Source of the DNA: Alkalicaulis satelles
Lineage (GTDB): Bacteria; Pseudomonadota; Alphaproteobacteria; Caulobacterales; Maricaulaceae
NCBI RefSeq assembly: GCF_008630495.1
Contig: NZ_VWOJ01000001.1
Coordinates: forward strand, 124,001-188,000
DNA length: 64,000 bases
Direction: 5' to 3'
Part shown: in pieces, positions 1 through 64,000 of the stretch
How positions within the stretch are numbered: position 1 is the stretch's first letter
Layout: each line of letters begins with the position of its first letter
Translations under genes and position numbers: made by a program
The notes under the pieces: generated by a model
Told to the model about the DNA's origin: nothing
The model's input: the letters and a program-made list of their open reading frames with translations, nothing else
Database searches by the model: none

Positions 1-93
1 GCTGTGGACCTGATCAGCGGGCGCTCTGATCTCAATATCGAGCGCCTCGAACCGGTTGAGGACGCCGAGGAGCAAAAAGACATTCCGGAGTAA
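1..93 (+). CDS. C-terminal end of an unidentified protein (truncated by window edge)
   Basis: An open frame runs from the first base to a TAA at 91-93 and encodes the last 30 residues of a protein, ending in an acidic tail (EDAEEQKDIPE). The segment AVDLISGRSDLNIERL resembles the C-terminal helix of FAD-dependent oxidoreductases of the DAO type (A-D-L-I-x-G-R), but 30 residues are too few to assign a family. It converges on prs, whose stop lies 25 bases away. Confidence 0.4.
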   Translation, partial: AVDLISGRSDLNIERLEPVEDAEEQKDIPE

Positions 94-118
94 GCGCGCT
101 CCGCCCGTCAGCCCCGGC

Positions 119-1051
119 TCAGTCGAACAGCTTGGAGACCGACTCGTCATTGGCGATGCGCCGGATCGCCTCGCCCAGCAACGGCGCCACGGACAGGGTG
201 CGCACTTTTTTCGATCCGGCGGCCTTCTCGGTCACATCGATGGAGTCGGTAACCACCAACTCGCTGAGCACCGAGGCGTCAATGCGCTCGCACGCCTTGC
301 CCGACAGCACGCCATGGGTGATGTAGGCGGACACCTGGGCCGCGCCCTGGTCCATGATGGCCTTGGCCGCATTGCACAGCGTGCCGCCTGAATCGATGAT
401 GTCGTCGAAGATGATGCAACGCCGGCCTTCCACATCGCCGATGATGTTCATCACCTCGCTCTGGCCCGCGCGCGGGCGGCGCTTGTCGACGATGGCGATG
501 TCTGCGCCCAGCCGGCTGGCCAGCGCGCGCGCGCGCACCACCCCGCCCACGTCCGGCGACACGATCATCAAATCCTTGATGTCATAGGCTCTGCGGATAT
601 CGCGCTCGAAAACCGGCGTGGCGAAGAGATTATCGGTGGGGATGTCGAAAAACCCCTGGATCTGGCCGGCATGCAGGTCCAGCGTCAGCACCCGGTGCGC
701 GCCCGAGCCGGCGATCAGATTGGCCACAAGCTTGGCGGTGATGGGCGTGCGCCCGCCGGTTTTGCGGTCCTGGCGGGCATAGCCGAAATAGGGGATGACC
801 GCCGTGATCCGGTTCGCGCTCGCCCGGGTGAGCGCGTCCATGCAGATCAGCAATTCCATCAGATTGTCGTTGGCGGGCTTGGAGGTGGACTGGATCACGA
901 ACACGTCCTCGCCGCGCATGTTCTCGTCGATGCGCACGAACAGCTCGTCATCGGCGAAGCGCTCGATCTCGACGTTGGACAAAGGCGCGTCGAGATAGTC
1001 CGCGATGGCCTGGGCCAGCGGGCGGTTGGCGTTGCCGCTCATGAGCTTCAT
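119..1051 (-). CDS. prs: Ribose-phosphate pyrophosphokinase (PRPP synthetase)
   Basis: Cytoplasmic enzyme that transfers pyrophosphate from ATP to ribose 5-phosphate to make PRPP, the precursor of purines, pyrimidines, His and Trp. The 310-residue protein has the usual family length. The ATP-loop region [10 protein letters not shown] is at about residues 88-97, the pyrophosphate-binding [11 protein letters not shown] at 125-135, and the PRPP loop DDIIDSGGT at 216-224. The frame extends six codons upstream to 1069, but the chosen ATG (MKLMSGN) matches where family members begin and leaves MRGTIT as leader. The gene stands alone, convergent with the partial gene at the left edge. The window also holds PRPP- or purine-linked genes (purMN, purB, trpD). 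Confidence 0.95.
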
Positions 1052-1153
1052 GGTGATCGTCCCTCGCAAGGTCGATGGCCTGATAGCAGAGCGAGCCCGA
1101 AGCGCAAAGGGCAGGACACGATATTGTCAGCGGACGGACGGGATGGGGGGGTC

Positions 1154-3472
1154 TCAGGCCGCCTCGACGAAGCTCGCCACCACCTTTTTTGTGCCCGCCT
1201 TGTCGAAGGCCACGGTGAGCTTGTCGCCGTCGGCCTCCATCACCTGGCCATAGCCGAATTTCTGGTGGAAGACGCGCTGGCCGCGGGCGAACTTGCCCGG
1301 CTTGCCGCTGGAGATGAGCGTGGCCTGGCCTTCGATCACGGGCGAGGCCTCGGCGCGCCGGCCTGCCGCCTGGCTCTCCTGGAAGCGCCGCCAGCCCGGG
1401 CTCTCATAAGAGGACCGGAAGGCGTCGGCGGGCGTGGCGGCTTCCTGGAAGCCCGGGCCAGCGTCGTAATAGCCGGTCTCGGACTTGGCCTCGCAGTGAT
1501 CGGGGGGCATTTCATCAATGAAGCGCGAGGGCAGGACCGACTGCCAGCGCCCGAAAATCATGCGGTTGGCGGTAAAGCTGATCACTGCGCGTTCACGGGC
1601 GCGAGTGATGCCCACATAGGCCAGGCGCCGCTCCTCCTCGAGGGCCGCCGTGCCGCCTTCGTCCAGCGCGCGCTGGGACGGAAAGACGGTCTCTTCCCAG
1701 CCGGGCAGGAAGACCAGCGGAAACTCCAGCCCCTTGGCGGCGTGCAGGGTCATGAGAGAGACCTCGTCGCCATCCTCGGCCCGGTCGGCGTCCGAGACCA
1801 GGGCGATATGCTCCAGAAAGGCGTCCAGGCTGTCGAACTCGCCCATGGAGCGGACCAGTTCCTTCAGGTTATCGAGCCGGCCAGCGGCCTGCGGGCTCTT
1901 GTCCTCGCGCCACATGGCCGTATAGCCGCTCTCGTCGAGCACGATCTCGGCCAGCTCGTCATGGCGCATGGTCTCGGCCTGTCCCGCCCAGCGGTCGATA
2001 TCGCGCAGGAAGACCTGCAGCGATGTGCGCGCCTTGCCGCGGATCTCGTCGGTCTGGACCATCAGCCGGGCGGCCTCGGCGATGGATGTGCGCGCCCCGC
2101 GCGCCGCGGCGGCCAGGCGCTGCACCGTGGTGTCGCCGATCCCGCGCTTGGGCGTGTTCACCACCCGCTCGAACGCCAGATCATCATCGATGGAGCGCAC
2201 AAGACGCAGATAAGCCAGCGCGTCGCGGATCTCGGCGCGTTCAAAGAAGCGCGGGCCGCCCACCACTTTGTAGGGCAGGCCCAGCATGATGAAGCGGTCT
2301 TCAAACGCACGCATCTGCCAGGAGGCGCGCACCAGCACGGCGATATCGCTGTGCTTGCCCTGGCTGCGCACATGGGCTTCCACCGCGTCGGCGACGAAGC
2401 GCGCCTCGGCCTCGCCATCCCACAGCCCGCTGACCTGGACCTTGTCGCCGCCCGCGTCCTCGGTCCATAGCGTCTTGCCGAGCCGCGCCTTGTTGGCGGC
2501 GATCAGGCCGGACGCAGCGCCCAGGATATGACCCGTTGAGCGGTAATTGCGCTCCAGACGAATGACTTTTGCGCCGGGAAAATCGGTCTCGAAGCGCAGG
2601 ATATTGTCGACCTCCGCTCCCCGCCAGCCATAGATGGACTGATCATCATCGCCCACGCAGCACAGATTGCCCGAGCCGCGCGCCAGCAGGCGCAGCCAGA
2701 GATACTGGGCGACGTTCGTGTCCTGATACTCGTCCACCAGAATGTAGCGGAAGCGCCGGTGGAACTCGGCCAGCACGTCCGGGTGTTTCTGGAAAATCGT
2801 GATGACGTGTAGCAGAAGATCGCCGAAATCACACGCGTTCAGCACCGAGAGCCGGTCCTGATAGAGCGCGTAGAGCGCGCCCGCCCGACCGTCGGCGAAG
2901 CTCCACTTGTCCTCTTCGGGAATACGGTCCGGGGTGAGGGCGCGGTTCTTCCAGCCGTCCACCAGGCTGGCGAAATAGCGCGGCGTCCAGCGCTTGATGT
3001 CGATGCCTTCGGCTTCCAGGATCTGCTTGATAAGGCGTAGCTGGTCGTCGGTGTCCAGGATGGTGAAGCTGGATTTCAGACCGGCCAGCTCGGCATGGCG
3101 GCGCAGGATCTGGGCGGCGGTGGAGTGGAACGTGCCCAGCCACGGCAGGCCCTCCACATGCTCGCCCATGATCGCCGCAACCCGGTGCTTCATCTCGCGC
3201 GCGGCCTTGTTGGTGAAGGTCACCGCCAGGATCTGGGAGGGCCAGGCCTTGCCCGTGGCGAGGATGTGGGCGAGCCTTGTGGTCAGCACCCGCGTCTTGC
3301 CCGTGCCTGCGCCCGCCAGCACCAGAACCGGGCCTTCGATGGCCTCAACGGCGGCGCGCTGTTCGGCGTTCAGCCCGTCGAGATAGGCCGCCTGACCCTG
3401 CGGCGCACGCGCCGCTGCGCGCTGCGACAAGGGCAGGGCGGCGTCAGATTGGGAAGGTGGGGCGGAGCCCAT
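1154..3472 (-). CDS. uvrD: UvrD/PcrA-type ATP-dependent 3'-5' DNA helicase
   Basis: Superfamily 1A helicase acting in nucleotide excision repair, mismatch repair and removal of blocked polymerases. The 772-residue protein shows Walker A AGAGTGKT (53-60), motif Ia VTFTNKAAREM (84-94), Walker B DEYQD (247-251), motif III GDDDQSIYGWRGA (274-286), and the late motifs MTLHAAKGLEFP and YVGITRARE. The C-terminus (KFARGQRVFHQKFGYGQV) is the Tudor-like domain of UvrD/PcrA that contacts RNA polymerase. Family length is 700-780 residues, so the gene is intact. I see no GTTC-N7-GTTC SOS box in the 170 bases upstream, so LexA control is not supported here. Rep is the main alternative, but the C-terminal domain argues for UvrD/PcrA. 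Confidence 0.93.
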   Translation of the reverse strand: MGSAPPSQSDAALPLSQRAAARAPQGQAAYLDGLNAEQRAAVEAIEGPVLVLAGAGTGKTRVLTTRLAHILATGKAWPSQILAVTFTNKAAREMKHRVAAIMGEHVEGLPWLGTFHSTAAQILRRHAELAGLKSSFTILDTDDQLRLIKQILEAEGIDIKRWTPRYFASLVDGWKNRALTPDRIPEEDKWSFADGRAGALYALYQDRLSVLNACDFGDLLLHVITIFQKHPDVLAEFHRRFRYILVDEYQDTNVAQYLWLRLLARGSGNLCCVGDDDQSIYGWRGAEVDNILRFETDFPGAKVIRLERNYRSTGHILGAASGLIAANKARLGKTLWTEDAGGDKVQVSGLWDGEAEARFVADAVEAHVRSQGKHSDIAVLVRASWQMRAFEDRFIMLGLPYKVVGGPRFFERAEIRDALAYLRLVRSIDDDLAFERVVNTPKRGIGDTTVQRLAAAARGARTSIAEAARLMVQTDEIRGKARTSLQVFLRDIDRWAGQAETMRHDELAEIVLDESGYTAMWREDKSPQAAGRLDNLKELVRSMGEFDSLDAFLEHIALVSDADRAEDGDEVSLMTLHAAKGLEFPLVFLPGWEETVFPSQRALDEGGTAALEEERRLAYVGITRARERAVISFTANRMIFGRWQSVLPSRFIDEMPPDHCEAKSETGYYDAGPGFQEAATPADAFRSSYESPGWRRFQESQAAGRRAEASPVIEGQATLISSGKPGKFARGQRVFHQKFGYGQVMEADGDKLTVAFDKAGTKKVVASFVEAA

Positions 3473-3646
3473 GGCGCATGTCCGGGATCGATTCGAAAAG
3501 CTGGAACGAAACTAGCACGCCCCCGCGCCAAGGGCAGGGGGCGACCTGCGGCGTGCATGGCTGCAGGCGCAGGGCGGCGTCAATGATCACAAGCTCTGCG
3601 ACGTATGATCAATAGCCTTTTCGGAAATGAACTGGGGCCTTTCCTC

Positions 3647-5017
3647 TCAATATCCCGGCGGGATGAGTGGGCCCCCGGCCAGCATTTCAAACTGGGAGGC
3701 GGCGCGCAGGGCGAGGCCGTCGCGGCCCTGGGGCGCCATGAACTGGATGGCGCAGGGCAGCCCCGCCGGCGTCAGCCCCATGGGCGCGGCCGTGGCGGGA
3801 AGGCCCGCCATGGCGGCGAAGGCGGTCAGATCAGCCTGTCCGGCCGGAACCGGCGCGCCAAAAGCGAAGGCGGGCTCCAGCGCCACGGGCGAGACCACCA
3901 GATCACACTGCGCGAACCAGTCCTGCGCGTCGGTCTCACTGGCGCGCACCAGCTGATAGGCGGCCTCCACCTTGTCCGCGCTCTGGGCCGCGCCCCAGCC
4001 GAGCAGCTTGCGCAGGCCTTCGGAGAAGCCCTCGGGTGTCTCGGCCAGCTGGGCGGCGTGGGCGCGCGCGCCCTCGATCTCGCTGATCAGAAGCCCCGCC
4101 CGGCGCGAGCGGCCATAGGCGTAATGGGACGGCGTCACATCCACGATGCGCGCGCCGGCATTGTCCAGGCGGGCCAGCGCGATCTCGAACGCGGCCATGA
4201 CGTCCGGGTCGCACGTCAGTTCGTCTTCAAAGCGCCAGCGCCCGATGGTCAGCCCCGTCAGGCCCTTCTGGGGGCGCTGGGGCTGGCCGGAGAGGGCCGC
4301 GAGGAAGGCGGACAGATCGCGCGCCGAGCGCGTCAGCGGACCCACATGATCGAGCGTGGTGGACAGGGCCATCACGCCGCCAGTCTCCACCAGGCCGCGG
4401 CCCGGCTTGTGGCCGGACACGCCGCAATAGGCCGCCGGTATGCGCACCGAGCCCATGGTGTCGGTGCCCAGCGCCATCACGCACAGCCCCGCGGCCACAG
4501 CCGCGCCGGATCCGCCCGACGAGCCGCCGGGCGTGAGGGCGTCGCCCGCCTTGCCCCAGGGATTGAGGGTGCGCCCGAACCAGGGATTGTCGGTGACCGC
4601 GCCAAGGGCGGCCTCCTCCATGTTCACCGTGCCCGCGATGATGGCGCCGGCGGCTTTCAGGCGCGCCACGCAGGCGGCGTCATCGCGGGCGATGCGGCGC
4701 TCATAGGCCTTGATCCCGGCATGCCAGGGCAGGCCCTCCACGGCGATATTGGCCTTGACCAGCACCACCGCTCCGTCGATTTCTGACAGGGGCGCGCCGC
4801 GAGCCCAGCGGTCTGCGCTGGCGCCGGCTTCCTCGCGCGCGGCGGTGAAGCGGGTGTCCAGAACCGCGTTGAGTGCAGGGTTGATCCGGGCGATGCGCTG
4901 GGCGTAGGCGTCGAACACGTCCAGCGGGCTCCAGCGCCCGAGCGCAAACGCCGCCGCCTGGGCCGCCCAGGTGCGCTGCGAGGCTTTGAGAGGCAGATCG
5001 TTTGTAGCAGGGCTCAT
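3647..5017 (-). CDS. Amidase-signature family hydrolase
   Basis: A 456-residue amidase of the GatA/AtzF/FAAH type, which hydrolyses a C-N amide bond with a Ser-cisSer-Lys triad. All three residues can be placed: Lys88 (VVLVKANIAVEGL), cis-Ser166 in GGSSGGSGAAV, and nucleophile Ser190 in GTDTMGSVRIPAAYCG. The gene is the last of a leftward operon (two MmgE/PrpD, CoA ligase, amidase), and its ATG overlaps the CoA-ligase TGA by one base, suggesting translational coupling. GatA of the tRNA amidotransferase is unlikely because gatB and gatC are absent. A role in releasing an acid or ammonia from an amide substrate of the catabolic island is inferred; the substrate cannot be read from sequence. Confidence 0.85.
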   Translation of the reverse strand: MSPATNDLPLKASQRTWAAQAAAFALGRWSPLDVFDAYAQRIARINPALNAVLDTRFTAAREEAGASADRWARGAPLSEIDGAVVLVKANIAVEGLPWHAGIKAYERRIARDDAACVARLKAAGAIIAGTVNMEEAALGAVTDNPWFGRTLNPWGKAGDALTPGGSSGGSGAAVAAGLCVMALGTDTMGSVRIPAAYCGVSGHKPGRGLVETGGVMALSTTLDHVGPLTRSARDLSAFLAALSGQPQRPQKGLTGLTIGRWRFEDELTCDPDVMAAFEIALARLDNAGARIVDVTPSHYAYGRSRRAGLLISEIEGARAHAAQLAETPEGFSEGLRKLLGWGAAQSADKVEAAYQLVRASETDAQDWFAQCDLVVSPVALEPAFAFGAPVPAGQADLTAFAAMAGLPATAAPMGLTPAGLPCAIQFMAPQGRDGLALRAASQFEMLAGGPLIPPGY

Positions 5018-6420
5018 CAGAACCGTTCGTCGATGAGGCGGATGGGTTTCTGGCGCACGTCGGTTTGAGTGAGGTCGGCCAGTTCGCCCGGTTTGGCAAG
5101 GGTCACGCCGACCTCGATGCCGAGCTTGCGCTTGAGCAGGTCTGCGAATTCGGCCTGGACGCGCTCGCCGGGCTCGCGCACCTCGGCCATGACGATGAAC
5201 TCGTCGCGTCCCGAGGCGTCCCGCACCGCCTTGCAGATGAAGTCGCCCGCAAACGCGGCATGCTCTTCCAGCAGCGGCCCCATGGCTTGGGGGAAGATAT
5301 TGATGCCGCGGATCTTCACCATATTGTCCGAACGCCCCAGGAAACCCTCAATGCGCTTGAAGGCCAGGCCCAGCGGGCTGGCGTCCGTGCGTTCGCGCGT
5401 CACGTCATGGGTGTTGAAGCGGATGATGGGATAGACATCGTCCTTGTAGAGGCAGGTGCAGATCATGTCGCCCTCGGCGCCTTCAGCAACCGGCTTGCCG
5501 GTGTCGATATCGGCGATTTCGAGATACTGGGCGTCCTCCATCACATAGAGTCCGGCGCGGTCCGGGCCTTCGCCCGCGATGACGCCGGTATCGCCCACGC
5601 CGTACCAGTCAAAGCATTCGGCCCCACCCCAGGCCTTGGACAGCGCTTCGCGGTCCTCGCGGCCCAGATGGCCGGAAATCATGCGGATATTGAGATCACG
5701 CACCGGGTCGATGCCCATCTCGTCGGCCACCCGGGCAAGTTTCTTGATGTAGTCGGCGAAGCCCACGATGACGCTGGCGCGAAAATCGCGCATCAGCTCC
5801 ACCTGGCGCGCCGAGCGGGTCTCCACGCCGGTGCCCGCCGACATGAACACCGCGCTGGTCCAGTGGATGACCGCCTCGCGCACGTAATGGCCGCCATTGA
5901 TCATGCCGTGGCCATAGACCGAATGGACCACGTCCTCAGGTCTCAGGCCCTGGAAGCGGTAGAGCCGCCCGAGCAGCAGGTTCTGCACTTCGCGCGACTT
6001 GGCCCCGAACAGCAGCACTTGCGGCGTGCCGGTGGTGCCCGAGGTGGTGTGCATCACCACATTGGGCCGGCCTTCCGGGTGGCTGTCCAGCGCATCAAAA
6101 TCGCCGAACGGGGGCTGGCGCGCGATGGAGTCCATGATGTCGGACTTGTCGAAGCTGGGCAGGCTGGAAATCATCTCCAGCCCGGTGATGTCGCCGCGCT
6201 CCACCCCGGCCTCACCCCAGAGTTTGCGGTAGAAGGGCGTGGTCCAGGCGCGCGCCACCGATTTCAGGAACAGCGCGTTCTGGCGCGCGAACAGTTCGTC
6301 GCGGCTGATGGACGCAGCGAAGGCCGTGAAATCGGCGCCGATGGGGTGCTGGCGCTGCAGCGCGCTCCAGTCGGCGGCGTCGAAATAGCTGCGGTGTCCA
6401 TCAGGGCGGGCGGCGCTCAT
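5017..6420 (-). CDS. PaaK-like phenylacetate-CoA ligase family acyl-CoA synthetase
   Basis: A 467-residue adenylate-forming enzyme that would activate a carboxylic acid to its CoA thioester using ATP. The phosphate-binding P-loop HTTSGTTGTPQ is at about 124-134, a tyrosine-containing adenine-binding stretch is at FDWYGVGDTG, and the hinge/C-terminal region reads GRSDNMVKIRGINIFP, typical of PaaK-type ligases. The start is the ATG at 6420 (MSAARPDG); upstream in-frame sequence is Arg/Pro-rich and unlike the family. It sits between the MmgE/PrpD gene (14-base gap) and the amidase (one-base overlap). No other paa genes (paaABCDE, paaG, paaZ) are nearby, so phenylacetate as substrate is not supported. 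Confidence 0.85.
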   Translation of the reverse strand: MSAARPDGHRSYFDAADWSALQRQHPIGADFTAFAASISRDELFARQNALFLKSVARAWTTPFYRKLWGEAGVERGDITGLEMISSLPSFDKSDIMDSIARQPPFGDFDALDSHPEGRPNVVMHTTSGTTGTPQVLLFGAKSREVQNLLLGRLYRFQGLRPEDVVHSVYGHGMINGGHYVREAVIHWTSAVFMSAGTGVETRSARQVELMRDFRASVIVGFADYIKKLARVADEMGIDPVRDLNIRMISGHLGREDREALSKAWGGAECFDWYGVGDTGVIAGEGPDRAGLYVMEDAQYLEIADIDTGKPVAEGAEGDMICTCLYKDDVYPIIRFNTHDVTRERTDASPLGLAFKRIEGFLGRSDNMVKIRGINIFPQAMGPLLEEHAAFAGDFICKAVRDASGRDEFIVMAEVREPGERVQAEFADLLKRKLGIEVGVTLAKPGELADLTQTDVRQKPIRLIDERF

Positions 6421-6434
6421 GGCGGCTCCTCGTA

Positions 6435-7814
6435 TCAGGTTAGAGACTGCGGGCGGGCGGCCATCAGGCCGGTGAGGGTGGCGGTGGAGGCCGCGCCGGG
6501 CAGGGCGGCGACGGCCTCGCTGAGGGCGGCGTCGAGATCGGGCCGGGCCACGCCAAGCCCGAAGGCGAGGCATTCGGCGCGCTTGGCGGCGATGTCCTGC
6601 GCGCGCATGGGATCGCGCGGCGAGCCGTAGAGGGCGTCGAGCGAGAGCGTTACGAGTCTCCCGTCCGTCAGGCGCGCTTCCAGCGTCTGGGGCGTGAAGG
6701 CGGCGGGATTGTCCGAGCCGTCGGCCTCGACCGAAATGCGCGCGGCCAACGCCAGGGTGTCAGAATCGCCAAGGGCTTCAGGCGTGAAGCCATGGAGCCG
6801 GACTTCACCGGTGCGCAGCGCCAGCGCGCCGCAATAGGCAAAGCACAGCCGGGCGTAATTGACCTGCATGTCCGTCTTGGCCGGACGCCCGACCAGGCGC
6901 GCGATGAGGGGCGGGGCGATGAGGCGGATGGCGGCGATCTCGCTGGCGCTGATGCCGCGTTCGCGCAGGCGCTGCATCAGCACGATCCCGCCCTGGGCGG
7001 CGCGCCCGGTGGGGAAGGGCTTGTAGGAGACTTCTGCGATGCGGAACACCCGGCCCAGCGTGGCGGTGACGGGGGCGAGATCGCTTTCAGTCTCGAACAG
7101 GGAGAGATAGCCGTACGGCCCTTCAAACACGTCATGGGGGCCGGGAATCCCGGCGGCGGCCAGATCATTGGCCACAAGGGCGGCGCGGGCGGCGGCGGCG
7201 ATCTGCAGGGGCAGGGCGGGCTTGCCCTCCACGTGGGCCTGCATGGTGCCCGCCGCCTGGGCCAGGGCATAGCCCAGCGCGTCCAGCGCCTGATCCAGAC
7301 TCGCCCCGCGCAGGCGCGCGACGCCCAGCGCAGCGCCGAACAGCCCGGCTGTGGCGGGGCGGAAGAAGCGGATCGGGCTGAGCGCGGCCACGCCAAGCCC
7401 GGCGGCCACGTCGACGGCGCCTGTGAGGGCGGCCAGGAAGTCCTTCCCAGAGACAGGCCGCGCGGCGGCTTCGGCGGTGAGGGCGGCGCCAATGACGGCC
7501 ATGGGATGGACCACGGCGGGCTCGTGCACGCAGTCATATTCCTGGCAGTGGATCTGGAAGCCATTGACATAAGCGGCCGATGCGGCCGGCAATTCCGGCC
7601 CGGCGAACACGGGGGCGGAAGGAACGCCAGCGTCCGCCGCGCCCCAGCCTTGGGCCACGCGCAGCACCTCGTCAGCGAGCCAGGCGCGCCGTCCGGCGAT
7701 CCCCACAGCCAGCGTGTCCAGAAGAAAGGCCCGGGCGGCTGATTGCGCCTCTGGCGGCAGGGCCGTCCAGTCGAGACCCAGCACATGGCGGGCAAAGGCT
7801 TCGGGCGCGCTCAC
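6435..7814 (-). CDS. MmgE/PrpD family protein (copy 1)
   Basis: A 459-residue member of the MmgE/PrpD fold, which includes 2-methylcitrate dehydratase, cis-aconitate decarboxylase and iminodisuccinate epimerase. The N-terminal all-helical domain begins MSAPEAFARHVLGLDW and contains the family-typical DTLAVGIAGR near residue 33, followed by the C-terminal alpha/beta domain (for example SYKPFPTGRAAQGG). Its ATG overlaps the stop of the upstream paralogue by four bases. The methylcitrate-cycle partners prpB and prpC are absent, so a propionate role is not indicated. Members in catabolic operons often dehydrate, decarboxylate or epimerise di- or tricarboxylic acids, which is only a general guide here. 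Start from the overlap and homologous N-terminus. Confidence 0.85.
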   Translation of the reverse strand: MSAPEAFARHVLGLDWTALPPEAQSAARAFLLDTLAVGIAGRRAWLADEVLRVAQGWGAADAGVPSAPVFAGPELPAASAAYVNGFQIHCQEYDCVHEPAVVHPMAVIGAALTAEAAARPVSGKDFLAALTGAVDVAAGLGVAALSPIRFFRPATAGLFGAALGVARLRGASLDQALDALGYALAQAAGTMQAHVEGKPALPLQIAAAARAALVANDLAAAGIPGPHDVFEGPYGYLSLFETESDLAPVTATLGRVFRIAEVSYKPFPTGRAAQGGIVLMQRLRERGISASEIAAIRLIAPPLIARLVGRPAKTDMQVNYARLCFAYCGALALRTGEVRLHGFTPEALGDSDTLALAARISVEADGSDNPAAFTPQTLEARLTDGRLVTLSLDALYGSPRDPMRAQDIAAKRAECLAFGLGVARPDLDAALSEAVAALPGAASTATLTGLMAARPQSLT

Positions 7815-9190
7815 GGTGTCTCTCCCGGCCTTGCCGGGCTGGCGATGAGCGCGGTGAAGGCGTTAAGCGATCCGCCATCAGCCAGCGCCAGCGCGGCCTC
7901 CACGAGACGGTCTGCTGTGCCCGCATCCAGCCCGCCATGGACGGCCAGGGCGCGGGCCTTGGCGGCGAGTTTATCCTCTGTAAGCGGGTTTTCCGGATCG
8001 CCCAGCGCGTCGGGCTGATCGTACTGGCGCTGCGCGCCATCGCTCAGGACCAGGCCCATGCCGGCGCCGTAGCGGGCCGGATACGCGCCGTCATAAGGCG
8101 ATCCGGCGCTGACGCTGACTTTCGAGGCCAGCGCGCGCACGTCCGGCGCGGTGAACGCGTCGGGCTCGAAATCGGACAGCTGCGGCTCGCCGCGCAGGAG
8201 GGTGACGGCCACGGCGTGCTGGAGGGAGAATTTCGCCTCGATCACGCTTTCGGGCCGGGACCGGTCGCAAAAGGTCAGGGCGTCGCGATAGGTGATAAGC
8301 GCGATGCCCGCGATATCGCCGGCCTCCACCCCGTCCGCCCGGGCGGCGAGCGCTGCATCAATGGCGGCGTGCGCGTGGCGGCAGGCAGGCCAGGGCTTGA
8401 AGCTGACCTGTTCAATCAGCCAGGGCTCGCCGTGACCGGCCATGACGGTTTCAGAATCGGCGCCGGGACAAGTGGCGGCGAAAAACCCTTGCGGTCCTTC
8501 AAGTATGGCCAGCGGCCCGTCAAAGCCTTCGGACGCAAGACGCGCGGCGGCCAGGCCCGCATGGGCGGCGCGGGCGGTGTGCAGCTGCTTGGCCATGGAG
8601 CCGGGCTCGTGGCGGGTCTGCCAGAAGCCGGACGCCTGCGTGCCCGCCAGGCCCAGCGCATGGGCGGTGCGGTCTTCATTGAGGCCGAACACGCTGGCCG
8701 CCGCAGCGGCGGCCCCGAACGGTCCGCACGTGCCGGTATTGTGCCAGAAAGCGTAATGGCCCGGACCCACCGCCCGGCCCAGCGCGATCACGGCTTCATA
8801 GCCGCGCACCACCGCGTCGAGCAGGGCATGCGCATCTGCGCCTGCCGATTCGCACGCCGCCAGCGCAGCCGGGATGACGCCGGGGCCGGGATGGAGGATG
8901 GCGCGCTTGTCCACATCGTCCATCTCCAGAACATTGCCCAGCGCGCCATTATGCAGCGCGGCGGTCAGCGGCGAGCCGCCTCTTGCCGCGCCGATCAGCG
9001 TGCACGGACCGGGCCCTTCACCCGCCAGAGATCGCGCCATCGCCTGTCCTGCCGGGCTGTTCGCGCCCGCCAGCGCACACCCCGCCCAGTCCAGCACATG
9101 CAGGGCTGCGCGCGCACGCACGGCCGCGTCCACCGGGCGGGCCAGGCGGTCGGCAAGGCGTCGGGTGAGCGTGGAGCTTTGTCCGGACAT
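7811..9190 (-). CDS. MmgE/PrpD family protein (copy 2)
   Basis: A second 459-residue MmgE/PrpD protein directly upstream of copy 1, divergent enough to be an ancient duplicate rather than a recent tandem copy. It shows the same N-terminal hallmark (HVLDWAGCALAGA near residue 32) and the substrate-pocket segment SFKPWPACRHAHAAIDAAL. It is the first gene of the leftward operon; 64 bases separate it from the divergently transcribed CoA-transferase-like gene. Just upstream of its ATG lies an 11-base palindrome (TGCTAGTAGCA, 9195-9205) that may be coincidental. Two adjacent paralogues suggest two successive steps or a heteromeric enzyme, but this is inference. Confidence 0.85.
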   Translation of the reverse strand: MSGQSSTLTRRLADRLARPVDAAVRARAALHVLDWAGCALAGANSPAGQAMARSLAGEGPGPCTLIGAARGGSPLTAALHNGALGNVLEMDDVDKRAILHPGPGVIPAALAACESAGADAHALLDAVVRGYEAVIALGRAVGPGHYAFWHNTGTCGPFGAAAAAASVFGLNEDRTAHALGLAGTQASGFWQTRHEPGSMAKQLHTARAAHAGLAAARLASEGFDGPLAILEGPQGFFAATCPGADSETVMAGHGEPWLIEQVSFKPWPACRHAHAAIDAALAARADGVEAGDIAGIALITYRDALTFCDRSRPESVIEAKFSLQHAVAVTLLRGEPQLSDFEPDAFTAPDVRALASKVSVSAGSPYDGAYPARYGAGMGLVLSDGAQRQYDQPDALGDPENPLTEDKLAAKARALAVHGGLDAGTADRLVEAALALADGGSLNAFTALIASPARPGETP

Positions 9191-9254
9191 AATCTGCTAG
9201 TAGCATGGCAGTGAGCGCGGCGTGAAGCCCGCGCGTCAAGCGTGGGGGACGCCG

Positions 9255-10517
9255 ATGACAGCCGGGCCGGACCTGCTTTCGCCAGCTGCGCTGGCCACGT
9301 ATTTCCGCGCGCGCCTGCCCGACGCGGCGCGGGTCTATGTCCCGGGCGTGGCGGGTGAACCCTATGTCATGGCGCAGGCCATGAAGATCGATCCGGAGAC
9401 GGCGCGGGGGCTGACCTTCTTCGGTGTCTGGATCCCCGGCGTGAACCGTACAGACTGGAGCGCACTCCATGACACGGCCCGGTTCGAGACGATCTTTCTG
9501 GCGCCGGAACTGCGCGCCGGTTTTGAAGTGGGCAAGATGATCTTCCGCCCGCTCACTTATACCCAGGCCTGGCGCTGGCTGGCGTCGTGCCCGGTGGATG
9601 GCGCGATCCTTCAAGTGGCGCCGCCGGACCGGGAGGGCCGTTGCTCGCTCTCGCTGAGCTGCGACTTCACGCCGGCGGTGTGGGCGCGCGCAAAGGTGCG
9701 CGTAGCGCAGATCAATCCGGCCCTGCCGGTCATGCCCGGCGCGCCCTGGATACCCTTGAGCGCCTTTGATGCGGTGTGCGAGGTGGAGAGCGAGCCGCGC
9801 GGCTATGAGGCGGGCGATCTGCCCGAGGCGTTCGCCGCTATTGCGAGCCATATCGCCGGGCTGGTGGAGGACCGGGCGGCGGTGCAGTTCGGCCTGGGCA
9901 AGGTGCAGCTCGCCGTCCTGCCGGCCCTCAAAGATCACAAGGCCCTGACGATCCACTCGGGCATGGTGTCCGATCCGCTGATGGAGATTCTCGATGGAGA
10001 GGCCGTGGCCGCCATCCGCACCGGGGCGGTGCTGGGCTCGCGCGCGCTGGCGCAGCGGCTTGCCGGCGATCGCCGCCTGATGATGGCGCCGGTCAGCGCC
10101 ACCCATGAGGCGGGCGTGCTGGCGGGGCTGGCGCGCTTTACCGCCATCAATTCGGTCATCGAGGTGGATCTGTTCGGCCAGGCCAATGCCGAGTTTGTCG
10201 GCGGGCGCCAGATTTCGGGTGGTGGCGGGCTGGCCGATTTCCTGCGCGGGGCGCAGGCCAGTCCCGGGGGCAAGGCCATCGTGGCGCTGGCCTCTACGGC
10301 CAAGGGCGGAACGCTGTCACGCATCGTGCCGCGTCTGTCTGCGCCGGCCGTGAGTCTAGGCCGCTCGGAGGTGGATTATGTCGTCACCGAGCAGGGCGCG
10401 GCGGATCTGAGCGGGCTCGATCTGGATGCGCGCGCGCAGGCGCTCATACAGATCGCTCACTTTGATCACCGCGCTATGCTAGAGAGCGCATGGACCGAGC
10501 TTCGGAGGACGCTATGA
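9255..10517 (+). CDS. Acetyl-CoA hydrolase/4-hydroxybutyrate CoA-transferase family protein lacking the usual glutamate
   Basis: A 420-residue protein matching the full length of 4-hydroxybutyrate CoA-transferase-like enzymes, which move CoA between acyl groups through a glutamyl-CoA intermediate. Family landmarks are present: FGLGKVQLAVLPAL, NSVIEVDLFGQ, QISGGGGLADFLRG, and VDYVVTEQGAADLSG near the C-terminus. The segment that in 4-hydroxybutyrate CoA-transferases reads G-I-H-S/T-E-M reads T-I-H-S-G-M here, so the glutamate is Gly236 (bases 9960-9962). If that glutamate is the CoA-accepting residue, as I recall for the family, the protein cannot work by the standard mechanism. The ATG at 9255 follows GGGGGAC; the in-frame ATG at 9222 lacks a ribosome site. 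It heads a two-gene unit with the GntR regulator. Confidence 0.8.
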   Translation: MTAGPDLLSPAALATYFRARLPDAARVYVPGVAGEPYVMAQAMKIDPETARGLTFFGVWIPGVNRTDWSALHDTARFETIFLAPELRAGFEVGKMIFRPLTYTQAWRWLASCPVDGAILQVAPPDREGRCSLSLSCDFTPAVWARAKVRVAQINPALPVMPGAPWIPLSAFDAVCEVESEPRGYEAGDLPEAFAAIASHIAGLVEDRAAVQFGLGKVQLAVLPALKDHKALTIHSGMVSDPLMEILDGEAVAAIRTGAVLGSRALAQRLAGDRRLMMAPVSATHEAGVLAGLARFTAINSVIEVDLFGQANAEFVGGRQISGGGGLADFLRGAQASPGGKAIVALASTAKGGTLSRIVPRLSAPAVSLGRSEVDYVVTEQGAADLSGLDLDARAQALIQIAHFDHRAMLESAWTELRRTL

Positions 10518-11260
10518 CCGTCATGCTGGAAAACGCCTCTGGCGCACCGCGTTACATGGCGCTGGCCGAGGCTTTGAGGGCGCGAATCGCAGGCGGAGAC
10601 CCGGCCATAGGCGAGCTTCTGCCCACCGAACACGCCCTGTGCGAGACCTATGGCGTGTCACGCCACACTGTGCGCGAGGCGCTGCGCTTGCTGGCCGAGG
10701 CCGGGCTGATCGCCCGACGGCGCGGGGCGGGCACGGTGGTGGTCGCCGCCGAGGCGCGCGCCCATTTCACCCAGCGCCTGGGCGGGGTGGACGATCTGAT
10801 GCAGTACGCGCGCGACGCCAAGCTGCAGCCCCGCCATACCCGCAGCGGTCCTCTGGACGCGGCTGTGGCGCGCGCCTTCGGCGTTGCGACCGGCGGGGAG
10901 TTCTTCCATGTGGCCGGGGTGCGCGGGCGCCCGGGCGAGACCCCGATCGCGCTCACGGACGTGTATATCCGCGCCGATATCGCCCCGCCGGTGGAGACGA
11001 TTGTGGAGATGGGCGGATCGGTCACTGAATGGATCGCCAGCGAGCGCGGCGTGCCAACAGCGCGCATCGAACAGTCCATCAGCGCGGGCGCCCTGACCGA
11101 GCGCGAGGCCGAGCCGCTGGACGCCGAACCGGGCGAAGCCGCCCTGCGAACCCGGCGGCGCTATTACGACAAGGGCGGGCGCATCATCGCCCTGTCCGAC
11201 AGCGTCCATCCCGGCGAGCGCTTCACCTATGACATGGTGCTGATGCGCGAAGCCGAATAG
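10514..11260 (+). CDS. GntR-family (HutC/UTRA subfamily) transcriptional regulator
   Basis: A 248-residue regulator with an N-terminal winged helix (about residues 15-75, including LLPTEHALCETYGVSRHTVREALRLL split over the recognition helix) and a C-terminal UTRA ligand-binding domain from about 90. UTRA regulators usually act as repressors released by a pathway metabolite. The ATG at 10514 overlaps the upstream TGA as ATGA and follows CGGAGG, which fixes the start over the in-frame ATG at 10490. Two copies of a palindrome with the core TGRTATAYCA, of the kind bound by GntR-family proteins, lie in the next two intergenic gaps. The inferred role is control of the DUF1838 gene, the TonB receptor and perhaps the enzyme operon. 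Confidence 0.88.
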   Translation: MTVMLENASGAPRYMALAEALRARIAGGDPAIGELLPTEHALCETYGVSRHTVREALRLLAEAGLIARRRGAGTVVVAAEARAHFTQRLGGVDDLMQYARDAKLQPRHTRSGPLDAAVARAFGVATGGEFFHVAGVRGRPGETPIALTDVYIRADIAPPVETIVEMGGSVTEWIASERGVPTARIEQSISAGALTEREAEPLDAEPGEAALRTRRRYYDKGGRIIALSDSVHPGERFTYDMVLMREAE

Positions 11261-11291
11261 GCCGTTTACCGCCCGCCGCTGGCGGTTTTGC

Positions 11292-11328
11292 TTGATCCTG
11301 CGCACGAAAAGAAATGATATACCATTTC
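11292..11328 (+). promoter_or_regulatory. Promoter with 18-bp palindromic operator upstream of the DUF1838 gene
   Basis: A possible -35 TTGATC (11292-11297) is 18 bases from a -10-like GATATA (11316-11321). The -10 lies inside the near-perfect palindrome GAAATGATATACCATTTC (11311-11328), in which 16 of 18 positions are self-complementary. The core TGATATACCA is a typical GntR-family operator shape. A closely related palindrome precedes the TonB receptor at 12362-12379 (14 of 18 bases identical). Binding there would block the -10, consistent with repression by the GntR protein encoded just upstream. Confidence 0.65.
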
Positions 11329-11368
11329 GAGAGCCGGACGCACCGGCTCCGTGCGGAGGAGACACGCC

Positions 11369-12253
11369 ATGAAAATTCTGATCGCCGCGCTGGGGGCGGG
11401 CGCTATGAGCGCCACAGCCCTGGCGCAGGAGCGCCTGAGCTTCGACAATCCTGACGATGTCATCACCATGAACCGCAAGGTCGCGTGTTCGACGGTGGAT
11501 GGCGAGCCCATCACCTATTACTGGCACGGCTACGCCTTCTCGCGCCGCGCCGGGGAGCCGGACCGGCGCCTGTTCCGGGTGGAGGGCATGAATGTGCGCG
11601 CCTGCGCCACGGTGGAGCACCCCGAATACGGGGCAGGCTACCGGCTCGTCTCGCGCGAAATCCTGCTCTATCTGGATCCGGAGACCCGCGAAATCCTGTC
11701 CACCTGGGATAATCCGTGGACCGGGGAGACGGTGGACGTGCTGCATGTGGCCAATGATCCGGTCAATTTCCGCGGCGGGTTTCCCAACGGCCCTGACGAC
11801 CCGGCGCGCTGGACCGGCTCGATCAAGGGCGATGATTTCTGGCAGACCACCACCGTGCCGCTTTTCTACCCCAACCCGCTGGCGGGCGCGTTCCAGAACG
11901 AGGTGGGCGGGGTCTATCACGCCACCGAGATGTTCAATTTCTTTGGCAATGTGTCCGACCTGACCGATCCGGCCGCCACCACCGCCGATGTGGAGGTGGG
12001 CTGGGTGCGCATGTCCGACTGGCTGCCATGGATGAAGATGCGCGGGCGTGACGGGCTGATCTATTTCCACACCGCCGGAACCAAGCTGGACAGCTGGGAC
12101 GAGCTGCCGGACTTCTTCAAGGACGAGATCGCCCGCCATTATCCTGAATACACCGATCCGCCGCCGCTGGATGATGACCGGCCCAACGTCACCAGCTGGA
12201 CCTATTACCGCGACATCGCGGCGGGCGAGATTAGCCCTCCGCAGCGCGATTGA
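11369..12253 (+). CDS. Secreted DUF1838-family protein
   Basis: A 294-residue protein with a cleavable signal peptide (MKILIAALGAGAMSATALA, likely cut before QE), so it is periplasmic. The mature part matches DUF1838: KVACSTVDGEPITYYWHG, FRVEGMNVRACATVE and, near the C-terminus, SWTYYRDIAAGEI. No biochemical function is established for the family as far as I know. The ATG at 11369 follows GCGGAGGAGAC; an in-frame start 18 bases earlier would overlap this ribosome site. It lies between the GntR regulator and a TonB receptor and shares an operator-like palindrome with the receptor. This suggests a periplasmic step on the compound imported by that receptor (inference). Confidence 0.75.
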   Translation: MKILIAALGAGAMSATALAQERLSFDNPDDVITMNRKVACSTVDGEPITYYWHGYAFSRRAGEPDRRLFRVEGMNVRACATVEHPEYGAGYRLVSREILLYLDPETREILSTWDNPWTGETVDVLHVANDPVNFRGGFPNGPDDPARWTGSIKGDDFWQTTTVPLFYPNPLAGAFQNEVGGVYHATEMFNFFGNVSDLTDPAATTADVEVGWVRMSDWLPWMKMRGRDGLIYFHTAGTKLDSWDELPDFFKDEIARHYPEYTDPPPLDDDRPNVTSWTYYRDIAAGEISPPQRD

Positions 12254-12361
12254 GCGCGGTCACCGGGACCCGGGCGCTTCGGCGTCCGGGTTTGTCACTG
12301 AAATGCAACACCGGCGCGCATTTGTTCGGACAAGCGCAAGATCACAGGCGCGTGATCGGTG

Positions 12362-12379
12362 CAAATGATATATCAATTG
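12362..12379. promoter_or_regulatory. 18-bp palindromic operator candidate upstream of the TonB receptor
   Basis: CAAATGATATATCAATTG is self-complementary at 16 of 18 positions, with a perfect 10-bp core TGATATATCA. It contains a -10-like GATATA (12367-12372) and sits 89 bases before the receptor ATG in the 214-base gap 12254-12467. It matches the palindrome at 11311-11328 in 14 of 18 bases, including the shared AAATGATATA. I see no clear -35 at the right distance. I found no further copy in the other intergenic regions of the window. Confidence 0.6.
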
Positions 12380-12467
12380 GCTGACACGTGTGTGTCCGAA
12401 GGGTTCGGGCGGCGCGCGTGCAGCAGGCTCACAAGGCTGACAAGGCCGCGCAAGGGGAGAGCGAAGC

Positions 12468-14930
12468 GTGAAAAAGCAGATTCTTATGACCACGGCGACG
12501 GCAGTCATGGCCACGGGCCTGACGGCTATGCCAGCCGCCGCATCCGCCCAGGAAGAGGGCGCTCAGCAGGCGCGCGATGTCATCACGGTGACCGCGCGCC
12601 GGCGCGAGGAAACCATTCTGGACGCTCCGGTCGCTGTGACCGCGTTCGGCGAGGAGGACATCCTCAATCTCGGCCTGCAATCGGTTGACGACGTGGCCCG
12701 CTTCACGCCGGGCCTGTCCTTCTCAGCAGCCTTCGGGCGCACCTCGGAACGCCCGGTGATCCGCGGACAGGCCAATGTGCTGGCCGGCGTGCAGTTCGGC
12801 GTTGAATCAGGCACCGCCTATTTCATCGATGGGGTCTATTATCCCGGTTCTATCCAGAACCTGGACCCCAATGATCTGGCCCGCGTGGAGGTGATCCGCG
12901 GACCCCAGAGCGCGCTCTATGGCCGCAACACCTATGCCGGCGCCATCAATTTCGTGACCCGCGGCGCCTCGGACGTACTGGAAGGCAATGTCCGCGCCCG
13001 CGCCGGCAGCTATGGCGAATATGAGTTGTCGGGCGGTATTTCCGGTCCGCTGGGCGACCGCGCCGGTTTCCGCCTCTCGGTGCGTGACTATAATTATGAC
13101 GGCGAGTGGACCAATACCGTGACCGGCCAGACGGTCGGTTCCCAGTCCACCACCTCGCTCTCCGGCGTTCTGGACTTCAACCCGGTGGACAATCTCGACT
13201 TCCGCGTCCGCGCCCAGTATTCGGATTCCCGCGACGGCACGCTGCCGCTCTTCCTGCAGTCGGCCGCCAGCAATAACTGCGCGCCGGGCCATCGCTCGCT
13301 GGCCTCCTGGTCCCGCTCGGGCAGCACGAATAACAATCAGTATTTCTGCGGCGTGATCAAACCGGCTCCGGTGGCGCTGAACACCGGGCCCGCCCTGCCG
13401 GGCCAGCCGGCCATCGTGCCGGGCGTACCGGCCGATGCGCTGAACCCGTTCCTGCCCTTCCAGCTTTATTCCACCGCGGACGGCACGGCGTTTGACGGCG
13501 TTTCCAACGAGACCTGGCTGTTCTCGGGCATCATGAACTGGGATGTGGGCGGCTCGGGCTATGTCTTCACCCTGTCAGGCGGTTACCGCGACGAGGAGCG
13601 CCGCTTCGGGTCTGACTCCGACCACAGCTCGATCAATTTCGTGCTGCAGCCGGTGGGCATGGCCGACACCGGGGCCTTCTTCGCCAACACCAACCGGAAC
13701 GAGGTCCGCGACCATTCCATTGAAGCGCGGCTGGCCTCTCCGGTCGACGAACCGTTCCGCTGGATGATCGGCGCATACTATTACGATCAGACCAGCCGCC
13801 AGTTCTCGATCACCTTCTCCAATCCGTCGGGCAATCCGTCCAACCGCCTGACCACCACCAATCAGGCGATTTTCGGCCTGCTCGAGTACGACTTCACCGA
13901 AAATCTCACGGTGACATTCGAAGGCCGCTATGCAGAAGAAGAGAAGACGACCCTGGACGGGCTGAGCGACCCGACCCAGTTTTTCCGGGCCGACACGTTC
14001 ACCAACTTCACCCCGCGCCTGACCGTGAACTGGTCTGTGGATCCCGAAACCACGATCTTCGGCGTCTATGCGCGCGGCGTGAAGCCGGGCGGCCAGAACG
14101 GTTCGCTGGGCGAGAGCGTCGGCAACCCGACCTATGATCAGGAGACCTCGGAGAATTTCGAGCTTGGCGTGAAGCGCTCCCTGTTCGGGGGTGCGGGGTA
14201 TTTTGCCGCCTCGGCCTACTACATCGACGCCAAGGATGTGCAGCTGACCACCGCGGTCGCCAGCGCCACTGGCGCGCTCAACTCGGTCGCCACTAATCAG
14301 GGCGCGGCGGAAATCTGGGGTCTTGAGCTGGAATACCGTCAGCAGGTCAATGACATGCTGTCCATCGGCGCGAGCTATGCCTGGACCCGTCCCGAATTCA
14401 CCTCGGGCTGCGATGATGCGCAGTGGGAGCTGACCTCGGGCGGCGGCGTGATCGCGGGCAACTCCACCGCCCCGGGCACCGGGACCGAGTTCTTTGGCCA
14501 GACCGGTAATTGCTCCATTGCCGGAAATCGCATCCCGCTGACCTCCGAGCACCAGCTCTCGCTCAATGGCGAGCTGCGCGCGCCGCTGGGCCAGAATGGA
14601 CGCCTGGAGTGGTTCGCCCGCAGCGACTTCACCTATGAATCGTCCAAATATGTGCAGGTCCATAACCTGGCCGAGACCGGCTCGGCCTCTATCCTGGGCG
14701 CCCAGTTCGGCATCCAGAGCGAGAACTGGACCCTGATGGCCTATGGCCGCAACATCCTGGATGAAGACTCCATCGTGATGGCGACCCGCTGGCTGCAGAC
14801 GCCGTATCTGAGCCCGACCTTCTCGCCCAACACCGCACCGGCAGGCGCGGCGACGGGCGCGCCGCGCGCCTTCTTCGGCACGCTGCGCCGGGGCGCCAGC
14901 TATGGCGTGGAGGCCCGCTACCGCTTCTAG
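12468..14930 (+). CDS. TonB-dependent outer-membrane receptor
   Basis: An 820-residue receptor for energy-dependent import across the outer membrane. The signal peptide (to about AAASAQ, residue 28) is followed by a TonB-box-like stretch (DVITVTARRREE) and a plug domain with the typical ARVEVIRGPQSALYGRN (about residues 140-156). The remainder is a beta-barrel ending in an aromatic Phe (EARYRF), as outer-membrane assembly signals require. No N-terminal STN signalling domain is present. The plug and barrel resemble the CirA/FecA-like group that is expanded in Maricaulales and Sphingomonadales and often linked to aromatic, terpenoid or other organic substrates rather than iron. The GntR-type palindrome upstream suggests induction by the island's substrate. 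Confidence 0.9.
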   Translation: MKKQILMTTATAVMATGLTAMPAAASAQEEGAQQARDVITVTARRREETILDAPVAVTAFGEEDILNLGLQSVDDVARFTPGLSFSAAFGRTSERPVIRGQANVLAGVQFGVESGTAYFIDGVYYPGSIQNLDPNDLARVEVIRGPQSALYGRNTYAGAINFVTRGASDVLEGNVRARAGSYGEYELSGGISGPLGDRAGFRLSVRDYNYDGEWTNTVTGQTVGSQSTTSLSGVLDFNPVDNLDFRVRAQYSDSRDGTLPLFLQSAASNNCAPGHRSLASWSRSGSTNNNQYFCGVIKPAPVALNTGPALPGQPAIVPGVPADALNPFLPFQLYSTADGTAFDGVSNETWLFSGIMNWDVGGSGYVFTLSGGYRDEERRFGSDSDHSSINFVLQPVGMADTGAFFANTNRNEVRDHSIEARLASPVDEPFRWMIGAYYYDQTSRQFSITFSNPSGNPSNRLTTTNQAIFGLLEYDFTENLTVTFEGRYAEEEKTTLDGLSDPTQFFRADTFTNFTPRLTVNWSVDPETTIFGVYARGVKPGGQNGSLGESVGNPTYDQETSENFELGVKRSLFGGAGYFAASAYYIDAKDVQLTTAVASATGALNSVATNQGAAEIWGLELEYRQQVNDMLSIGASYAWTRPEFTSGCDDAQWELTSGGGVIAGNSTAPGTGTEFFGQTGNCSIAGNRIPLTSEHQLSLNGELRAPLGQNGRLEWFARSDFTYESSKYVQVHNLAETGSASILGAQFGIQSENWTLMAYGRNILDEDSIVMATRWLQTPYLSPTFSPNTAPAGAATGAPRAFFGTLRRGASYGVEARYRF

Positions 14931-14971
14931 GACACTCCTTTAAGGACCGTCCTTAGGGGCAAGGGAACTGG

Positions 14972-15008
14972 ACGGCCGGGCCATCAGGTCCGGCCGTTCT
15001 TCTGTCTG
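14972..15008 (+). terminator. Rho-independent terminator after the TonB receptor
   Basis: Stem ACGGCCGGGCC (14972-14982), loop ATCA, stem GGTCCGGCCGT (14987-14997) form an 11-bp hairpin with one G-T pair, followed by a T-rich TCTTCTGTCT. It lies 42 bases after the receptor stop and just before the convergent aroC, so it ends the receptor transcript. A smaller inverted repeat (TAAGG-N5-CCTTA) occurs at about 14941-14955. Confidence 0.75.
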
Positions 15009-15017
15009 GAGCAGGCC

Positions 15018-16109
15018 TCAGCCGCGATAGGCCTCCGCGCGCAGCTTGTGATCGGCCAGCACCAGGGCGGCCATGGCTTCGGCCACCGGTACGGCGCGAA
15101 TGCCCACGCACGGGTCATGGCGGCCCTTGGTGGCGATGGCAGTCTCTTCCAGATCGCGGTTCAGCGTGCGCCGCTCGATGCGGATGGAGCTGGTGGGCTT
15201 GATCGCCACCCGGATCACCAGATCCTGGCCCGTGGAAATCCCACCCAGCACCCCGCCATTGAAGTTTGAGGTGAAGGCCGGGCGCCCGTCAGGACCCAGA
15301 ACCATCTCATCGGCGGCGTCCTCGCCACGCAAGGCGGCCGCGGCCATGCCCGCGCCGATCTCCACGCCCTTGGCGGCGTTGATCGATATCATGGCGCTGG
15401 CCATGTCCTGGTCGAGCTTGCCATAGACCGGCGCGCCCCAGCCGGCGGGAACCCCTCTGACCACCACTTCCACCAGCGCGCCCACCGAGCTGCCGTCACG
15501 GCGCACCGCGTCCATGTCTTCGGCCCAGAGGGCGGCGGTCTGCGCGTCCGGGCAGAAGAAATCATTGCGCGCCACTTCGTCCCAGTCCCAGCGCGAGCGG
15601 TCGATGGCCCGCGGGCCGATCTGCACCAGCGCGCCGCGGATGGTCACGGCCTCGCCCAGCACCTTGCGTGCCACGGCGCCACCGGCCACGCGCGCAGCGG
15701 TCTCGCGCGCCGAGGAGCGCCCGCCGCCGCGATAATCGCGCACGCCATATTTGGCGTCATAGGTGTAGTCGGCATGGCCGGGCCGCCAGGAATCGCGGAT
15801 ATCGGAATAATCCTTTGAGCGCTGGTCCATATTCTCGATCATCAGCGAGATGGGCGCGCCGGTGGTCACCTGCTGCGGCAAGCGCTCGTCCTGGAACACG
15901 CCGGACAATATGCGCACCTGATCGGGCTCGCGGCGCTGGGTGACATGGCGCGACTGGCCGGGCGCACGCTTGTCCAGCCAGGGCTGGATGTCGGCTTCGG
16001 TCAGGGCGATGCCCGCCGGGCACCCGTCCACCACACAGCCCAGCGCCGGCCCGTGGCTTTCGCCCCAGGTGGTGATGCGGAACAGATGGCCGAACGTGTT
16101 GTGGGACAT
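15018..16109 (-). CDS. aroC: Chorismate synthase
   Basis: Last enzyme of the shikimate pathway: it converts 5-enolpyruvylshikimate 3-phosphate to chorismate using reduced FMN. The 363-residue protein has the standard length. It begins [20 protein letters not shown], contains the chorismate-synthase signatures [14 protein letters not shown] (about 16-29) and [17 protein letters not shown], and ends with a segment KPTSSIR followed by [18 protein letters not shown]. The frame is open to 16169, but the ATG at 16109 coincides with the family N-terminus. It follows the ART-like gene by only four bases on the same strand, so it may be read through from that cassette. It supplies chorismate for the trpGDC enzymes encoded 11 kb away. 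Confidence 0.96.
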
Positions 16110-16113
16110 GGGA

Positions 16114-16701
16114 TCAATCCAGATGGGCTTTGGGCACGCGGAATACGCCGAGAATGCAGGCTCGCTCACGGACCGCTATCTGAATATGGGTCTTCTGACG
16201 AAAAGCCGAGTCCGGATACAGTGGCGCACCCTCCTCGAACACGCCGCGCACCGTGTCGAAGGGCGGCTGGCCCGTTTCCTTGCGTTGAATGTGGAGCGCG
16301 TTGACGACTGCGCAGTCGAGGTTGCGGCGCAGAAGGTCAGGTGAATTGACCGGCATTTTGGCCATCGGGTTGGCCTGGAACATGGCCTCAAGCATCGCGT
16401 AGCTGTCAGCCAGCATGCTCAGGCCCTGCTCGGTCATCAGATCGAGGCAATGACCCAGATGGATGACCGCCCCCACCACCGCCGGGCTCTTGATGGTGGA
16501 TTTGCGTGTGGGGTGATGGGCCAACTCGTGGGCGAAGCTCAGGCCGCGCTTGGGATTGTGCTGCCAGAAATAAATGCCGTGACCGAGCCAGTCATAATCA
16601 TTTTCGCTAGACTTGAAGTCTGCGCCTGACAGCAAGCGTTCCGCCGTGCTCTGGTCGCATCCGTGATAGCCGAGAACCAGACCATGCGACAGATCCAGCA
16701 T
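16114..16701 (-). CDS. ADP-ribosyltransferase-like protein (candidate toxin)
   Basis: A 195-residue protein of no named family that I can assign with certainty. It shows an ADP-ribosyltransferase-like residue pattern: GYHG with His13 (nicotinamide-ribose His), [10 protein letters not shown] with Tyr44, and a late strand KTHIQIAVR with Gln174 where PARP-like folds carry Glu or Gln. This H-Y-Q arrangement resembles DUF3990-type and other ART toxins. The gene starts three bases after the stop of a 58-residue upstream ORF (TAG-ATC-ATG), an arrangement typical of toxin-antitoxin pairs. Local GC is low: 27 of 60 bases at 16561-16620 (45%), well below the surroundings, which suggests acquisition. 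The toxin function is inferred from fold and layout, not shown. Confidence 0.6.
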
Positions 16702-16704
16702 GAT

Positions 16705-16881
16705 CTATCGCGCATAGACCCGTTTGAGATTGCCCTTGGGGGTCAATATGCCCAGCTTGATGAGATAGGCCTGAGCGGATTCCTGGGAGTGCGCATGCTC
16801 GCGTATCGCCGCCTGAGTGGAGGCGCGGAAGGCCTTCACGTCTTCATCGGTGAGGCCGGGCAGGCGGGATTTGCGAGTCAT
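16705..16881 (-). CDS. Small basic protein upstream of the ART-like gene (candidate antitoxin)
   Basis: A 58-residue protein beginning MTRKSRLPGLTDEDVKAFR and ending with a C-terminal GILTPKGNLKRVYAR. The middle is helical (FRASTQAAIREHAHSQESAQ), with no DNA-binding motif I can name. The open frame extends to 16917 with ATGs at 16893 and 16917. The start at 16881 is preferred because a good sigma70-type promoter (TTGCCA-N17-TATGTT) would begin transcription at or within a base or two of this ATG, and no ribosome site precedes any of the ATGs. It is co-directional with, and three bases from, the ART-like gene. An antitoxin role is inferred from size and position. Confidence 0.6.
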   Translation of the reverse strand: MTRKSRLPGLTDEDVKAFRASTQAAIREHAHSQESAQAYLIKLGILTPKGNLKRVYAR

Positions 16882-16888
16882 GGTGAAG

Positions 16889-16917
16889 AACATAGAGTGA
16901 AAATCATGGGCTGGCAA
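16889..16917 (-). promoter_or_regulatory. Sigma70-type promoter giving a probably leaderless cassette mRNA
   Basis: On the minus strand, TTGCCA (16917-16912) and TATGTT (16894-16889) are separated by exactly 17 bases. The -10 ends seven bases before the ATG at 16881, so transcription should start at or next to that ATG, and there is no Shine-Dalgarno sequence. This is one of the few clear -35/-10 pairs in the window. Confidence 0.55.
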
Positions 16918-16927
16918 CGCGCCAGCC

Positions 16928-17497
16928 TCATGCCGCGCCCTTGCGGGCCCAGCGGGCCAGACGCGCGGCCGGAGAGGCCTTGACGAATTTCTCGTAGAAA
17001 CTCCTCAGCACCCCGGCGGTTTCCTCGGTTTCCTTGCGTGCGGCGGTTTCGGCGAAGGCGCGGGCGCGCGCCTCGCGGGCCTGTCGCTCGGTATCGCTGA
17101 CCGAGAGCTCGGTTTCCACCATCACATCGCGCACATGAACATGCACGCGCCAGTGGGGGTCTCCGATGGGAATCAGAACAGTCCCGCTTTTCACAGCCAC
17201 CGGCACGCGCACTAGCGCCTCGCGCTCCTCGATCTTGATGGTGCGGATGCCGCCTTTTCGCGCATCTTCCGGCGTGATCACCAGGTCATGGCGGCGCGGG
17301 GCGTGAATGCGCAGCACCTCATAGGCCTTGAGCAGGCGCTGCAGCTTGGCGATGGTCTGGGGCGTGGACGGGGTCACGTCCGGATGAACGGTCTTGACGA
17401 GCGCACGGAAGCGGGCGCGGACTTCACTGAAGTCCTCGTCTCCATTCAGGCCGAACGCACGATACGCGGCCAGTAAGGCATCAGGCTTGGCGCTCAT
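16928..17497 (-). CDS. J-domain (DnaJ-like) protein
   Basis: A 189-residue protein with an N-terminal J-domain: AYRAFGLNG followed by RFRALVKTVHPDV, with the HPD signature at residues 38-40 that stimulates DnaK ATPase. The J-domain continues to the YEVLRIHAP region. The rest has no zinc-finger or G/F region, so it is not a full DnaJ co-chaperone. It holds a beta-rich middle (RTIKIEEREALVRVPVAV) and an Arg/Ala/Glu-rich helical stretch (about 130-160). The ATG at 17497 is chosen over one three codons upstream by fit to the domain start. It lies between the ART-like cassette and the divergent pdxH. In many alphaproteobacteria a J-domain gene neighbours pdxH and aroC. Confidence 0.8.
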   Translation of the reverse strand: MSAKPDALLAAYRAFGLNGDEDFSEVRARFRALVKTVHPDVTPSTPQTIAKLQRLLKAYEVLRIHAPRRHDLVITPEDARKGGIRTIKIEEREALVRVPVAVKSGTVLIPIGDPHWRVHVHVRDVMVETELSVSDTERQAREARARAFAETAARKETEETAGVLRSFYEKFVKASPAARLARWARKGAA

Positions 17498-17590
17498 GAT
17501 GCACACGCTAGGCTGGGACAGGTTGTCAAACGGTTGACCGGCTGAGCAGGGGGGCTAAGTCAAAGTCACCAAATGAGAAAGAGTTTTCCC

Positions 17591-18256
17591 ATGAGCGGCC
17601 GTGACGCGATCCCTCCCAGTCCTGGCGACGCCGATTACGCCCGCGAGGCGGAGGCGCCGCAGGATATCTTCACCCGTAATGACCCGTTCGCCCTGTTCGG
17701 CGAGTGGCTGGCCGAAGCGCGCAAGCGCGAGCCCAATGATCCCAACGCCATGGCGCTGGCCACCGCAGACGCCGGCGGCATGCCGGACGTACGCATGGTG
17801 CTTTTGAAGGACGTGGATGCGCGCGGGTTTGTGTTCTACACCAATACCGAGAGCGCCAAGGGCGAGCAGCTGGCCGGCAATGCCCGCGCCGCCCTGTGCT
17901 TCCACTGGAAATCCCTGCGCCGCCAGGTGCGCGTGCGCGGCGCGGTCAGCCCCGTCAGCGCCGAAGAGGCCGATGCCTATTTCGACAGCCGCGCGCGCGA
18001 CAGCCGCATCGGCGCCTGGGCCAGCGCCCAGTCGCGCCCGCTGGAAAGCCGCTTCGCGCTGGAAAAGGCGGTGGCGGCCCATACGGCGAAATATCATATC
18101 GGCCCGATCCCGCGCCCGCCCCACTGGAGCGGCTACCGCATAGCGCCGGTCCGCATTGAATTCTGGCGCGACCGGGCCTTCCGCCTGCATGACCGGATGG
18201 TGTTCGAGCGTGACCGTGAGGACACGCCCTGGCGCGTGTTGCGGCTCTACCCGTGA
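17591..18256 (+). CDS. pdxH: Pyridoxamine/pyridoxine 5'-phosphate oxidase
   Basis: FMN enzyme that oxidises pyridoxine or pyridoxamine 5'-phosphate to pyridoxal 5'-phosphate, the cofactor used by the threonine-synthase-like enzyme encoded nearby. The 221-residue protein contains the typical [13 protein letters not shown] start, FMN-binding [19 protein letters not shown] (about 70-88), [25 protein letters not shown] and the C-terminal [15 protein letters not shown]. An in-frame ATG at 17573 is also possible; 17591 is preferred because GAGAAAGAG precedes it at a suitable distance. Divergent from the J-domain gene. Confidence 0.95.
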
Positions 18257-18321
18257 TCTTCATCCCCTTTGCCGCCCGCTGCGCGCTATAAGGGCGCCAA
18301 GGCTGGAAGGGGACCCAAGCG

Positions 18322-19287
18322 ATGATGAATGCTTTGAGAGTATTGCGCCACCTGATCGTCGGGTTCGCGGCCTTCGCCGCCATAGCCACGCCGATCTGGT
18401 TCGTGATTGCGGCCTTTGGCGGCAAGTTCGGCTTCTGGACGCCGATCGACGGTTTTCGCCATGTAATGGGCCTGGCGGGTCTGAATGCGCTGGACTGGTT
18501 CGGCCTGCCCGGCGGATTCGGGGGCGGATTCATCCTGCCGTTGACGGCGGGGCTGGGCTTGGCTGCGCTGATCATCGCCATCGGTTTCAGGCTGATTTTC
18601 GGGCGCGCCAATGCGCCCGGTCCTGGCGGGTATGTGGCTGGCGTGGCTGCCCTGGCGGTGGGGCTGGCGCCGCTAGTGCTGGTGACCATCGGTGCTGAAC
18701 AGCGCGCAGGCATACCACCCATCCACGACATCACGACAGATACGGTCAATCCGCCGCAATTCACCGCCGCCCTGATCGAGCGGCGCGGTGAAAACGCCAA
18801 TCCGGTGGACTATCACGCCAAGACCGACCCGCGCTCGGGCCGCCCGCTGCCGGAGGTGCAGGCCGAAGCCTATCCTGACATCGCGCCCTTCTATACCGAG
18901 GCTGAACCGGTGCTGGCCTACCGCGCGGCTCTGGGCGCAGCGCGCGACAAGGGCTGGCGGGTCTCCACCGCATCCGAAGCTGCGCTGATGTTCGAGGCAC
19001 AGGCGGTGACGTTCTGGTTCGGCTTCGTTGATGATGTGGTGGTGCGCGTGAGCGCCCATGAGGACGGGGCGCGGGTAGATGCGCGGTCGGTCTCGCGGGT
19101 GGGAGTGTCGGATCTGGGCGCCAATGCAGCGCGCTTGCGGGCCTTCTTCGCCACGCTGGAAGCGAGCCTGGGATACAGTGAAGAGGAACCTGATTTGCCG
19201 GTCCCGGCTGAAGAGGGCGACGGCGCGCCAGAGCCTGAGGTCGGGTCTGAATCCTGGCCTGAACCAGCTGACGATCACGAAGGTTGA
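18322..19287 (+). CDS. DUF1499 domain membrane protein
   Basis: A 321-residue protein with three hydrophobic segments in its first 130 residues (about 11-32, 70-92 and 103-125), followed by a soluble DUF1499 domain. The domain is recognised by PPIHDITTDTVNPPQF (about 133-148) and DARSVSRVGVSDLGANAARLRAF near 250-272. The C-terminus is acidic (EEPDLPVPAEEGDG and on). DUF1499 has no established biochemical role; the protein is probably inner-membrane anchored. GGAAGGGGACC precedes the double ATG at 18322/18325. It lies between pdxH and murD in the same direction with gaps of 65 and 73 bases and may share their transcript. Confidence 0.8.
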   Translation: MMNALRVLRHLIVGFAAFAAIATPIWFVIAAFGGKFGFWTPIDGFRHVMGLAGLNALDWFGLPGGFGGGFILPLTAGLGLAALIIAIGFRLIFGRANAPGPGGYVAGVAALAVGLAPLVLVTIGAEQRAGIPPIHDITTDTVNPPQFTAALIERRGENANPVDYHAKTDPRSGRPLPEVQAEAYPDIAPFYTEAEPVLAYRAALGAARDKGWRVSTASEAALMFEAQAVTFWFGFVDDVVVRVSAHEDGARVDARSVSRVGVSDLGANAARLRAFFATLEASLGYSEEEPDLPVPAEEGDGAPEPEVGSESWPEPADDHEG

Positions 19288-19360
19288 GCCGCGCGACGCG
19301 CTTGCGCGCCTGCGCGAAACACGCTTGCCTTGAGCCGTCTAGGCTAGGGATCACAGGCGC

Positions 19361-20686
19361 ATGCGTACGGGACGGTTCAGCGAGTATGACACGGTCCTGG
19401 TCTGGGGCTATGGCAAGGAGGGCCGGGCCGTGCTCGCGCTCGCCCGCGCTGAAGCCCCCGGAGTGAAGCTCACGGTCATTGACCGCGCCGCGCCGGAGGA
19501 TATGCCTGATGGCGTCGCCCATATCGCCGAAGACGGGCTGGATGCTGCTGTGCGCGCGGGCGGGCGGGTGCTGCTGGTCAAGAGCCCGGGCGTGCCGCTC
19601 TATCACCCGCGCCTGGACGCGGCGCTGCGCGCAGGCGCGCATCTGACCAGCCAGACCAATCTGTGGTTCGCGCGCAAGCCCGCCGCCCAGCGCGTGCTGG
19701 CGATCACCGGCACCAAGGGCAAGTCCACCGCCAGCGCGCTTTTGCACCATATGCTGAACGCCATCGGCGAGGACGCCGCGCTGGCGGGCAATATCGGCGA
19801 TCCGGTGATCGAGACGCCGCCGGATGCGCCCGCCGTGGTGCTGGAGCTGTCGAGCTATCAGTGCGCCGATCTGGTCCACGGGCCCGATTATGGCGTGGTG
19901 CTCAACCTGATGCGCGAACACATACCCTGGCATGGCTCGCTGGAGGCCTATCAGCGCGACAAGACGCGGCTCATCAGCCTGGACCCCAATACCCGCGCGG
20001 TCCTCAATGCCGGCGATTCCAATCTCGCCGCGCGCTTTTCGGCCCGGCCCAATACGCTCTGGTTCAATACGCCCGAGGGCTTCCACGCGCCGGGCGGCGT
20101 GATCCATTTTGGAGATGAGACCTGGGGGCCGGTCCCGTCCGTGCCCGGGCCGCACAATGCGCTCAACGCCTGTGCGGGGCTGACCATCATCGCCGATATG
20201 GGGCTGGATGCGCGCGCTGCGTTCGACAGCCTTTCGGGCTTTCACGGTCTGCCCCACCGGCTGCAGACGGTGGCGGTGAAGGGGGCGGTGCGCTTTGTCG
20301 ACGATTCTCTGGCCACCACGCCGGAATCACTCCTCCTGGCGCTGGACGCCTTTCCCGGTGAGGACGTGGCGCTGATCCTGGGCGGGGAGGAGCGCGAGCA
20401 GGATTATGAGGGCCTGGCCGCCGCCCTGGAGCGCCATGAGCGCATCCGCGCCATCGTGACCATACCGGAGAACGGCCCGCGCATCGCCGCCGCGCTGGCG
20501 GGCGGGCGTCATGCGGGCGTGGTGACGTACGAAGAGGATTTCGAGGCGGCCGTCGCGCGCGCTGCCGCCTCGCTAACATCCGGCGTGGTCCTCTTGTCCC
20601 CCGCCGCTCCCCGCGGGCGCCAGTTCACGGTGTTCGGCGCGCGCGGGCGGGCGTTCGCCGCGGCGGCGCAGGCGCTGGCGGGTTAG
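19361..20686 (+). CDS. murD2: MurD2-type UDP-N-acetylmuramoyl-L-alanine--L-glutamate ligase
   Basis: A 441-residue Mur ligase that would add glutamate to UDP-MurNAc-L-Ala with ATP in the cytoplasm. The N-terminal Rossmann-like part has VWGYGKEGRA (14-23), and the ATP P-loop is TGTKGKST (116-123), followed by ELSSYQ and NLMREH. It lies outside any division-and-cell-wall cluster (no mraY, ftsW or murG here). The W-G-x-G-x-E-G-R-A start resembles the MurD2 group that uses L-Glu and works with the epimerase MurL. A MurL-like gene is present at 62313-63656 in this window, which supports MurD2 over canonical MurD. The distinction from a D-Glu-adding MurD is inference. Its end overlaps the convergent PLP-enzyme gene by four bases. 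Confidence 0.75.
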   Translation: MRTGRFSEYDTVLVWGYGKEGRAVLALARAEAPGVKLTVIDRAAPEDMPDGVAHIAEDGLDAAVRAGGRVLLVKSPGVPLYHPRLDAALRAGAHLTSQTNLWFARKPAAQRVLAITGTKGKSTASALLHHMLNAIGEDAALAGNIGDPVIETPPDAPAVVLELSSYQCADLVHGPDYGVVLNLMREHIPWHGSLEAYQRDKTRLISLDPNTRAVLNAGDSNLAARFSARPNTLWFNTPEGFHAPGGVIHFGDETWGPVPSVPGPHNALNACAGLTIIADMGLDARAAFDSLSGFHGLPHRLQTVAVKGAVRFVDDSLATTPESLLLALDAFPGEDVALILGGEEREQDYEGLAAALERHERIRAIVTIPENGPRIAAALAGGRHAGVVTYEEDFEAAVARAAASLTSGVVLLSPAAPRGRQFTVFGARGRAFAAAAQALAG

Positions 20687-21921
20687 CCCTCCAGCATCGC
20701 CCGCGTGACCGGCTTCGTCCGGTCGAGATCGCGCACCCGCTCGGGCAGGGGGTATTTGAGGCCCGAGCCGCAATTGAACACGACACAGCGCGCATCGGCC
20801 TCCACCAGCCCGCGCCGGCGGGCCTCAGCGATGGCGGCCATGGCGGCTGCGCCTTCAGGGCAGAGCAACAGCCCATCCACGATCCCGCACAAGGCGCGCA
20901 CCCGTTCAATATCATCCTCGCTGACCGCCAGCGCCGCTCCGCCGCTGGCGCGCACGGCGCGCAGGATCAGGAAATCGCCGATGGCCTTGGGCACGCGGAT
21001 CCCCGCCGCCAGCGTGGCGGCGTCCAGCCATTCGGGTGCATGCTCCTCGCCCGCCTCGAAGGCGCGCACGATAGGGGCGCAGCCCTCAGCCTGGACGGCG
21101 AACATTTTCGGCCTTTCAGAGCCGATCCAGCCCAGCGCCTCCATCTCGTCGAACGCCTTCCACATGCCGATCAGTCCGGTGCCGCCGCCGGTGGGGTAGA
21201 AGATCGCATCGGGCAGGGTCCAGCCCAGCTGGCAAGCCAGCTCGATCCCCATCGTCTTCTTGCCCTCGATCCGGTAGGGCTCCTTCAGGGTAGAGACGTC
21301 AAACCAGCCCATCTCCTCTTTCAGGGCGCCCACCAGCGCGCCGCACTGATGGATCAGGCCGTTGACCCGGAACACATGCCCGCCCTGGGCGGCGATCTCG
21401 TGCACATTCACCTCGGGGGTGTCTGCGGGGCAGAAGGACCAGGTCTGCATCCCCGCCCGCGCGCCATAGGCCGCCAGCGCCGCGCCCGCATTGCCATTGG
21501 TGGGCATGGCCATGGACGTGACGCCAAACCGGCGCGCCATGGACACCGCCAGCGCCAGCCCGCGCGCCTTGAAACTGCCCGTGGGCAACCGCCCCTCATC
21601 CTTGACCAGAAGCTGGCCTGCCAGCCCCAGCTGGTGCGCCGAATGGGGCGTTTCGATCAGCGGCGTATCCACTTCGCCCAGGCTGGTGACATGGTCGTCG
21701 TCCGCCACAGGCAGCAGCTCGCGCCATTTCCAGAAGCCGGGATGGGTGAGCCGATTGCGCGCAGCGATGGCGTCGCGGTCGGCGGTGCGCTTGAGGGCTT
21801 CGAGATCATAACGCGCCAGCAGCGGCCAGCCCTTAGGTGACAGATTATGGGCCCGGCCAGCGTCCACGCGCGCGCCGGTCATGGAGCATTCCAGGTGGGT
21901 AAAGGCGTTGAGGGCGGTCAC
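20683..21921 (-). CDS. Threonine-synthase-like PLP enzyme
   Basis: A fold-type II PLP enzyme of about 412 residues resembling threonine synthase of the thermophile/plant type, which converts O-phosphohomoserine to threonine. The PLP lysine is in GSFKARG (Lys118 from this start). The phosphate-binding loop is PTGGGTGLIG, and the N-terminal Cys-containing lid (THLECSMTGAR) plus HNLSPKGWPLLARYDLE fit threonine synthases. The start is uncertain: a GTG at 21921 (VTALNAFTHLEC) fits where homologues seem to begin, but the frame is open to 21987 and no ribosome site is clear. It is convergent with murD2 and could instead be a related diaminopropionate- or cysteate-type synthase. Confidence 0.75.
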   Translation of the reverse strand: MTALNAFTHLECSMTGARVDAGRAHNLSPKGWPLLARYDLEALKRTADRDAIAARNRLTHPGFWKWRELLPVADDDHVTSLGEVDTPLIETPHSAHQLGLAGQLLVKDEGRLPTGSFKARGLALAVSMARRFGVTSMAMPTNGNAGAALAAYGARAGMQTWSFCPADTPEVNVHEIAAQGGHVFRVNGLIHQCGALVGALKEEMGWFDVSTLKEPYRIEGKKTMGIELACQLGWTLPDAIFYPTGGGTGLIGMWKAFDEMEALGWIGSERPKMFAVQAEGCAPIVRAFEAGEEHAPEWLDAATLAAGIRVPKAIGDFLILRAVRASGGAALAVSEDDIERVRALCGIVDGLLLCPEGAAAMAAIAEARRRGLVEADARCVVFNCGSGLKYPLPERVRDLDRTKPVTRAMLEG

Positions 21922-22004
21922 GTCAGGGCGCGCTCCGGATGCAGGGCCAGGAAGCGTGGAGCCTATGGCGTGGAGGCGTTGAGGCAAGCCGGGCTGTCAG
22001 CGCC

Positions 22005-22607
22005 TTACTCGGTTTGCGTCAGCCCGTAGGCTTCAAAGGCGCGCTCCAGATAGCGCGGGCCGCAGCCAAAGCCGGCATGCAGGCCGCGCAAGTAAGACCT
22101 GCGCTTCAGCGCCAGTTCGCGCTCGGTGCGTGCGGCGCTTTCGATCTCGCTGGCCCGGCCCACAAAACGCACCACAGGACGGATCGGGTTCAGGCTGACG
22201 ATCAAAGAGCGGTACTGGTCGCGCGCCAGATCAGGCGCATCGGCGGCCAGATCCCGGCTGCGCTCGGCCAGGGTGGGGTCGTCCTCGTCGGTTTCTTCTT
22301 CAACTTCGGACGGCGGCGCCTCGCGGTCGGGGCCCAGCACCACGGTCAGCCGGGCGATGTCGCGCGCCGTGGTCGAACAGGTGCGCCGCGCGCCCTTGCC
22401 GCCATAAGGGGTGGGTACGGTGTCGTCGCCCTCATCGACCCGGATGGCGCCGGGACGTTCGCGCGGCAGGCCGATGGCGTCGGCGCCCGCCTCGCGCGTA
22501 TCGGTGACCATGACGTCCATCCCGTCCGTGGCCCGGTTGACACAGCCCCCGGCGGCCAGAAGGCCAGCGCAGGCAAGGGTCGAAATGAGGGTGTTGCGCG
22601 TGATCAT
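22005..22607 (-). CDS. Predicted lipoprotein of unknown function
   Basis: A 200-residue protein with a type II signal peptide: basic MITRN, a hydrophobic stretch and lipobox LAAGGC with Cys22 as the acylation site. The mature region is polar, with an acidic patch (EVEEETDEDD) and a Cys pair (CSTTARD near 78 and GFGCGP near 182). I recognise no domain. It lies between the PLP-enzyme gene and tRNA-Lys on the minus strand. Confidence 0.65.
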   Translation of the reverse strand: MITRNTLISTLACAGLLAAGGCVNRATDGMDVMVTDTREAGADAIGLPRERPGAIRVDEGDDTVPTPYGGKGARRTCSTTARDIARLTVVLGPDREAPPSEVEEETDEDDPTLAERSRDLAADAPDLARDQYRSLIVSLNPIRPVVRFVGRASEIESAARTERELALKRRSYLRGLHAGFGCGPRYLERAFEAYGLTQTE

Positions 22608-22735
22608 GGACGTGATCTTACAGCGTTGAATCCGGCAAGAGAAAGGCGTGAAAAATCATGCTGCGGGTGCGGCGCCGGAACGCTTGACCAGGCGCAGGGG
22701 CGCCTATAGGTTCCGCGCCTCTCCCGAAGGGGTCA

Positions 22736-22811
22736 GAGCCGATAGCTCAGCTGGTAGAGCAACTGACTTTTAATCAGTAGGTCCAGGGTTCGAATCCCTG
22801 TCGGCTCACCA
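22736..22811 (+). tRNA. tRNA-Lys (anticodon TTT)
   Basis: A 76-base cloverleaf: acceptor GAGCCGA pairs with TCGGCTC, discriminator A, encoded CCA. The D-arm reads AGCTCAGCTGGTAGAGC. The anticodon stem ACTGA/TCAGT closes the loop CTTTTAA, with anticodon TTT at 22769-22771. The T-arm is CAGGGTTCGAATCCCTG. All stems pair without mismatches. Confidence 0.97.
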
Positions 22812-23207
22812 AGTTTTTCAATCATTTAAGTCCGATAGCCGAGGAACGGATCAGGTGCGGTTCGATACGCTGGGTATCGAATTCGACCCGCTATGTTTTC
22901 GGCTCCTTCTGATGGCGCCGCCTCTGCGATGCGCGCCGCCACATCTTCTGCTTGCGGACGCCGGAGCCGATCCCGAATTCGTTTCTCCACCTCATTCCCG
23001 AGTCCCCCGGGAAACGCCTTCGGCTTGTTTCGCAGGCGCGCAAAACGGCGCCCCTCAAGCAATCTCCAAATACGTAATCATTGTTTATTTAACGAGCGCC
23101 GTTTACTTTATAACATTTCCTTGAATTTTATTGCTTCTTCCGTCTAGTGTTAACCATCGGAGTCGGATTTGATCCGGTAAAAAACAAGAGAACTGGGGAG
23201 GAATTTC
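22812..23207. other. Non-coding gap downstream of tRNA-Lys, AT-rich in its second half
   Basis: About 400 bases with no convincing gene. A hairpin TTCGATAC-N5-GTATCGAA lies at 22861-22881. The right half is strongly AT-rich (18 of 60 bases are G/C at 23081-23140, 30%) in a GC-rich genome, and probably carries the promoter of the small membrane protein that follows. An octamer TTAACCAT at 23150-23157 equals the CtrA half-site described in Caulobacter. A short minus-strand frame at 22826-23062 has no recognisable product and is not called. No repeat of the tRNA 3' end marking an integrated element was seen in the window. Confidence 0.5.
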
Positions 23208-23528
23208 ATGTCTATAGCCAAGATCGTCTGGGCCGTCAGCATACTCGCGGCGCTCGTGTTCGCCTTTGTCAGCTTCGAATATGCCGGCGCCATCCTGGCC
23301 GTGCTGGGTCTGGCGAGCGGCTATTTCGTATCCGCCGACCACCGCCGCGGCCTGCTTGTTGCGGCGATTTTCCTGCTGTTGGGCCATGAAGCGCTCGGCG
23401 CCATTCCGGTGCTCGGCGAGCATCTGAACGCCATTCTTGGCAGCTATTCCAACGTGCTGTCGGCGGCCTGCGTGACTGTGATCGTGGTGGTCACCGTCCA
23501 GCGCCTGATGCCCGCCAAGAGCGAATGA
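23208..23528 (+). CDS. Small integral membrane protein
   Basis: A 106-residue hydrophobic protein with three to four predicted membrane segments (about 5-20, 24-42, 48-66 and 82-100) and a short basic C-terminus (QRLMPAKSE). There is no recognisable domain. A strong ribosome site (GGGGAGG, ending eight bases before ATG), an AT-rich upstream region with a CtrA-type TTAACCAT, and a hairpin after the stop mark it as a genuine single-gene transcript. The function is unknown; cell-cycle control by CtrA is only suggested by the half-site. Confidence 0.7.
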   Translation: MSIAKIVWAVSILAALVFAFVSFEYAGAILAVLGLASGYFVSADHRRGLLVAAIFLLLGHEALGAIPVLGEHLNAILGSYSNVLSAACVTVIVVVTVQRLMPAKSE

Positions 23529-23552
23529 CCCCTTAGCATTTGCTGGTGATCC

Positions 23553-23590
23553 GGCAGGCCCCGTTTGCAACACAGCAGGCGGGGCCTGTT
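23553..23590 (+). terminator. Hairpin after the small membrane protein
   Basis: CAGGCCCCG (23553-23561) pairs perfectly with CGGGGCCTG (23578-23586) across a 16-base loop, followed by TTGATT. The stem is strong but the T-tract is poor, so termination is likely but not certain. Confidence 0.5.
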
Positions 23591-23663
23591 GATTCACAAG
23601 GGCCGGCAAACCGGGGCTCAGGAGATCGTTTGAACCAAAACTCCGCCCCGGCCCGCTGCCTGT

Positions 23664-24533
23664 CTATTCGCCCTTGGCCGCGTTCAGCCTTGCGATCAGG
23701 CTGGAGGTGTCCCAGCGGCCGCCGCCCATGGACTGGATCTCGGCGTAGAACTGGTCGACCAGGGCCGTGACGGGCAGGTGCGCGCCATTGGCGCGGGCTT
23801 CCTCCAGCGCAATGCGCAGATCCTTGCGCATCCAGTCCACCGCAAAGCCGAAATTGAATTCGCCCTGCGCCATGGTCTGCCAGCGATTGTCCATCTGCCA
23901 GCTCTGGGCGGCGCCCTTGGAGACCGCGTTGATGACGGTTTCGGCGTCGAGCCCGGCGGCCTCGGCGAAGTGCAGGCCTTCGGCGAGGCCCTGAACCAGG
24001 CCGGCAATGCAGATCTGGTTGACCATCTTGACCAGCTGGCCTGCGCCCGCCGGTCCGGCATGGACCATGGACTTGGCGTAGGCCGCCATCACAGGCCCGG
24101 CGGCGGCGAAGGCGGCGTCAGACCCGCCGCACATGATGGAAAGCTGACCGTTTTCCGCGCCCGCCTGACCGCCCGAGACCGGCGCGTCCAGCCAGAGCAG
24201 GCCGCGCTGCGCGCACGCCGCATCCAGCTCGCGCGCCAGCGCCGCCGAGGCGGTGGTGTGATCGACGAGCGCCGCCCCCGGCTTCATGTGATCAAGCACC
24301 GTGACGGCTACGGCGCGCACATCAGGATCATCGCCCAGGCACATGAAGACGAAGTCGGCGCCGCCTACAGCATTTGCAGGCGTATCCGCCGCCGCACCGG
24401 GGTGCGCCTGCGTCCAGGCGTCCGACTTGGCGCGGGTGCGGTTCCAGACGCGGACCTGATGGCCTTTCGAGGCCAGATGGCCGGCCATGGGAAAGCCCAT
24501 TACGCCGAGCCCGAGGAATGCTGCATGCGCCAT
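23664..24533 (-). CDS. 3-hydroxyisobutyrate dehydrogenase-family NAD(P) oxidoreductase
   Basis: A 289-residue beta-hydroxyacid dehydrogenase. The Rossmann nucleotide-binding loop GLGVMGFPMAGHL is at 8-20, the substrate-binding DAPVSGGQAGAENGQLSIM near 116-134, and the catalytic Lys within GAGQLVKMVNQ near 169. The C-terminal helical domain is complete (WMRKDLRIALEEA). Family substrates include 3-hydroxyisobutyrate, tartronate semialdehyde and 2-hydroxy-3-oxopropionate, and this one cannot be assigned. It starts three bases after the stop of a flavin reductase gene on the same strand, so the two are co-transcribed. Confidence 0.88.
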   Translation of the reverse strand: MAHAAFLGLGVMGFPMAGHLASKGHQVRVWNRTRAKSDAWTQAHPGAAADTPANAVGGADFVFMCLGDDPDVRAVAVTVLDHMKPGAALVDHTTASAALARELDAACAQRGLLWLDAPVSGGQAGAENGQLSIMCGGSDAAFAAAGPVMAAYAKSMVHAGPAGAGQLVKMVNQICIAGLVQGLAEGLHFAEAAGLDAETVINAVSKGAAQSWQMDNRWQTMAQGEFNFGFAVDWMRKDLRIALEEARANGAHLPVTALVDQFYAEIQSMGGGRWDTSSLIARLNAAKGE

Positions 24534-24536
24534 CGT

Positions 24537-25007
24537 TCACCCTGCCTGCGAATAGCCTGACTGATGGAAGACCAGGGCCGGAGCCGCGCGCGGCGCATCG
24601 AAAGCCGTCACCTCGCCCAGGATGATCATGTGGTCGCCGCCAGGATGCACCGCGACGCGCGTGCATTCAAACCGCGCGATTGCGCCTTCCACCAGCGGCG
24701 CGCCATGAGCGCCGGGCGTCCAGCGCGCGCCTGCAGCGTCCATATCGTCATCCAGCGCGCACGCCGCCGACAGCCCGGCCTGGTCGCCCGCAAGCACGTT
24801 GATGGCGTAATGCTCTGCGGCCAGGAAAGCGCCATAGCGCAGGCTGTCGCGCGCCAGCGACCACAGCACCAGGCGCGGAGACAGCGACACGCTGGCGAAG
24901 GAGTTGATGGTCATGGCCCGCCCTTGTCCATCCTCGGTTCGGGTGACCAGCGCCACGCCGGTGGGAAAGCGCGCCAGCGCGTCACGATAGGCCCGTTCGG
25001 TACTCAA
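24537..25007 (-). CDS. Flavin reductase-family protein (TTG start)
   Basis: A 156-residue FMN-binding split-barrel protein of the HpaC/flavin-reductase type, which uses NAD(P)H to supply reduced flavin to a monooxygenase. Family marks are ALARFPTGVALVTR at the N-terminus, MTINSFASVSLSPRLVLWSL (flavin site), YAINVLAGDQ and GGDHMIILGEV. No ATG lies at the family start. A TTG at 25007 follows AAGGAG with seven bases between, which fixes the start; the open frame to 25070 is unlike the family. No partner monooxygenase gene is adjacent. It forms a pair with the downstream dehydrogenase and is divergent from motB. Confidence 0.85.
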   Translation of the reverse strand: MSTERAYRDALARFPTGVALVTRTEDGQGRAMTINSFASVSLSPRLVLWSLARDSLRYGAFLAAEHYAINVLAGDQAGLSAACALDDDMDAAGARWTPGAHGAPLVEGAIARFECTRVAVHPGGDHMIILGEVTAFDAPRAAPALVFHQSGYSQAG

Positions 25008-25096
25008 AATGCGGCTCCTTGGCCTTTGGGGAAACCCCGCCTTAACCCTGACGCGGCATGATGGGCGCAAACATAATACGCCTTGGGTGGGTGGAA

Positions 25097-26002
25097 ATGG
25101 CGAACGACAGGCCGATCATCATCAAGAAGATCAAGAAGGCTGCGCACGGCCACCATGGTGGCGCGTGGAAGGTGGCGTATGCCGACTTCGTGACGGCCAT
25201 GATGGCGTTCTTCCTCATGCTGTGGCTGATCAATAACACCGAACCCGAGCAGCGTCAGGGCATCGCTGACTATTTCGCCCCCGCCAGCGTCAGCCAGTCC
25301 ATGTCCGGTTCGGGCGGGGTGCTGGGCGGCACCAGCTTCGGCCAGGAAGGCCCGCGATCGTCAGGCACGGCGGCGATCGTCGACCGTCTGGCGCCGCGCC
25401 CCGCCGAGGAGCAGCTGCGCGAACAGGAAACCTCGTCCAGCGGCTCGGTAGGCGATGAGCCCGAGGTGACCGTGGACGCCATGGCCGGCGCCATCGCCCG
25501 GCGCGAATCGGTGGAGTTCGCCAGCGCCGAACAGTCCCTGCGCCAGGCGCTGCAGGAGATGCCCGAGCTCGCCGAGCTGTCCAATCACGTGCTGATCGAG
25601 GACACGCCTGAGGGCCTGCGCATCCAGCTGATCGACCAGGAAGGCCGCCCGATGTTCAATCCGGGCTCGGTGGAGCCCAATGAGCGCGCGCGGGTGCTCT
25701 TGGCCGCTGTGGGCGAGATCGCGGCGCGCCTGCCCAACAGGATCACCATATCAGGCCACACCGACTCCAGCCCGGTCCCGCAGGGCGCGCCGACCAACTG
25801 GAAACTGTCCTCTGACCGGGCCAATTCCGCCCTGCGCGTGCTGGCCGGGACCGGCATTCCCGATCACCGCATCGCCGAGGTGCGCGGGCGTGCAGGCGCC
25901 GAACCGCTCTATCCCGACGATCCCTATCTGCCCGGCAACCGGCGCCTGTCCATCACGCTTCTGCGCGAAGCGCCGGTGGTGCCGCCCGAACACATGCGCT
26001 GA
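25097..26002 (+). CDS. motB: Flagellar motor stator protein MotB
   Basis: A 301-residue stator subunit anchored in the inner membrane that conducts protons to drive flagellar rotation. A basic N-terminus (PIIIKKIKKAAHGHHGGAWK) precedes a single membrane helix with the critical proton-carrying Asp30 (YADFVTAMMAFFLMLWLINN). The periplasmic C-terminus is an OmpA-type peptidoglycan-binding domain (ISGHTDSSPVPQGAPTNWKL, SSDRANSALRVL). The ATG at 25097 follows GGTGGGTGG. motA is not in the window, so the stator genes are separate, as in Caulobacter. The presence of motB implies a motile stage. Confidence 0.93.
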   Translation: MANDRPIIIKKIKKAAHGHHGGAWKVAYADFVTAMMAFFLMLWLINNTEPEQRQGIADYFAPASVSQSMSGSGGVLGGTSFGQEGPRSSGTAAIVDRLAPRPAEEQLREQETSSSGSVGDEPEVTVDAMAGAIARRESVEFASAEQSLRQALQEMPELAELSNHVLIEDTPEGLRIQLIDQEGRPMFNPGSVEPNERARVLLAAVGEIAARLPNRITISGHTDSSPVPQGAPTNWKLSSDRANSALRVLAGTGIPDHRIAEVRGRAGAEPLYPDDPYLPGNRRLSITLLREAPVVPPEHMR

Positions 26003-26005
26003 GCC

Positions 26006-26956
26006 TCATGATGGCGGGCGCGCCTCCAGTGCGCCCGCCAGCGTACTCACGCTGACGAGCCTCACGCCGCGCGCTGCGGCGCGTTCCTCCAGCCTTTCCA
26101 GCACGCTGAGCGTTTCGGGATAGGGATGGCCGATGGTCACGGCGTGGCCGCGCGCCAGCGCCATCTCCAGCGCCTCGTCCAGCCGCGCTGAGATCGCGGC
26201 ATCGCTGCGCTCCACATCCAGGAACACATCCCGGCGCAGGGCGGCGAACCCCGCATCCGAACCCGCGCGCGCCGCCACCGAGCGCGGACCGGTGAGCGAA
26301 TCCACAAACACCAGCTGGCCTTCCTGCCCGGCGAGGGCGGCGAACACCGCGTCCATGGCGGCGCGGTCGGCGGTAAAGCCGCTGCCCATGTGATTGTTGA
26401 AACCGGACGCGCCCGGCACGCGCGTAAACGCCCAGCGCACCCGCGCCGCGATGGCGCGCGCATCCTGGCTGCGGCTCAGCGCAAACGGGCCGGGATCATC
26501 CACGCCGCCCGGCTCCATGGGCAGATGTACGAACACCTCGCGCCCGGCGGAGTTCGCAGCCTGGGCCAGTTCCGGTGCGCCTGCGGCATAAGGCAGGATG
26601 GCCAGCGTCACCGGCATCTCCATAAGACGCTCCGCGGCCGCCCGGTCGAGCCCCACATCATCAATGATCACCGCCAGCATGGGGCCGGTTGGCGCTGCCG
26701 CGGGATCTGCGGCGTCCGGGGCGGGGAGGGGGGAAGGCGTGATCTGCGGAGCCGCAGTGACGTGGGGCGCCGTATGCGGACCAGGCAGGGCCGGGCCGTC
26801 AAGATGCTGCTCTGCCAGCACGATACCGGCCTGGGGCGCAGTTTTTTCAGCCAGCGGCGCGCGTTCTCCGGCGCTGAACGCCACCAACGCGCCCGCCATC
26901 AGCGCCGCGCCCAGAGCCGCGCCCAGATGAGGCGCATATGCCGCACACCGGATCAT
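26006..26956 (-). CDS. Divergent polysaccharide deacetylase family protein (DUF610/YibQ)
   Basis: A 316-residue protein with an N-terminal membrane or signal segment (about 10-29), a Pro/Ala-rich linker (to about 90), and a divergent polysaccharide deacetylase domain starting at [10 protein letters not shown] (about 93-102). Further marks are [29 protein letters not shown] and [14 protein letters not shown]. Such proteins are exported and often occur near envelope genes; activity on peptidoglycan has been proposed but is not certain. Convergent with motB (3-base gap) and divergent from trpG. Confidence 0.85.
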
Positions 26957-27046
26957 GATCAGAGCTTTACAGCGAGTCGCGGTTGGCGCACGGCGCGCGC
27001 TTGCCTAAATTCCCCTGCCACCCGGGCACGAGGACCGAGCGCCGCC

Positions 27047-27631
27047 ATGCTGCTGATCATCGACAACTACGACAGCTTCACCTTCAACCTCGTGCACTAT
27101 TTCGAGGAGCTGGGCGCGCCCACTCATGTCATCCGCAATGACGTGATGAGCGCGGCCGAGGCGCTGGCCCTGAACCCGCGCGCCGTGGTGCTGAGCCCCG
27201 GCCCGTGCGATCCGGACAAGGCGGGCATCTGCCTGGAGCTGATCGAAACCGCGCCGGAAACCCTGCCGGTCCTGGGCGTTTGCCTTGGCCATCAGGCCAT
27301 CGGGCAGGTCTATGGCGGCAAGGTGGTGCAGGCGCGCGACATCATGCATGGCAAGACCAGCCCTATCAGCCATGACGGGACCGGGATTTTCGCCGGACTG
27401 CCCTCGCCCTTCACCGCCACGCGCTATCACTCGCTGGCAGTATCCCTGCCCGATGACAGCCCCTTGCGCGTCACGGCGCGCACGGCTGATGGCGAGATCA
27501 TGGGCCTGGCCCATGAGAGCCGGCCTGTGCACGGGGTGCAGTTCCATCCTGAAAGCATTGCTTCGGAGCACGGTCACGACCTGCTGGCCAATTTCCTCGA
27601 TATCGCCGGGTTTAAGAAGGCCGCCGCCTGA
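27047..27631 (+). CDS. trpG: Anthranilate synthase component II (glutamine amidotransferase)
   Basis: A 194-residue class I glutamine amidotransferase that supplies ammonia to TrpE for anthranilate synthesis. The N-terminus [19 protein letters not shown] is diagnostic. The nucleophile Cys79 is in [12 protein letters not shown], and the His-Glu pair is in [10 protein letters not shown] near residue 172. trpE is not in the window. The frame extends far upstream but the ATG at 27047 is the family start. Its TGA overlaps the trpD ATG by one base. It could also serve as PabA for folate synthesis, as dual-use proteins do. Confidence 0.94.
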
Positions 27632-28653
27632 TGAGCCGCATGCGTTCCGCCATCGCCGCCCTGGCCGCCGGGCGCGAGCCTGATGAGACCGCCCTGCGCG
27701 CCGCCTTTGACGCCCTGATGGACGGCGAGGCCGATCCGGTGGAAACCGGCGGCTTCCTGCTGGCGCTCGCCGCGGTGGGTGAAAGCCCGCAGACCCTGCG
27801 CATCGGGGCTGAGGCCATGCGTGCGCGCATGACGCCAGTGAACGCGCCCGCGGGCGCCATCGACACCTGCGGCACGGGCGGGGATGCGCGCGGCACCTGG
27901 AACATCTCCACTGCGGCCGCGATCGTGGCGGCGGGCGCGGGCGCTGTGGTGGCCAAGCATGGCAACAAGGCGGCATCGTCGAAATCGGGTTCGGCCGAAG
28001 TGCTGGCGGCGCTGGGCGTGGATCTGACCGCCGGCCCGGACCGGGTGGAGCGTGCGCTTCATGAGGCGGGCGCAGGATTCCTGTTCGCCCCGGCCCATCA
28101 CGGCGCTGTGCGTCATGTGGGCCCGGCGCGCAAGACGCTGGGCGTGCGCACCGTGTTCAATCTCCTGGGCCCGCTCTCCAATCCGGCCGGTGCAAAGCGC
28201 CAGCTTCTGGGCGTGTTCGACCGGGCCTGGCTCACCCCCATGGCCGAAGCCTTGCGCGATCTGGGCGCTGAAGCGGCGCTGATCGTCCATGGCGCGGACG
28301 GGCTGGATGAAATCACCACCACCGGCGTGACTTACGCCGCCGAGCTCGGCCCCGGCGGCGCCATCCGCCAGTACGAGATCACGCCCGAAGACGCCGGACT
28401 GCCTCGTGCGCGCCTGGACGATCTCAAGGGCGGTGAGCCGGAGGAGAACGCAGCTGCTGTGCGCGCGCTGCTGGACGGCGCGCCCGGCCCCTATCGCGAC
28501 ATCGTCATCCTGAACGCCGCTGCTGCGCTGAAGCTCGCCGGGCTGGCGGGCGATCTCAAGGAGGGCGCGGCGCTGGCCGGCGCGGCCATTGATGACGGGC
28601 GCGCGCGCACAGTGCTGGAGCGTCTGGGCGCCATCAGCCGGGGCGAGCCATGA
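27631..28653 (+). CDS. trpD: Anthranilate phosphoribosyltransferase
   Basis: A 340-residue enzyme that joins anthranilate and PRPP in the second committed Trp step. PRPP and Mg sites are visible: CGTGGD (80-85), [17 protein letters not shown] (109-120), and the metal-binding region around the [10 protein letters not shown] stretch. Length is normal. It is coupled to trpG (one-base overlap) and to trpC (four-base ATGA overlap). Confidence 0.95.
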
Positions 28654-29441
28654 GCGACGCCCTCAAGCGCATCGAGGCCTACAAGCGCCAGGAGATCGCC
28701 GCGCGCAAGGCTGCCATCTCAGCGTCCGAGCTTGACGCCGCCGTGAAGGCTGCTCCGGCCCCGCGCGGCTTTCTGGACGCGCTGGAGCGCGAAAGCGCGC
28801 AGGCCGGGCTTGCCCTGATCGCCGAAGTCAAAAAGGCGAGCCCTTCCAAGGGCCTGATCCGCGCTGATTTTGATCCGCCCGCCCTGGCGCGCGCCTATCA
28901 GGACGGGGGCGCGGCGTGCCTGTCCGTGCTCACCGATGCGCCGAGTTTTCAGGGTCATGAGGATTATCTGGCAGCGGCGCGCGCAGCCGTAGACCTGCCG
29001 GTGCTGCGCAAGGACTTCCTCTACGATACTTGGCAACTGGCCGAATCGCGCGCGCTGGGCGCTGATTGCATTCTGGTGATTCTCGCCGCGGTGGACGATG
29101 CGCTGGCCCGTGATCTGATTGAGGGCGCGCAGGCGCTGGGCATGGATGCACTCGTGGAGGTGCACGACGCGCAGGAAATGACGCGTGCGCTGGCGCTGCC
29201 CTCACGCCTGATCGGGGTCAATAATCGCAATCTGCGCAGCTTCGAGACCCGGCTGGAGACCTTCGAATCGCTCGCGCCCATGGCCTGGCCGGAGATCTTG
29301 CTGGTGGCTGAAAGCGGCATTTTCACCCGTGCCGACGCGATGCGCATGCAGGGCGCCGGCGCGCGCGCCCTGCTGGTCGGCGAAAGCCTGATGCGGCAGG
29401 ACGATGTGAGCGCCGCCACTCGCGCACTGATGGGCGCATAG
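28650..29441 (+). CDS. trpC: Indole-3-glycerol phosphate synthase
   Basis: A 263-residue TIM-barrel enzyme that closes the indole ring of indole-3-glycerol phosphate. The signature [10 protein letters not shown] is at 59-68, with catalytic Lys and Glu also in VLRKDFLYD and LVEVHDAQE, and the phosphate site in LLVGESLM at the C-terminus. It is a single-function protein, not fused to trpF. It is the last gene of the trpGDC operon; lexA begins 82 bases later under its own promoter. Confidence 0.95.
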
Positions 29442-29451
29442 CCGCCTTCAC

Positions 29452-29480
29452 TTGACGTTAACCCGGAACAGGCGTAGAAC
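29452..29480 (+). promoter_or_regulatory. lexA promoter with alphaproteobacterial SOS box
   Basis: TTGACG (29452-29457) and TAGAAC (29475-29480) are 17 bases apart. The SOS box GAAC-N7-GAAC (29466-29469 and 29477-29480) overlaps the -10, so LexA would repress its own gene. GAAC/GTTC direct repeats spaced by seven are the known LexA target in alphaproteobacteria. A second box in this window precedes the Y-family polymerase. Confidence 0.85.
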
Positions 29481-29523
29481 ATTATCAGGTTTTCCGGTTT
29501 TGTTCTGACCTGCCGAGGGCGCA

Positions 29524-30189
29524 ATGCTAACCAAGAAACAGCACGAGCTTTTGCTCTTCATTCACAAGCGCCTGAGCGAGGACGGCGTGTCGCCCTCCTT
29601 TGACGAGATGAAGGATGCGCTGCAGCTGGCGTCCAAGTCCGGCGTGCACCGCCTGGTCAGCGCGCTGGAGGAGCGCGGCTTCATCCGCCGCCTGGCGCAC
29701 CGCGCCCGCGCGTTGGAAGTGCTCAAAATGCCCGACAGCGCCGCGCCGAAGCCTGCCGGTAATGTGGTGGAGGCCGATTTCTCCCGCCGGGGCGGGGAGG
29801 GCGCTAGCATCGAGGTGCCCGTGCTCGGGCGCATTGCGGCGGGCGTGCCCATCGAGGCGATCCAGCACGAGGTGGACCGGCTCTCAGTGCCTGCGGCCAT
29901 GATGTCGCGCGGGGAGCATTTCGCACTGGAAGTGCGCGGCGATTCCATGATCGAGGCGGGCATTCTCGAAGGCGATCTGGTGATCATCAAGCGCTCCGAG
30001 ACCGCCGATACCGGCGATATCGTGGTGGCGCTGGTCCACGACGAGGAAGCCACGCTTAAAAAACTGCGCAAGAAGGGCGGGTCCATTGCGCTGGAGGCGG
30101 CCAACCCCGCCTATGAAACCCGCATTTTCGGCCCTGGCGAGGTGAAGGTGCAGGGCCGTCTGGTCGGCCTCATCCGCCGCTATCACTAG
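29524..30189 (+). CDS. lexA: SOS repressor LexA
   Basis: A 221-residue repressor of DNA-damage genes. The N-terminal winged helix begins [17 protein letters not shown] with recognition helix [17 protein letters not shown]. The autocleavage site is Ala106-Gly107 (GRIAAGVPI), the catalytic Ser141 is in RGDSMIEAG, and the catalytic Lys179 is in ATLKKL. A longer linker (about 70-97) than in E. coli LexA is usual for alphaproteobacteria. It is autoregulated by the SOS box upstream. Convergent with the GNAT-nitrilase gene. Confidence 0.96.
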
Positions 30190-30226
30190 GCGCTGTGATT
30201 TTTGAGGGGGCTGGGGGTGCAGGCCC

Positions 30227-31771
30227 TCACCCCCTGTCCGTCCACACAATCCGGTAGAGATCAAAGCGCCGGTCGCGCAGGTTTCTGACCGTGCCGGAGC
30301 GGCGCGCTTCGGCCAGCGAATCCATGTGCAGATCGGCGACCGCGATGGTCTCCACATTCTCGCTGGCCTCGGCGGCCAGGCCGTCGCGGGCGAAGGGAAA
30401 ATCGCACGGGGTGATGATGGCGGCCTGGGCGTAGTTCACGTCCATATTGGCCACACCCGGCAGATTGCCTACATTGCCGGCAGTTACCAGATAGAGCTGG
30501 TTCTCGATGGCGCGCGCCTGGGCGCAATAGCGCACCCGCAAATGGCCCGGACGGTCGTCGGTGGCATAGGGCACGAAGATGATTTTCGCGCCTTCGTCGG
30601 CCAGGCGCCGGGCGAGCTCGGGAAACTCGCTGTCATAACAGATCAGCACGCCAATCGGCCCGCAATCGGTGGGGATGGCGGCCACGGTGTCGCCGCCCTT
30701 GATATTCCACCAGAAGCGCTCATTGGGCGTGGGGTGTATCTTTTCCTGGGTGTGGATCGAGCCGTCGCGCAAGAACACATAGGCGACGTTCTGGATGGTC
30801 CCGTTCTCCAGTTTGGTGGGGTGGGAGCCGCCGATGATGTTGATATTGTAGCGCACCGCCAGCGCGCTCATGAACTCCACAAACCGCTTGGTGTGGCGGG
30901 TCAGCGCCGCAATGCTCTCCTCGGGCGTCAGCTTGCGCTTTTCCAGCGACAGCAAGGGCACGGTGAACATTTCCGGGAAGACGCAAAAATCGGCGTCGTA
31001 TTCGGCGCAGGCGTCCACGAAGAACTCCACCGTGCGCTCGAACTCGGCCACGGTCTCCACCTCGCGGGTTTTCAGCTGCACCGCCGCCACGCGCACCGTG
31101 TTGGGCGAGGGCAGGCGGCCCGGCCCCTGGCCCTCGGCCCAGGCTGGATTGCGCCAGACCATCAGGGCGGCGTGACCGCCCGCCTCGCCATCCTCGGGGT
31201 AATAATTGCGCAACACGCCCGCGGGCTCATAGCCCATGCGCATCTGGAAATTCAGCACGCCGTCACGGATCTCGCGCGCCTCGATGGCGGCCAGATAGGC
31301 CTCGGGCGTTGGATAGATGCGCTTCTTGCGGCGGTAGCCCGACAGCCGGCCGCCGAACACCACGCCCTTCAGGCTCCAGTCCTCGCACAACGCCTGGCGC
31401 GCCACATAGAGCCGCTCGCCGATGCGCAGGCGCCGGCGGGCCGGGTCCACCGCCACTTCCATGCCATACACCCACTCCCCGTCCGGGTCGTGGCGCGCGG
31501 CGAAGCCGTTGCCGGTGATGCCCGCCCAGTCATGGGGCGCAAACGCGGCCGCCTCGTCGATGATGAAGCTGGCGCACCAGCCCACCACCTCGTCCTCGAA
31601 CTCCACGATGAACTGGCCTTCGGGGAAGGCGGAGATCTGGCCGCGGATCATGGAGGGCGGGTCGGGCTGCATGGACGGATAGGCGCGCGCCTGCAGCGCC
31701 AGAATGGCGTCCACATCCTCCAGCGTGGCGTTGCGCAGCTTCAGCTTGGCGGTGCGTTGGGTGCGGGTCAT
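30227..31771 (-). CDS. GNAT N-acetyltransferase / carbon-nitrogen hydrolase fusion protein
   Basis: A 514-residue two-domain protein. The N-terminal GNAT-like domain (about 10-205) includes YGMEVAVDPARRRLRIGERLY, which resembles the acetyl-CoA-binding region (R/Q-x-x-G-x-G/A) but with RRRLRIG, a weakened loop. The C-terminal nitrilase domain (about 225-505) has the full catalytic triad: Glu267 in FPEMF, Lys344 in EKIHPTPNE, Cys378 in LICYDSEFPE. The two-domain layout is known in bacteria, but a substrate is not established. A minus-strand TATAAT at 31808-31803 lies 32 bases before the ATG, with GGAGA as ribosome site. Confidence 0.85.
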   Translation of the reverse strand: MTRTQRTAKLKLRNATLEDVDAILALQARAYPSMQPDPPSMIRGQISAFPEGQFIVEFEDEVVGWCASFIIDEAAAFAPHDWAGITGNGFAARHDPDGEWVYGMEVAVDPARRRLRIGERLYVARQALCEDWSLKGVVFGGRLSGYRRKKRIYPTPEAYLAAIEAREIRDGVLNFQMRMGYEPAGVLRNYYPEDGEAGGHAALMVWRNPAWAEGQGPGRLPSPNTVRVAAVQLKTREVETVAEFERTVEFFVDACAEYDADFCVFPEMFTVPLLSLEKRKLTPEESIAALTRHTKRFVEFMSALAVRYNINIIGGSHPTKLENGTIQNVAYVFLRDGSIHTQEKIHPTPNERFWWNIKGGDTVAAIPTDCGPIGVLICYDSEFPELARRLADEGAKIIFVPYATDDRPGHLRVRYCAQARAIENQLYLVTAGNVGNLPGVANMDVNYAQAAIITPCDFPFARDGLAAEASENVETIAVADLHMDSLAEARRSGTVRNLRDRRFDLYRIVWTDRG

Positions 31772-31877
31772 GGGTCTCCAGTGGCAGCTTGTCTCACCTC
31801 AAATTATAGCCCGCGCAGAGGGTTCATCACCCCTTGCGCCTGAGATTGGACTTTTATCGCTTCGCCTTCGTCTGTGA

Positions 31878-33542
31878 TCAGCGCGCGAATTTCTGGAACT
31901 TGACCCGCTTGGGCACCAGCGCGTCGGTGCCCAGACGGCGCTTCTTGTCCTCGAGATAGTCGGAGAACGCGCCCTCGAACCATTCCACATGGCTGTCGCC
32001 TTCAAAGGCGAGGATGTGGGTGGCGATGCGGTCCAGGAAGAAGCGGTCGTGAGAGATCACCACCGCGCAGCCCGGGAAGTCCTCCAGCGCCGCTTCCAGC
32101 GCCGAGAGCGTCTCTACGTCCAGATCGTTGGTCGGTTCGTCAAGCAGGAGCAGATTGCCGCCTTCTTTGAGCATCTTGGCCAGATGCACCCGGTTGCGCT
32201 CACCGCCCGACAGAACGCCGACCTTTTTCTGCTGGTCGCCGCCCTTGAAGTTGAAGGCGCCCACATAGGCGCGGCTGGGCACTTCGGCCTCGCCCAGCAG
32301 GATCATGTCATTGCCGCCGGAAATCTCCTCCCAGACGGTCTTGGAGGGATCGAGTGCGTCGCGGCTCTGGTTGACATAGCCGAGCTTCACCGTCTCGCCG
32401 AGGGTGACCGATCCGCTATCGGGTTTTTCCTCGCCGATGATCATCTTGAACAAGGTGGTCTTGCCCGCGCCGTTGGGGCCGATCACGCCCACCACGCCGC
32501 CCGGGGGCAGCTTGAATTCGAGATCCTTGATCAGCAGCCGGTCGTCAAAGCCCTTCGAGACATTTTCGAACGCCACCACATTGCCGCCCAGGCGCGGGCC
32601 CGGCGGGATGCGGATGACGGCGGTGGAGATTTTCTCCCGATCCGCCTTGTCGCGCATTTCCTCATAGGCCTTGATGCGCGCCTTGGACTTGGCCTGACGG
32701 GCTTTCGGGCTGGCGCGGATCCAGTCCAGCTCGCGGGCGAGTGCGCGCTGCTTGGCGCTTTCCTCACGGGATTCTTGCGCCAGGCGCTTGGTTTTCTGCT
32801 CCAGCCAGCTGGAATAGCCGCCCTTGTAGGGCACGCCCTGGCCGCGATCGAGCTCCAGCGTCCAGGTGGTGATGGCGTCCAGGAAATAGCGGTCGTGGGT
32901 GACGATCAGCACCGCGCCGGGATAATTCTCCAGATGGTGCTGCAGCCAGGCCACGCTCTCGGCGTCCAGATGGTTGGTCGGTTCGTCCAGCAGCAGCATG
33001 TCGGGCTTGGACAAAAGCAGCTGGCAGATCGCCACGCGGCGGCGCTCGCCGCCGGAGAGATTGGTGACCGACGCCTCGCCCGGCGGGCAGCGCAGGGCCT
33101 CCATAGCCATCTCGATCTTGGAATCGATGTCCCACGCATCGCGCGCATCCACCTGCTCCTGCAGGGCGGTCATCTCCTCCATCAGCTCGTCGGTATAATC
33201 CTCGGCGAGTTTGACCGCGATGGCGTTGTAGGCGTCATAGATGCGCTTGTCCTCAGAGCCCTCGATGACGTTGTCCCAGACCGTCTTGGACTCGTCGAGC
33301 TTGGGCTCCTGGGGCAGATAGCCCACGCGCACGCCCTTTTCCGGCCAGGCCTCGCCGGTAAAATCGGTGTCCAGGCCCGCCATGATGCGCAGAAGGGTCG
33401 ATTTGCCCGCGCCGTTGACGCCCACCACGCCGATCTTGGCGTCAGGCAGGAAGTGCAGCGAAATGCCGGAGAAGACCTGCTTGCCGCCCGGATAGGTCTT
33501 GGCGAGCTTGTCCATATGGTAGACGTATTGATAGGCGGCCAT
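31878..33542 (-). CDS. ettA: Energy-dependent translational throttle protein EttA (ABC-F)
   Basis: A 554-residue soluble ABC-F ATPase that binds the ribosomal E site and gates the first elongation steps according to ATP/ADP level. There are two ABC domains: Walker A GVNGAGKST (41-49) and GPNGAGKTT, signatures NLSGGERRRVAI and VLSGGERNRVHL, and Walker B motifs LLLDEPTNHLD and LLLDEPTNDLD. Between them is the arm/linker with DWIRASPKARQAKSKARI. The C-terminus FQKFAR and overall length match EttA rather than Uup or YheS. Upstream, two arms of an imperfect inverted repeat (33548-33560 and 33647-33661) flank its leader region. Confidence 0.94.
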   Translation of the reverse strand: MAAYQYVYHMDKLAKTYPGGKQVFSGISLHFLPDAKIGVVGVNGAGKSTLLRIMAGLDTDFTGEAWPEKGVRVGYLPQEPKLDESKTVWDNVIEGSEDKRIYDAYNAIAVKLAEDYTDELMEEMTALQEQVDARDAWDIDSKIEMAMEALRCPPGEASVTNLSGGERRRVAICQLLLSKPDMLLLDEPTNHLDAESVAWLQHHLENYPGAVLIVTHDRYFLDAITTWTLELDRGQGVPYKGGYSSWLEQKTKRLAQESREESAKQRALARELDWIRASPKARQAKSKARIKAYEEMRDKADREKISTAVIRIPPGPRLGGNVVAFENVSKGFDDRLLIKDLEFKLPPGGVVGVIGPNGAGKTTLFKMIIGEEKPDSGSVTLGETVKLGYVNQSRDALDPSKTVWEEISGGNDMILLGEAEVPSRAYVGAFNFKGGDQQKKVGVLSGGERNRVHLAKMLKEGGNLLLLDEPTNDLDVETLSALEAALEDFPGCAVVISHDRFFLDRIATHILAFEGDSHVEWFEGAFSDYLEDKKRRLGTDALVPKRVKFQKFAR

Positions 33543-33664
33543 GAGCGGGGGCGCTCCCTTGCGTGACGAGCCGGGACAGTGGATCGCGCCAGCCTATAGC
33601 GGATGAGCCCCGCGCGAGGCAATCGGGGCGGGCTGTCTTGTATCTGAAGGGAGAGCGCCCCGCC

Positions 33665-34180
33665 CTAGAAAATCCCCAGGAATTTCTTGCGTGTCTTGCG
33701 CGGTTCGCTGTCCGGGGCGATGTCGGCGGGGCCGGGTTCGGCGCTGGCGTCGGCGGAGGACAGGTCCGCAGCGCCGTCCGGGCCGGGGCCTTCGGCTTCC
33801 ATGGCGTCAGACGGCCCGTCCGCCTGGGACGGCGAGGGCGGTGGCGGGGCGAGGTCCGCGCTGCGCGCGGGCGCAGGCTCGATGCGCACCGGCGCGCACA
33901 TGTCCGCGTCGCACAGGGGCGCGCTCATGGCGTGGGCGGCGCGGCGTGAAGGCGAGCTGACCGGTCCGGCATAGCCGCCAAGGCCCAGCACATCGCGCAC
34001 GGAGTCACGGAAAGCGCCGGCGCGCGCGTCGATCTTCAGCGCGCGCGCTTCAGCCTCCTGCAGGCGGGACAGATCGGCCGGGCGCGGGGCGCGCACGGCG
34101 GCGGGCGCGACGGCCTGGCGTGCGCGCGTCATGGCGGCGCGCGCTTCCTCGAGATCCAGCGGCTTGGGCGTATCGGTCAT
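33665..34180 (-). CDS. Proline/acid-rich protein of unknown function next to the Ntn-hydrolase gene
   Basis: A 171-residue protein with a helical N-terminus (LDLEEARAAMTRARQAV; SRLQEAEARALKIDARAGAF), a central part rich in Pro, Ala, Ser and Asp that is probably disordered (about 90-155), and a basic hydrophobic C-terminus (RKTRKKFLGIF). There is no recognisable domain and no signal peptide. The ATG at 34180 follows AAGGAGG at good distance; the frame upstream to 34228 overlaps the previous gene and is rejected. It begins 26 bases after the proteasome-like gene on the same strand and is most likely co-transcribed with it. An adaptor or substrate role is only a guess from position. Confidence 0.6.
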   Translation of the reverse strand: MTDTPKPLDLEEARAAMTRARQAVAPAAVRAPRPADLSRLQEAEARALKIDARAGAFRDSVRDVLGLGGYAGPVSSPSRRAAHAMSAPLCDADMCAPVRIEPAPARSADLAPPPPSPSQADGPSDAMEAEGPGPDGAADLSSADASAEPGPADIAPDSEPRKTRKKFLGIF

Positions 34181-34206
34181 GTCAGCCTCCTTGGCGGGGC
34201 GCGTCA

Positions 34207-35445
34207 TCAGGACTTGAGAGCATACCATTCCAGCCCGCCGGTGCGCGAGATCATGGCCACATCCACGTCTCCGCCCACCCCGGTCTGGGTCATGTGCAGG
34301 GCGCTTTTGAGAATATTGAGCTCGACCAGAGACTTGGCGGTTTCGGCCAGCTGCCGCTTGCCCGAGGCGGCCACCACCTGGACGAAGGGATTGATGAACT
34401 CCTCCTGGGAGATTTCCTGGACCGCCCGGGCGAATTCCGTCGTCAGGCTGGGCAGGGGGCCCTCGCGCAGGGCGTCCATGGCCGGTTCGGCCTGTTCATC
34501 GGGCACGCCGGCCTGTTTGAGCGCGGCCTCGGCGGCGGACTCATTGGTGATCCAGTTCAGCGACAGCATCACGTCGAACATCAGGGGATGGATGCCGCGC
34601 AGGAAGGCGTGGGTCATCTCCGCCTGCGCAAACGTGCGCAGATAGGCGTTGGGGCCGTCCTCCACGCCCACGCGCATGGTCTCGTCATGGGCGCGCTTCA
34701 TCACTCCGTCCACCAGGATCGAGGCGTAGTAATGGGCGTAGACCGGAAACACGTCGCCCTCGCCAAAACCGGCGAAGACCAGGCCCGCATAAGGCTCCAG
34801 AAAGGCCGGGCGGGTGGCGATCATATAGGCGAAGTCAAACAGCTTGTCGCGCATCTCGGCCTGCATGCCGAACGCGCCCAGCGCCTCTTCGATCAGACCG
34901 TCGAGCATGGCCGCATAGCGCTCGTAGAAGCGCGTGCGGTCGAACTCGGCGAACACCTCAAGGGACTGGCGCTCGGCGCCCGCCTCGTCATGGATGAGAT
35001 GCTCGCGATAGAGATCGAGCGCGGCCTCGAAGGCGGCGGCGTCATTATCGTAGCCGCCGGCGGGGTAGCGCCGCATGGCCTTGGCGTGGCTGAGCACGGT
35101 CAGGAAGGCTGCGCGCATCAGGTGCTCGAACTCCTCCATCTCCTCGTCTTCCGGGAACAGGCGCCGGTTATGGTCGATGAAGGAGAAGAAGGCGCGCGCG
35201 CAATCGTCCACCGAGGCGTATTCGGCGTTGTCATGCTGCTTCACGAAGGCGTGGGCGATATGCGACCAGGAGCGGCCCAGCACGTCGCCGCGCGAATAGA
35301 CCATGACGGCCATGTTCGGCCCCAGGCGCAGGATTTTCTCCGCTTCCAGCGTCACCACCGGATCGGGGCCGCCGCCATAGGTGACCGCGCTGTCCGCCGC
35401 CAGCACGACCGCCTGGCGGTTCATGATCATCACTTCCGACGTCAT
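34207..35445 (-). CDS. Long proteasome-like Ntn-hydrolase with N-terminal threonine
   Basis: A 412-residue protein whose N-terminus, after Met removal, looks like a proteasome beta subunit: Thr1, then QAVVLAADSAVTYGG with the Asp exactly at position 17, and Lys36 (LEAEKILRL) close to the catalytic Lys33 of 20S/HslV subunits. LAADSAVT corresponds to the proteasomal A-A-D-x-R-x-T block. The first 60-70 residues therefore support an autocatalytic Thr hydrolase. The remaining 340 residues are mostly helical and match neither HslV (about 180 residues) nor Anbu (about 240). The start at 35445 follows GGGGGATGG and leaves no propeptide. It is divergent from the SOS-boxed polymerase gene and followed by an unknown partner gene. 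Family relatives are, to my knowledge, uncharacterised. Confidence 0.65.
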   Translation of the reverse strand: MTSEVMIMNRQAVVLAADSAVTYGGGPDPVVTLEAEKILRLGPNMAVMVYSRGDVLGRSWSHIAHAFVKQHDNAEYASVDDCARAFFSFIDHNRRLFPEDEEMEEFEHLMRAAFLTVLSHAKAMRRYPAGGYDNDAAAFEAALDLYREHLIHDEAGAERQSLEVFAEFDRTRFYERYAAMLDGLIEEALGAFGMQAEMRDKLFDFAYMIATRPAFLEPYAGLVFAGFGEGDVFPVYAHYYASILVDGVMKRAHDETMRVGVEDGPNAYLRTFAQAEMTHAFLRGIHPLMFDVMLSLNWITNESAAEAALKQAGVPDEQAEPAMDALREGPLPSLTTEFARAVQEISQEEFINPFVQVVAASGKRQLAETAKSLVELNILKSALHMTQTGVGGDVDVAMISRTGGLEWYALKS

Positions 35446-35664
35446 TGCGCGTCCATCCCCCCTTGTGAAACCGCACTGGCGGACCGGCGCCCTTGCGCCC
35501 CCTCGGCGCGCGGACATCCCGCCACAAGTCTTGACGAAACGTTAGCGCGCGCATGCCCCGGTGTTAAGTCCGCGCGATTGTTTCACCTGTGCGGCGCGGC
35601 AGGAATGCCACGCTTGAGGGCGCCGGCAGGGCGGCTTGTCCCCGGGGCGGTGCAGGGGCGGCGA

Positions 35665-35707
35665 TTGACTTTGCGCGCCGCCGACCCACAATGTTCCGCA
35701 TATGTTC
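35665..35707 (+). promoter_or_regulatory. SOS-box promoter of the Y-family polymerase operon
   Basis: TTGACT (35665-35670) precedes a weak -10 (ACAATG, 35688-35693, 17-base spacer). Directly downstream is a perfect LexA box GTTC-N7-GTTC (35693-35696 and 35704-35707, spacer CGCATAT). An in-frame ATG at 35691 falls inside this element, which argues that translation begins at 35730 instead. LexA bound here would cover the start of transcription. Confidence 0.75.
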
Positions 35708-35729
35708 CAAGCGCCCGGACGCAAACCTC

Positions 35730-36974
35730 ATGCGCAAGCCCGACGCCATTGAATGGCTCTATATCGACTTTGACGGCTTCTTCGCCGGGGTCGAGCAACA
35801 GGCCGACAGACGCCTGCGCGGGCGTCCGGTAGGCGTGGTCCCGTTCGAGGAGACCGAGCGCTCCATCTGCATCGCGGTGTCCAAGGAGGCCAAGGCCGCC
35901 GGGGTGAAGACCGGCACGCCGTGCACGCAGGCGCGCCAGTTGTGCCCGGACATCGCTTTCGTGCAGCAGAAGCCGGATCTCTATGTGCGCGCCCATCACG
36001 CCTTGCTGGAGGCCATCGAGCGCTGTGCGCCCATTGAAGGTGCATGCTCTATTGACGAGCTGGCCGCCCCGGTGGAGCCGTGCTGGCGCGGCGATCCGGC
36101 GGCGCTGGGCCGGGCGATCAAGCGCGAGATGGCCGCTGTGGCGCCGGTGATCACCGGCTCCATCGGGTTCGCGCCCAACGCCCATCTGGCCAAGATCATC
36201 TGCAAGTGGAACAAGCCTGACGGCATCACCATCCTGCACCCCGGGGACATGCCCGGGCGCCTGTTGCAGGAGCGGCTGGAGGATATTCCCGGCCTGGGCG
36301 CGCGCATGGTGGCGCGCCTGGAGCGCGCCGGGATCACCGACATGACCGCGCTGTGGAACAGCCAGCCCAAGCAGTTGCGCGCCATCTGGGGCTCGGTGGC
36401 CGGCGAGCGCTTCTGGTATGTGCTCCACGGCTATGACGTGCCTGGCCAGGCGTCCCGGCGCGCCATGTTCGGCCATGGCCGGGTGCTGCCGCCCAGCCAC
36501 CGCACGCTGGCCCAGGCGCAGGACTATTCCACCTTCCTGCTGATCAAGGCGGCCCGGCGCATGCGCGCGGAAGGCTATGCGGCCGGACGGCTCGATATCT
36601 GGCTGTCGCTGAAGGACCGCTCCTGGGGCGATGGTCTGCCCCTGCGCCCGGCGGCCCATGACGACCGCACCTGCCTCAAACGGCTCGACCAGCTCTGGCG
36701 CCAGGCCCATGACGTCCTGCCTGCGCGCAGCCGGCCGGTGCGCGTGGGCGTGTTCCTGTCCGATCTGTGGAAGGGCGAGCGCCAGCTGGACCTGTTCGCC
36801 CGCGAAGAGCGCGACCAGGCGCGCTGGGAGACCATCGCCGAGGCCATCGACCGGCTGAACCAGAAATATCACCGCACGGTGGTGTCAGTCGGCCCGCTGC
36901 GCCCGCCGCCCGGCCAGTATGCGGGCGGGAAGATCGCCTATACCCGCATCCCCGACTTCAGGGACTTCACATGA
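35730..36974 (+). CDS. Y-family (UmuC/DinB/ImpB-type) translesion DNA polymerase
   Basis: A 414-residue damage-tolerant polymerase. The palm residues are present: Asp13 in LYIDFDGFF and Asp109-Glu110 in ACSIDEL. The finger segment IAVSKEAKAAGVKTGTPCTQARQLCPD and the thumb helix-hairpin-helix LEDIPGLGARMVARLERAGI are clear. The sequence belongs to a divergent branch often labelled ImpB/MucB/SamB, not classic DinB: it has FDGFFAGVEQ instead of DMDxFFAxVE and lacks an RGV-x-x-A-S-Y finger. Lack of a C-terminal clamp motif I can name is another difference. A LexA box lies just upstream, so it is DNA-damage inducible. It overlaps the next ORF as ATGA. Confidence 0.85.
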   Translation: MRKPDAIEWLYIDFDGFFAGVEQQADRRLRGRPVGVVPFEETERSICIAVSKEAKAAGVKTGTPCTQARQLCPDIAFVQQKPDLYVRAHHALLEAIERCAPIEGACSIDELAAPVEPCWRGDPAALGRAIKREMAAVAPVITGSIGFAPNAHLAKIICKWNKPDGITILHPGDMPGRLLQERLEDIPGLGARMVARLERAGITDMTALWNSQPKQLRAIWGSVAGERFWYVLHGYDVPGQASRRAMFGHGRVLPPSHRTLAQAQDYSTFLLIKAARRMRAEGYAAGRLDIWLSLKDRSWGDGLPLRPAAHDDRTCLKRLDQLWRQAHDVLPARSRPVRVGVFLSDLWKGERQLDLFAREERDQARWETIAEAIDRLNQKYHRTVVSVGPLRPPPGQYAGGKIAYTRIPDFRDFT

Positions 36975-37285
36975 CCGGCGCCCATCCCCTGCAATTGCGC
37001 GATCTGGACGGCTACCGCTTCGTGGCCGCTTGCCGCTGCGGCTACAAGGCTGTGATCGACCCGGCTGCGGTGATCGCCGCCGATCCCGACGCGCGCTACT
37101 GGACGCAAGGCGAGCTGGCGGCGCGGCTGAGCTGCTCGCGCTGCCGCAAGCGCCTGATCGCGCCGGACGAGGAGGTGACCGGCGCGCTGGTGCGCCGGCG
37201 CCTGGCGCTGGAGCGTCCGGCGCGGGCCATGCTGGGTTTTCAGGGCGGCATGGTGCTGCCGTCCGCCCCGCCCCGGCGGCGCTGA
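36971..37285 (+). CDS. Small Cys4 (zinc-ribbon-like) protein in the SOS operon
   Basis: A 104-residue protein with two Cys pairs, C-R-C (21 and 23) and C-S-R-C (55 and 58), which could bind one zinc ion, followed by a basic Arg-rich C-terminus (RRRLALERPARAM; PPRRR). The ATG overlaps the polymerase TGA by four bases, so translation is coupled and expression should follow the SOS box. No family is recognised. Coupling suggests it acts with the polymerase, perhaps as a DNA- or protein-binding accessory; this is inference. Confidence 0.65.
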   Translation: MTGAHPLQLRDLDGYRFVAACRCGYKAVIDPAAVIAADPDARYWTQGELAARLSCSRCRKRLIAPDEEVTGALVRRRLALERPARAMLGFQGGMVLPSAPPRRR

Positions 37286-37289
37286 AGGC

Positions 37290-37943
37290 TCAGATGGGCG
37301 GCGGGTTGAGAAGCATGGCGGACGCGGGCGCGCCGCGTGCGATCACCACGCGCCCGTCCACAAGGCGCGCCTGCCCGCTGGCCACCTGACGCAGGCATTC
37401 AGGATAGAGCTTGTGCTCCACCGTCAGGACGCGCGCGGCCAGCGCTGCAGCGTCATCGCCGGGCAGGACCGGAACCGCGCCCTGGCCGATGACCGGCCCG
37501 GCGTCCATCTCCGCGCTGACGAAATGCACGCTGGCGCCGGTGAGCTTCACGCCGGCGTCCAGCGCGCGCTGGTGGGTGTCCACGCCCTTGAACGAAGGCA
37601 GGAGGGAGGGGTGGATATTGATCATCCGCCCCTGCCAGCGCTGGACGAAACCGGGGGTCAGAAGCCGCATGAAGCCGGCCAGGCACACCAGCTCAGCGCC
37701 CTGATCGGTCAGCGCTGCGTGCAGGGCGTCCTCGAACGCCTCGCGCGCATTATAGGCCTTGTGATCAAGCGTCAGCGCCGCAACGCCAGCGGCTTCGGCG
37801 CGCGCCAGCCCGCCCGCGCCGGGGCGGTTGGAGATCACGCACACGATCTCGGCGGGGAAAGACGCATCGGCCGCCGCGTCCAGCAAGGCCTGCAGGTTGG
37901 AGCCGCGCCCGGAGATCAGCACGGCTGTGCGCACGCGCGCCAT
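37290..37943 (-). CDS. purN: Phosphoribosylglycinamide formyltransferase
   Basis: A 217-residue folate-dependent GAR transformylase of purine synthesis. It shows the phosphate loop VLISGRGSNLQAL (8-20), the catalytic INIHPSLLPSFKG (Asn and His near 108-110), and the folate/catalytic Asp in EMDAGPVIGQ. Length is normal. It starts three bases after the purM stop, forming a purMN operon. Confidence 0.95.
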   Translation of the reverse strand: MARVRTAVLISGRGSNLQALLDAAADASFPAEIVCVISNRPGAGGLARAEAAGVAALTLDHKAYNAREAFEDALHAALTDQGAELVCLAGFMRLLTPGFVQRWQGRMINIHPSLLPSFKGVDTHQRALDAGVKLTGASVHFVSAEMDAGPVIGQGAVPVLPGDDAAALAARVLTVEHKLYPECLRQVASGQARLVDGRVVIARGAPASAMLLNPPPI

Positions 37944-37946
37944 GGC

Positions 37947-38981
37947 CTAGCGCGCCTTCAGCGCGCCGATCACGCGCGCATCCTCGCCCGCCGCGTTGAG
38001 GGCGGCGCATATGGCTTCGGCCTCACCGGCCTCCACCGCGGCGATCATGCCGATCCCGCAATTGAAGGTGCGGCGCATCTCGGCCTCGGCCACGCCGCCG
38101 GCCTGCTGCAGCCAGTTGAACACCTCAGGCCGCGCAAAGGCGGCGTAATCCACCTCGAAATCGAGATGGTCAGGCAGCATGCGCGGGGTGTTCTCGGTGA
38201 TGCCGCCGCCGGTGATGTGGGCCAGGCCCTTGATGCGGCCCTCAGCGATCAGCGGCAGGAGCGCTTTGACATAGATGCGCGTGGGCGCCAGCAGCGCCTC
38301 GCCCAGCGTCAATTCCGGCGCGAACGGGGCGCGATCGGTCCAGCCCAGCCCGGCGTGCGCGGCGATCTTGCGGATCAGGGAATAGCCGTTGGAGTGAGGG
38401 CCCGACGAGGCGAGCCCGATCAGCGCATCGCCGGGCTTCATGGCGTCAAGGCGCGGCAAGAGCGTCCCGCGCTCGGCGGCGCCGACGACAAAGCCCGCCA
38501 GATCGAAATCATCGCCCGTATAGAGCCCGGGCATTTCAGCCGTCTCGCCGCCGATGAGGGCGCAGCCCGCGCGCCGGCAGCCCTCGGCGACGCCTGATAC
38601 GATGGCCGCGCCGCGCACGGGGTCGAGGCGGCCCGTGGCGAAATAGTCGAGAAAGAAGAGCGGCTCGGCGCCCTGGGCCAGCACGTCGTTGACGCACATC
38701 GCCACCAGATCAATGCCCACCGTGTCCAGACGGCCGGTATCGATGGCCAGCTTTAGCTTGGTGCCCACCCCGTCCGTGCCGGACACCAGCACCGGATCGT
38801 TGAAACCGGCGGCTTTGAGATCAAAGGCGCCGCCAAAACCGCCCAGCGCCACATCGGCGCCGGGACGGGCGGTGGTTTTCGCCAGCGGCTTGATCGCCTC
38901 GACCAGCGCGTCGCCCGCGTCGATATCAACACCGGCGCCGGCATAGGTCAGGCCCTCCTGGGGGGCGTCCGGACGGGACAA
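37947..38981 (-). CDS. purM: Phosphoribosylformylglycinamidine cyclo-ligase (AIR synthetase)
   Basis: A 344-residue ATP-dependent enzyme that closes the imidazole ring of AIR. Family marks are [20 protein letters not shown] (N-terminus), [11 protein letters not shown] (about 82-92), [32 protein letters not shown] and [15 protein letters not shown]. It is the first gene of purMN; divergent from the DUF2066-hda-ppk-ppx operon across about 160 bases. Confidence 0.96.
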
Positions 38982-39143
38982 GGCCAGCCTCCTTCATTCA
39001 GCAGACATGAACGCGGTGCATACCGCTGAATGCGCGCCATGGCGAGGGCCGGGCGCCGCGCTCGCAGGCGCCGCCAGGGCTTCACCCGCGCGCCGCGCAG
39101 CGTATAGTCGGGCCAAGCAAGGTGCGGCAAGGGAGAGGCGGTG

Positions 39144-40229
39144 ATGAGCTTGAAAATCGGGCAGGCGGTGCTGGCCGCCCTGGCAGCCGCTGCGCTGGCG
39201 CTGTTCAGCCCCGCCGAAGCGCGCTCACCCTTCACGGTCACGGGCGTGGAGATCGACGCCACCGCCGACACCGCGTTCGAGGCCCAGCGGCGGGCCATGT
39301 CCGACGGCCAGGTGCGCGGCGCGATGCGCCTGATCGAGCGCCTGACCCTGCCTGAAGACCGCGACGAAGCCGGGTTGCACACCGTGAGCGCGGAAGACGC
39401 AGCCGCCATGATCGGGGGCCTGCGCATCGCCAATGAGCAGCGCTCGGCCACGCGCTACCGGGGCGTTCTGACCTTGCAATTTGATCCGCGCGCCGTGCGC
39501 AGCTTCTTCGCCCAGCGCGGCGCAGCCTTCGTGGAAAGCCAGGCCTCGCCGGTGCTGGTGGTCCCGGTCATGGAAGGCGAGAGCGGCGATTCGCTCTGGC
39601 GTGGAGGCTGGCATGACGCCTGGCTCGAAGGCGGGCATCAGCACGCGCTGACCCCCTTCATCGCACTGGGCTCGCGTCAGAGCGAGGCAGGCGAGCCGCT
39701 GGGCCGCGGCCTGATCTCCAGCTCCGAGGCGCGCAATCTGGACGAGACGGCCCTGAGGGCGCTGGCGCGGGCCTATGAGGTGGATTCAGTCGCCGTGGTC
39801 CTGGCGCGCGCGGGTGGCGGTCAGGTGCGCACCGCCGGTGTGATCATGCATTTCGATGGAGCCGATACGCGCCGCGAGGATCTCGCCAGCATCGCCGGCG
39901 CGGGCGATTTTGGTGAAGCCGCCCGGCGCATGGTCCAGCGGCAGGAAGACGCCTTCAAGCGCCGCGCCATCGTGCGTGGCGGCGAGAGCGCCGAGCTGGA
40001 AGTCACGGTGCTGTTTTCAAACCTGAGTGAATGGCGCGCCCTGCAGGGCGCTGTGGCGGGCGCGGCCCTGATCGAGAATGCGCGCCTGGACGCCTTGTCG
40101 CGCACCGGAGCGGCCATGATGCTGACCCATCGCGGCGCGCGTGATCAGGTGGAAGCTGAACTGGCCGCCCGCGGCGCGCGGCTGGAGCGCGATTCCGAAC
40201 TGGGCTGGACGGTGCGAAGCCGGCGATGA
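39144..40229 (+). CDS. DUF2066 protein with signal peptide
   Basis: A 361-residue exported protein. The signal peptide is MSLKIGQAVLAALAAAALALFSPAEA (cut near residue 26), followed by a DUF2066 domain starting FTVTGVEIDATADTAFEAQRRAM. The C-terminal part repeats a fold with FSNLSEWRALQGAV and ends in arginines. No enzymatic motif is visible. The ATG at 39144 follows GGGAGAGGCGGTG; a GTG three bases earlier is possible. Its stop overlaps the hda start as ATGA. DUF2066 genes frequently precede hda, and their function is unknown to me. Confidence 0.85.
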   Translation: MSLKIGQAVLAALAAAALALFSPAEARSPFTVTGVEIDATADTAFEAQRRAMSDGQVRGAMRLIERLTLPEDRDEAGLHTVSAEDAAAMIGGLRIANEQRSATRYRGVLTLQFDPRAVRSFFAQRGAAFVESQASPVLVVPVMEGESGDSLWRGGWHDAWLEGGHQHALTPFIALGSRQSEAGEPLGRGLISSSEARNLDETALRALARAYEVDSVAVVLARAGGGQVRTAGVIMHFDGADTRREDLASIAGAGDFGEAARRMVQRQEDAFKRRAIVRGGESAELEVTVLFSNLSEWRALQGAVAGAALIENARLDALSRTGAAMMLTHRGARDQVEAELAARGARLERDSELGWTVRSRR

Positions 40230-40897
40230 ACCGCACCCAGCTCGCCCTTGATCTCGCCCTCGCGCCCGATTACCGGGCCGAGAGCTATGCGGTGAGCGAA
40301 GCCAATGCGTCCGCGTTGGCGCTGGTCAATCGCTGGCCGCGATGGCGGCATGGCCATTTGATGCTCATTGGACCTGCGGGCGCGGGCAAGACCCATCTGT
40401 CCACCATCTGGGCGGCGCGCGCCGATGCATTGCGCCTCGATCCGGCCACGCTGGCCGCCAGCCTGCCCCAGGTCGGGCGCGGCAGCGCGGTGCTGGTGGA
40501 GGACTGTCATCTGGGCGTGGAGGAGGCGGCGCTGTTTCATCTGATCAACCGGGCGGCGGGCGATGCCGGCGTGACGGTGCTGATGACCGCAGCGCGCGCG
40601 CCCGAGGACTGGCCGGTGCGCCTGGCCGATCTCGCCTCGCGCCTGAAGGCCGCCGAGACGGCGGTGCTGCACGAGCCCGATGACGCCCTGCTGCGCCAGG
40701 TGATGGAAAAGCTGATCCGCGACCGGCGCACGCCCATGACCCCAGGGGTTCTGGACTATCTGCTGACCCGCATGGAGCGCTCTGTGGAGTTCGCCCGGCG
40801 CCTGGTCGCCTGGCTGGATCGTGAAGCCCTGGCCCGCAAGGGGCCGGTGACGCGCACGCTGGCCAGGGAAGGGCTTGAGGCCCTGAGCTCGCCATGA
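40226..40897 (+). CDS. hdaA: Hda/HdaA-type DnaA regulatory inactivator
   Basis: A 223-residue AAA+ protein related to DnaA but lacking its DNA-binding domain. The N-terminal beta-clamp-binding peptide QLALDL is at residues 5-10, and the P-loop GPAGAGKTH near 49-57. Bound to the sliding clamp, Hda stimulates ATP hydrolysis by DnaA after replication starts. In place of a strict Walker B DExx it has VLVEDCH. It is translationally coupled both to the DUF2066 gene and to ppk (ATGA overlaps). Confidence 0.9.
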
Positions 40898-43077
40898 GTG
40901 TTCAGCCCGTGCCTGAGAGTGTGGACGGCGCCAGCCTGATGAGTTCGCCGGGGCGGTTTCTGAACCGGGAGCTGTCCTGGCTTCAGTTCAACTGGCGTGT
41001 GCTGGACGAGGCCGGCAATGCGCGCCATCCGGCGCTGGAGCGTCTGCGCTTTCTGTCCATTTCGGCTAGCAATCTTGACGAGTTCTACATGGTGCGGGTG
41101 GCGGGTCTGCGCGCCCAGATCCGCAACGGGATGGACCGGCCGGGCCTGGACGGGCTGACGCCGTCAGAGCAGCTGGAGATGATCGATACGGCGGCGGGCG
41201 GGCTGATGAAGGCCCAGCTTGAGTGCTGGCGCGAGGTGCGCGCCGTGCTGCAGGGCGAGGGCATTGAGCTGGTCGAGCTCAATGCGCTGACCCGGACCGA
41301 ACGCACCTGGCTGCGCGATGATTTTCTCGCCCACACCCTGCCGGTGATCACGCCGCTGGCGATTGATCCGGCCCATCCCTTTCCCTTCATCCCCAATCTG
41401 GGTTTCGCCGTGGTGCTCAAGCTCAAGCGCCAGAGCGACGGCAAGGTGATGAATGCGCTGGTCCCGCTGCCTGCGGGGGTCAAGCGCTTCATTGAAATCC
41501 CATGCGAGACCCGTGACGAGAAAGGCCGTCCCGCCAAGCGCTTCATCGCGCTGGAAACGGTGTTGATCCTGTTCGTGGACGCGCTCTTTCCCGGATATGA
41601 CCTGTTGGGCAAGGGCGCTTTCCGGATTATCCGCGACAGCGATATCGAGATCGAGGAGGAAGCCGAGGACCTGGTGCGCGAGTTCGAGCAATTGCTCAAA
41701 CAGCGCCGCCGGGGCGTGCTGGTCCGGCTGAAAATGGACGCCGGCATGCCCGAGGACCTGCGCCGCTTCATCATCCAGCACCTGCACGCCGAAAAGCAGG
41801 ATGTTCACCTGGTCGACGGCCTTCTGGGCCTGTCCCAGCTCTCACAGCTCATCCCCGATGACCGCAGCGAGCTGAAATTCGAGCCCTATGAGCCGCGCTT
41901 CCCCGAGCGCATCCGCGATTTCGGCGGTGATTGCTTTGCGGCCATCCGGGCCAAGGACCTGATCGTCCATCACCCCTATGAAAGCTTTGACGTGGTGGTG
42001 CAGTTCCTGCGCCAGGCGGCGGGTGATCCTGACGTTGTCGCCATCAAGCAAACGCTCTACCGCACCTCCAAGGACTCCCCCATCGTCGCCGCCCTGATCG
42101 AGGCGGCCGAGAACGGCAAGAACGTCACCGCGCTGGTCGAGCTCAAGGCCCGTTTTGACGAGGAGGCCAATCTGAAATGGGCCCGTGATCTGGAGCGGGC
42201 GGGCGTGCAGGTGGTCTACGGCTTTATCGAGTACAAGACCCACGCCAAGATCTCGCTGGTGGTGCGCCGGGAGGGCAGGGAGCTGCGCACCTACGCCCAT
42301 TTCGGCACCGGCAATTACCACCCGATCACGGCGCGCATCTATACCGATCTGTCCCTGTTCACCGCCGATCCGGCCTATGGCCGCGATGCGGGCCGTGTGT
42401 TCAACTATGTCACCGGTTATGCCCGTCCGACGGGCCTGGAGAAGCTGGTGATTTCGCCCATCTCCATGCTGGAATTCATCCTGGCCCGGATCGACCGCGA
42501 AATCGCCAACGCCCGCGACGGCAAGCCCGCTGCGGTGTGGGCCAAGATGAATTCGCTGGTCCATCCGGCCGTGATCGACAGGCTCTATGAGGCGAGCCAG
42601 GCGGGCGTGCGCTGCGAGCTGGTGATCCGGGGCATTTGCTGTTTGCGCCCAGGCGTGCCGGGCCTGTCGGAGAATATCCGGGTCAAATCCATCGTGGGCC
42701 GTTTCCTGGAGCACTCGCGCATCGCCTGTTTCGCCAATGGCGCGCCCATGCCCTCGCCGCAGGCGGAGATATACATCTCCTCGGCCGACTGGATGCCGCG
42801 CAATCTGGACCGGCGCATCGAGACGCTGTGCCCGGTCGAGAACCCCACCGTGCACCGCCAGGTCCTCGACCAGATCATGGTGGCCAATCTCAATGACGAG
42901 ACCCAGAGCTGGTATATGCAGCCTGATGGCGCATACCAGCGGGTGGATATCGAGGGCGTGGCCGACCCGTTCAACGCCCATGCCTATTTCATGACCAATC
43001 CCAGCCTGTCGGGCCGGGGCCAGGCGCTCAAGACCGACCAGCCGCCTGCCTTTCCGTTTGTGGGGCCGCGCCGGTGA
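40894..43077 (+). CDS. ppk: Polyphosphate kinase (PPK1)
   Basis: A 727-residue enzyme that polymerises the gamma-phosphate of ATP into polyphosphate and works reversibly. The N-terminal domain starts [17 protein letters not shown]. The phospholipase-D-like catalytic core holds the autophosphorylated His450 in [15 protein letters not shown], the second site AHFGTGNYH, and [18 protein letters not shown] near the C-terminus. Length matches PPK1. Coupled to hda upstream and to ppx downstream. Confidence 0.96.
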
Positions 43078-44597
43078 TGCGCCGTTTCCGACCGCGCCCG
43101 CCGGCGCCCGCGCCGGAGGAGGTCTCACGCCGCGACGTGGCGGTGATCGATGTGGGCTCCAACTCGGTGCGTCTGGTGCAGTTCCGCCTGGAAGGGCGCG
43201 CGCTGTGGCCGGTGTTCAATGAAAAGGTGATGGCGGGCCTGGGCCGTGGCGCCCGCCAGAGCGGAGAGCTGAATCCTGAAGGGGTGGAGACGGCGCTGCG
43301 GGCGCTGCGCCGTTTCGCCCATCTGCTCGACGCAAAGGGCGTAGAGGACCGTCACGTCACCGCCACGGCGGCGGTGAGGGATTGCGCCGACGGACCCGGT
43401 TTCATCGCCCGGGTGCAGGCCGATACCGGGCTGGAGATCGAGGTGCTCTCGGGCGAGGAGGAGGGGCGGCGCTCGGCGCTGGGCGTGCTGGCGGGCATTG
43501 GCGAGGGTCATGGCCTGGCCGGCGATCTGGGCGGGTCGAGCCTGGAGCTGACCCCGGTCGAGGGCCGCCGGGCCGGCCCGGCGGTCACCCTGCCTCTGGG
43601 GCCGCTGGCCATGCTCAACGGCTCCATTTCGGAACCTTCCCTCAAAGAGGCGATCGATGCGGCGCTGGCCAGCGCCGCGCCCCAGCTGGAATTGTCGGGT
43701 CCGACATTCTACGCCGTGGGCGGGGCCTGGCGCGCCCTGGCCCATCTGGCCATGGCGCTTGATGATTACCCTCTGGTGCTGCTGCACCAGTATGCGCTCA
43801 CCCCCGCCCAGGTGGCGCGCGCAGCCGATTTCGCCATCACCCAGAGCGAGGCCTCGCTGGCCGCCGTGCCGGGCGTGTCCTCCAAGCGCGCCGCGCTTCT
43901 GCCCTATGCTGCGCTGCTCATGCGCCGGATCCTCAAGAAAGGCCGGTTTGACAAGGTGGTGTTCTCAGCCTTCGGCCTGCGCGAAGGCGTGGTGTGCGCG
44001 CGCGATCTGCGCCTGATTACCGAGGGCGATCCGCTGCTGGCGGGCGCCGAGGCGCTGGCCAGCCAGGCTTCGCCCGAGCCCGATTTCGGCCCGGCCCTGG
44101 CCGAGTGGATCGAGCCGGCTTTCGCCGGCGAGCCGGTGCTGTTCGGGCCGGAGCGCGACCGGGTTCTGCGCGGCGCCTGTGCGCGCCTGGCCGATCTGGG
44201 CGGGCGCATGCATCCTGATCACCGCGCCGAACTGGCCAGCACCCAGACTCTCTACGCCCCGTTTGGCGGCGTGAACCATGCCGAGCGCGGCTTTCTGGCG
44301 CTGGCCATGCATCATCGCTATGCGGGACGCAAGCTGCGCGACGAGACCTGCCCGTCCCGGCGCCTGCTGGACGAGTCGCAAGAGACGGGCGCCATGAAGC
44401 TGGGCCTGGCCCTGCGCCTGGGCGCGGCCCTGTCCGGGCGATCGGCTCCGGTGCTGGAGGCGTTCCGCCTGGACCGGTCCGGTCAGGAGCTGGTGCTCAG
44501 GGTCGATCCGGGCTCTGAAGGCCTGGTGATCGAGCGCGCGCGCACGCGGTTTGACGCGCTGGCCGGCGCGCTGGGCCTTCAGCCGCAAGTGATCTGA
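43077..44597 (+). CDS. ppx: Exopolyphosphatase / guanosine pentaphosphatase family (Ppx/GppA)
   Basis: A 506-residue ASKHA-fold phosphatase that removes terminal phosphates from polyphosphate and may hydrolyse pppGpp. It shows VIDVGSNSVRLVQF (about 23-36), VLSGEEEGRRSALGV, GLAGDLGGSSLEL and a C-terminal HD-like helical region (NHAERGFLALAMHHRY). It follows ppk with a one-base TGATG overlap (a GTG three bases earlier in the same frame is an alternative start). Together with ppk it gives synthesis and breakdown of polyphosphate from one operon. Confidence 0.93.
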   Translation: MRRFRPRPPAPAPEEVSRRDVAVIDVGSNSVRLVQFRLEGRALWPVFNEKVMAGLGRGARQSGELNPEGVETALRALRRFAHLLDAKGVEDRHVTATAAVRDCADGPGFIARVQADTGLEIEVLSGEEEGRRSALGVLAGIGEGHGLAGDLGGSSLELTPVEGRRAGPAVTLPLGPLAMLNGSISEPSLKEAIDAALASAAPQLELSGPTFYAVGGAWRALAHLAMALDDYPLVLLHQYALTPAQVARAADFAITQSEASLAAVPGVSSKRAALLPYAALLMRRILKKGRFDKVVFSAFGLREGVVCARDLRLITEGDPLLAGAEALASQASPEPDFGPALAEWIEPAFAGEPVLFGPERDRVLRGACARLADLGGRMHPDHRAELASTQTLYAPFGGVNHAERGFLALAMHHRYAGRKLRDETCPSRRLLDESQETGAMKLGLALRLGAALSGRSAPVLEAFRLDRSGQELVLRVDPGSEGLVIERARTRFDALAGALGLQPQVI

Positions 44598-44601
44598 TTG
44601 C

Positions 44602-44925
44602 TCAAAGCGGGGCGAGGCGCAGCGTGGCCTCAAAGCGGATGGAGGGCGCCTTGTCAGCGCGGCCTTCAAACACGTATTCGGCGCCACGCTTGCGCCCGGT
44701 CAGGGAAAGTCTGAAATCGCGGTGATCGCCGAAAACGGACTGGCGGCTGTCGTCATGCTGGCGCACGCGCAAGGTGACGCGCACTTCCTCGCCCTCGCTG
44801 ATGATTTCGCCGACATAATACATGCCGGTATCGCCGCCATAGACCCGGTTTCCGTCTATGTAGATGACCCCGCCCGCATCATCGAGCGGGGTTCTGAAAC
44901 GGCTGACATAGAGGCCAGATTGCAT
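44602..44925 (-). CDS. GrlR-domain-like protein
   Basis: A 107-residue protein resembling the GrlR fold, a small lipocalin-like beta-barrel first known from a type III secretion regulator: SGLYVSRFRTP, GVIYIDGNRVYGGDTGMYYVG and RQSVFGDHRDFRLSLTG. The ATG at 44925 has GAAGGA six bases upstream; the frame is open to 45015 but overlaps the upstream gene. No secretion genes are near, so a role in type III secretion is not implied. It starts 44 bases after the stop of the Sua5-type gene. Similar stand-alone proteins are common in bacteria, function unknown. Confidence 0.65.
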   Translation of the reverse strand: MQSGLYVSRFRTPLDDAGGVIYIDGNRVYGGDTGMYYVGEIISEGEEVRVTLRVRQHDDSRQSVFGDHRDFRLSLTGRKRGAEYVFEGRADKAPSIRFEATLRLAPL

Positions 44926-44968
44926 GCCCATTCCTTCATAGTGCCACGCAGTGCAGCGTATTGCACGT

Positions 44969-45934
44969 TCAGCGTGTGTTGGTGCGATCTGCCGCCGCTC
45001 GCCGGAGCCGGTCATTGATCGCTTCGCCCAGACCTTCGTCCGGGATTGGCGCGACCGCGATGGCGCTAAAGCGTTCGTCCAGACGGCGCAAAGCAGAAAA
45101 CAGTCTTTCGGCTGCTTCGGCTAGGTCTGATCGTTCAGAAAGGTTAATGACGTCAAAACCAACACCCTCAGGTGGTTTTCCAAACGCCAGAAAACCCTCT
45201 CCGGGATGGTGCCTGGTTGCGTTCAGGCGCACCGGTGCCTTTGGCGCGTAATGGCTGGACAGCTGGCCGGGGGCGCTGGGCCGGTCCGGGGCGGGGGATG
45301 CTGAGGCGAGGGGGCCGCACACCGTTTCCAGCGCGGCGCGCGTCACGCCTCCCGGACGCAGGAGGACAGGCTGCGCGCCGGTCACGTCCACAATCGTGCT
45401 TTCCAGTCCCACACGGCAGGGGCCGCCATCGAGAATGAGATCAATGCGCCCGCCCAGGCTTTCGAGCACATGGGCGGCCCGGGTCGGGCTGACCGCGCCG
45501 GAGCGGTTGGCGCTGGGCGCGGCCAGTGGGCGGTCCAGGCGCGCGACGAGGCCGGTCAGGGCCTCGGAATCCGGCCAGCGCACGGCCAGGGTTTCGAGAC
45601 CGGCCGTGACCAGGTCCGCCACTCCGGCGTCTGCGCGCAGCGGCGCCACCAGGGTCAGCGGACCGGGCCAGAACGCGGCAGCGAGCCGGCGGCCCGTCTG
45701 GTTCAGTTCGATCAGCTGTTCTGCGCGTGCGAGGCTGTCCACATGGACAATCAGCGGGTTGAAGCGCGGCCGGCCCTTGGCCTCATAGATTCGCGCCACA
45801 GCCTCGCCCCGCATGGCGTCAGCGGCGAGGCCGTATACGGTCTCGGTCGGGACCGCGACCAGCCCCCCGCGCGACAAAATGCCGGCGGCGTCATCAAGCG
45901 CGGTGGTGTCATGGGCGGGCAGGGTGCGCGTCAT
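44969..45934 (-). CDS. L-threonylcarbamoyladenylate synthase (Sua5/TsaC family)
   Basis: A 321-residue enzyme that makes threonylcarbamoyl-AMP from Thr, bicarbonate and ATP for the t6A37 modification of ANN-decoding tRNAs. The TsaC/YrdC domain holds RGGLVAVPTETVYGLAADA (about 21-39), KGRPRFNPLIVHV and APSANRSGAVSPT. The additional C-terminal domain with SPGQ/HYAPKAP-type linker (GQLSSHYAPKAPVRL) marks the longer Sua5 form. It is divergent from the PhoX-type gene. Confidence 0.92.
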   Translation of the reverse strand: MTRTLPAHDTTALDDAAGILSRGGLVAVPTETVYGLAADAMRGEAVARIYEAKGRPRFNPLIVHVDSLARAEQLIELNQTGRRLAAAFWPGPLTLVAPLRADAGVADLVTAGLETLAVRWPDSEALTGLVARLDRPLAAPSANRSGAVSPTRAAHVLESLGGRIDLILDGGPCRVGLESTIVDVTGAQPVLLRPGGVTRAALETVCGPLASASPAPDRPSAPGQLSSHYAPKAPVRLNATRHHPGEGFLAFGKPPEGVGFDVINLSERSDLAEAAERLFSALRRLDERFSAIAVAPIPDEGLGEAINDRLRRAAADRTNTR

Positions 45935-46009
45935 GTCGCCGGTCTAGCGCGCCTGAAGCCCGCTGGAAACGCACTTGCGGCGGGAGGACTCAGCACCGAT
46001 CATGCCTCC

Positions 46010-46038
46010 GTCACATTGCTCTGACATGTTGGCGTCAT
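46010..46038 (+). promoter_or_regulatory. Pho-box-like direct repeats upstream of the PhoX-type gene
   Basis: Three heptamers with 4-base gaps: GTCACAT (46010-46016), CTGACAT (46021-46027), GCGTCAT (46032-46038). Against the PhoB half-site CTGTCAT the second matches 6 of 7 and the third 5 of 7, and the 11-base period is that of a Pho box. It lies 33 bases before the ATG, a position consistent with PhoB activation in place of a -35. The match is moderate. Confidence 0.5.
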
Positions 46039-46070
46039 ACCCATTACATCCAGACTGGAGCCCTGATCAC

Positions 46071-48068
46071 ATGCGCGACATGCTCGATCCCGATTATGAG
46101 CCGGAATGCAACGCCTCGGACAATAAACCCTTCGCCGAGATCATGGCGGCGCGGTTTGGCCGGCGCGGCTTCCTGAAGGGCTCGCTGGGCGCGGCGGTGG
46201 GCGGGCTGTTCGCCACCACCGGCGTGGCGCGCGCGCTCGAAGCAGGTGCGGGACCGGCGCTGAACTTCGAGCCGGTTCCCGTCGACACATCCGACGCCTT
46301 CATCGTGCCGGAAGGCTATGAGGCCAAGGTGATCTATCGCTGGGGTGATCCCGTCACCGGCGCCATGCCTGAATTCAGTCCGCACAATACCGGCGCTGAA
46401 CAAGGCGAGCAGGCAGGCATGCATCATGACGGCATGCACTTCTTCCCCATCGAGGGCCAAGACCCCTGGCAGGGCAGCTCCACGGACGGCCTTCTGGTGG
46501 TCAATCACGAATATATCGAGCCGCGCTTCCTGCATGCGGGCAAGGTGGAAGGCCAGGCCATGACGGCCTGGTCGGTGCCGGACCATGCCGGTCCGCGCGA
46601 TCCGGACATGGTGCTGAAAGAACTCAACGCCCATGGCGTATCGGTGGCGCGCATCCGCGAGGATGCGGACGGCGAATGGCGCATTGTTCCCGACCCGCGC
46701 AACCGGCGCATCACCGCCCTGACCGAGATGGAAATCGCCGGCCCGGTGCGCGGCAGCGATCTGGTAAAGACCAAATTCTCCCCCGAGGGCGAGCGCACGC
46801 GCGGCACCTTCGCCAATTGCGCCCACGGCGTGACGCCCTGGAACACCTATATGGCGGCTGAAGAGAACTGGTCGGGCGCGTTTGTGAACAATGACGCCGA
46901 ATTGCCGCGCGAACATGCGCGCTATGGCGTGCGCCAGGGCATGTCGCGTCCCAACTGGCACCTTGCAGCGGACGGCGCGGACGGTTTCGTGCGCTTTGAC
47001 GCTTCCACGAAGGCCGACAGCGCGGAAGGCGATTACCGCAACGAACCCAATGGCTTCGGCTGGATGGTGGAGATCGACCCGTTCGATCCTGACAGCACGC
47101 CGGTCAAGCGCACCACGCTGGGCCGCTGCGCCCATGAGGGCGTGGTGTTCGCGCCGGTGAACGATGGCGAGAAGGTCGTCTGCTATACCGGCGATGATGC
47201 GCGCAACGAATACATCTACAAATTCGTCTCGGCCGGGACATTCCGGCGCGGCGTGACGCGCGGCGAGATTCTCGACGAGGGCGTGCTCTATGTGGCGAAA
47301 TTCCACGATGATGGCACGGGCGAGTGGCTGGCTCTGGTCCATGGCCAGAATGGTCTGGACGAAAGCAATGGCTTCGTCAGCCAGGCCGATGTGCTGGTCA
47401 ATACGCGCCTGGCGGCCGATTTCGTCGGCGCCACGCCCATGGACCGGCCCGAATGGGGCACGGTCGATCCGGAAACCCGGGCGGTCTATTTCACCCTCAC
47501 CAACAACTCCCAGCGCACGGCGGACGATATTGACGGCGCCAATCCGCGCGGGCCGAACCCGTTCGGCCATATCATCCGCTGGCATGAGGATGGCGGCCAG
47601 GAGGCGCAGACCTTCACCTGGGACCTGTTCGTCATAGCCGGCCCGCATGAAGACAGCGCCGACATGCATGGCGAGGCGCTCACCGACGACAATATCTTCT
47701 CCAGCCCGGACGGGCTGTGGATGGACGCCAACCGGCGCCTGTGGATCCAGACCGACATCTCCGAAAGCGTGATGTACCGGGGCAATCACACGGTGTTCGG
47801 CAATAACGCCATGCTGGCGGCCAATCCCGAGACCGGCGAGATCAAGCGCTTCCTGACCGGCCCTGTCGGCCAGGAGATCACCGGCGTGGTCACCACGCCC
47901 GATCACCGCACCATCTTCGTCAATGTCCAGCACCCCGGCGCCACCACCTCCGCCGAGGATTTCGCGTCCGCAAACTATGCCAGCCACTGGCCGGATGGCG
48001 GCAACGCCATTCCGCGCTCGGCCACGGTGATGATCCGGCGCACCGATCGCGGCGTGATCGGCGCCTAA
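46071..48068 (+). CDS. phoX: Tat-exported PhoX/DUF839-family phosphatase
   Basis: A 665-residue protein of the DUF839 (PhoX) family, calcium/iron-dependent alkaline phosphatases exported folded. A twin-arginine signal is clear: FGRRGFLKGSLGAAVGG with Arg31-Arg32, preceded by an unusually long n-region (about 30 residues), as PhoX proteins have. Family marks include NFEPVPVDTSDAFIVPEGYEAK (split over the mature start), GLLVVNHEY, NCAHGVTPWNTYMAAEENW, GRCAHEGV and DGLWMDANRRLWIQTD. A Pho-box-like element lies upstream, and the gene sits near ppk/ppx. Start chosen at MRDMLD; an ATG at 46026 lies within the Pho box and is unlikely. Confidence 0.88.
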   Translation: MRDMLDPDYEPECNASDNKPFAEIMAARFGRRGFLKGSLGAAVGGLFATTGVARALEAGAGPALNFEPVPVDTSDAFIVPEGYEAKVIYRWGDPVTGAMPEFSPHNTGAEQGEQAGMHHDGMHFFPIEGQDPWQGSSTDGLLVVNHEYIEPRFLHAGKVEGQAMTAWSVPDHAGPRDPDMVLKELNAHGVSVARIREDADGEWRIVPDPRNRRITALTEMEIAGPVRGSDLVKTKFSPEGERTRGTFANCAHGVTPWNTYMAAEENWSGAFVNNDAELPREHARYGVRQGMSRPNWHLAADGADGFVRFDASTKADSAEGDYRNEPNGFGWMVEIDPFDPDSTPVKRTTLGRCAHEGVVFAPVNDGEKVVCYTGDDARNEYIYKFVSAGTFRRGVTRGEILDEGVLYVAKFHDDGTGEWLALVHGQNGLDESNGFVSQADVLVNTRLAADFVGATPMDRPEWGTVDPETRAVYFTLTNNSQRTADDIDGANPRGPNPFGHIIRWHEDGGQEAQTFTWDLFVIAGPHEDSADMHGEALTDDNIFSSPDGLWMDANRRLWIQTDISESVMYRGNHTVFGNNAMLAANPETGEIKRFLTGPVGQEITGVVTTPDHRTIFVNVQHPGATTSAEDFASANYASHWPDGGNAIPRSATVMIRRTDRGVIGA

Positions 48069-48078
48069 TTCAGCTTGA

Positions 48079-48891
48079 TCAGGGCAGGGTGACGCGGGCG
48101 GATAGTCCGTCCGCCGTCACCGGCCCGCCGCCTGCCGCTTCCAGCCGGTCAATGCGAAGAATCGCGAGCGCCTGGCGCGCGCTCACAGACGTGATCGCGC
48201 CCAGCGGGGTCTCGCCTGTCATGACCTGCGTCCCGCGCGCAGGCGCATCGCCGTCAAAGTCCAGCCGCACCGTGCGTTTGCGCACGCCGCCCTTGCGGTG
48301 CATGCGGCTAGCCACTTCCTGACCGACAAAACAGCCCTTGCGGTAGTCGATGCCGTTGAGCAGATCATGATTGACGTCGGTGGAGAACACCTCGCTCGCG
48401 GCGTAATCCTCGCCAAACTCCGGGATGATCGCAGCGATGCGCGCGGCGTGATAGGGCGCGGCCTCCACCGGTCCGCCCGCCGGGACGATGGCGCGCAGGC
48501 CCATGCGGTCCGAGCGCGGATCAGGCGCACTGGCGAGCGCCACCGTTTTCAGCTCCGCCTCGCCCTCGCCAAGGGCTGCAGCGGCGGACAGGTCCTCGCG
48601 CAGGACGATGTCGGCTTTCGCGCGCAAGCGGTAGAGGGTGAAGCGCTTGACCAGGCTCTCCGCCTCGCTGGCCGGGACATCGAAAAGCAGTCCGTCCCCG
48701 CCATCATCAAACACGAGAAAATCGGCCAGCACCTTGCCCTGGGGCGTCAGCAGCGCGCTGAACATCGCGGAGTCCGGTGCAATACCTTCGGGTCCGCGCG
48801 TGATCACACGCTGCAGGAAGCTTCGCGCCTCCGGGCCGGTGAGGGCGATAACGGCGCGGGCGGGCAGGGCGGTGAGGAATGGCGTGCTCAT
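48079..48891 (-). CDS. ygfZ: YgfZ/GcvT-family folate-binding protein
   Basis: A 270-residue tetrahydrofolate-binding protein that supports assembly and repair of Fe-S enzymes such as MiaB. The conserved motif KGCFVGQEVASRM is present with its Cys, and the N-terminus (FLTALPARAVIALTGPEARSFLQRVIT) is the GcvT-like domain. The frame is open far upstream, but MSTPFL at 48891 is where the family begins. Divergent from the glycosyltransferase gene; convergent with phoX. Confidence 0.9.
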   Translation of the reverse strand: MSTPFLTALPARAVIALTGPEARSFLQRVITRGPEGIAPDSAMFSALLTPQGKVLADFLVFDDGGDGLLFDVPASEAESLVKRFTLYRLRAKADIVLREDLSAAAALGEGEAELKTVALASAPDPRSDRMGLRAIVPAGGPVEAAPYHAARIAAIIPEFGEDYAASEVFSTDVNHDLLNGIDYRKGCFVGQEVASRMHRKGGVRKRTVRLDFDGDAPARGTQVMTGETPLGAITSVSARQALAILRIDRLEAAGGGPVTADGLSARVTLP

Positions 48892-48985
48892 GGGCGCATA
48901 CTTGGCCTGTGCGCCGGGCTTGGACAAGGCGTCTGGCGCGCCCGCCACTGGCGCAGCGTGCGCGAAGCGGCTAAGCCGCTCATTC

Positions 48986-49945
48986 ATGAAGCGCATCCTG
49001 TTCATCACCGCCACGCGCATTGGCGATGCGGTCCTGTTCTCCGGCCCGCTGGCCCATCTGGCCCGGCGCTGGCCGGATGCGCGCATCACCGTGGCCTGCG
49101 GCCCGCTGGCCGCGCCGCTGTTCCGCGCCGCGCCGGGGGTGAGCGAGGTCATCGTGATGGCCAAGCGCAAGGGCGGCGGTCACTGGCTGGATCTGTGGCG
49201 GCGCACAGCCGGGACGCGCTGGGATCTGGTGGTGGACATGCGCGCCTCGCTGACCGGCTGGTTCCTGAGAGCGCGCGAGCTCCGGGTCAACTGGCGCCGT
49301 CCGGGCGAGGGCCATCGTCACCGCGTGATCGAGGCCGCCGCCGTGCTGGGCCTCGACGCCGATCCACCCGCGCCGCAGCTGTGGGTGGATGCCCAGGCTG
49401 AGGCCGAGGCGGAACGCCGCCTGCCGGGCGATGCGCCGGTGCTGGCGCTGGCGCCCGCCGCCGCCGCGCCGTTCAAGGAATGGCCGGCAGAGCGCTTTGC
49501 TGCGCTGGCCAATGCCCTGACGGGTCCGGGCGGCGCGCTTCAGGGCGCGCGCGTGGCGATCTTTGGCGGGCCGGGCGACAAGGCGGTGTCTGATGCGGTG
49601 CGTTCGCAGATCACGCAGGCAGAGGTCACGGACCTGACCGGCGCGCTGGATCTGGTTGAGGCTGCGGCCTGCCTGAAGCGTGCGCGGCTGTTTGTGGGCA
49701 ATGATTCCGGCCTGATGCACATGGCCGCGGCGGCGGGCGCGCCTGTGCTGGGCCTGTTCGGGCCGACCGATGAGCGTGTATATGGTCCCTGGGGCCCCAA
49801 AGCCCGCTGCGTGCGCGCAGGCGGGCCGGCCGATGAGGCTGACCGCGAGCGCCTGCGCCATGCGGACAGTTCGCTCATGGGCGGGCTGGACCTGGAGCGC
49901 GTGCTGGCGGCCGCCGCAGCCCTGATTGAGGAGAGCCAAGCGTGA
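48986..49945 (+). CDS. Glycosyltransferase family 9 (heptosyltransferase-like) protein
   Basis: A 319-residue GT9 protein resembling ADP-heptose:LPS heptosyltransferases that build the inner LPS core. The N-terminus ILFITATRIGDAVLFSGPLAHLARR has the typical acceptor-site start. The C-terminal donor site includes FVGNDSGLMHMAAAAGAPVLGLFGPTD. It is close to family length. The specific sugar cannot be decided. Its stop overlaps the GTG start of the dihydroorotase (GTGA), an odd pairing of an envelope gene with pyrimidine synthesis. Confidence 0.86.
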   Translation: MKRILFITATRIGDAVLFSGPLAHLARRWPDARITVACGPLAAPLFRAAPGVSEVIVMAKRKGGGHWLDLWRRTAGTRWDLVVDMRASLTGWFLRARELRVNWRRPGEGHRHRVIEAAAVLGLDADPPAPQLWVDAQAEAEAERRLPGDAPVLALAPAAAAPFKEWPAERFAALANALTGPGGALQGARVAIFGGPGDKAVSDAVRSQITQAEVTDLTGALDLVEAAACLKRARLFVGNDSGLMHMAAAAGAPVLGLFGPTDERVYGPWGPKARCVRAGGPADEADRERLRHADSSLMGGLDLERVLAAAAALIEESQA

Positions 49946-51279
49946 GCGAGACCTTTGACCTGATCGTGAAGGGCGGCATCGTGGTCAGCCATGCCGGGCG
50001 GGCCGAGGCCGATATCGGCATACGCGACGGCAAGTTCGCGCAGATGGGCGATCTCTCGCGCGCCTCTGCGGGCGAGGTGATCGACGCCAAGGGGCTGCAT
50101 GTCCTGCCCGGCGTCATCGACAGCCAGGTCCATTTCCGCGAACCGGGGCTGGAGTGGAAAGAGGACCTGGAATCGGGCAGCCGTGCCGCCATCATGGGCG
50201 GGGTGGTGTGCGTGTTCGAGATGCCCAACACCAATCCCTCCACCATCACCCCGGACCTGATGGCCGACAAGGTCGCGCGGGGCCGGGACCGCATGCATTG
50301 CGATTTTGCCTTCTATGCCGGCGCCACCAAGGAAAACCCGCATCTTCTGGCCGAGATGGAGCAGATGGAGGGGTGCTGCGGGGTCAAGGTGTTCATGGGC
50401 GCCTCCACCGGCGATCTGCTGGTGGATGATGATGAAGGCGTGGCCGCCGTGCTGGCCGCCATCAAGCGCCGGGCGGCGTTTCATTCCGAAGACGAGTTCC
50501 GCCTGGCCGACCGGCGCGGGCTGGCCCGGCGCGGCGACTGGACCAGTCATGAAGAGGTGCGCGACGCCACAGCCGCCATGATGAGCACCGAGCGCCTGGT
50601 GCGCCTGGCGCGCGCGGCGGGCAAGCGCATCCATGTGCTGCACATCTCGACGGCTGAAGAGATGGCGTTCCTGGCCGCCCACCGCGATGTGGCGAGCGTG
50701 GAGGTGACGCCCCAGCACCTGACCCTTGAAGCGCCGGACGCCTATGAGCGCCTGAAAGCCTATGCCCAGATGAACCCGCCCATTCGCAGCGCCGCGCACC
50801 GGGCCGGGCTGTGGCGCGGGGTGGAGCAGGGCGTCGCCGATGTCATCGGCTCCGACCACGCCCCCCACACGATTGAAGAAAAATCAAAGCCCTATCCCCA
50901 GAGCCCGTCGGGCATGCCGGGGGTGCAGACGCTGGTTCCGCTCATGCTCGACCACGTCAATGCCGGGCGGCTGACGCTGGAGCGCTTCGTGGACCTGACC
51001 AGCCACGGCGTGCAGCGCATTTTCGGCCTGGCGGGCAAGGGCCGCATCGCGGCGGGCTATGATGCGGACCTCACGCTGGTGGACATGAAGGCGGTGCGCA
51101 CCATCGACGAAAGCTGGCTCGCCTCGCGCTGCGCCTGGTCGCCCTTCACCGGCCAGACGGTGAAAGGATGGCCGATGGCCACCATCGTGCGCGGGCGCGC
51201 TGTGATGCGTGAGGATGAGCTGCTGACGCCGTCCACCGGCGCCCCGGCGCGCTTCATGGAAACTCTGGCGCCGGCCTAA
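49942..51279 (+). CDS. pyrC: Dihydroorotase (class I amidohydrolase)
   Basis: A 445-residue amidohydrolase that cyclises carbamoyl aspartate to dihydroorotate in pyrimidine synthesis. It starts with GTG overlapping the previous stop, behind GAGGAGAG. Active-site marks are VHFREPG (His64), GVKVFMGAS (Lys), FHSEDE, HVLHIST and GSDHAPHT (Asp). The first His of the usual H-x-H metal pair is Gln62 (DSQVHFREPG). This substitution occurs in some alphaproteobacterial enzymes of this class as I recall, so it need not mean loss of activity, but metal binding may differ. pyrB is not in the window. Confidence 0.88.
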   Translation: MSETFDLIVKGGIVVSHAGRAEADIGIRDGKFAQMGDLSRASAGEVIDAKGLHVLPGVIDSQVHFREPGLEWKEDLESGSRAAIMGGVVCVFEMPNTNPSTITPDLMADKVARGRDRMHCDFAFYAGATKENPHLLAEMEQMEGCCGVKVFMGASTGDLLVDDDEGVAAVLAAIKRRAAFHSEDEFRLADRRGLARRGDWTSHEEVRDATAAMMSTERLVRLARAAGKRIHVLHISTAEEMAFLAAHRDVASVEVTPQHLTLEAPDAYERLKAYAQMNPPIRSAAHRAGLWRGVEQGVADVIGSDHAPHTIEEKSKPYPQSPSGMPGVQTLVPLMLDHVNAGRLTLERFVDLTSHGVQRIFGLAGKGRIAAGYDADLTLVDMKAVRTIDESWLASRCAWSPFTGQTVKGWPMATIVRGRAVMREDELLTPSTGAPARFMETLAPA

Positions 51280-51653
51280 TCCAGATAGGTCCGGCGCAGC
51301 TGTTCGGAGAAGGCGCGGCCGCGCTCGGCCAGTTGTTCGCGGGCCATCTCACTCTCCGCCCCGCAGCGCGGACGCAGGCGCTCCTGATGCTGGAAGCCCT
51401 CATTGAAGCGGTCGATAAGCCGGCTGCGGAACGGGCCGGCGGCGGGCGCCTCGTGATCGAGCAGCTCCACCATGGCGTTGCGCCAGACCTGGGTCTGGCG
51501 GCCGTCGCAGATGAAAGCGATGGCGTGCAGCTCGCCCATGATCCGCGCCAGGCTCTCCACCGGATAGGCGTCGCGTTCCTGCACCGCGCCCGCAGGCGCG
51601 CTCACCAGGAGGACCGAAAGACCGGTCAGGAAAAGGATCAGGCGCGCTCTCAT
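51276..51653 (-). CDS. TIGR02301-family small secreted protein
   Basis: A 125-residue periplasmic protein with signal peptide MRARLILFLTGLSVLLVSAPAGA and a mature domain of the TIGR02301 type: SLARIMGELHAIAFICDG, VWRNAMVELLDHEAP, LIDRFNEGFQ and a second Cys in RPRCGAESEM, giving a probable disulfide. The family is found mainly in alphaproteobacteria and has no known function. Its stop overlaps the pyrC stop region by four bases (convergent). The ATG at 51653 is preferred to one five codons upstream. Confidence 0.75.
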   Translation of the reverse strand: MRARLILFLTGLSVLLVSAPAGAVQERDAYPVESLARIMGELHAIAFICDGRQTQVWRNAMVELLDHEAPAAGPFRSRLIDRFNEGFQHQERLRPRCGAESEMAREQLAERGRAFSEQLRRTYLD

Positions 51654-51713
51654 CGCATAAGCCTCCATCAGTGCGGCCCTGTCTGTCGGCCAATCATGGC
51701 GTCCTGATGACGT

Positions 51714-53174
51714 CTAGCGCCGCCAGAAGCCGGGGGTGAGCATGACCAGCACCACCAGCACTTCCAGCCGTCCGATCAGCATGGTGACGGTCATGATCCA
51801 TTTGGCGGCATCTGGCAGGGGGGCGAAATTGCCCGCCGGGCCGATGATGTCGCCCAGGCCCGGTCCGACATTGGCGATGGTGGTGGCCGCGCCCGAAATC
51901 GCCGTCACCGTGTCCAGCCCGGTGAAGGACAAGAGCACCGCTGACACGGCAAACGTGGCGAAGAACAGGAAGATGAACACGAACACCGAGCGCACGGTTT
52001 CCGGCGGCAGCACCGTGCCGCGATAGCGCACCGGCGCCACCATGTTCGGTCGCGTCATGCGCCGGATGTAGCTGGTCAGGGCCGAGAAAGCGATCTGGTA
52101 GCGGAAGATCTTCACCGAACAGGTGGTCGAGCCCGCGCAGCCGCCAATGAACATCAGCATGAAGAACACCGCCGCGCTGGCGCCCCCCCAGGCCCAGAAA
52201 TCAGCCGAGGCGTAGCCCGTGCCGGTCAGGATGGAGATCACATTGACCAGAGCCAGGCGCCAGGCGGGTTTGGCGCTGTCGTGGGCGATCTCCGGCGACA
52301 GGGTGATGATCAGGGTGAGCAGCGCGGCGAAGGCGGCGATCACCATCAAAAATCCGCGCGCCTGCACATCGGTGAGCAAGAGGTCCGGCCGTCCTTGCGC
52401 GGCGCGCACATAAAGCACGAATGGCAGGCCCGCGAGCACCATGAAGAGCGCGGCCACCAGATCGGCGTTCGTGCCCGCAAATGCGCTGAGTGATGCGTCA
52501 CGGGTGGAGAAGCCGCCGGTGGCGATGGTGGTCATGGCGTGATTGACTGCATCGAAAGCGCCCAGCCCCGCCCCCAGATAGGCCAGGAAACAGGCGAATG
52601 TCAGCGCCAGATAGATCAGCAGCACCGCCAGCGCGATCTGGCCCGCGCGCGGCAGCACCTTTTCGGACTTTTCTGAATTTTCCAGCCGGAAGAGCTGCAT
52701 GCCGCCAATGCCCAGCATGGGCCAGATGGCCATGGCCGTGACAATGATCCCGATACCGCCAATCCATTGCAGGATGGAGCGCCACAAAAGCAGGCCGCGC
52801 GGCAGATCATCCAGCCCGGTCAGCACGGTGGCGCCGGTGGTGGTGAGGCCCGAGGTGGTTTCGAAAATGGCGTCGGTCCAGCTGATCTCCATGCCCGACA
52901 GTTTCAGGGGCAGGGCGGCGGCAAACGCCAGCACCGCCCAGGCGCCGGCGGTCAGCAGGATGGCGCTGCGCGCGGTCAGCCGGTGCTCGGGCGAACGGCC
53001 CAGCAGCACCATGATGCCGCCAGCGCCCAGCCCCAGCATGGCCGAGCCGAAAAAGGCATGCGCCGAGGCGCCGTCATGATCGAGATCGGCCAGCGCAGGC
53101 GCCAGCATGCCCAGCGACAGGGCGCTGAGCATCACGCCAAGGGCGAACAGAACCGTGCGGGCGCTCTGGGTCAT
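51714..53174 (-). CDS. trkH: Trk-type potassium uptake protein TrkH
   Basis: A 486-residue inner-membrane K+ translocating subunit with about ten hydrophobic segments arranged as repeated M1-P-M2 units. Selectivity-loop-like sequences are visible: TTSGLTTTGATVLTGLD (about 109-125), MTTIATGGFSTRDASL, GGCAGSTTCSVKIFR and AATTIANVGPGLG. The regulatory subunit TrkA is not in the window. apaG lies just upstream (31-base gap) on the same strand. Confidence 0.93.
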   Translation of the reverse strand: MTQSARTVLFALGVMLSALSLGMLAPALADLDHDGASAHAFFGSAMLGLGAGGIMVLLGRSPEHRLTARSAILLTAGAWAVLAFAAALPLKLSGMEISWTDAIFETTSGLTTTGATVLTGLDDLPRGLLLWRSILQWIGGIGIIVTAMAIWPMLGIGGMQLFRLENSEKSEKVLPRAGQIALAVLLIYLALTFACFLAYLGAGLGAFDAVNHAMTTIATGGFSTRDASLSAFAGTNADLVAALFMVLAGLPFVLYVRAAQGRPDLLLTDVQARGFLMVIAAFAALLTLIITLSPEIAHDSAKPAWRLALVNVISILTGTGYASADFWAWGGASAAVFFMLMFIGGCAGSTTCSVKIFRYQIAFSALTSYIRRMTRPNMVAPVRYRGTVLPPETVRSVFVFIFLFFATFAVSAVLLSFTGLDTVTAISGAATTIANVGPGLGDIIGPAGNFAPLPDAAKWIMTVTMLIGRLEVLVVLVMLTPGFWRR

Positions 53175-53205
53175 GGTCCCGCAGTGCGCTCAACCACGCG
53201 AAAGG

Positions 53206-53598
53206 TCAATGCCGGGTGGTGGCGGCGAACGGGCAATCGAGCGCGAAGGCGGGTATGTCCGCGCTGAAGCGCCGGCCATCCTCGCTGCGGAAGATATAGG
53301 CGCCGCGCATGAAGCCCGACGGGGTGCGCAAGGGCGCGCCCGAGGTGTAGCGGAAGGCGTCTCCGGGACGGATGACAGGCTGTTCGCCGACAACGCCTTC
53401 GCCGCGCACCACTTCGGTGCGGTTGGCCGCATCGGTGATGCGCCATTCGCGCTCCATCAGCTGGACCGGCCCGCCGCCGGTGTTCTCGATCACCACGGTG
53501 TAGGACCAGACGAAGCGGCCGGACTGGGGATCGGATTCGGCCTCCAGAAAGGCCGGCTCGACCTTGATCACCACGCCGCCTGTCTCCTGCGTATACAT
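53206..53598 (-). CDS. apaG: ApaG protein
   Basis: A 130-residue single-domain protein with a fibronectin-III-like fold: VEPAFLEAESDPQSGRFVW, YTVVIENTG, VQLMEREWRITDA and the glycine-rich VVGEQPVIRPGDAFRYTSGAPL. ApaG influences magnesium/cobalt sensitivity and dinucleoside polyphosphate levels in enterobacteria, but its biochemical role is unsettled. The start MYTQETGG at 53598 corresponds to the family N-terminus; the long upstream open frame is an antisense shadow of the dCTP-deaminase-like gene. Confidence 0.92.
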   Translation of the reverse strand: MYTQETGGVVIKVEPAFLEAESDPQSGRFVWSYTVVIENTGGGPVQLMEREWRITDAANRTEVVRGEGVVGEQPVIRPGDAFRYTSGAPLRTPSGFMRGAYIFRSEDGRRFSADIPAFALDCPFAATTRH

Positions 53599-53755
53599 GT
53601 CCGTCTCCCGACAGCGCCCCCGGATGATGAGTTCACACCCGCGCGGCCTGCGAATCAAGCGCTTCCCGCCGCGCTGCGAACTGGACAGGCCCCGCCGGGC
53701 TGCAGACAGTAAACGGCCCGCCCCCGGACCGATTCTGGCTGATCGAGACCTTGCC

Positions 53756-54775
53756 ATGAGCGCCAAACCCAGCGGCGTCCTGCCCGACCAGGCCCTTGAG
53801 GCCGCCTTTGAGGCGGGCTGGATCCGTGCGGGCCGTGCGCTGGAGCCGGGCCAGATCCAGCCCGCCAGCCTGGATTTGCGCCTGGGCCGCAAGGTCTGGC
53901 GGCTGCGCGCCAGCTTCCTGCCCGGCCCGGGGCGCACCGTCGCGGACCGGCTGGGCGACAATATCGTCATGCATGCGCTCGATCTTGATGATGGTGCGGT
54001 GCTGGAAACGGGCTGCGTCTATCTGGCCGAGCTGGAGGAGAGCCTTGAGCTGCCCGCCGATCTGACCGCGGCGGCCAATCCCAAGAGCTCCACCGGGCGT
54101 CTGGACGTGTTCACCCGGGTGATCGGGGACGGTTCTACGGCGTTCGACCAGCTGCCGGCCGGCTATAAAGGCCCGCTCTATGTGGAGATTTCCCCGCGCA
54201 CGTTTTCGGTGCTGGCCCGGCCCGGCGACCGGCTGACCCAGCTGCGCTTGCGCCGGGGCGAGCACGCCCCGCTTCGCTCGATCACGCTGTCGGTGGACGT
54301 GCTCAATGGCGGCGGCCCGGCGGGCTGGCGCGCCCGGCGCCACAGCCCGCTGGTGGACCTGTCAGGCGTAGGCGCCCATGAGGCCGCGCGCTTCTGGGAG
54401 CCGCTCTACGCCGAGGACGGCCGCATCGTGCTCGATCCGGGCGAATTCTACATCCTGGCCAGCCGCGAAGCGGTGAGCGTTCCGGTGGACGAGGCGGCCG
54501 AAATGGCGCCGGTGGCGCTGGAGATCGGCGAGTTTCGCGCCCACTACGCCGGCTTTTTTGATCCCGGTTTCGGCGTCGCCGAAGCCGGCGGGGCGGGATC
54601 GCGCGCGGTGCTGGAAGTGCGCGGGCGCGACGTGCCCTTCATCCTCGATCACGGCCAGGCCGTGGCGCGTCTGGTCTATGAGCCCATGGCCGGCGGCGTG
54701 CGTCAGCCCTATGGCGCGGCCGGCTCGAATTATCAGGCCCAGGGCCTGAAGCTTTCCAAGCATTTCAAAAGCTGA
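53756..54775 (+). CDS. 2'-deoxycytidine 5'-triphosphate deaminase-family protein (two-domain Dcd)
   Basis: A 339-residue protein of the dCTP deaminase/dUTPase fold, which would make dUTP from dCTP for dTMP synthesis. It is about twice the length of ordinary Dcd (near 190) and appears to hold two related halves: IQPASLDLRLGRKVWRLRASF ... NPKSSTGRLDVFTR ... PGDRLTQLRL in the first, and a second set from about residue 190 ending GGVRQPYGAAGSNYQAQGLKLS. The segment PKSSTGRLDVFTRVI matches the Dcd active-site region (S-S-x-x-R). The single-chain duplicated form is typical of alphaproteobacteria. The ATG at 53756 is divergent from apaG. Confidence 0.85.
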   Translation: MSAKPSGVLPDQALEAAFEAGWIRAGRALEPGQIQPASLDLRLGRKVWRLRASFLPGPGRTVADRLGDNIVMHALDLDDGAVLETGCVYLAELEESLELPADLTAAANPKSSTGRLDVFTRVIGDGSTAFDQLPAGYKGPLYVEISPRTFSVLARPGDRLTQLRLRRGEHAPLRSITLSVDVLNGGGPAGWRARRHSPLVDLSGVGAHEAARFWEPLYAEDGRIVLDPGEFYILASREAVSVPVDEAAEMAPVALEIGEFRAHYAGFFDPGFGVAEAGGAGSRAVLEVRGRDVPFILDHGQAVARLVYEPMAGGVRQPYGAAGSNYQAQGLKLSKHFKS

Positions 54776-54781
54776 GGGCGC

Positions 54782-55195
54782 TCAATCCTCGGCAGGTTTC
54801 CCGCGCAGGGCCTTGGTGCGGCTGCGCGCCGCCTTGGCCGCTTTCTGGCGTTTGATGGAGGCGAGGCTGGGCCGGGTCGCCTTGCGCGGCTTGGGCTTGC
54901 GGCTGGCCTGCAGGATCAGGGTGCGCAGGCGCTCGCGCGCGGCCTCGCGATTGCGCGCCTGGGAGCGGTGCTCGCTGGCATGCAGCACCAGCACGCCCTC
55001 AGCCGTGATGCGCGACCCGGCCAGCCGGATAAGGCGCTGTTTGAGCGCTTGGGGCAGATCGCTGGCGGCCAGATCAAAGCGCAGCTGCACGGCGCTGGAC
55101 GTGGTGTTCACATGCTGGCCGCCCGGACCGGAGGCGCGCACGAAGCGCTCCTCGATCAGGCGTTCGTCAATCATGATCTCGTCTGTGATGCGCAT
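54782..55195 (-). CDS. arfB: Ribosome-rescue peptidyl-tRNA hydrolase ArfB (YaeJ)
   Basis: A 137-residue release factor that hydrolyses peptidyl-tRNA on stalled, stop-codon-less ribosomes. The catalytic GGQ is at residues 25-27 (ASGPGGQHVNTTSSAVQLRF). The basic C-terminal tail (KPKPRKATRPSLASIKRQKAAKAARSRTK in part) inserts into the empty mRNA channel. The frame is open to 55474, but the ATG at 55195 fits the family. It starts five bases after the stop of the MFS gene and is probably in its operon. Confidence 0.92.
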   Translation of the reverse strand: MRITDEIMIDERLIEERFVRASGPGGQHVNTTSSAVQLRFDLAASDLPQALKQRLIRLAGSRITAEGVLVLHASEHRSQARNREAARERLRTLILQASRKPKPRKATRPSLASIKRQKAAKAARSRTKALRGKPAED

Positions 55196-55200
55196 GAGGC

Positions 55201-56523
55201 TCAGCCTGACACAGGCTTGAGGCTCAGCGCCAGCGCGGCGGCGATCAGGCATATGATCCCCAGTCCGGCGATAGCCAGCGGACCAAAGGCGCCGAAGGCC
55301 GCGCCGGCCAGCGCGCCAAACACCAATAGCAAAACCCCGATCACCGTGTTGGAGACAGCTGTGTAGGCCGCGCGCGTTTCTTGCGTGGCCAGATCGACCA
55401 CATAGGTGGCCCGCCCCAGCCGCACGCCCTGATGGGCGAAGGCCAGAAGGAAGAGGGCGACGGCGTGAAACCATATGCTGTCAGCCAGCGCGGCGTCCGC
55501 CAGCCCGGCGCCGGCCACCAGCGCGCAGGCGAGCGCCGCCGTCACCCCTGCGACCGCCAGCACCCAGCGCGCCGATGTGTCAGCCGACCGCCCCCAGGCC
55601 CAGCCGCTGGCGAAACCGGCGGCGCTGGACGCGATGAGGAAGGCGCCCAGCCCGGCCAGATCGGTTCCGGTCAGGGATTGCGCGTAAGCCACGAAGAAGG
55701 GCGGCAGGAGAGAGGTGGCCATGAAGAAGGCGCGCGCCAGCACGAAGCGGGCGAAAGCCGGATCGGTTCTCAGGAGGGCAAGCTGTGCGAAGGCTTCGGG
55801 GATGGCGTTGGCGCCGCCTTGCGTGGCGCCGGGCGCTTCGGCGAGCTGGAGATAGGCGAGCGCGGCGATGACCCACAGCACGCCGCCAGCGGCCAGGATC
55901 AGCGCGATTACGGACGGCTCGGTTTCCGGCGCGGCGATCAGCAATGCGCCAAAGCCCAGCGCGGCAAGGCCCGAGAGCGAAGAGGCATAGCCCGACACCG
56001 CCCCGCGCCGCGTCTTGGACACGGTCTTGCCCAGCACATCCTTGTGACTGACCGAGCAGAAGGCGCGCGCCAGCGCGAACAGAGCCAGCAAGCCGATCAG
56101 CGCCCAGCCCGCCGCCTCGCCCTCCAGCGCCAGCGCGGCCAGCGCCATGGCGAACAGGGCCAGGGCCTGTCCGATAGCGCCGCCCGCCCAGACGAATTTG
56201 CGCCGCTCGCGTTCGCGAATCCAGCGCGCGATGAACAGCTGGGGCAAGAGGGAGCCGGCCTCGCGCACCGGGGCGATGAGGCCGATGAGATAGCCCGGCG
56301 CGCCGAGACCTGAGATCAGCCAGGCCAGCGTCAGCTTGGGGTCCACCAGCCGGTCGCCGCTCTTGGTCAGCGCCAGGGCGATGGCGGAGAAGACGAAATT
56401 GCGCGGCTGATGCCGGCAGGCGTCCTCGGGAATGTCCTTGCATACCCGCGCCTCGGCGTCGTCATAGAGCGCTTCATAGATGCGCGCGGCCAGCTGGTCA
56501 GCCGGGGCGGGGCGGGCGGTCAT
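55201..56523 (-). CDS. MFS transporter
   Basis: A 440-residue inner-membrane protein with about twelve hydrophobic segments and a soluble N-terminal stretch of about 60 residues (IYEALYDDAEARVCKDIPEDACRHQPRNF) before the first helix. A basic loop between helices reads ARWIRERERRKFVW. There is no typical MFS D-R-x-G-R-R motif, so the subfamily and substrate are unclear. The ATG at 56523 is divergent from serS. It is followed by arfB on the same strand. Confidence 0.8.
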   Translation of the reverse strand: MTARPAPADQLAARIYEALYDDAEARVCKDIPEDACRHQPRNFVFSAIALALTKSGDRLVDPKLTLAWLISGLGAPGYLIGLIAPVREAGSLLPQLFIARWIRERERRKFVWAGGAIGQALALFAMALAALALEGEAAGWALIGLLALFALARAFCSVSHKDVLGKTVSKTRRGAVSGYASSLSGLAALGFGALLIAAPETEPSVIALILAAGGVLWVIAALAYLQLAEAPGATQGGANAIPEAFAQLALLRTDPAFARFVLARAFFMATSLLPPFFVAYAQSLTGTDLAGLGAFLIASSAAGFASGWAWGRSADTSARWVLAVAGVTAALACALVAGAGLADAALADSIWFHAVALFLLAFAHQGVRLGRATYVVDLATQETRAAYTAVSNTVIGVLLLVFGALAGAAFGAFGPLAIAGLGIICLIAAALALSLKPVSG

Positions 56524-56657
56524 GGGCGAATCCCTGAAATGCAACGCCCGCCATTCAAGCACACCGGGCGGGCCGCGCCACGGTGGACGCACCCGCGCGG
56601 CTTCTGTATCACCCGGCCAGCCCTCTTTTTTTCCGTCTGATCCCGAGTCGCTCCGCC

Positions 56658-57932
56658 ATGCATGATATCCGCCTGATCCGTGACAATCCGGGCGCGTTCG
56701 ACGCTGCCATGGCCCGCCGGGGCCTGACGCCGCAGGCTGAACGCCTGATCGATCTGGACGCGCGCCGCCGTGAGGCCACCACGCGCCTGCAGGAGCTGGA
56801 GACCCGGCGCAATGCAGCCTCCAAGGAAATCGGCATCGCCAAGGGACGCGGAGACAATGACCGCTTCGAGGCCCTGCGCGCCGAGGTGGAGGCGCTGAAA
56901 GGTGAGATGGAGCGCTGCACTGGCGAGGCGGCCAGCGCTGAAGAGGTGCTCAATCAGGCCCTCGCCGCCCTGCCCAATACGCCCGCCGACGACGTGCCCG
57001 ACGGGGCGGACGAGCACGACAATGAGGAAGTGCGCGGCTGGGGCGAGCCCCGGACGATGGATTTCGAGCCTGCCGACCATGTCACGCTGGGCGAGCGCCT
57101 GGGCCTGGATTTCGAGCGCGCCGCGGCCATGTCGGGCGCGCGCTTTGCGGTGCTGCAGGGCCCGCTCGCCCGGCTGGAGCGCGCGCTGGGCCAGTTCATG
57201 CTGGACATGCACACGACAGAGTACGGCTATCGCGAGACCAGCGTGCCGTATCTGGTGCGCGATGACGCCCTGTTCGGAACCGGCCAGCTGCCGAAGTTCG
57301 CTGAAGACCAGTTCCGCACCACCAATGACTTCTGGCTCATCCCCACCGCCGAGGTGCCGCTGTCGAACCTGGTGCGCGAGGCCATCCATGCCGAGGGTGA
57401 TTTCCCCATCCGCCTGACCGCGCTCACCCCCTGTTTCCGCTCCGAGGCTGGGTCGGCGGGGCGTGATACGCGCGGGCTGATCCGCATGCACCAGTTCCAC
57501 AAGGTGGAGCTGGTCTCCATCACCACGCCCGAGCAGTCTGACGATGAGCTGGAGCGCATGACGGGATGCGCCGAAGCCGTACTGCGCGCGCTGGAGCTGC
57601 CCTACCGGGTGATGGCGTTGTGTTCGGGCGATATGGGGTTCGCCGCGCGCAAGACCTATGATCTGGAGGTCTGGTTGCCCAGCCAGAAGACCTATCGCGA
57701 GATCAGCTCGTGCTCGAACTGCGGCGACTTCCAGGCCCGGCGCATGAATGCGCGCTTCCGCCGCGAGGGCGAGAAGAAGCCGGACTTCCTGCACACCCTC
57801 AACGGCTCGGGCGTGGCCGTGGGCCGCGCGCTGGTGGCGATCCTGGAAAACCACCAGAACGCCGACGGCTCGGTCACCATCCCGGCGGCCCTGCGCCCCT
57901 ATATGGGCGGGGTTGAGGCTATACGTCCGTGA
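56658..57932 (+). CDS. serS: Serine--tRNA ligase
   Basis: A 424-residue class II synthetase that charges tRNA-Ser and tRNA-Sec. The N-terminal antiparallel coiled coil (about 28-105; [21 protein letters not shown] in part) binds the long variable arm. Motif 2 is [27 protein letters not shown] (split), and motif 3 is [18 protein letters not shown]. The ATG at 56658 ([11 protein letters not shown]) is the family start. It lies upstream of surE-pcm, an arrangement common in alphaproteobacteria, but separated from them by a 180-base palindromic element. Confidence 0.96.
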
Positions 57933-57961
57933 TGGGTGCTCGTATCGCTCCCGTCCTGCTT

Positions 57962-58073
57962 TCCCGGCCGAGCGGAGCGAGAGCCGGGACCCATCCTGCG
58001 GGCCTTCCCGCCGCTGCAGCGGCTGACAGTCATGGTGGATGGATCCCGGATAGCCGCTGCGCGGCTTCCGGGA
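57962..58073. repeat. REP-like composite palindromic element between serS and surE
   Basis: Two inverted repeats share a TCCCGG end motif: TCCCGGC-N14-GCCGGGA (57962-57989) and a long hairpin TCCCGGA...CCGGGA (58044-58073) whose arms contain AGCCGC/GCGGCT around TGC. Between them is non-coding sequence. The pattern resembles dispersed REP/BIME-type elements; no second copy was seen in this window. Confidence 0.55.
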
Positions 58074-58115
58074 AGGCAGACTTCGCCCGTCGCGCCAGAC
58101 CCTTGAGAACCCATC

Positions 58116-58892
58116 ATGATCCCTGACAATCCGCGCATTCTTCTGGTCAATGATGACGGCGTGCATGCGCCGGGGCTGACGGTGCTCGAAGAGATCGCGC
58201 GCACCCTGTCCGATGATGTGTGGATCGTCGCGCCCGAGGGCGAGCAATCGGGCATGAGCCGGGCGCTCACCCTGACCGCGCCCTTGCGCGTGCTGCAGCT
58301 GGGCGAGAAGCGCTTTGCGGTCTCGGGCACGCCCACCGACTGCGTGCACATGGCCGTGCAGACCATCATGGCGGGCAAAAAGCCCGACCTCCTTCTGTCC
58401 GGCGTCAATTCAGGCCAGAACATCGCCGAGGACGTGACATTCTCCGGCACGGTGGCCGGCGCCATGCAGGGCGTGCAGTTCGGCATCACCTCCATCGCCC
58501 TGTCCCAGGCCTATGGCTTTACAGGGCGGGACGCGATCCGCTGGGAGACCGCGCGCGCCCACGGGCCGGCCATCGTCCAGAATCTCCTCTCGGCCACGTG
58601 GAGCGAGAACGTTCTGATGAACGTCAACTTCCCCGACCGCGCGCCGGACGATGTGGCGGGGGTGGAGGTGACGGTTCAGGGCATGCGCGACCATAATGTG
58701 GTCCACGCCGAAAAGCGTATGGATCTGCGCGGGCGGGAATATTTCTGGATGGGGTTTTCGGGCAAGAAGTCCGACCCGGCGGTCGGCACCGATTTGCGCG
58801 CCATCTATGAGGGACGCATCTCCATCACCCCGCTGCATCTCGATCTGACCCATCACGACACCCGCGCGCGGCTGGAGCAGGCCCTGAAATGA
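58116..58892 (+). CDS. surE: 5'/3'-nucleotidase SurE
   Basis: A 258-residue metal-dependent nucleotidase acting on nucleoside 5'- and 3'-monophosphates, linked to stress survival. The metal site [13 protein letters not shown] (about 8-20) has the Asp pair, and [17 protein letters not shown] and [22 protein letters not shown] follow. The start is an ATG behind the palindromic element, and no strong ribosome site is seen. Its stop overlaps the pcm start (ATGA), so surE-pcm are coupled. Confidence 0.95.
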
Positions 58893-59536
58893 CCGGCGCG
58901 CCGGACACCCGCCTGATCCAGCTGGTGATGGCTCTGCGCTCTGCCGGGGTGTCGGACAAGCGCGTGCTGGCCGCCATCGAGCGCACGCCGCGCGCCCTGT
59001 TCGTGCCGGAAGGCTTTTCCGATCAGGCCTATGAGAACCGCGCCCTGCCCATTGATTGCGGCCAGACCATCTCCCAGCCCTTCGTGGTTGCGGCCATGAC
59101 CGAGGCGCTGCAGGTCGATGACCGCTGCAAGGTGCTCGAGATCGGCACCGGCTCGGGCTATCAGGCCGCCGTGCTGGCCCGGCTGGCCCGGCGGGTCTAC
59201 ACCATCGAGCGCTACCGCACGCTGGCGCGCGAGGCGGAGGCGCGCTTCGCCGCGCTGCGCCTGACCAATATCGTCCAGCGCACAGGCGACGGCACCAAGG
59301 GCTGGCCCGAGCAGGCGCCGTTCGACCGGATCATGGTGACAGCCGGCGCGTCAGAGCGCCCGGATGGGCTGCTGGCGCAATTGAAGCCGGGTGGCGTGTG
59401 CGTGGCGCCGGTGCAGAACGGCCCGGTCCAGACCCTGATGCGCTATCGGCGCGGCGAGGACGGGCCGCTGCACGAAGAAGCCCTGTTCGATGTGCGCTTC
59501 GTGCCGCTGGTGCCCGGCGAGGCCAAGGCGCTTTAG
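58889..59536 (+). CDS. pcm: Protein-L-isoaspartate O-methyltransferase
   Basis: A 215-residue SAM-dependent repair methyltransferase for isoaspartyl damage in proteins. The SAM loop is [18 protein letters not shown] (about 85-102), preceded by the active-site segment [17 protein letters not shown] and followed by [10 protein letters not shown] and [10 protein letters not shown]. Translationally coupled to surE. Convergent with purB. Confidence 0.95.
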
Positions 59537-59541
59537 GGCGG

Positions 59542-60846
59542 TCAGGCGTCAGCGAACACCCGCGCGAAAATCGTATCTACATGGCGAAGGTGCCAGGCGT
59601 CATCAAAGCATGCCGCGATGCCATCCGCGCCCAGTAGCGCCATCACGTCCGTATCGGCCTTGAGATGGTCGATCAGGCGCCCGCCTTCGTCCCAGGTCTT
59701 CATGCCGTTGCGCTGGACCAGCCGGTAGGACTCCTCGCGGCTGGCGCCGGCCTGGGTCAGGGCCAGCAGCACGCGCTGGGAATTGTGGATGCCGCCAAAG
59801 GCGTCCAGATTCTCTTTGCAGCGATCTGCATGCACGATCAGCCCTTCGATCATGGAGGCGGTCCGGTGCAGGGCGAAATCGAGATGCACGCACGCATCCG
59901 GCCCGATCCCGCGCTCCACGCTGGAATGGGAGATGTCGCGCTCGTGCCACAGGGCGACATTCTCCATGGCCGGCGTCACGGCTGAACGCACCAGGCGGGC
60001 GAGACCGGTCAGGTTTTCGGTCAGGATCGGATTGCGTTTGTGGGGCATCGCTGACGAGCCCTTCTGCCCGGGGGAGAAATACTCCTGCGCCTCACGCACT
60101 TCGGAGCGTTGAAGGTGACGCACCTCCACCGACAAATTCTCGATCGCCGAGGCGATCAGGCCCAGGCAAGCGAAGAAGGCCGCATGGCGGTCGCGCGGGA
60201 TCACCTGGGTGGAAATGGGCTCCACGGTGAGACCGAGCTTCTTTGCAACGTGGGCCTCCACCGCCGGGTCCACATTGGCGAACGTGCCCACCGCGCCGGA
60301 TATGGCGCAGGTGGCGATCTCGGCGCGTGCTGACACAAGACGCGCCCGGTTGCGGGCGAATTCAGCATGAAAACGCGCAAATTTGAGACCCATCGTGGTC
60401 GGTTCGGCATGAATGCCGTGGCTGCGCCCGATGCAGATGGTCGTCTTGTGCTCGAACGCGCGCGCTTTCAGCGCCGCCATGACACGGTCCATCCCCTCCA
60501 GCAGGAGGTCCGCGCTACGGGTCATCTGGACGGCCAGGCACGTGTCCAGCACGTCCGAGCTGGTCAGGCCCTGATGGACAAAGCGCGCCTCTTCGCCCAC
60601 CAGCTCTGAAAGATGGGTGAGGAAGGCGATGACGTCATGCTTCACCTCGCGCTCGATCTCGTCGATGCGCGCGATGTCAAACTCCATGTCCCTGGCTTTC
60701 CACACGGCTTTGGCGGCCGAAGCCGGGACGACGCCCAGTTCGGCCAGCTTGTCGGTGGCGTGGGCCTCGATCTCGAACCAGATACGGTAACGGCTCTCGG
60801 GCGACCAGATGGCGGCCATTTCAGGACGGGTATAGCGGGGGATCAT
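59542..60846 (-). CDS. purB: Adenylosuccinate lyase
   Basis: A 434-residue fumarase/aspartase-superfamily enzyme that acts twice in purine synthesis (SAICAR to AICAR; adenylosuccinate to AMP), releasing fumarate. It shows MIPRYTRPEMAAIWSPESRY at the N-terminus, IGRSHGIHAEPTTMGLKFA (catalytic His), and the signature GSSAMPHKRNPI with catalytic Ser near residue 260. Length is normal. It is a single gene, downstream of and on the same strand as an MFS transporter. Confidence 0.96.
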   Translation of the reverse strand: MIPRYTRPEMAAIWSPESRYRIWFEIEAHATDKLAELGVVPASAAKAVWKARDMEFDIARIDEIEREVKHDVIAFLTHLSELVGEEARFVHQGLTSSDVLDTCLAVQMTRSADLLLEGMDRVMAALKARAFEHKTTICIGRSHGIHAEPTTMGLKFARFHAEFARNRARLVSARAEIATCAISGAVGTFANVDPAVEAHVAKKLGLTVEPISTQVIPRDRHAAFFACLGLIASAIENLSVEVRHLQRSEVREAQEYFSPGQKGSSAMPHKRNPILTENLTGLARLVRSAVTPAMENVALWHERDISHSSVERGIGPDACVHLDFALHRTASMIEGLIVHADRCKENLDAFGGIHNSQRVLLALTQAGASREESYRLVQRNGMKTWDEGGRLIDHLKADTDVMALLGADGIAACFDDAWHLRHVDTIFARVFADA

Positions 60847-60928
60847 GACGCCTCGGCGCGCTGGCAGATGACAGGACAGGGCGCGGGCATACGCCGCGCG
60901 CAGGCGCGGGGCAAGCCCGGGGCGGCGC

Positions 60929-62215
60929 TCAAGGCGTGCGTGCGATCTCGCGGCGCAGGGTGAAGGCGGCGGCGGTGAACAGGCCTGCAGCCAGGATGAA
61001 CATCACCACCCCCGCCATCAGGGCGTAGCGCAGGGCCTCGCCCTCGCTCATGAAGTTGCGCAGCCAATCCGATATCGCGCCGATGGCCAGAGGCCCCAGC
61101 CCGATGCCGATGAGATTGTTGAAAAAGGCGATGATCGCCGCCGTGGTGGCGCGGTGCTCGGCCTTTGACAGGGTCTGCACCGCCGCCAGTCCCGGCCCCA
61201 GCCACGCATAGGCCAGGCTGATGGGAATAGCGAGCAGGACCAACGAGACATAACCGCTATCGGCCATCAGCGCAGCCAGGAAGAAGGGCGTCATGATGGC
61301 GACTGCGATGCCGGGGATAAGGGCGTAAGCCGCCGGATGGGTGCGCCCGAACCGGTCGGCAAGCCAGCCGCCGCCAATGGCGCCCAGCACGCCCAGCAGG
61401 AAGAGCGGCGCCAGGAACTGGCCGATCTCGGCCATCATCAGGCCCTGGCTGCGGATCAGAAAGGAGGGCAGCCACTGATACATGCCGTAGCCGGCGAATG
61501 AAGTGCAGGCGGCCGCCAGCGTCAGCAGGATCAGCGTTGGTGATGCCAGCACGGCGCGCGCCGCATCCAGCGGCAGGGGCGGAGGGCCGGCCTTGACCGG
61601 GCCGTCAAGGCGCCCGCGCCGGGGCTCGCGCACCAGCATGACCAGCGCCAAAGCAGCGAATAGCCCGGGAATGCCCAGCAGAATGAAAGCCCAGCGCCAG
61701 CCCAGAGACGCCGCGATGAACGCGCCCAGCGCCGATCCGGCGGCAATGCCCAGGGGCGCGCCGATGGAGAACAGCCCGATGGCCAGACCCCGCCGCCCGG
61801 CAGGGAAATAATCCGAGATCACCGAATAGGACGGCGAGACGCCGCCAGCCTCGCCCGAGGCGACGCCGATGCGCGCCACAGCCATGGTCCAGAATCCCGC
61901 CGCCATGCCGGACAAGGCGGTGAACACGCTCCACACCGCACAGCAGGCCGCGATCAGGCGCACCCGGTTGGTGCGGTCAGCCAGCCAGGCCAGCGGCAGG
62001 CCCAGCGTGGCGTAGAAGACCGCGAACATGGTTCCGCCCAGCAGCGCAAGCTGGGTGTCGCTTAAGGCAAGATCGGCGCGGATGTCTTCTTGCAGCACCG
62101 CAAAGAGCTGGCGGTCCATGAAATTGATCAGATAGACCACGCCCAGCATGAAAAGGGCGGTCCACGCGCTGTTCGCAGGCGAATCCACCTGGGGCGCGGC
62201 GGTCGTCTCTGTCAT
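60929..62215 (-). CDS. MFS transporter (spinster-like)
   Basis: A 428-residue inner-membrane transporter with twelve hydrophobic segments. The first helix region carries NFMDRQLFAVLQEDIRADLALSDTQLALLGG, typical of the spinster-like/organic-anion MFS group, and the motif A-like loop reads WLADRTNRVRLI; GGWLADRFGR repeats it in the second half. The N-terminus MTETTAAPQVDSP is cytoplasmic. Substrates of this group include sphingolipids and organic anions in other organisms, and none can be assigned here. The ATG at 62215 is preferred over an open frame to 62263. Confidence 0.82.
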   Translation of the reverse strand: MTETTAAPQVDSPANSAWTALFMLGVVYLINFMDRQLFAVLQEDIRADLALSDTQLALLGGTMFAVFYATLGLPLAWLADRTNRVRLIAACCAVWSVFTALSGMAAGFWTMAVARIGVASGEAGGVSPSYSVISDYFPAGRRGLAIGLFSIGAPLGIAAGSALGAFIAASLGWRWAFILLGIPGLFAALALVMLVREPRRGRLDGPVKAGPPPLPLDAARAVLASPTLILLTLAAACTSFAGYGMYQWLPSFLIRSQGLMMAEIGQFLAPLFLLGVLGAIGGGWLADRFGRTHPAAYALIPGIAVAIMTPFFLAALMADSGYVSLVLLAIPISLAYAWLGPGLAAVQTLSKAEHRATTAAIIAFFNNLIGIGLGPLAIGAISDWLRNFMSEGEALRYALMAGVVMFILAAGLFTAAAFTLRREIARTP

Positions 62216-62312
62216 GTCAGCGGCTCCGGGCCGTGGAAGGTGGGAAGTCAGGACACCGGACAAAACTTGACTGCGCCGCCCATCATGGCAAGGCGCGGTT
62301 CATGACGAAACA

Positions 62313-63656
62313 TTAAGCATTCATCGCTGCGGCGACCCGGGCGGGCATGCGGTGCTCGCTGCGCGCATCCAGCGCCCCGGCGAACGCGGCTTCCAGCTCG
62401 CCAAGCTCCCAGCGCTTTGAAAGCGCGTCGCGCACGCCCGCCACGACAGCCGCGTCCGACCATGCCGAATCCGCAGACAGGTGCAGGAAGGCGGCGGCCA
62501 CCTCGCGCGTTTCGCCCACGCACTCCCAGGGTTTGGCGCCTGTCAGCCCGGCGATATCCAACCCATGGGCGAGATTGGCCGGATCGTGCAGGGGGCTGCC
62601 TTGAAACACGGTTTCATGGCGGCCTGGCGCCAGCCAGCAGGCCATCAGGACGCTCGTGTAGACGCATTTGGAGCACGTCCCGCACCAGCGCTGGCCATCC
62701 GCGAGCGCGGCCTCTCCGGCGAAGACGAAATTGCGGTTGCAGCTGGCGAATACGTCCAGCGCATGCGGCGCGCGGCGGGCGAGATAATGGGCGGTCCACA
62801 ATTCGCTCACCGGACGCAAGACGGAGAAATACTCCAGTCCCGCTCCCGCAGCCTGGAAGGCGGCGCGCAGCGCGTCCTCGAACGCCAGCGATTTGGAGAA
62901 TTGATGGTTCACCTCATGGCCCTCAGGCGTCATCAGGGTGGGTTCGCTGGCCGCGCGCTCATTGGCGAACGCCACCCAGTCCTGGCCCGAAGCCGCGGCA
63001 TGCAGAGCCAGCAGGCACGAATTGATCCCGGTGATGGGGATATGGCCGTTGAGCGCCTCGCCCGACCGCGACAGGGCGATGAGGCGCGGATCGATGGTGC
63101 GGGTCATCAGGGTCAGCAGCGCGCCGGCCATGGCCTGCAGGCGCGCGCCGACGCGATTCGACAGGATGACGCTGATCAGCTCGGTTTGCGCCCCGGCGGC
63201 TTCGAGCATGGCGCGGGCCACATGGCTGTCCTTGCCCCCGCCAAAGGCGCACACGGCGCGGGGATGCGCAGGTTCGCCGGAGGGCGCGGCGGGCGCATCG
63301 GCCAGATCCGGCCCCGTGATCTCCAGCGCCGGCGGGTAGGGCAGGGCGTTGCGCACATAAAACTCGCCAAGGCCCGGCCCGTAAGCCAGCCCCGCCAGAT
63401 GGCGCGCGGCGCCGGTCAGGCCGGTCTCCACCTGCACCCGCCCGGCAGGCGCGGCCTTGTAATAGCTGGTGCCGATCAGGATCGCCGCCAGCGTCAGGAG
63501 CCGGTCACGCACATCCGCCTCCAGCCCCGCCAGCGGGGCGTGGGGCGCAAAGCGCACCGCCTCCTCGAACCGTCCGAAGCGCGGGCACTCAAAAGCAAAA
63601 CGCACCGCATTGGCCTCAGGGTCCAGATGCGGCGCCAGGATGCGAAATTCACTCAT
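62313..63656 (-). CDS. murL: MurL-type UDP-MurNAc-L-Ala-L-Glu epimerase
   Basis: A 447-residue protein resembling MurL, which uses ATP (to AMP and PPi) to epimerise the terminal L-Glu of UDP-MurNAc-L-Ala-L-Glu to D-Glu. The N-terminal beta-rich part is followed by a PP-loop-like CAFGGGKDSHVARA (about 131-144), LSNRVGARLQAM, FANERAASEP, and a late Cys pair in WCGTCSKCVYTSVL (a likely structural metal site). Length fits MurL (about 450). A MurD2-like ligase is encoded at 19361-20686 in the same window, its expected partner. In Xanthomonas the two are adjacent; here they are 42 kb apart. An unnamed PP-loop ATPase is the alternative. It is followed by the spinster-like MFS gene. Confidence 0.75.
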   Translation of the reverse strand: MSEFRILAPHLDPEANAVRFAFECPRFGRFEEAVRFAPHAPLAGLEADVRDRLLTLAAILIGTSYYKAAPAGRVQVETGLTGAARHLAGLAYGPGLGEFYVRNALPYPPALEITGPDLADAPAAPSGEPAHPRAVCAFGGGKDSHVARAMLEAAGAQTELISVILSNRVGARLQAMAGALLTLMTRTIDPRLIALSRSGEALNGHIPITGINSCLLALHAAASGQDWVAFANERAASEPTLMTPEGHEVNHQFSKSLAFEDALRAAFQAAGAGLEYFSVLRPVSELWTAHYLARRAPHALDVFASCNRNFVFAGEAALADGQRWCGTCSKCVYTSVLMACWLAPGRHETVFQGSPLHDPANLAHGLDIAGLTGAKPWECVGETREVAAAFLHLSADSAWSDAAVVAGVRDALSKRWELGELEAAFAGALDARSEHRMPARVAAAMNA

Positions 63657-63756
63657 TCAGCCAAGGCTCCGGCAGGCATGCCGCGCGAGTGTAGGGTGAT
63701 GCGCACAAGCAAGCTATGGCGCGGGGCGGTTGGGAGAAAGATTGAATGCAACACCC

Positions 63757-63776
63757 CGAACCCTTGCAAGGGTTCG
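63757..63776. repeat. Perfect 20-bp palindrome before the tandem repeat
   Basis: CGAACCCTTGCAAGGGTTCG is perfectly self-complementary. A shorter version, CGAACCC-N4-GGGTTCG, occurs once in each unit of the downstream 91-bp repeat, so this palindrome looks like a diverged or ancestral edge of that array. Confidence 0.6.
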
Positions 63777-63822
63777 CACCCGGCTACACCGGAGCGAAGC
63801 CCCGGCTTCGCCGAGGCGAGAG

Positions 63823-64000
63823 CGCGAAGACCCGGACGGGTCTGAGCACAGGGAAACAACCGAACCCGCAAGGGTTCGAGAGCGCGACCGCGCGCCCGCA
63901 GCGTTAGCGAGGACGCGAAGACCCGGACGGGTCTGAGCACAGGGAAACAACCGAACCCGTAAGGGTTCGAGAGCGCGACCGCGCGCCCGCAGCGTTAGCG
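63823..64000. repeat. 91-bp tandem repeat, two copies, continuing past the window end
   Basis: Unit 1 spans 63823-63913; unit 2 starts at 63914 and is cut by the window at its 87th base. Over these 87 bases they differ at one position (C or T in ACCCGCAAGG/ACCCGTAAGG). Each unit holds two inverted repeats: GACCCG-GA-CGGGTC and CGAACCC-N4-GGGTTCG, plus GC-rich GCGCGACCGCGCGC. There are no unique spacers, so this is not CRISPR. The open frames crossing the array on both strands are a by-product of base composition. Confidence 0.85.

Follow-up and report, generated by a model that had tools for sequence, protein, structure and literature searches.

Proteasome homologues described previously

In a 2021 survey, Fuchs, Alva and Lupas described 22 new groups of proteasome homologues (PMC8665760). 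According to the part of the survey used here, the group named Proteasome homolog with Multiple Insertions 4 (PMI-4) contains 501 nr90 sequences from many phyla and from phages; both long insertions are found in PMI-3 and in PMI-4, and PMI-3 comprises 28 sequences, none of them from phages (PMC8665760). No genomic context suggestive of function is reported for PMI-4 in that part of the survey (PMC8665760). Our literature searches on PMI-4, Ntn hydrolases and proteasome-like proteins in phages, prophages and defence gave no functional study of PMI-4 among the titles listed.

The window analysed here is the whole stretch of 64,000 nucleotides from Alkalicaulis satelles (Maricaulaceae), with positions counted from its first letter. 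On its minus strand (34207–35445) it contains the gene of a 412 aa proteasome-fold Ntn hydrolase, which belongs to PHROG 5990 and is probably a member of PMI-4. The hydrolase has, to judge from the available part of the survey, the proteasome-like fold, the Thr1/Asp17/Lys layout, the long insertion after H1/H2 and the insertion between H3/H4 of PMI-4, and its family likewise occurs in phages and many phyla. Membership was assigned by match to the published description and not by the alignment of its authors. PMI-4 is favoured over PMI-3 because the distribution found here (wide, phages included) fits the former and not the latter. An uncharacterised branch of Ntn hydrolases had been proposed from the sequence alone; this holds with regard to function and not with regard to novelty, since the architecture, most likely that of PMI-4, was described in 2021 (PMC8665760) and the family is present in PHROG as 5990. 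Connectase resembles the hydrolase as a divergent proteasome homologue outside the protease barrels, but it is archaeal, carries its insertion at another site and has a known ligase activity, as described in the same source (PMC8665760).

Family assignment and database matches

The window hydrolase matches PHROG 5990 (function unknown) over residues 1–408 with an E value of 1.6e-47, and the family is matched by all 11 members of a diverse alignment. Within PHROG 5990, the Maricaulaceae proteins form a separate long branch without the C-terminal extension of the mobile forms. Most hydrolases of mobile elements (L050–L133) end in this conserved, KRKHYFxxxLNxxFF-like extension.

The Pfam and NCBIfam models of HslV, Anbu and the 20S subunits do not recognise the window hydrolase, which bears out the earlier claim that it is unlike these proteins by sequence. 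Concerning PF00227, the window hydrolase has no match at E values up to 10, and the matches in relatives are below the cut-off (1 of 22 at 0.17; 3 of 11, at best 0.15). The single PF00227 match of the organism's own genome is a different gene, located on contig C2, which is presumably HslV. The comparison of 22 family members with Pfam and NCBIfam gave best E values of 0.016 and 0.0091, both for models with unrelated names. The best hint among the profile matches is an archaeal proteasome beta model (E 0.13), and one relative has a Pfam match to sigma-70 region 1.1 below the cut-off of that model. PDB sequence searches with the hydrolase and its relatives gave no proteasome match. PADLOC-DB 2.0.0 gave no family for the hydrolase or for its partner, the product of the gene downstream; 11 relatives gave four single-member matches (best E 0.0081), none of them beyond chance level.

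Predicted fold and insertions

An AlphaFold2 model of the hydrolase built from 39 sequences (mean pLDDT 89.7, pTM 0.85), together with structural alignment, predicts a proteasome/Anbu fold over the whole chain. The best PDB matches by Foldseek are 20S proteasome beta chains (E 1.5e-4), and among viral models Foldseek matched chiefly short proteins that resemble the proteasome (best E 2e-4). By VIA-align, the model aligns with yeast beta5 at Z 15.5 (3.6 A over 180 residues), with its residue 2 placed on residue 1 of the yeast chain, and with Anbu of Yersinia and of Pseudomonas (5nyw, 5lox) at Z 15.4, level with proteasome beta. The likeness to the 20S beta subunit and to Anbu consists in the predicted fold and the N-terminal Thr, whereas the hydrolase is about twice as long, contains large helical inserts and has no significant sequence match to either. 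Structure prediction and structural search, along with the conserved predicted catalytic residues, uphold the proposal of a proteasome-type N-terminal Thr hydrolase as far as the fold is concerned.

The core strands are found at residues 4–52, 220–272 and 395–409 of the model, and the excess length consists of helices at 60–211 and 276–383, within the core. Based on DSSP, residues 60–211 (34813–35268, minus strand) form six helices between core strands 45–52 and 220–226 and contain the first insertion (H1/H2 region). The helices at 276–383 sit between strands 267–272 and 395–400; the long ones at residues 287–383 (34297–34587, minus strand), before the last core strands, make up the H3/H4 region with the second insertion, for which the H3/H4 borders are approximate. 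A large extra domain behind an Ntn core of about 70 residues had been suggested. This is not so: the core strands reach residue 409 with the inserts between them, and an appended C-terminal domain was rejected. The '340 further residues' are no such domain because the fold spans the whole chain and the excess is inserted within the core.

Reading frame and conserved residues

The hydrolase starts with MTSEVMIMNRQAVVLAADSAVT (412 codons, minus strand). A longer frame of 436 aa exists, but the homologues inspected start at the same Met/Val/Leu-Thr, and Thr directly follows the start codon even when this is GTG or TTG. Residue conservation was counted over 109 distinct hydrolase sequences (137 before duplicate removal), and Thr2, Asn9, Asp18, Ser19 and Lys37 are identical in all of them. 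Thr2 (codon 35440–35442, minus strand) is the predicted N-terminal nucleophile after Met removal, Asp18 (35392–35394, minus strand) corresponds to mature Asp17, and Lys37 (35335–35337, minus strand) to mature Lys36, the counterpart of proteasome Lys33. The sequence-only reading, which named no strand, had placed Thr1, Asp17 and Lys36 in the mature protein and raised the question of their invariance; all three are present in the translated minus-strand frame and none varies among the 109 sequences. The frame is not a chance one, because 13 of 14 sampled same-genus relatives carry the gene and the five residues are identical throughout. Among the ORFs of 28–42 kb of the window, inspection by eye found no HslU-, Mpa- or ARC-like gene.

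Distribution across lineages and mobile elements

The gene is found in 22 of 41 genomes (the window's own and 40 relatives), and Oceanicaulis, Glycocaulis, Marinicauda and Woodsholea are among the named records that contain close homologues (14 loci). In the order, PHROG 5990 is matched in 81 of 299 genomes, distributed over family f5 (56), the window's family (21), f3 (3) and f4 (1). The hydrolase is present in 16 of 385 genomes of the class and in 8 of 299 of the phylum, own genome included. Relatives are encoded by 157 of 212 pattern-matched stretches from IMG/VR, of which 80 were kept. They are also found in 13 of 50,697 phage records (including Streptococcus, Providencia, Stenotrophomonas and Porphyromonas), in 10 of 72,556 plasmid records, with Enterococcus among the hosts, and in 9 of 5,426 E. 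coli genomes (one DNA query).

Based on a hydrolase tree of 62 sequences, the window lineage (12/12) and the f5 lineage (4/4) are each monophyletic with a support of 1.0. Both stand apart from the mobile-element sequences, yet they form no joint clade in the midpoint-rooted tree. The hydrolase of genome G020 groups with the mobile-element forms. The window copy looks like an old chromosomal version, because its lineage is monophyletic and apart from the mobile-element sequences.

The partner gene in the window and in related chromosomes

The gene downstream of the hydrolase, which the earlier reader missed, encodes a partner protein of 171 aa (33665–34180, minus strand) and begins 26 nt beyond the stop codon of the hydrolase, with a longer frame from 34228. 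A Shine-Dalgarno-like AAGGAGG (34186–34192, minus strand) is located 5 nt before its ATG, and the protein ends in KKFLGIF (33668–33688, minus strand), a tail which is not exclusive to partners. All 14 Maricaulaceae loci examined have a partner homologue directly 3' of the hydrolase, and in ten of these no other neighbour from the window is present in flanks of up to 6 kb. The partner occurs in 17 of 79 genomes of the window's family, all of them hydrolase-positive; the hydrolase-positive genomes G020 and G452 lack it. Family f5 has a small protein at the same place, with an N-terminal part that is different by eye, and in 25 of 27 complete cases among L145–L172 a basic and aromatic stretch precedes a terminal GIF or GLF. 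Maricaulaceae and f5 partners carry a common C-terminal tail on different N-terminal parts.

Two other genes of the window were noted by eye. A Y-family DNA polymerase-like gene (35589–36974, plus strand) is oriented divergently to the hydrolase gene and has the same place in L024; at 30227–31771 on the minus strand, a protein of 514 aa looks like a GNAT acetyltransferase with a fused nitrilase-like domain.

Small downstream genes in viral, prophage and plasmid loci

Concerning mobile elements, we counted the usable hydrolase clusters (80% identity) from viral, prophage and plasmid loci. An ORF of 45–75 aa starting −35 to +40 nt from the hydrolase stop is present in 46 of the 53 clusters, where dinucleotide shuffles would lead one to expect 8.3. 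On the viral contigs a small ORF follows the hydrolase in 40 of 45 clusters, compared with 55 of 264 control ORFs (other ORFs of at least 200 aa in the same loci). The remaining seven of the 53 clusters lack a 45–75 aa ORF, and three of them have ORFs of 35–37 aa instead. At L122, L127 and L132, a 35–37 aa ORF of the MSLQQVV... type just downstream of the hydrolase replaces the usual partner.

Differences at codon positions 1, 2 and 3 amount to 298, 225 and 483 in one group of small genes (766 codon pairs), and the excess at the third position that translated genes should have is seen in all five groups tested; the tested small genes are under purifying selection. The small gene is annotated in 3 of the 16 annotated records viewed. 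The small partners are very divergent and fast-evolving, with short aromatic motifs kept within groups, and among 55 of them no shared family emerged from PHROG or Pfam, each database yielding two single-member matches. An aromatic-x-Pro motif is found in 13 of 38 dereplicated partners, against 5.0 in shuffles (a fraction of 0.0005 of 2000 shuffles was as high); it is a lead at most, because the pattern was chosen after the sequences were seen.

Genomic context

The hydrolase–partner pair is often found in cargo positions of mobile elements. One Streptococcus satellite phage has the hydrolase as its last gene and another carries it in the distal accessory part; in a Streptococcus prophage it stands at the end, after the endolysin. 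In a Providencia phage, as in an E. coli prophage, the hydrolase is flanked by antiterminator Q and holin, and in a Stenotrophomonas phage it is next to holin and lysozyme. Such phage positions usually carry defence or lysogenic-conversion cargo. In a Porphyromonas phage the hydrolase lies among structural genes, which does not fit the cargo pattern. Of the named PHROGs matched by 132 neighbouring proteins, those of repressors, regulators and Q-like antiterminators are the most frequent. Nothing mobile was seen near the hydrolase in Maricaulaceae, and a conflict role may for this reason not apply to the window copy.

A different neighbourhood is seen on plasmids of Hyphomicrobiales: annotated multiubiquitin and ThiF genes lie within about 5 kb of the hydrolase in five of seven records (H1, H4, H5, H7, H9), H8 has no match to genes of the multiubiquitin/ThiF type, and H10 has a partial hydrolase without them. 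On Rhizobium and Mesorhizobium plasmids (L215, L216, L219, L221, L141), multiubiquitin, ThiF and DUF6527 genes and, in four, a ClpP-like gene are found within about 5 kb of the hydrolase. The association amounts to at most two independent cases, because four plasmids share one arrangement. No ubiquitin-like genes are annotated beside the Ruegeria, Pantoea or Enterococcus copies. A ubiquitin link was set aside as the general function of the hydrolase on these grounds (five of seven plasmids, four with one arrangement, none by the other copies); a link between ubiquitin-like and proteasome-like proteins is possible in some Rhizobiales plasmids.

Fusion model and the C-terminal tail of the partner

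One structural model was made of the L027 hydrolase fused to its partner by read-through. The partner helix at 462–489 has pLDDT values of 77 to 92 in ten-residue blocks; a lone helix can score well in such a model. Two-residue bridges are found at hydrolase 214–215 and at partner 460–461, within the conserved SPRPADLSRL, and are absent from the hydrolase-only model. We infer that these bridges may pair with each other, partner residue 460 lying in a block that averages pLDDT 47. The fusion model gives a hint that the partner may dock on the hydrolase. The partner tail is not ordered in it (last block pLDDT 46).

The strict tail pattern occurs once per genome in 15 of 41 genomes, and 14 of these matches lie behind the hydrolase by coordinates; the remaining one ends a protein of the hydrolase-less genome G017, which we take to be acyl-CoA-synthetase-like. 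In 299 genomes the tail pattern has 57 matches, 40 of them just downstream of a listed hydrolase by coordinate comparison. Among the other 17 are at least five real protein ends (L184, L187, L188, L189, L191), a fragment of a partner cut by a contig edge (L212), and short or non-gene frames. At the five loci, tails of the KFLGIF/KFLGLF type end unrelated proteins, presumably acyl-CoA-synthetase-like, hydrolase-like and lytic-transglycosylase-like, in related genomes without a listed hydrolase. Docking through KKFLGIF is weakened, because similar tails end proteins in such genomes and the tail has low confidence in the fusion model. The KKFLGIF-type tail may be a localisation tag or a general C-terminal tag.

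Proposed mode of action and alternatives

Our best explanation, with a probability of about 0.5, is that the protein would be a Thr hydrolase acting with a cognate small protein, probably as a conflict or lysogeny module of mobile elements, and retained on the Maricaulaceae chromosome. Met removal would expose Thr1, which would attack an amide or ester bond with the help of Asp17 and Lys36. The helical inserts probably alter or prevent stacked-ring assembly and carry specificity, and the small protein encoded downstream would bind the hydrolase as an adaptor, inhibitor or dedicated substrate. On phages, satellites and plasmids the pair would travel as cargo that most likely serves conflict with other mobile elements or lysogenic conversion. 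In the Maricaulaceae lineage of the window it would be a conserved chromosomal pair, whose partner is on this best reading an enlarged form of the usual small one.

It is rather unlikely that the hydrolase is instead a general protease that needs no ATPase and acts on unfolded or peptide substrates, with a small gene that is merely co-transcribed and a tail that serves as a general localisation tag. According to the available part of the 2021 survey, some homologues may work without dedicated ATPases (PMC8665760), KKFLGIF-like tails are found on acyl-CoA-synthetase-like and other proteins, and two Caulobacterales lineages have the gene on the chromosome with what looks like vertical inheritance; however, the pairing with a small gene is found repeatedly in very divergent lineages, both mobile and chromosomal, and clearly more often than in the controls, and outside these two lineages the distribution is sporadic (16/385 in the class).

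A specific ligase or processing peptidase of the Connectase kind is unlikely as well; the small protein would then not regulate the enzyme but be its dedicated substrate, with a short motif as the site of cleavage or joining. Connectase is a proteasome homologue that acts as a monomeric, specific protein ligase, but its signature insertion, as described in the part of the survey used here, lies between strands S3 and S4 (PMC8665760), and the inserts of the hydrolase are elsewhere. The fast evolution of the partners, with short aromatic motifs kept within groups, and the single tail on different N-terminal parts in Maricaulaceae and f5 would suit such an enzyme, although other proteins, in genomes that lack the hydrolase, carry that tail too. 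That the protein is a scaffold or binding protein with a proteasome fold but no catalytic activity is very improbable: the position of the proteasome oxyanion-hole Gly47 appears, placed by eye, to be Tyr or Phe in 105 of 109 sequences (residue 50: Tyr 93, Phe 12, Asn 2, His 2), but a non-Gly residue there can still give the backbone NH, and Thr2, Asp18, Ser19 and Lys37 are invariant in 109/109 very divergent sequences.

Returning to the Thr hydrolase with its cognate small protein, a broader form can be put forward tentatively: a widespread, hitherto undescribed two-gene system of a proteasome-fold Thr hydrolase and a fast-evolving small protein that docks on it, which may serve conflict on prophages, satellites and plasmids (as a protease-based toxin–antitoxin or in superinfection exclusion), may work with a ubiquitin-like conjugation operon in some Rhizobiales, and may have been kept, as a pair, on the chromosomes of Maricaulaceae and of a sister family.

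The branch itself was already named in 2021, probably as PMI-4, without function or informative context in the part of the survey used here (PMC8665760). What is new is the recurrent pairing of hydrolase and small gene, and the mobile contexts; relative to the PMI-4 description in that part of the survey, the partner gene and the cargo positions are added here. The survey, as far as that part goes, left proteasome homologues without a genomic clue to function, and the partner and the cargo positions make one branch testable. The usual small partner points to an overlooked two-gene system, often carried on prophages and phage satellites, and the pair would also tell us what use the proteasome fold has once its barrel is altered or blocked by large inserts.
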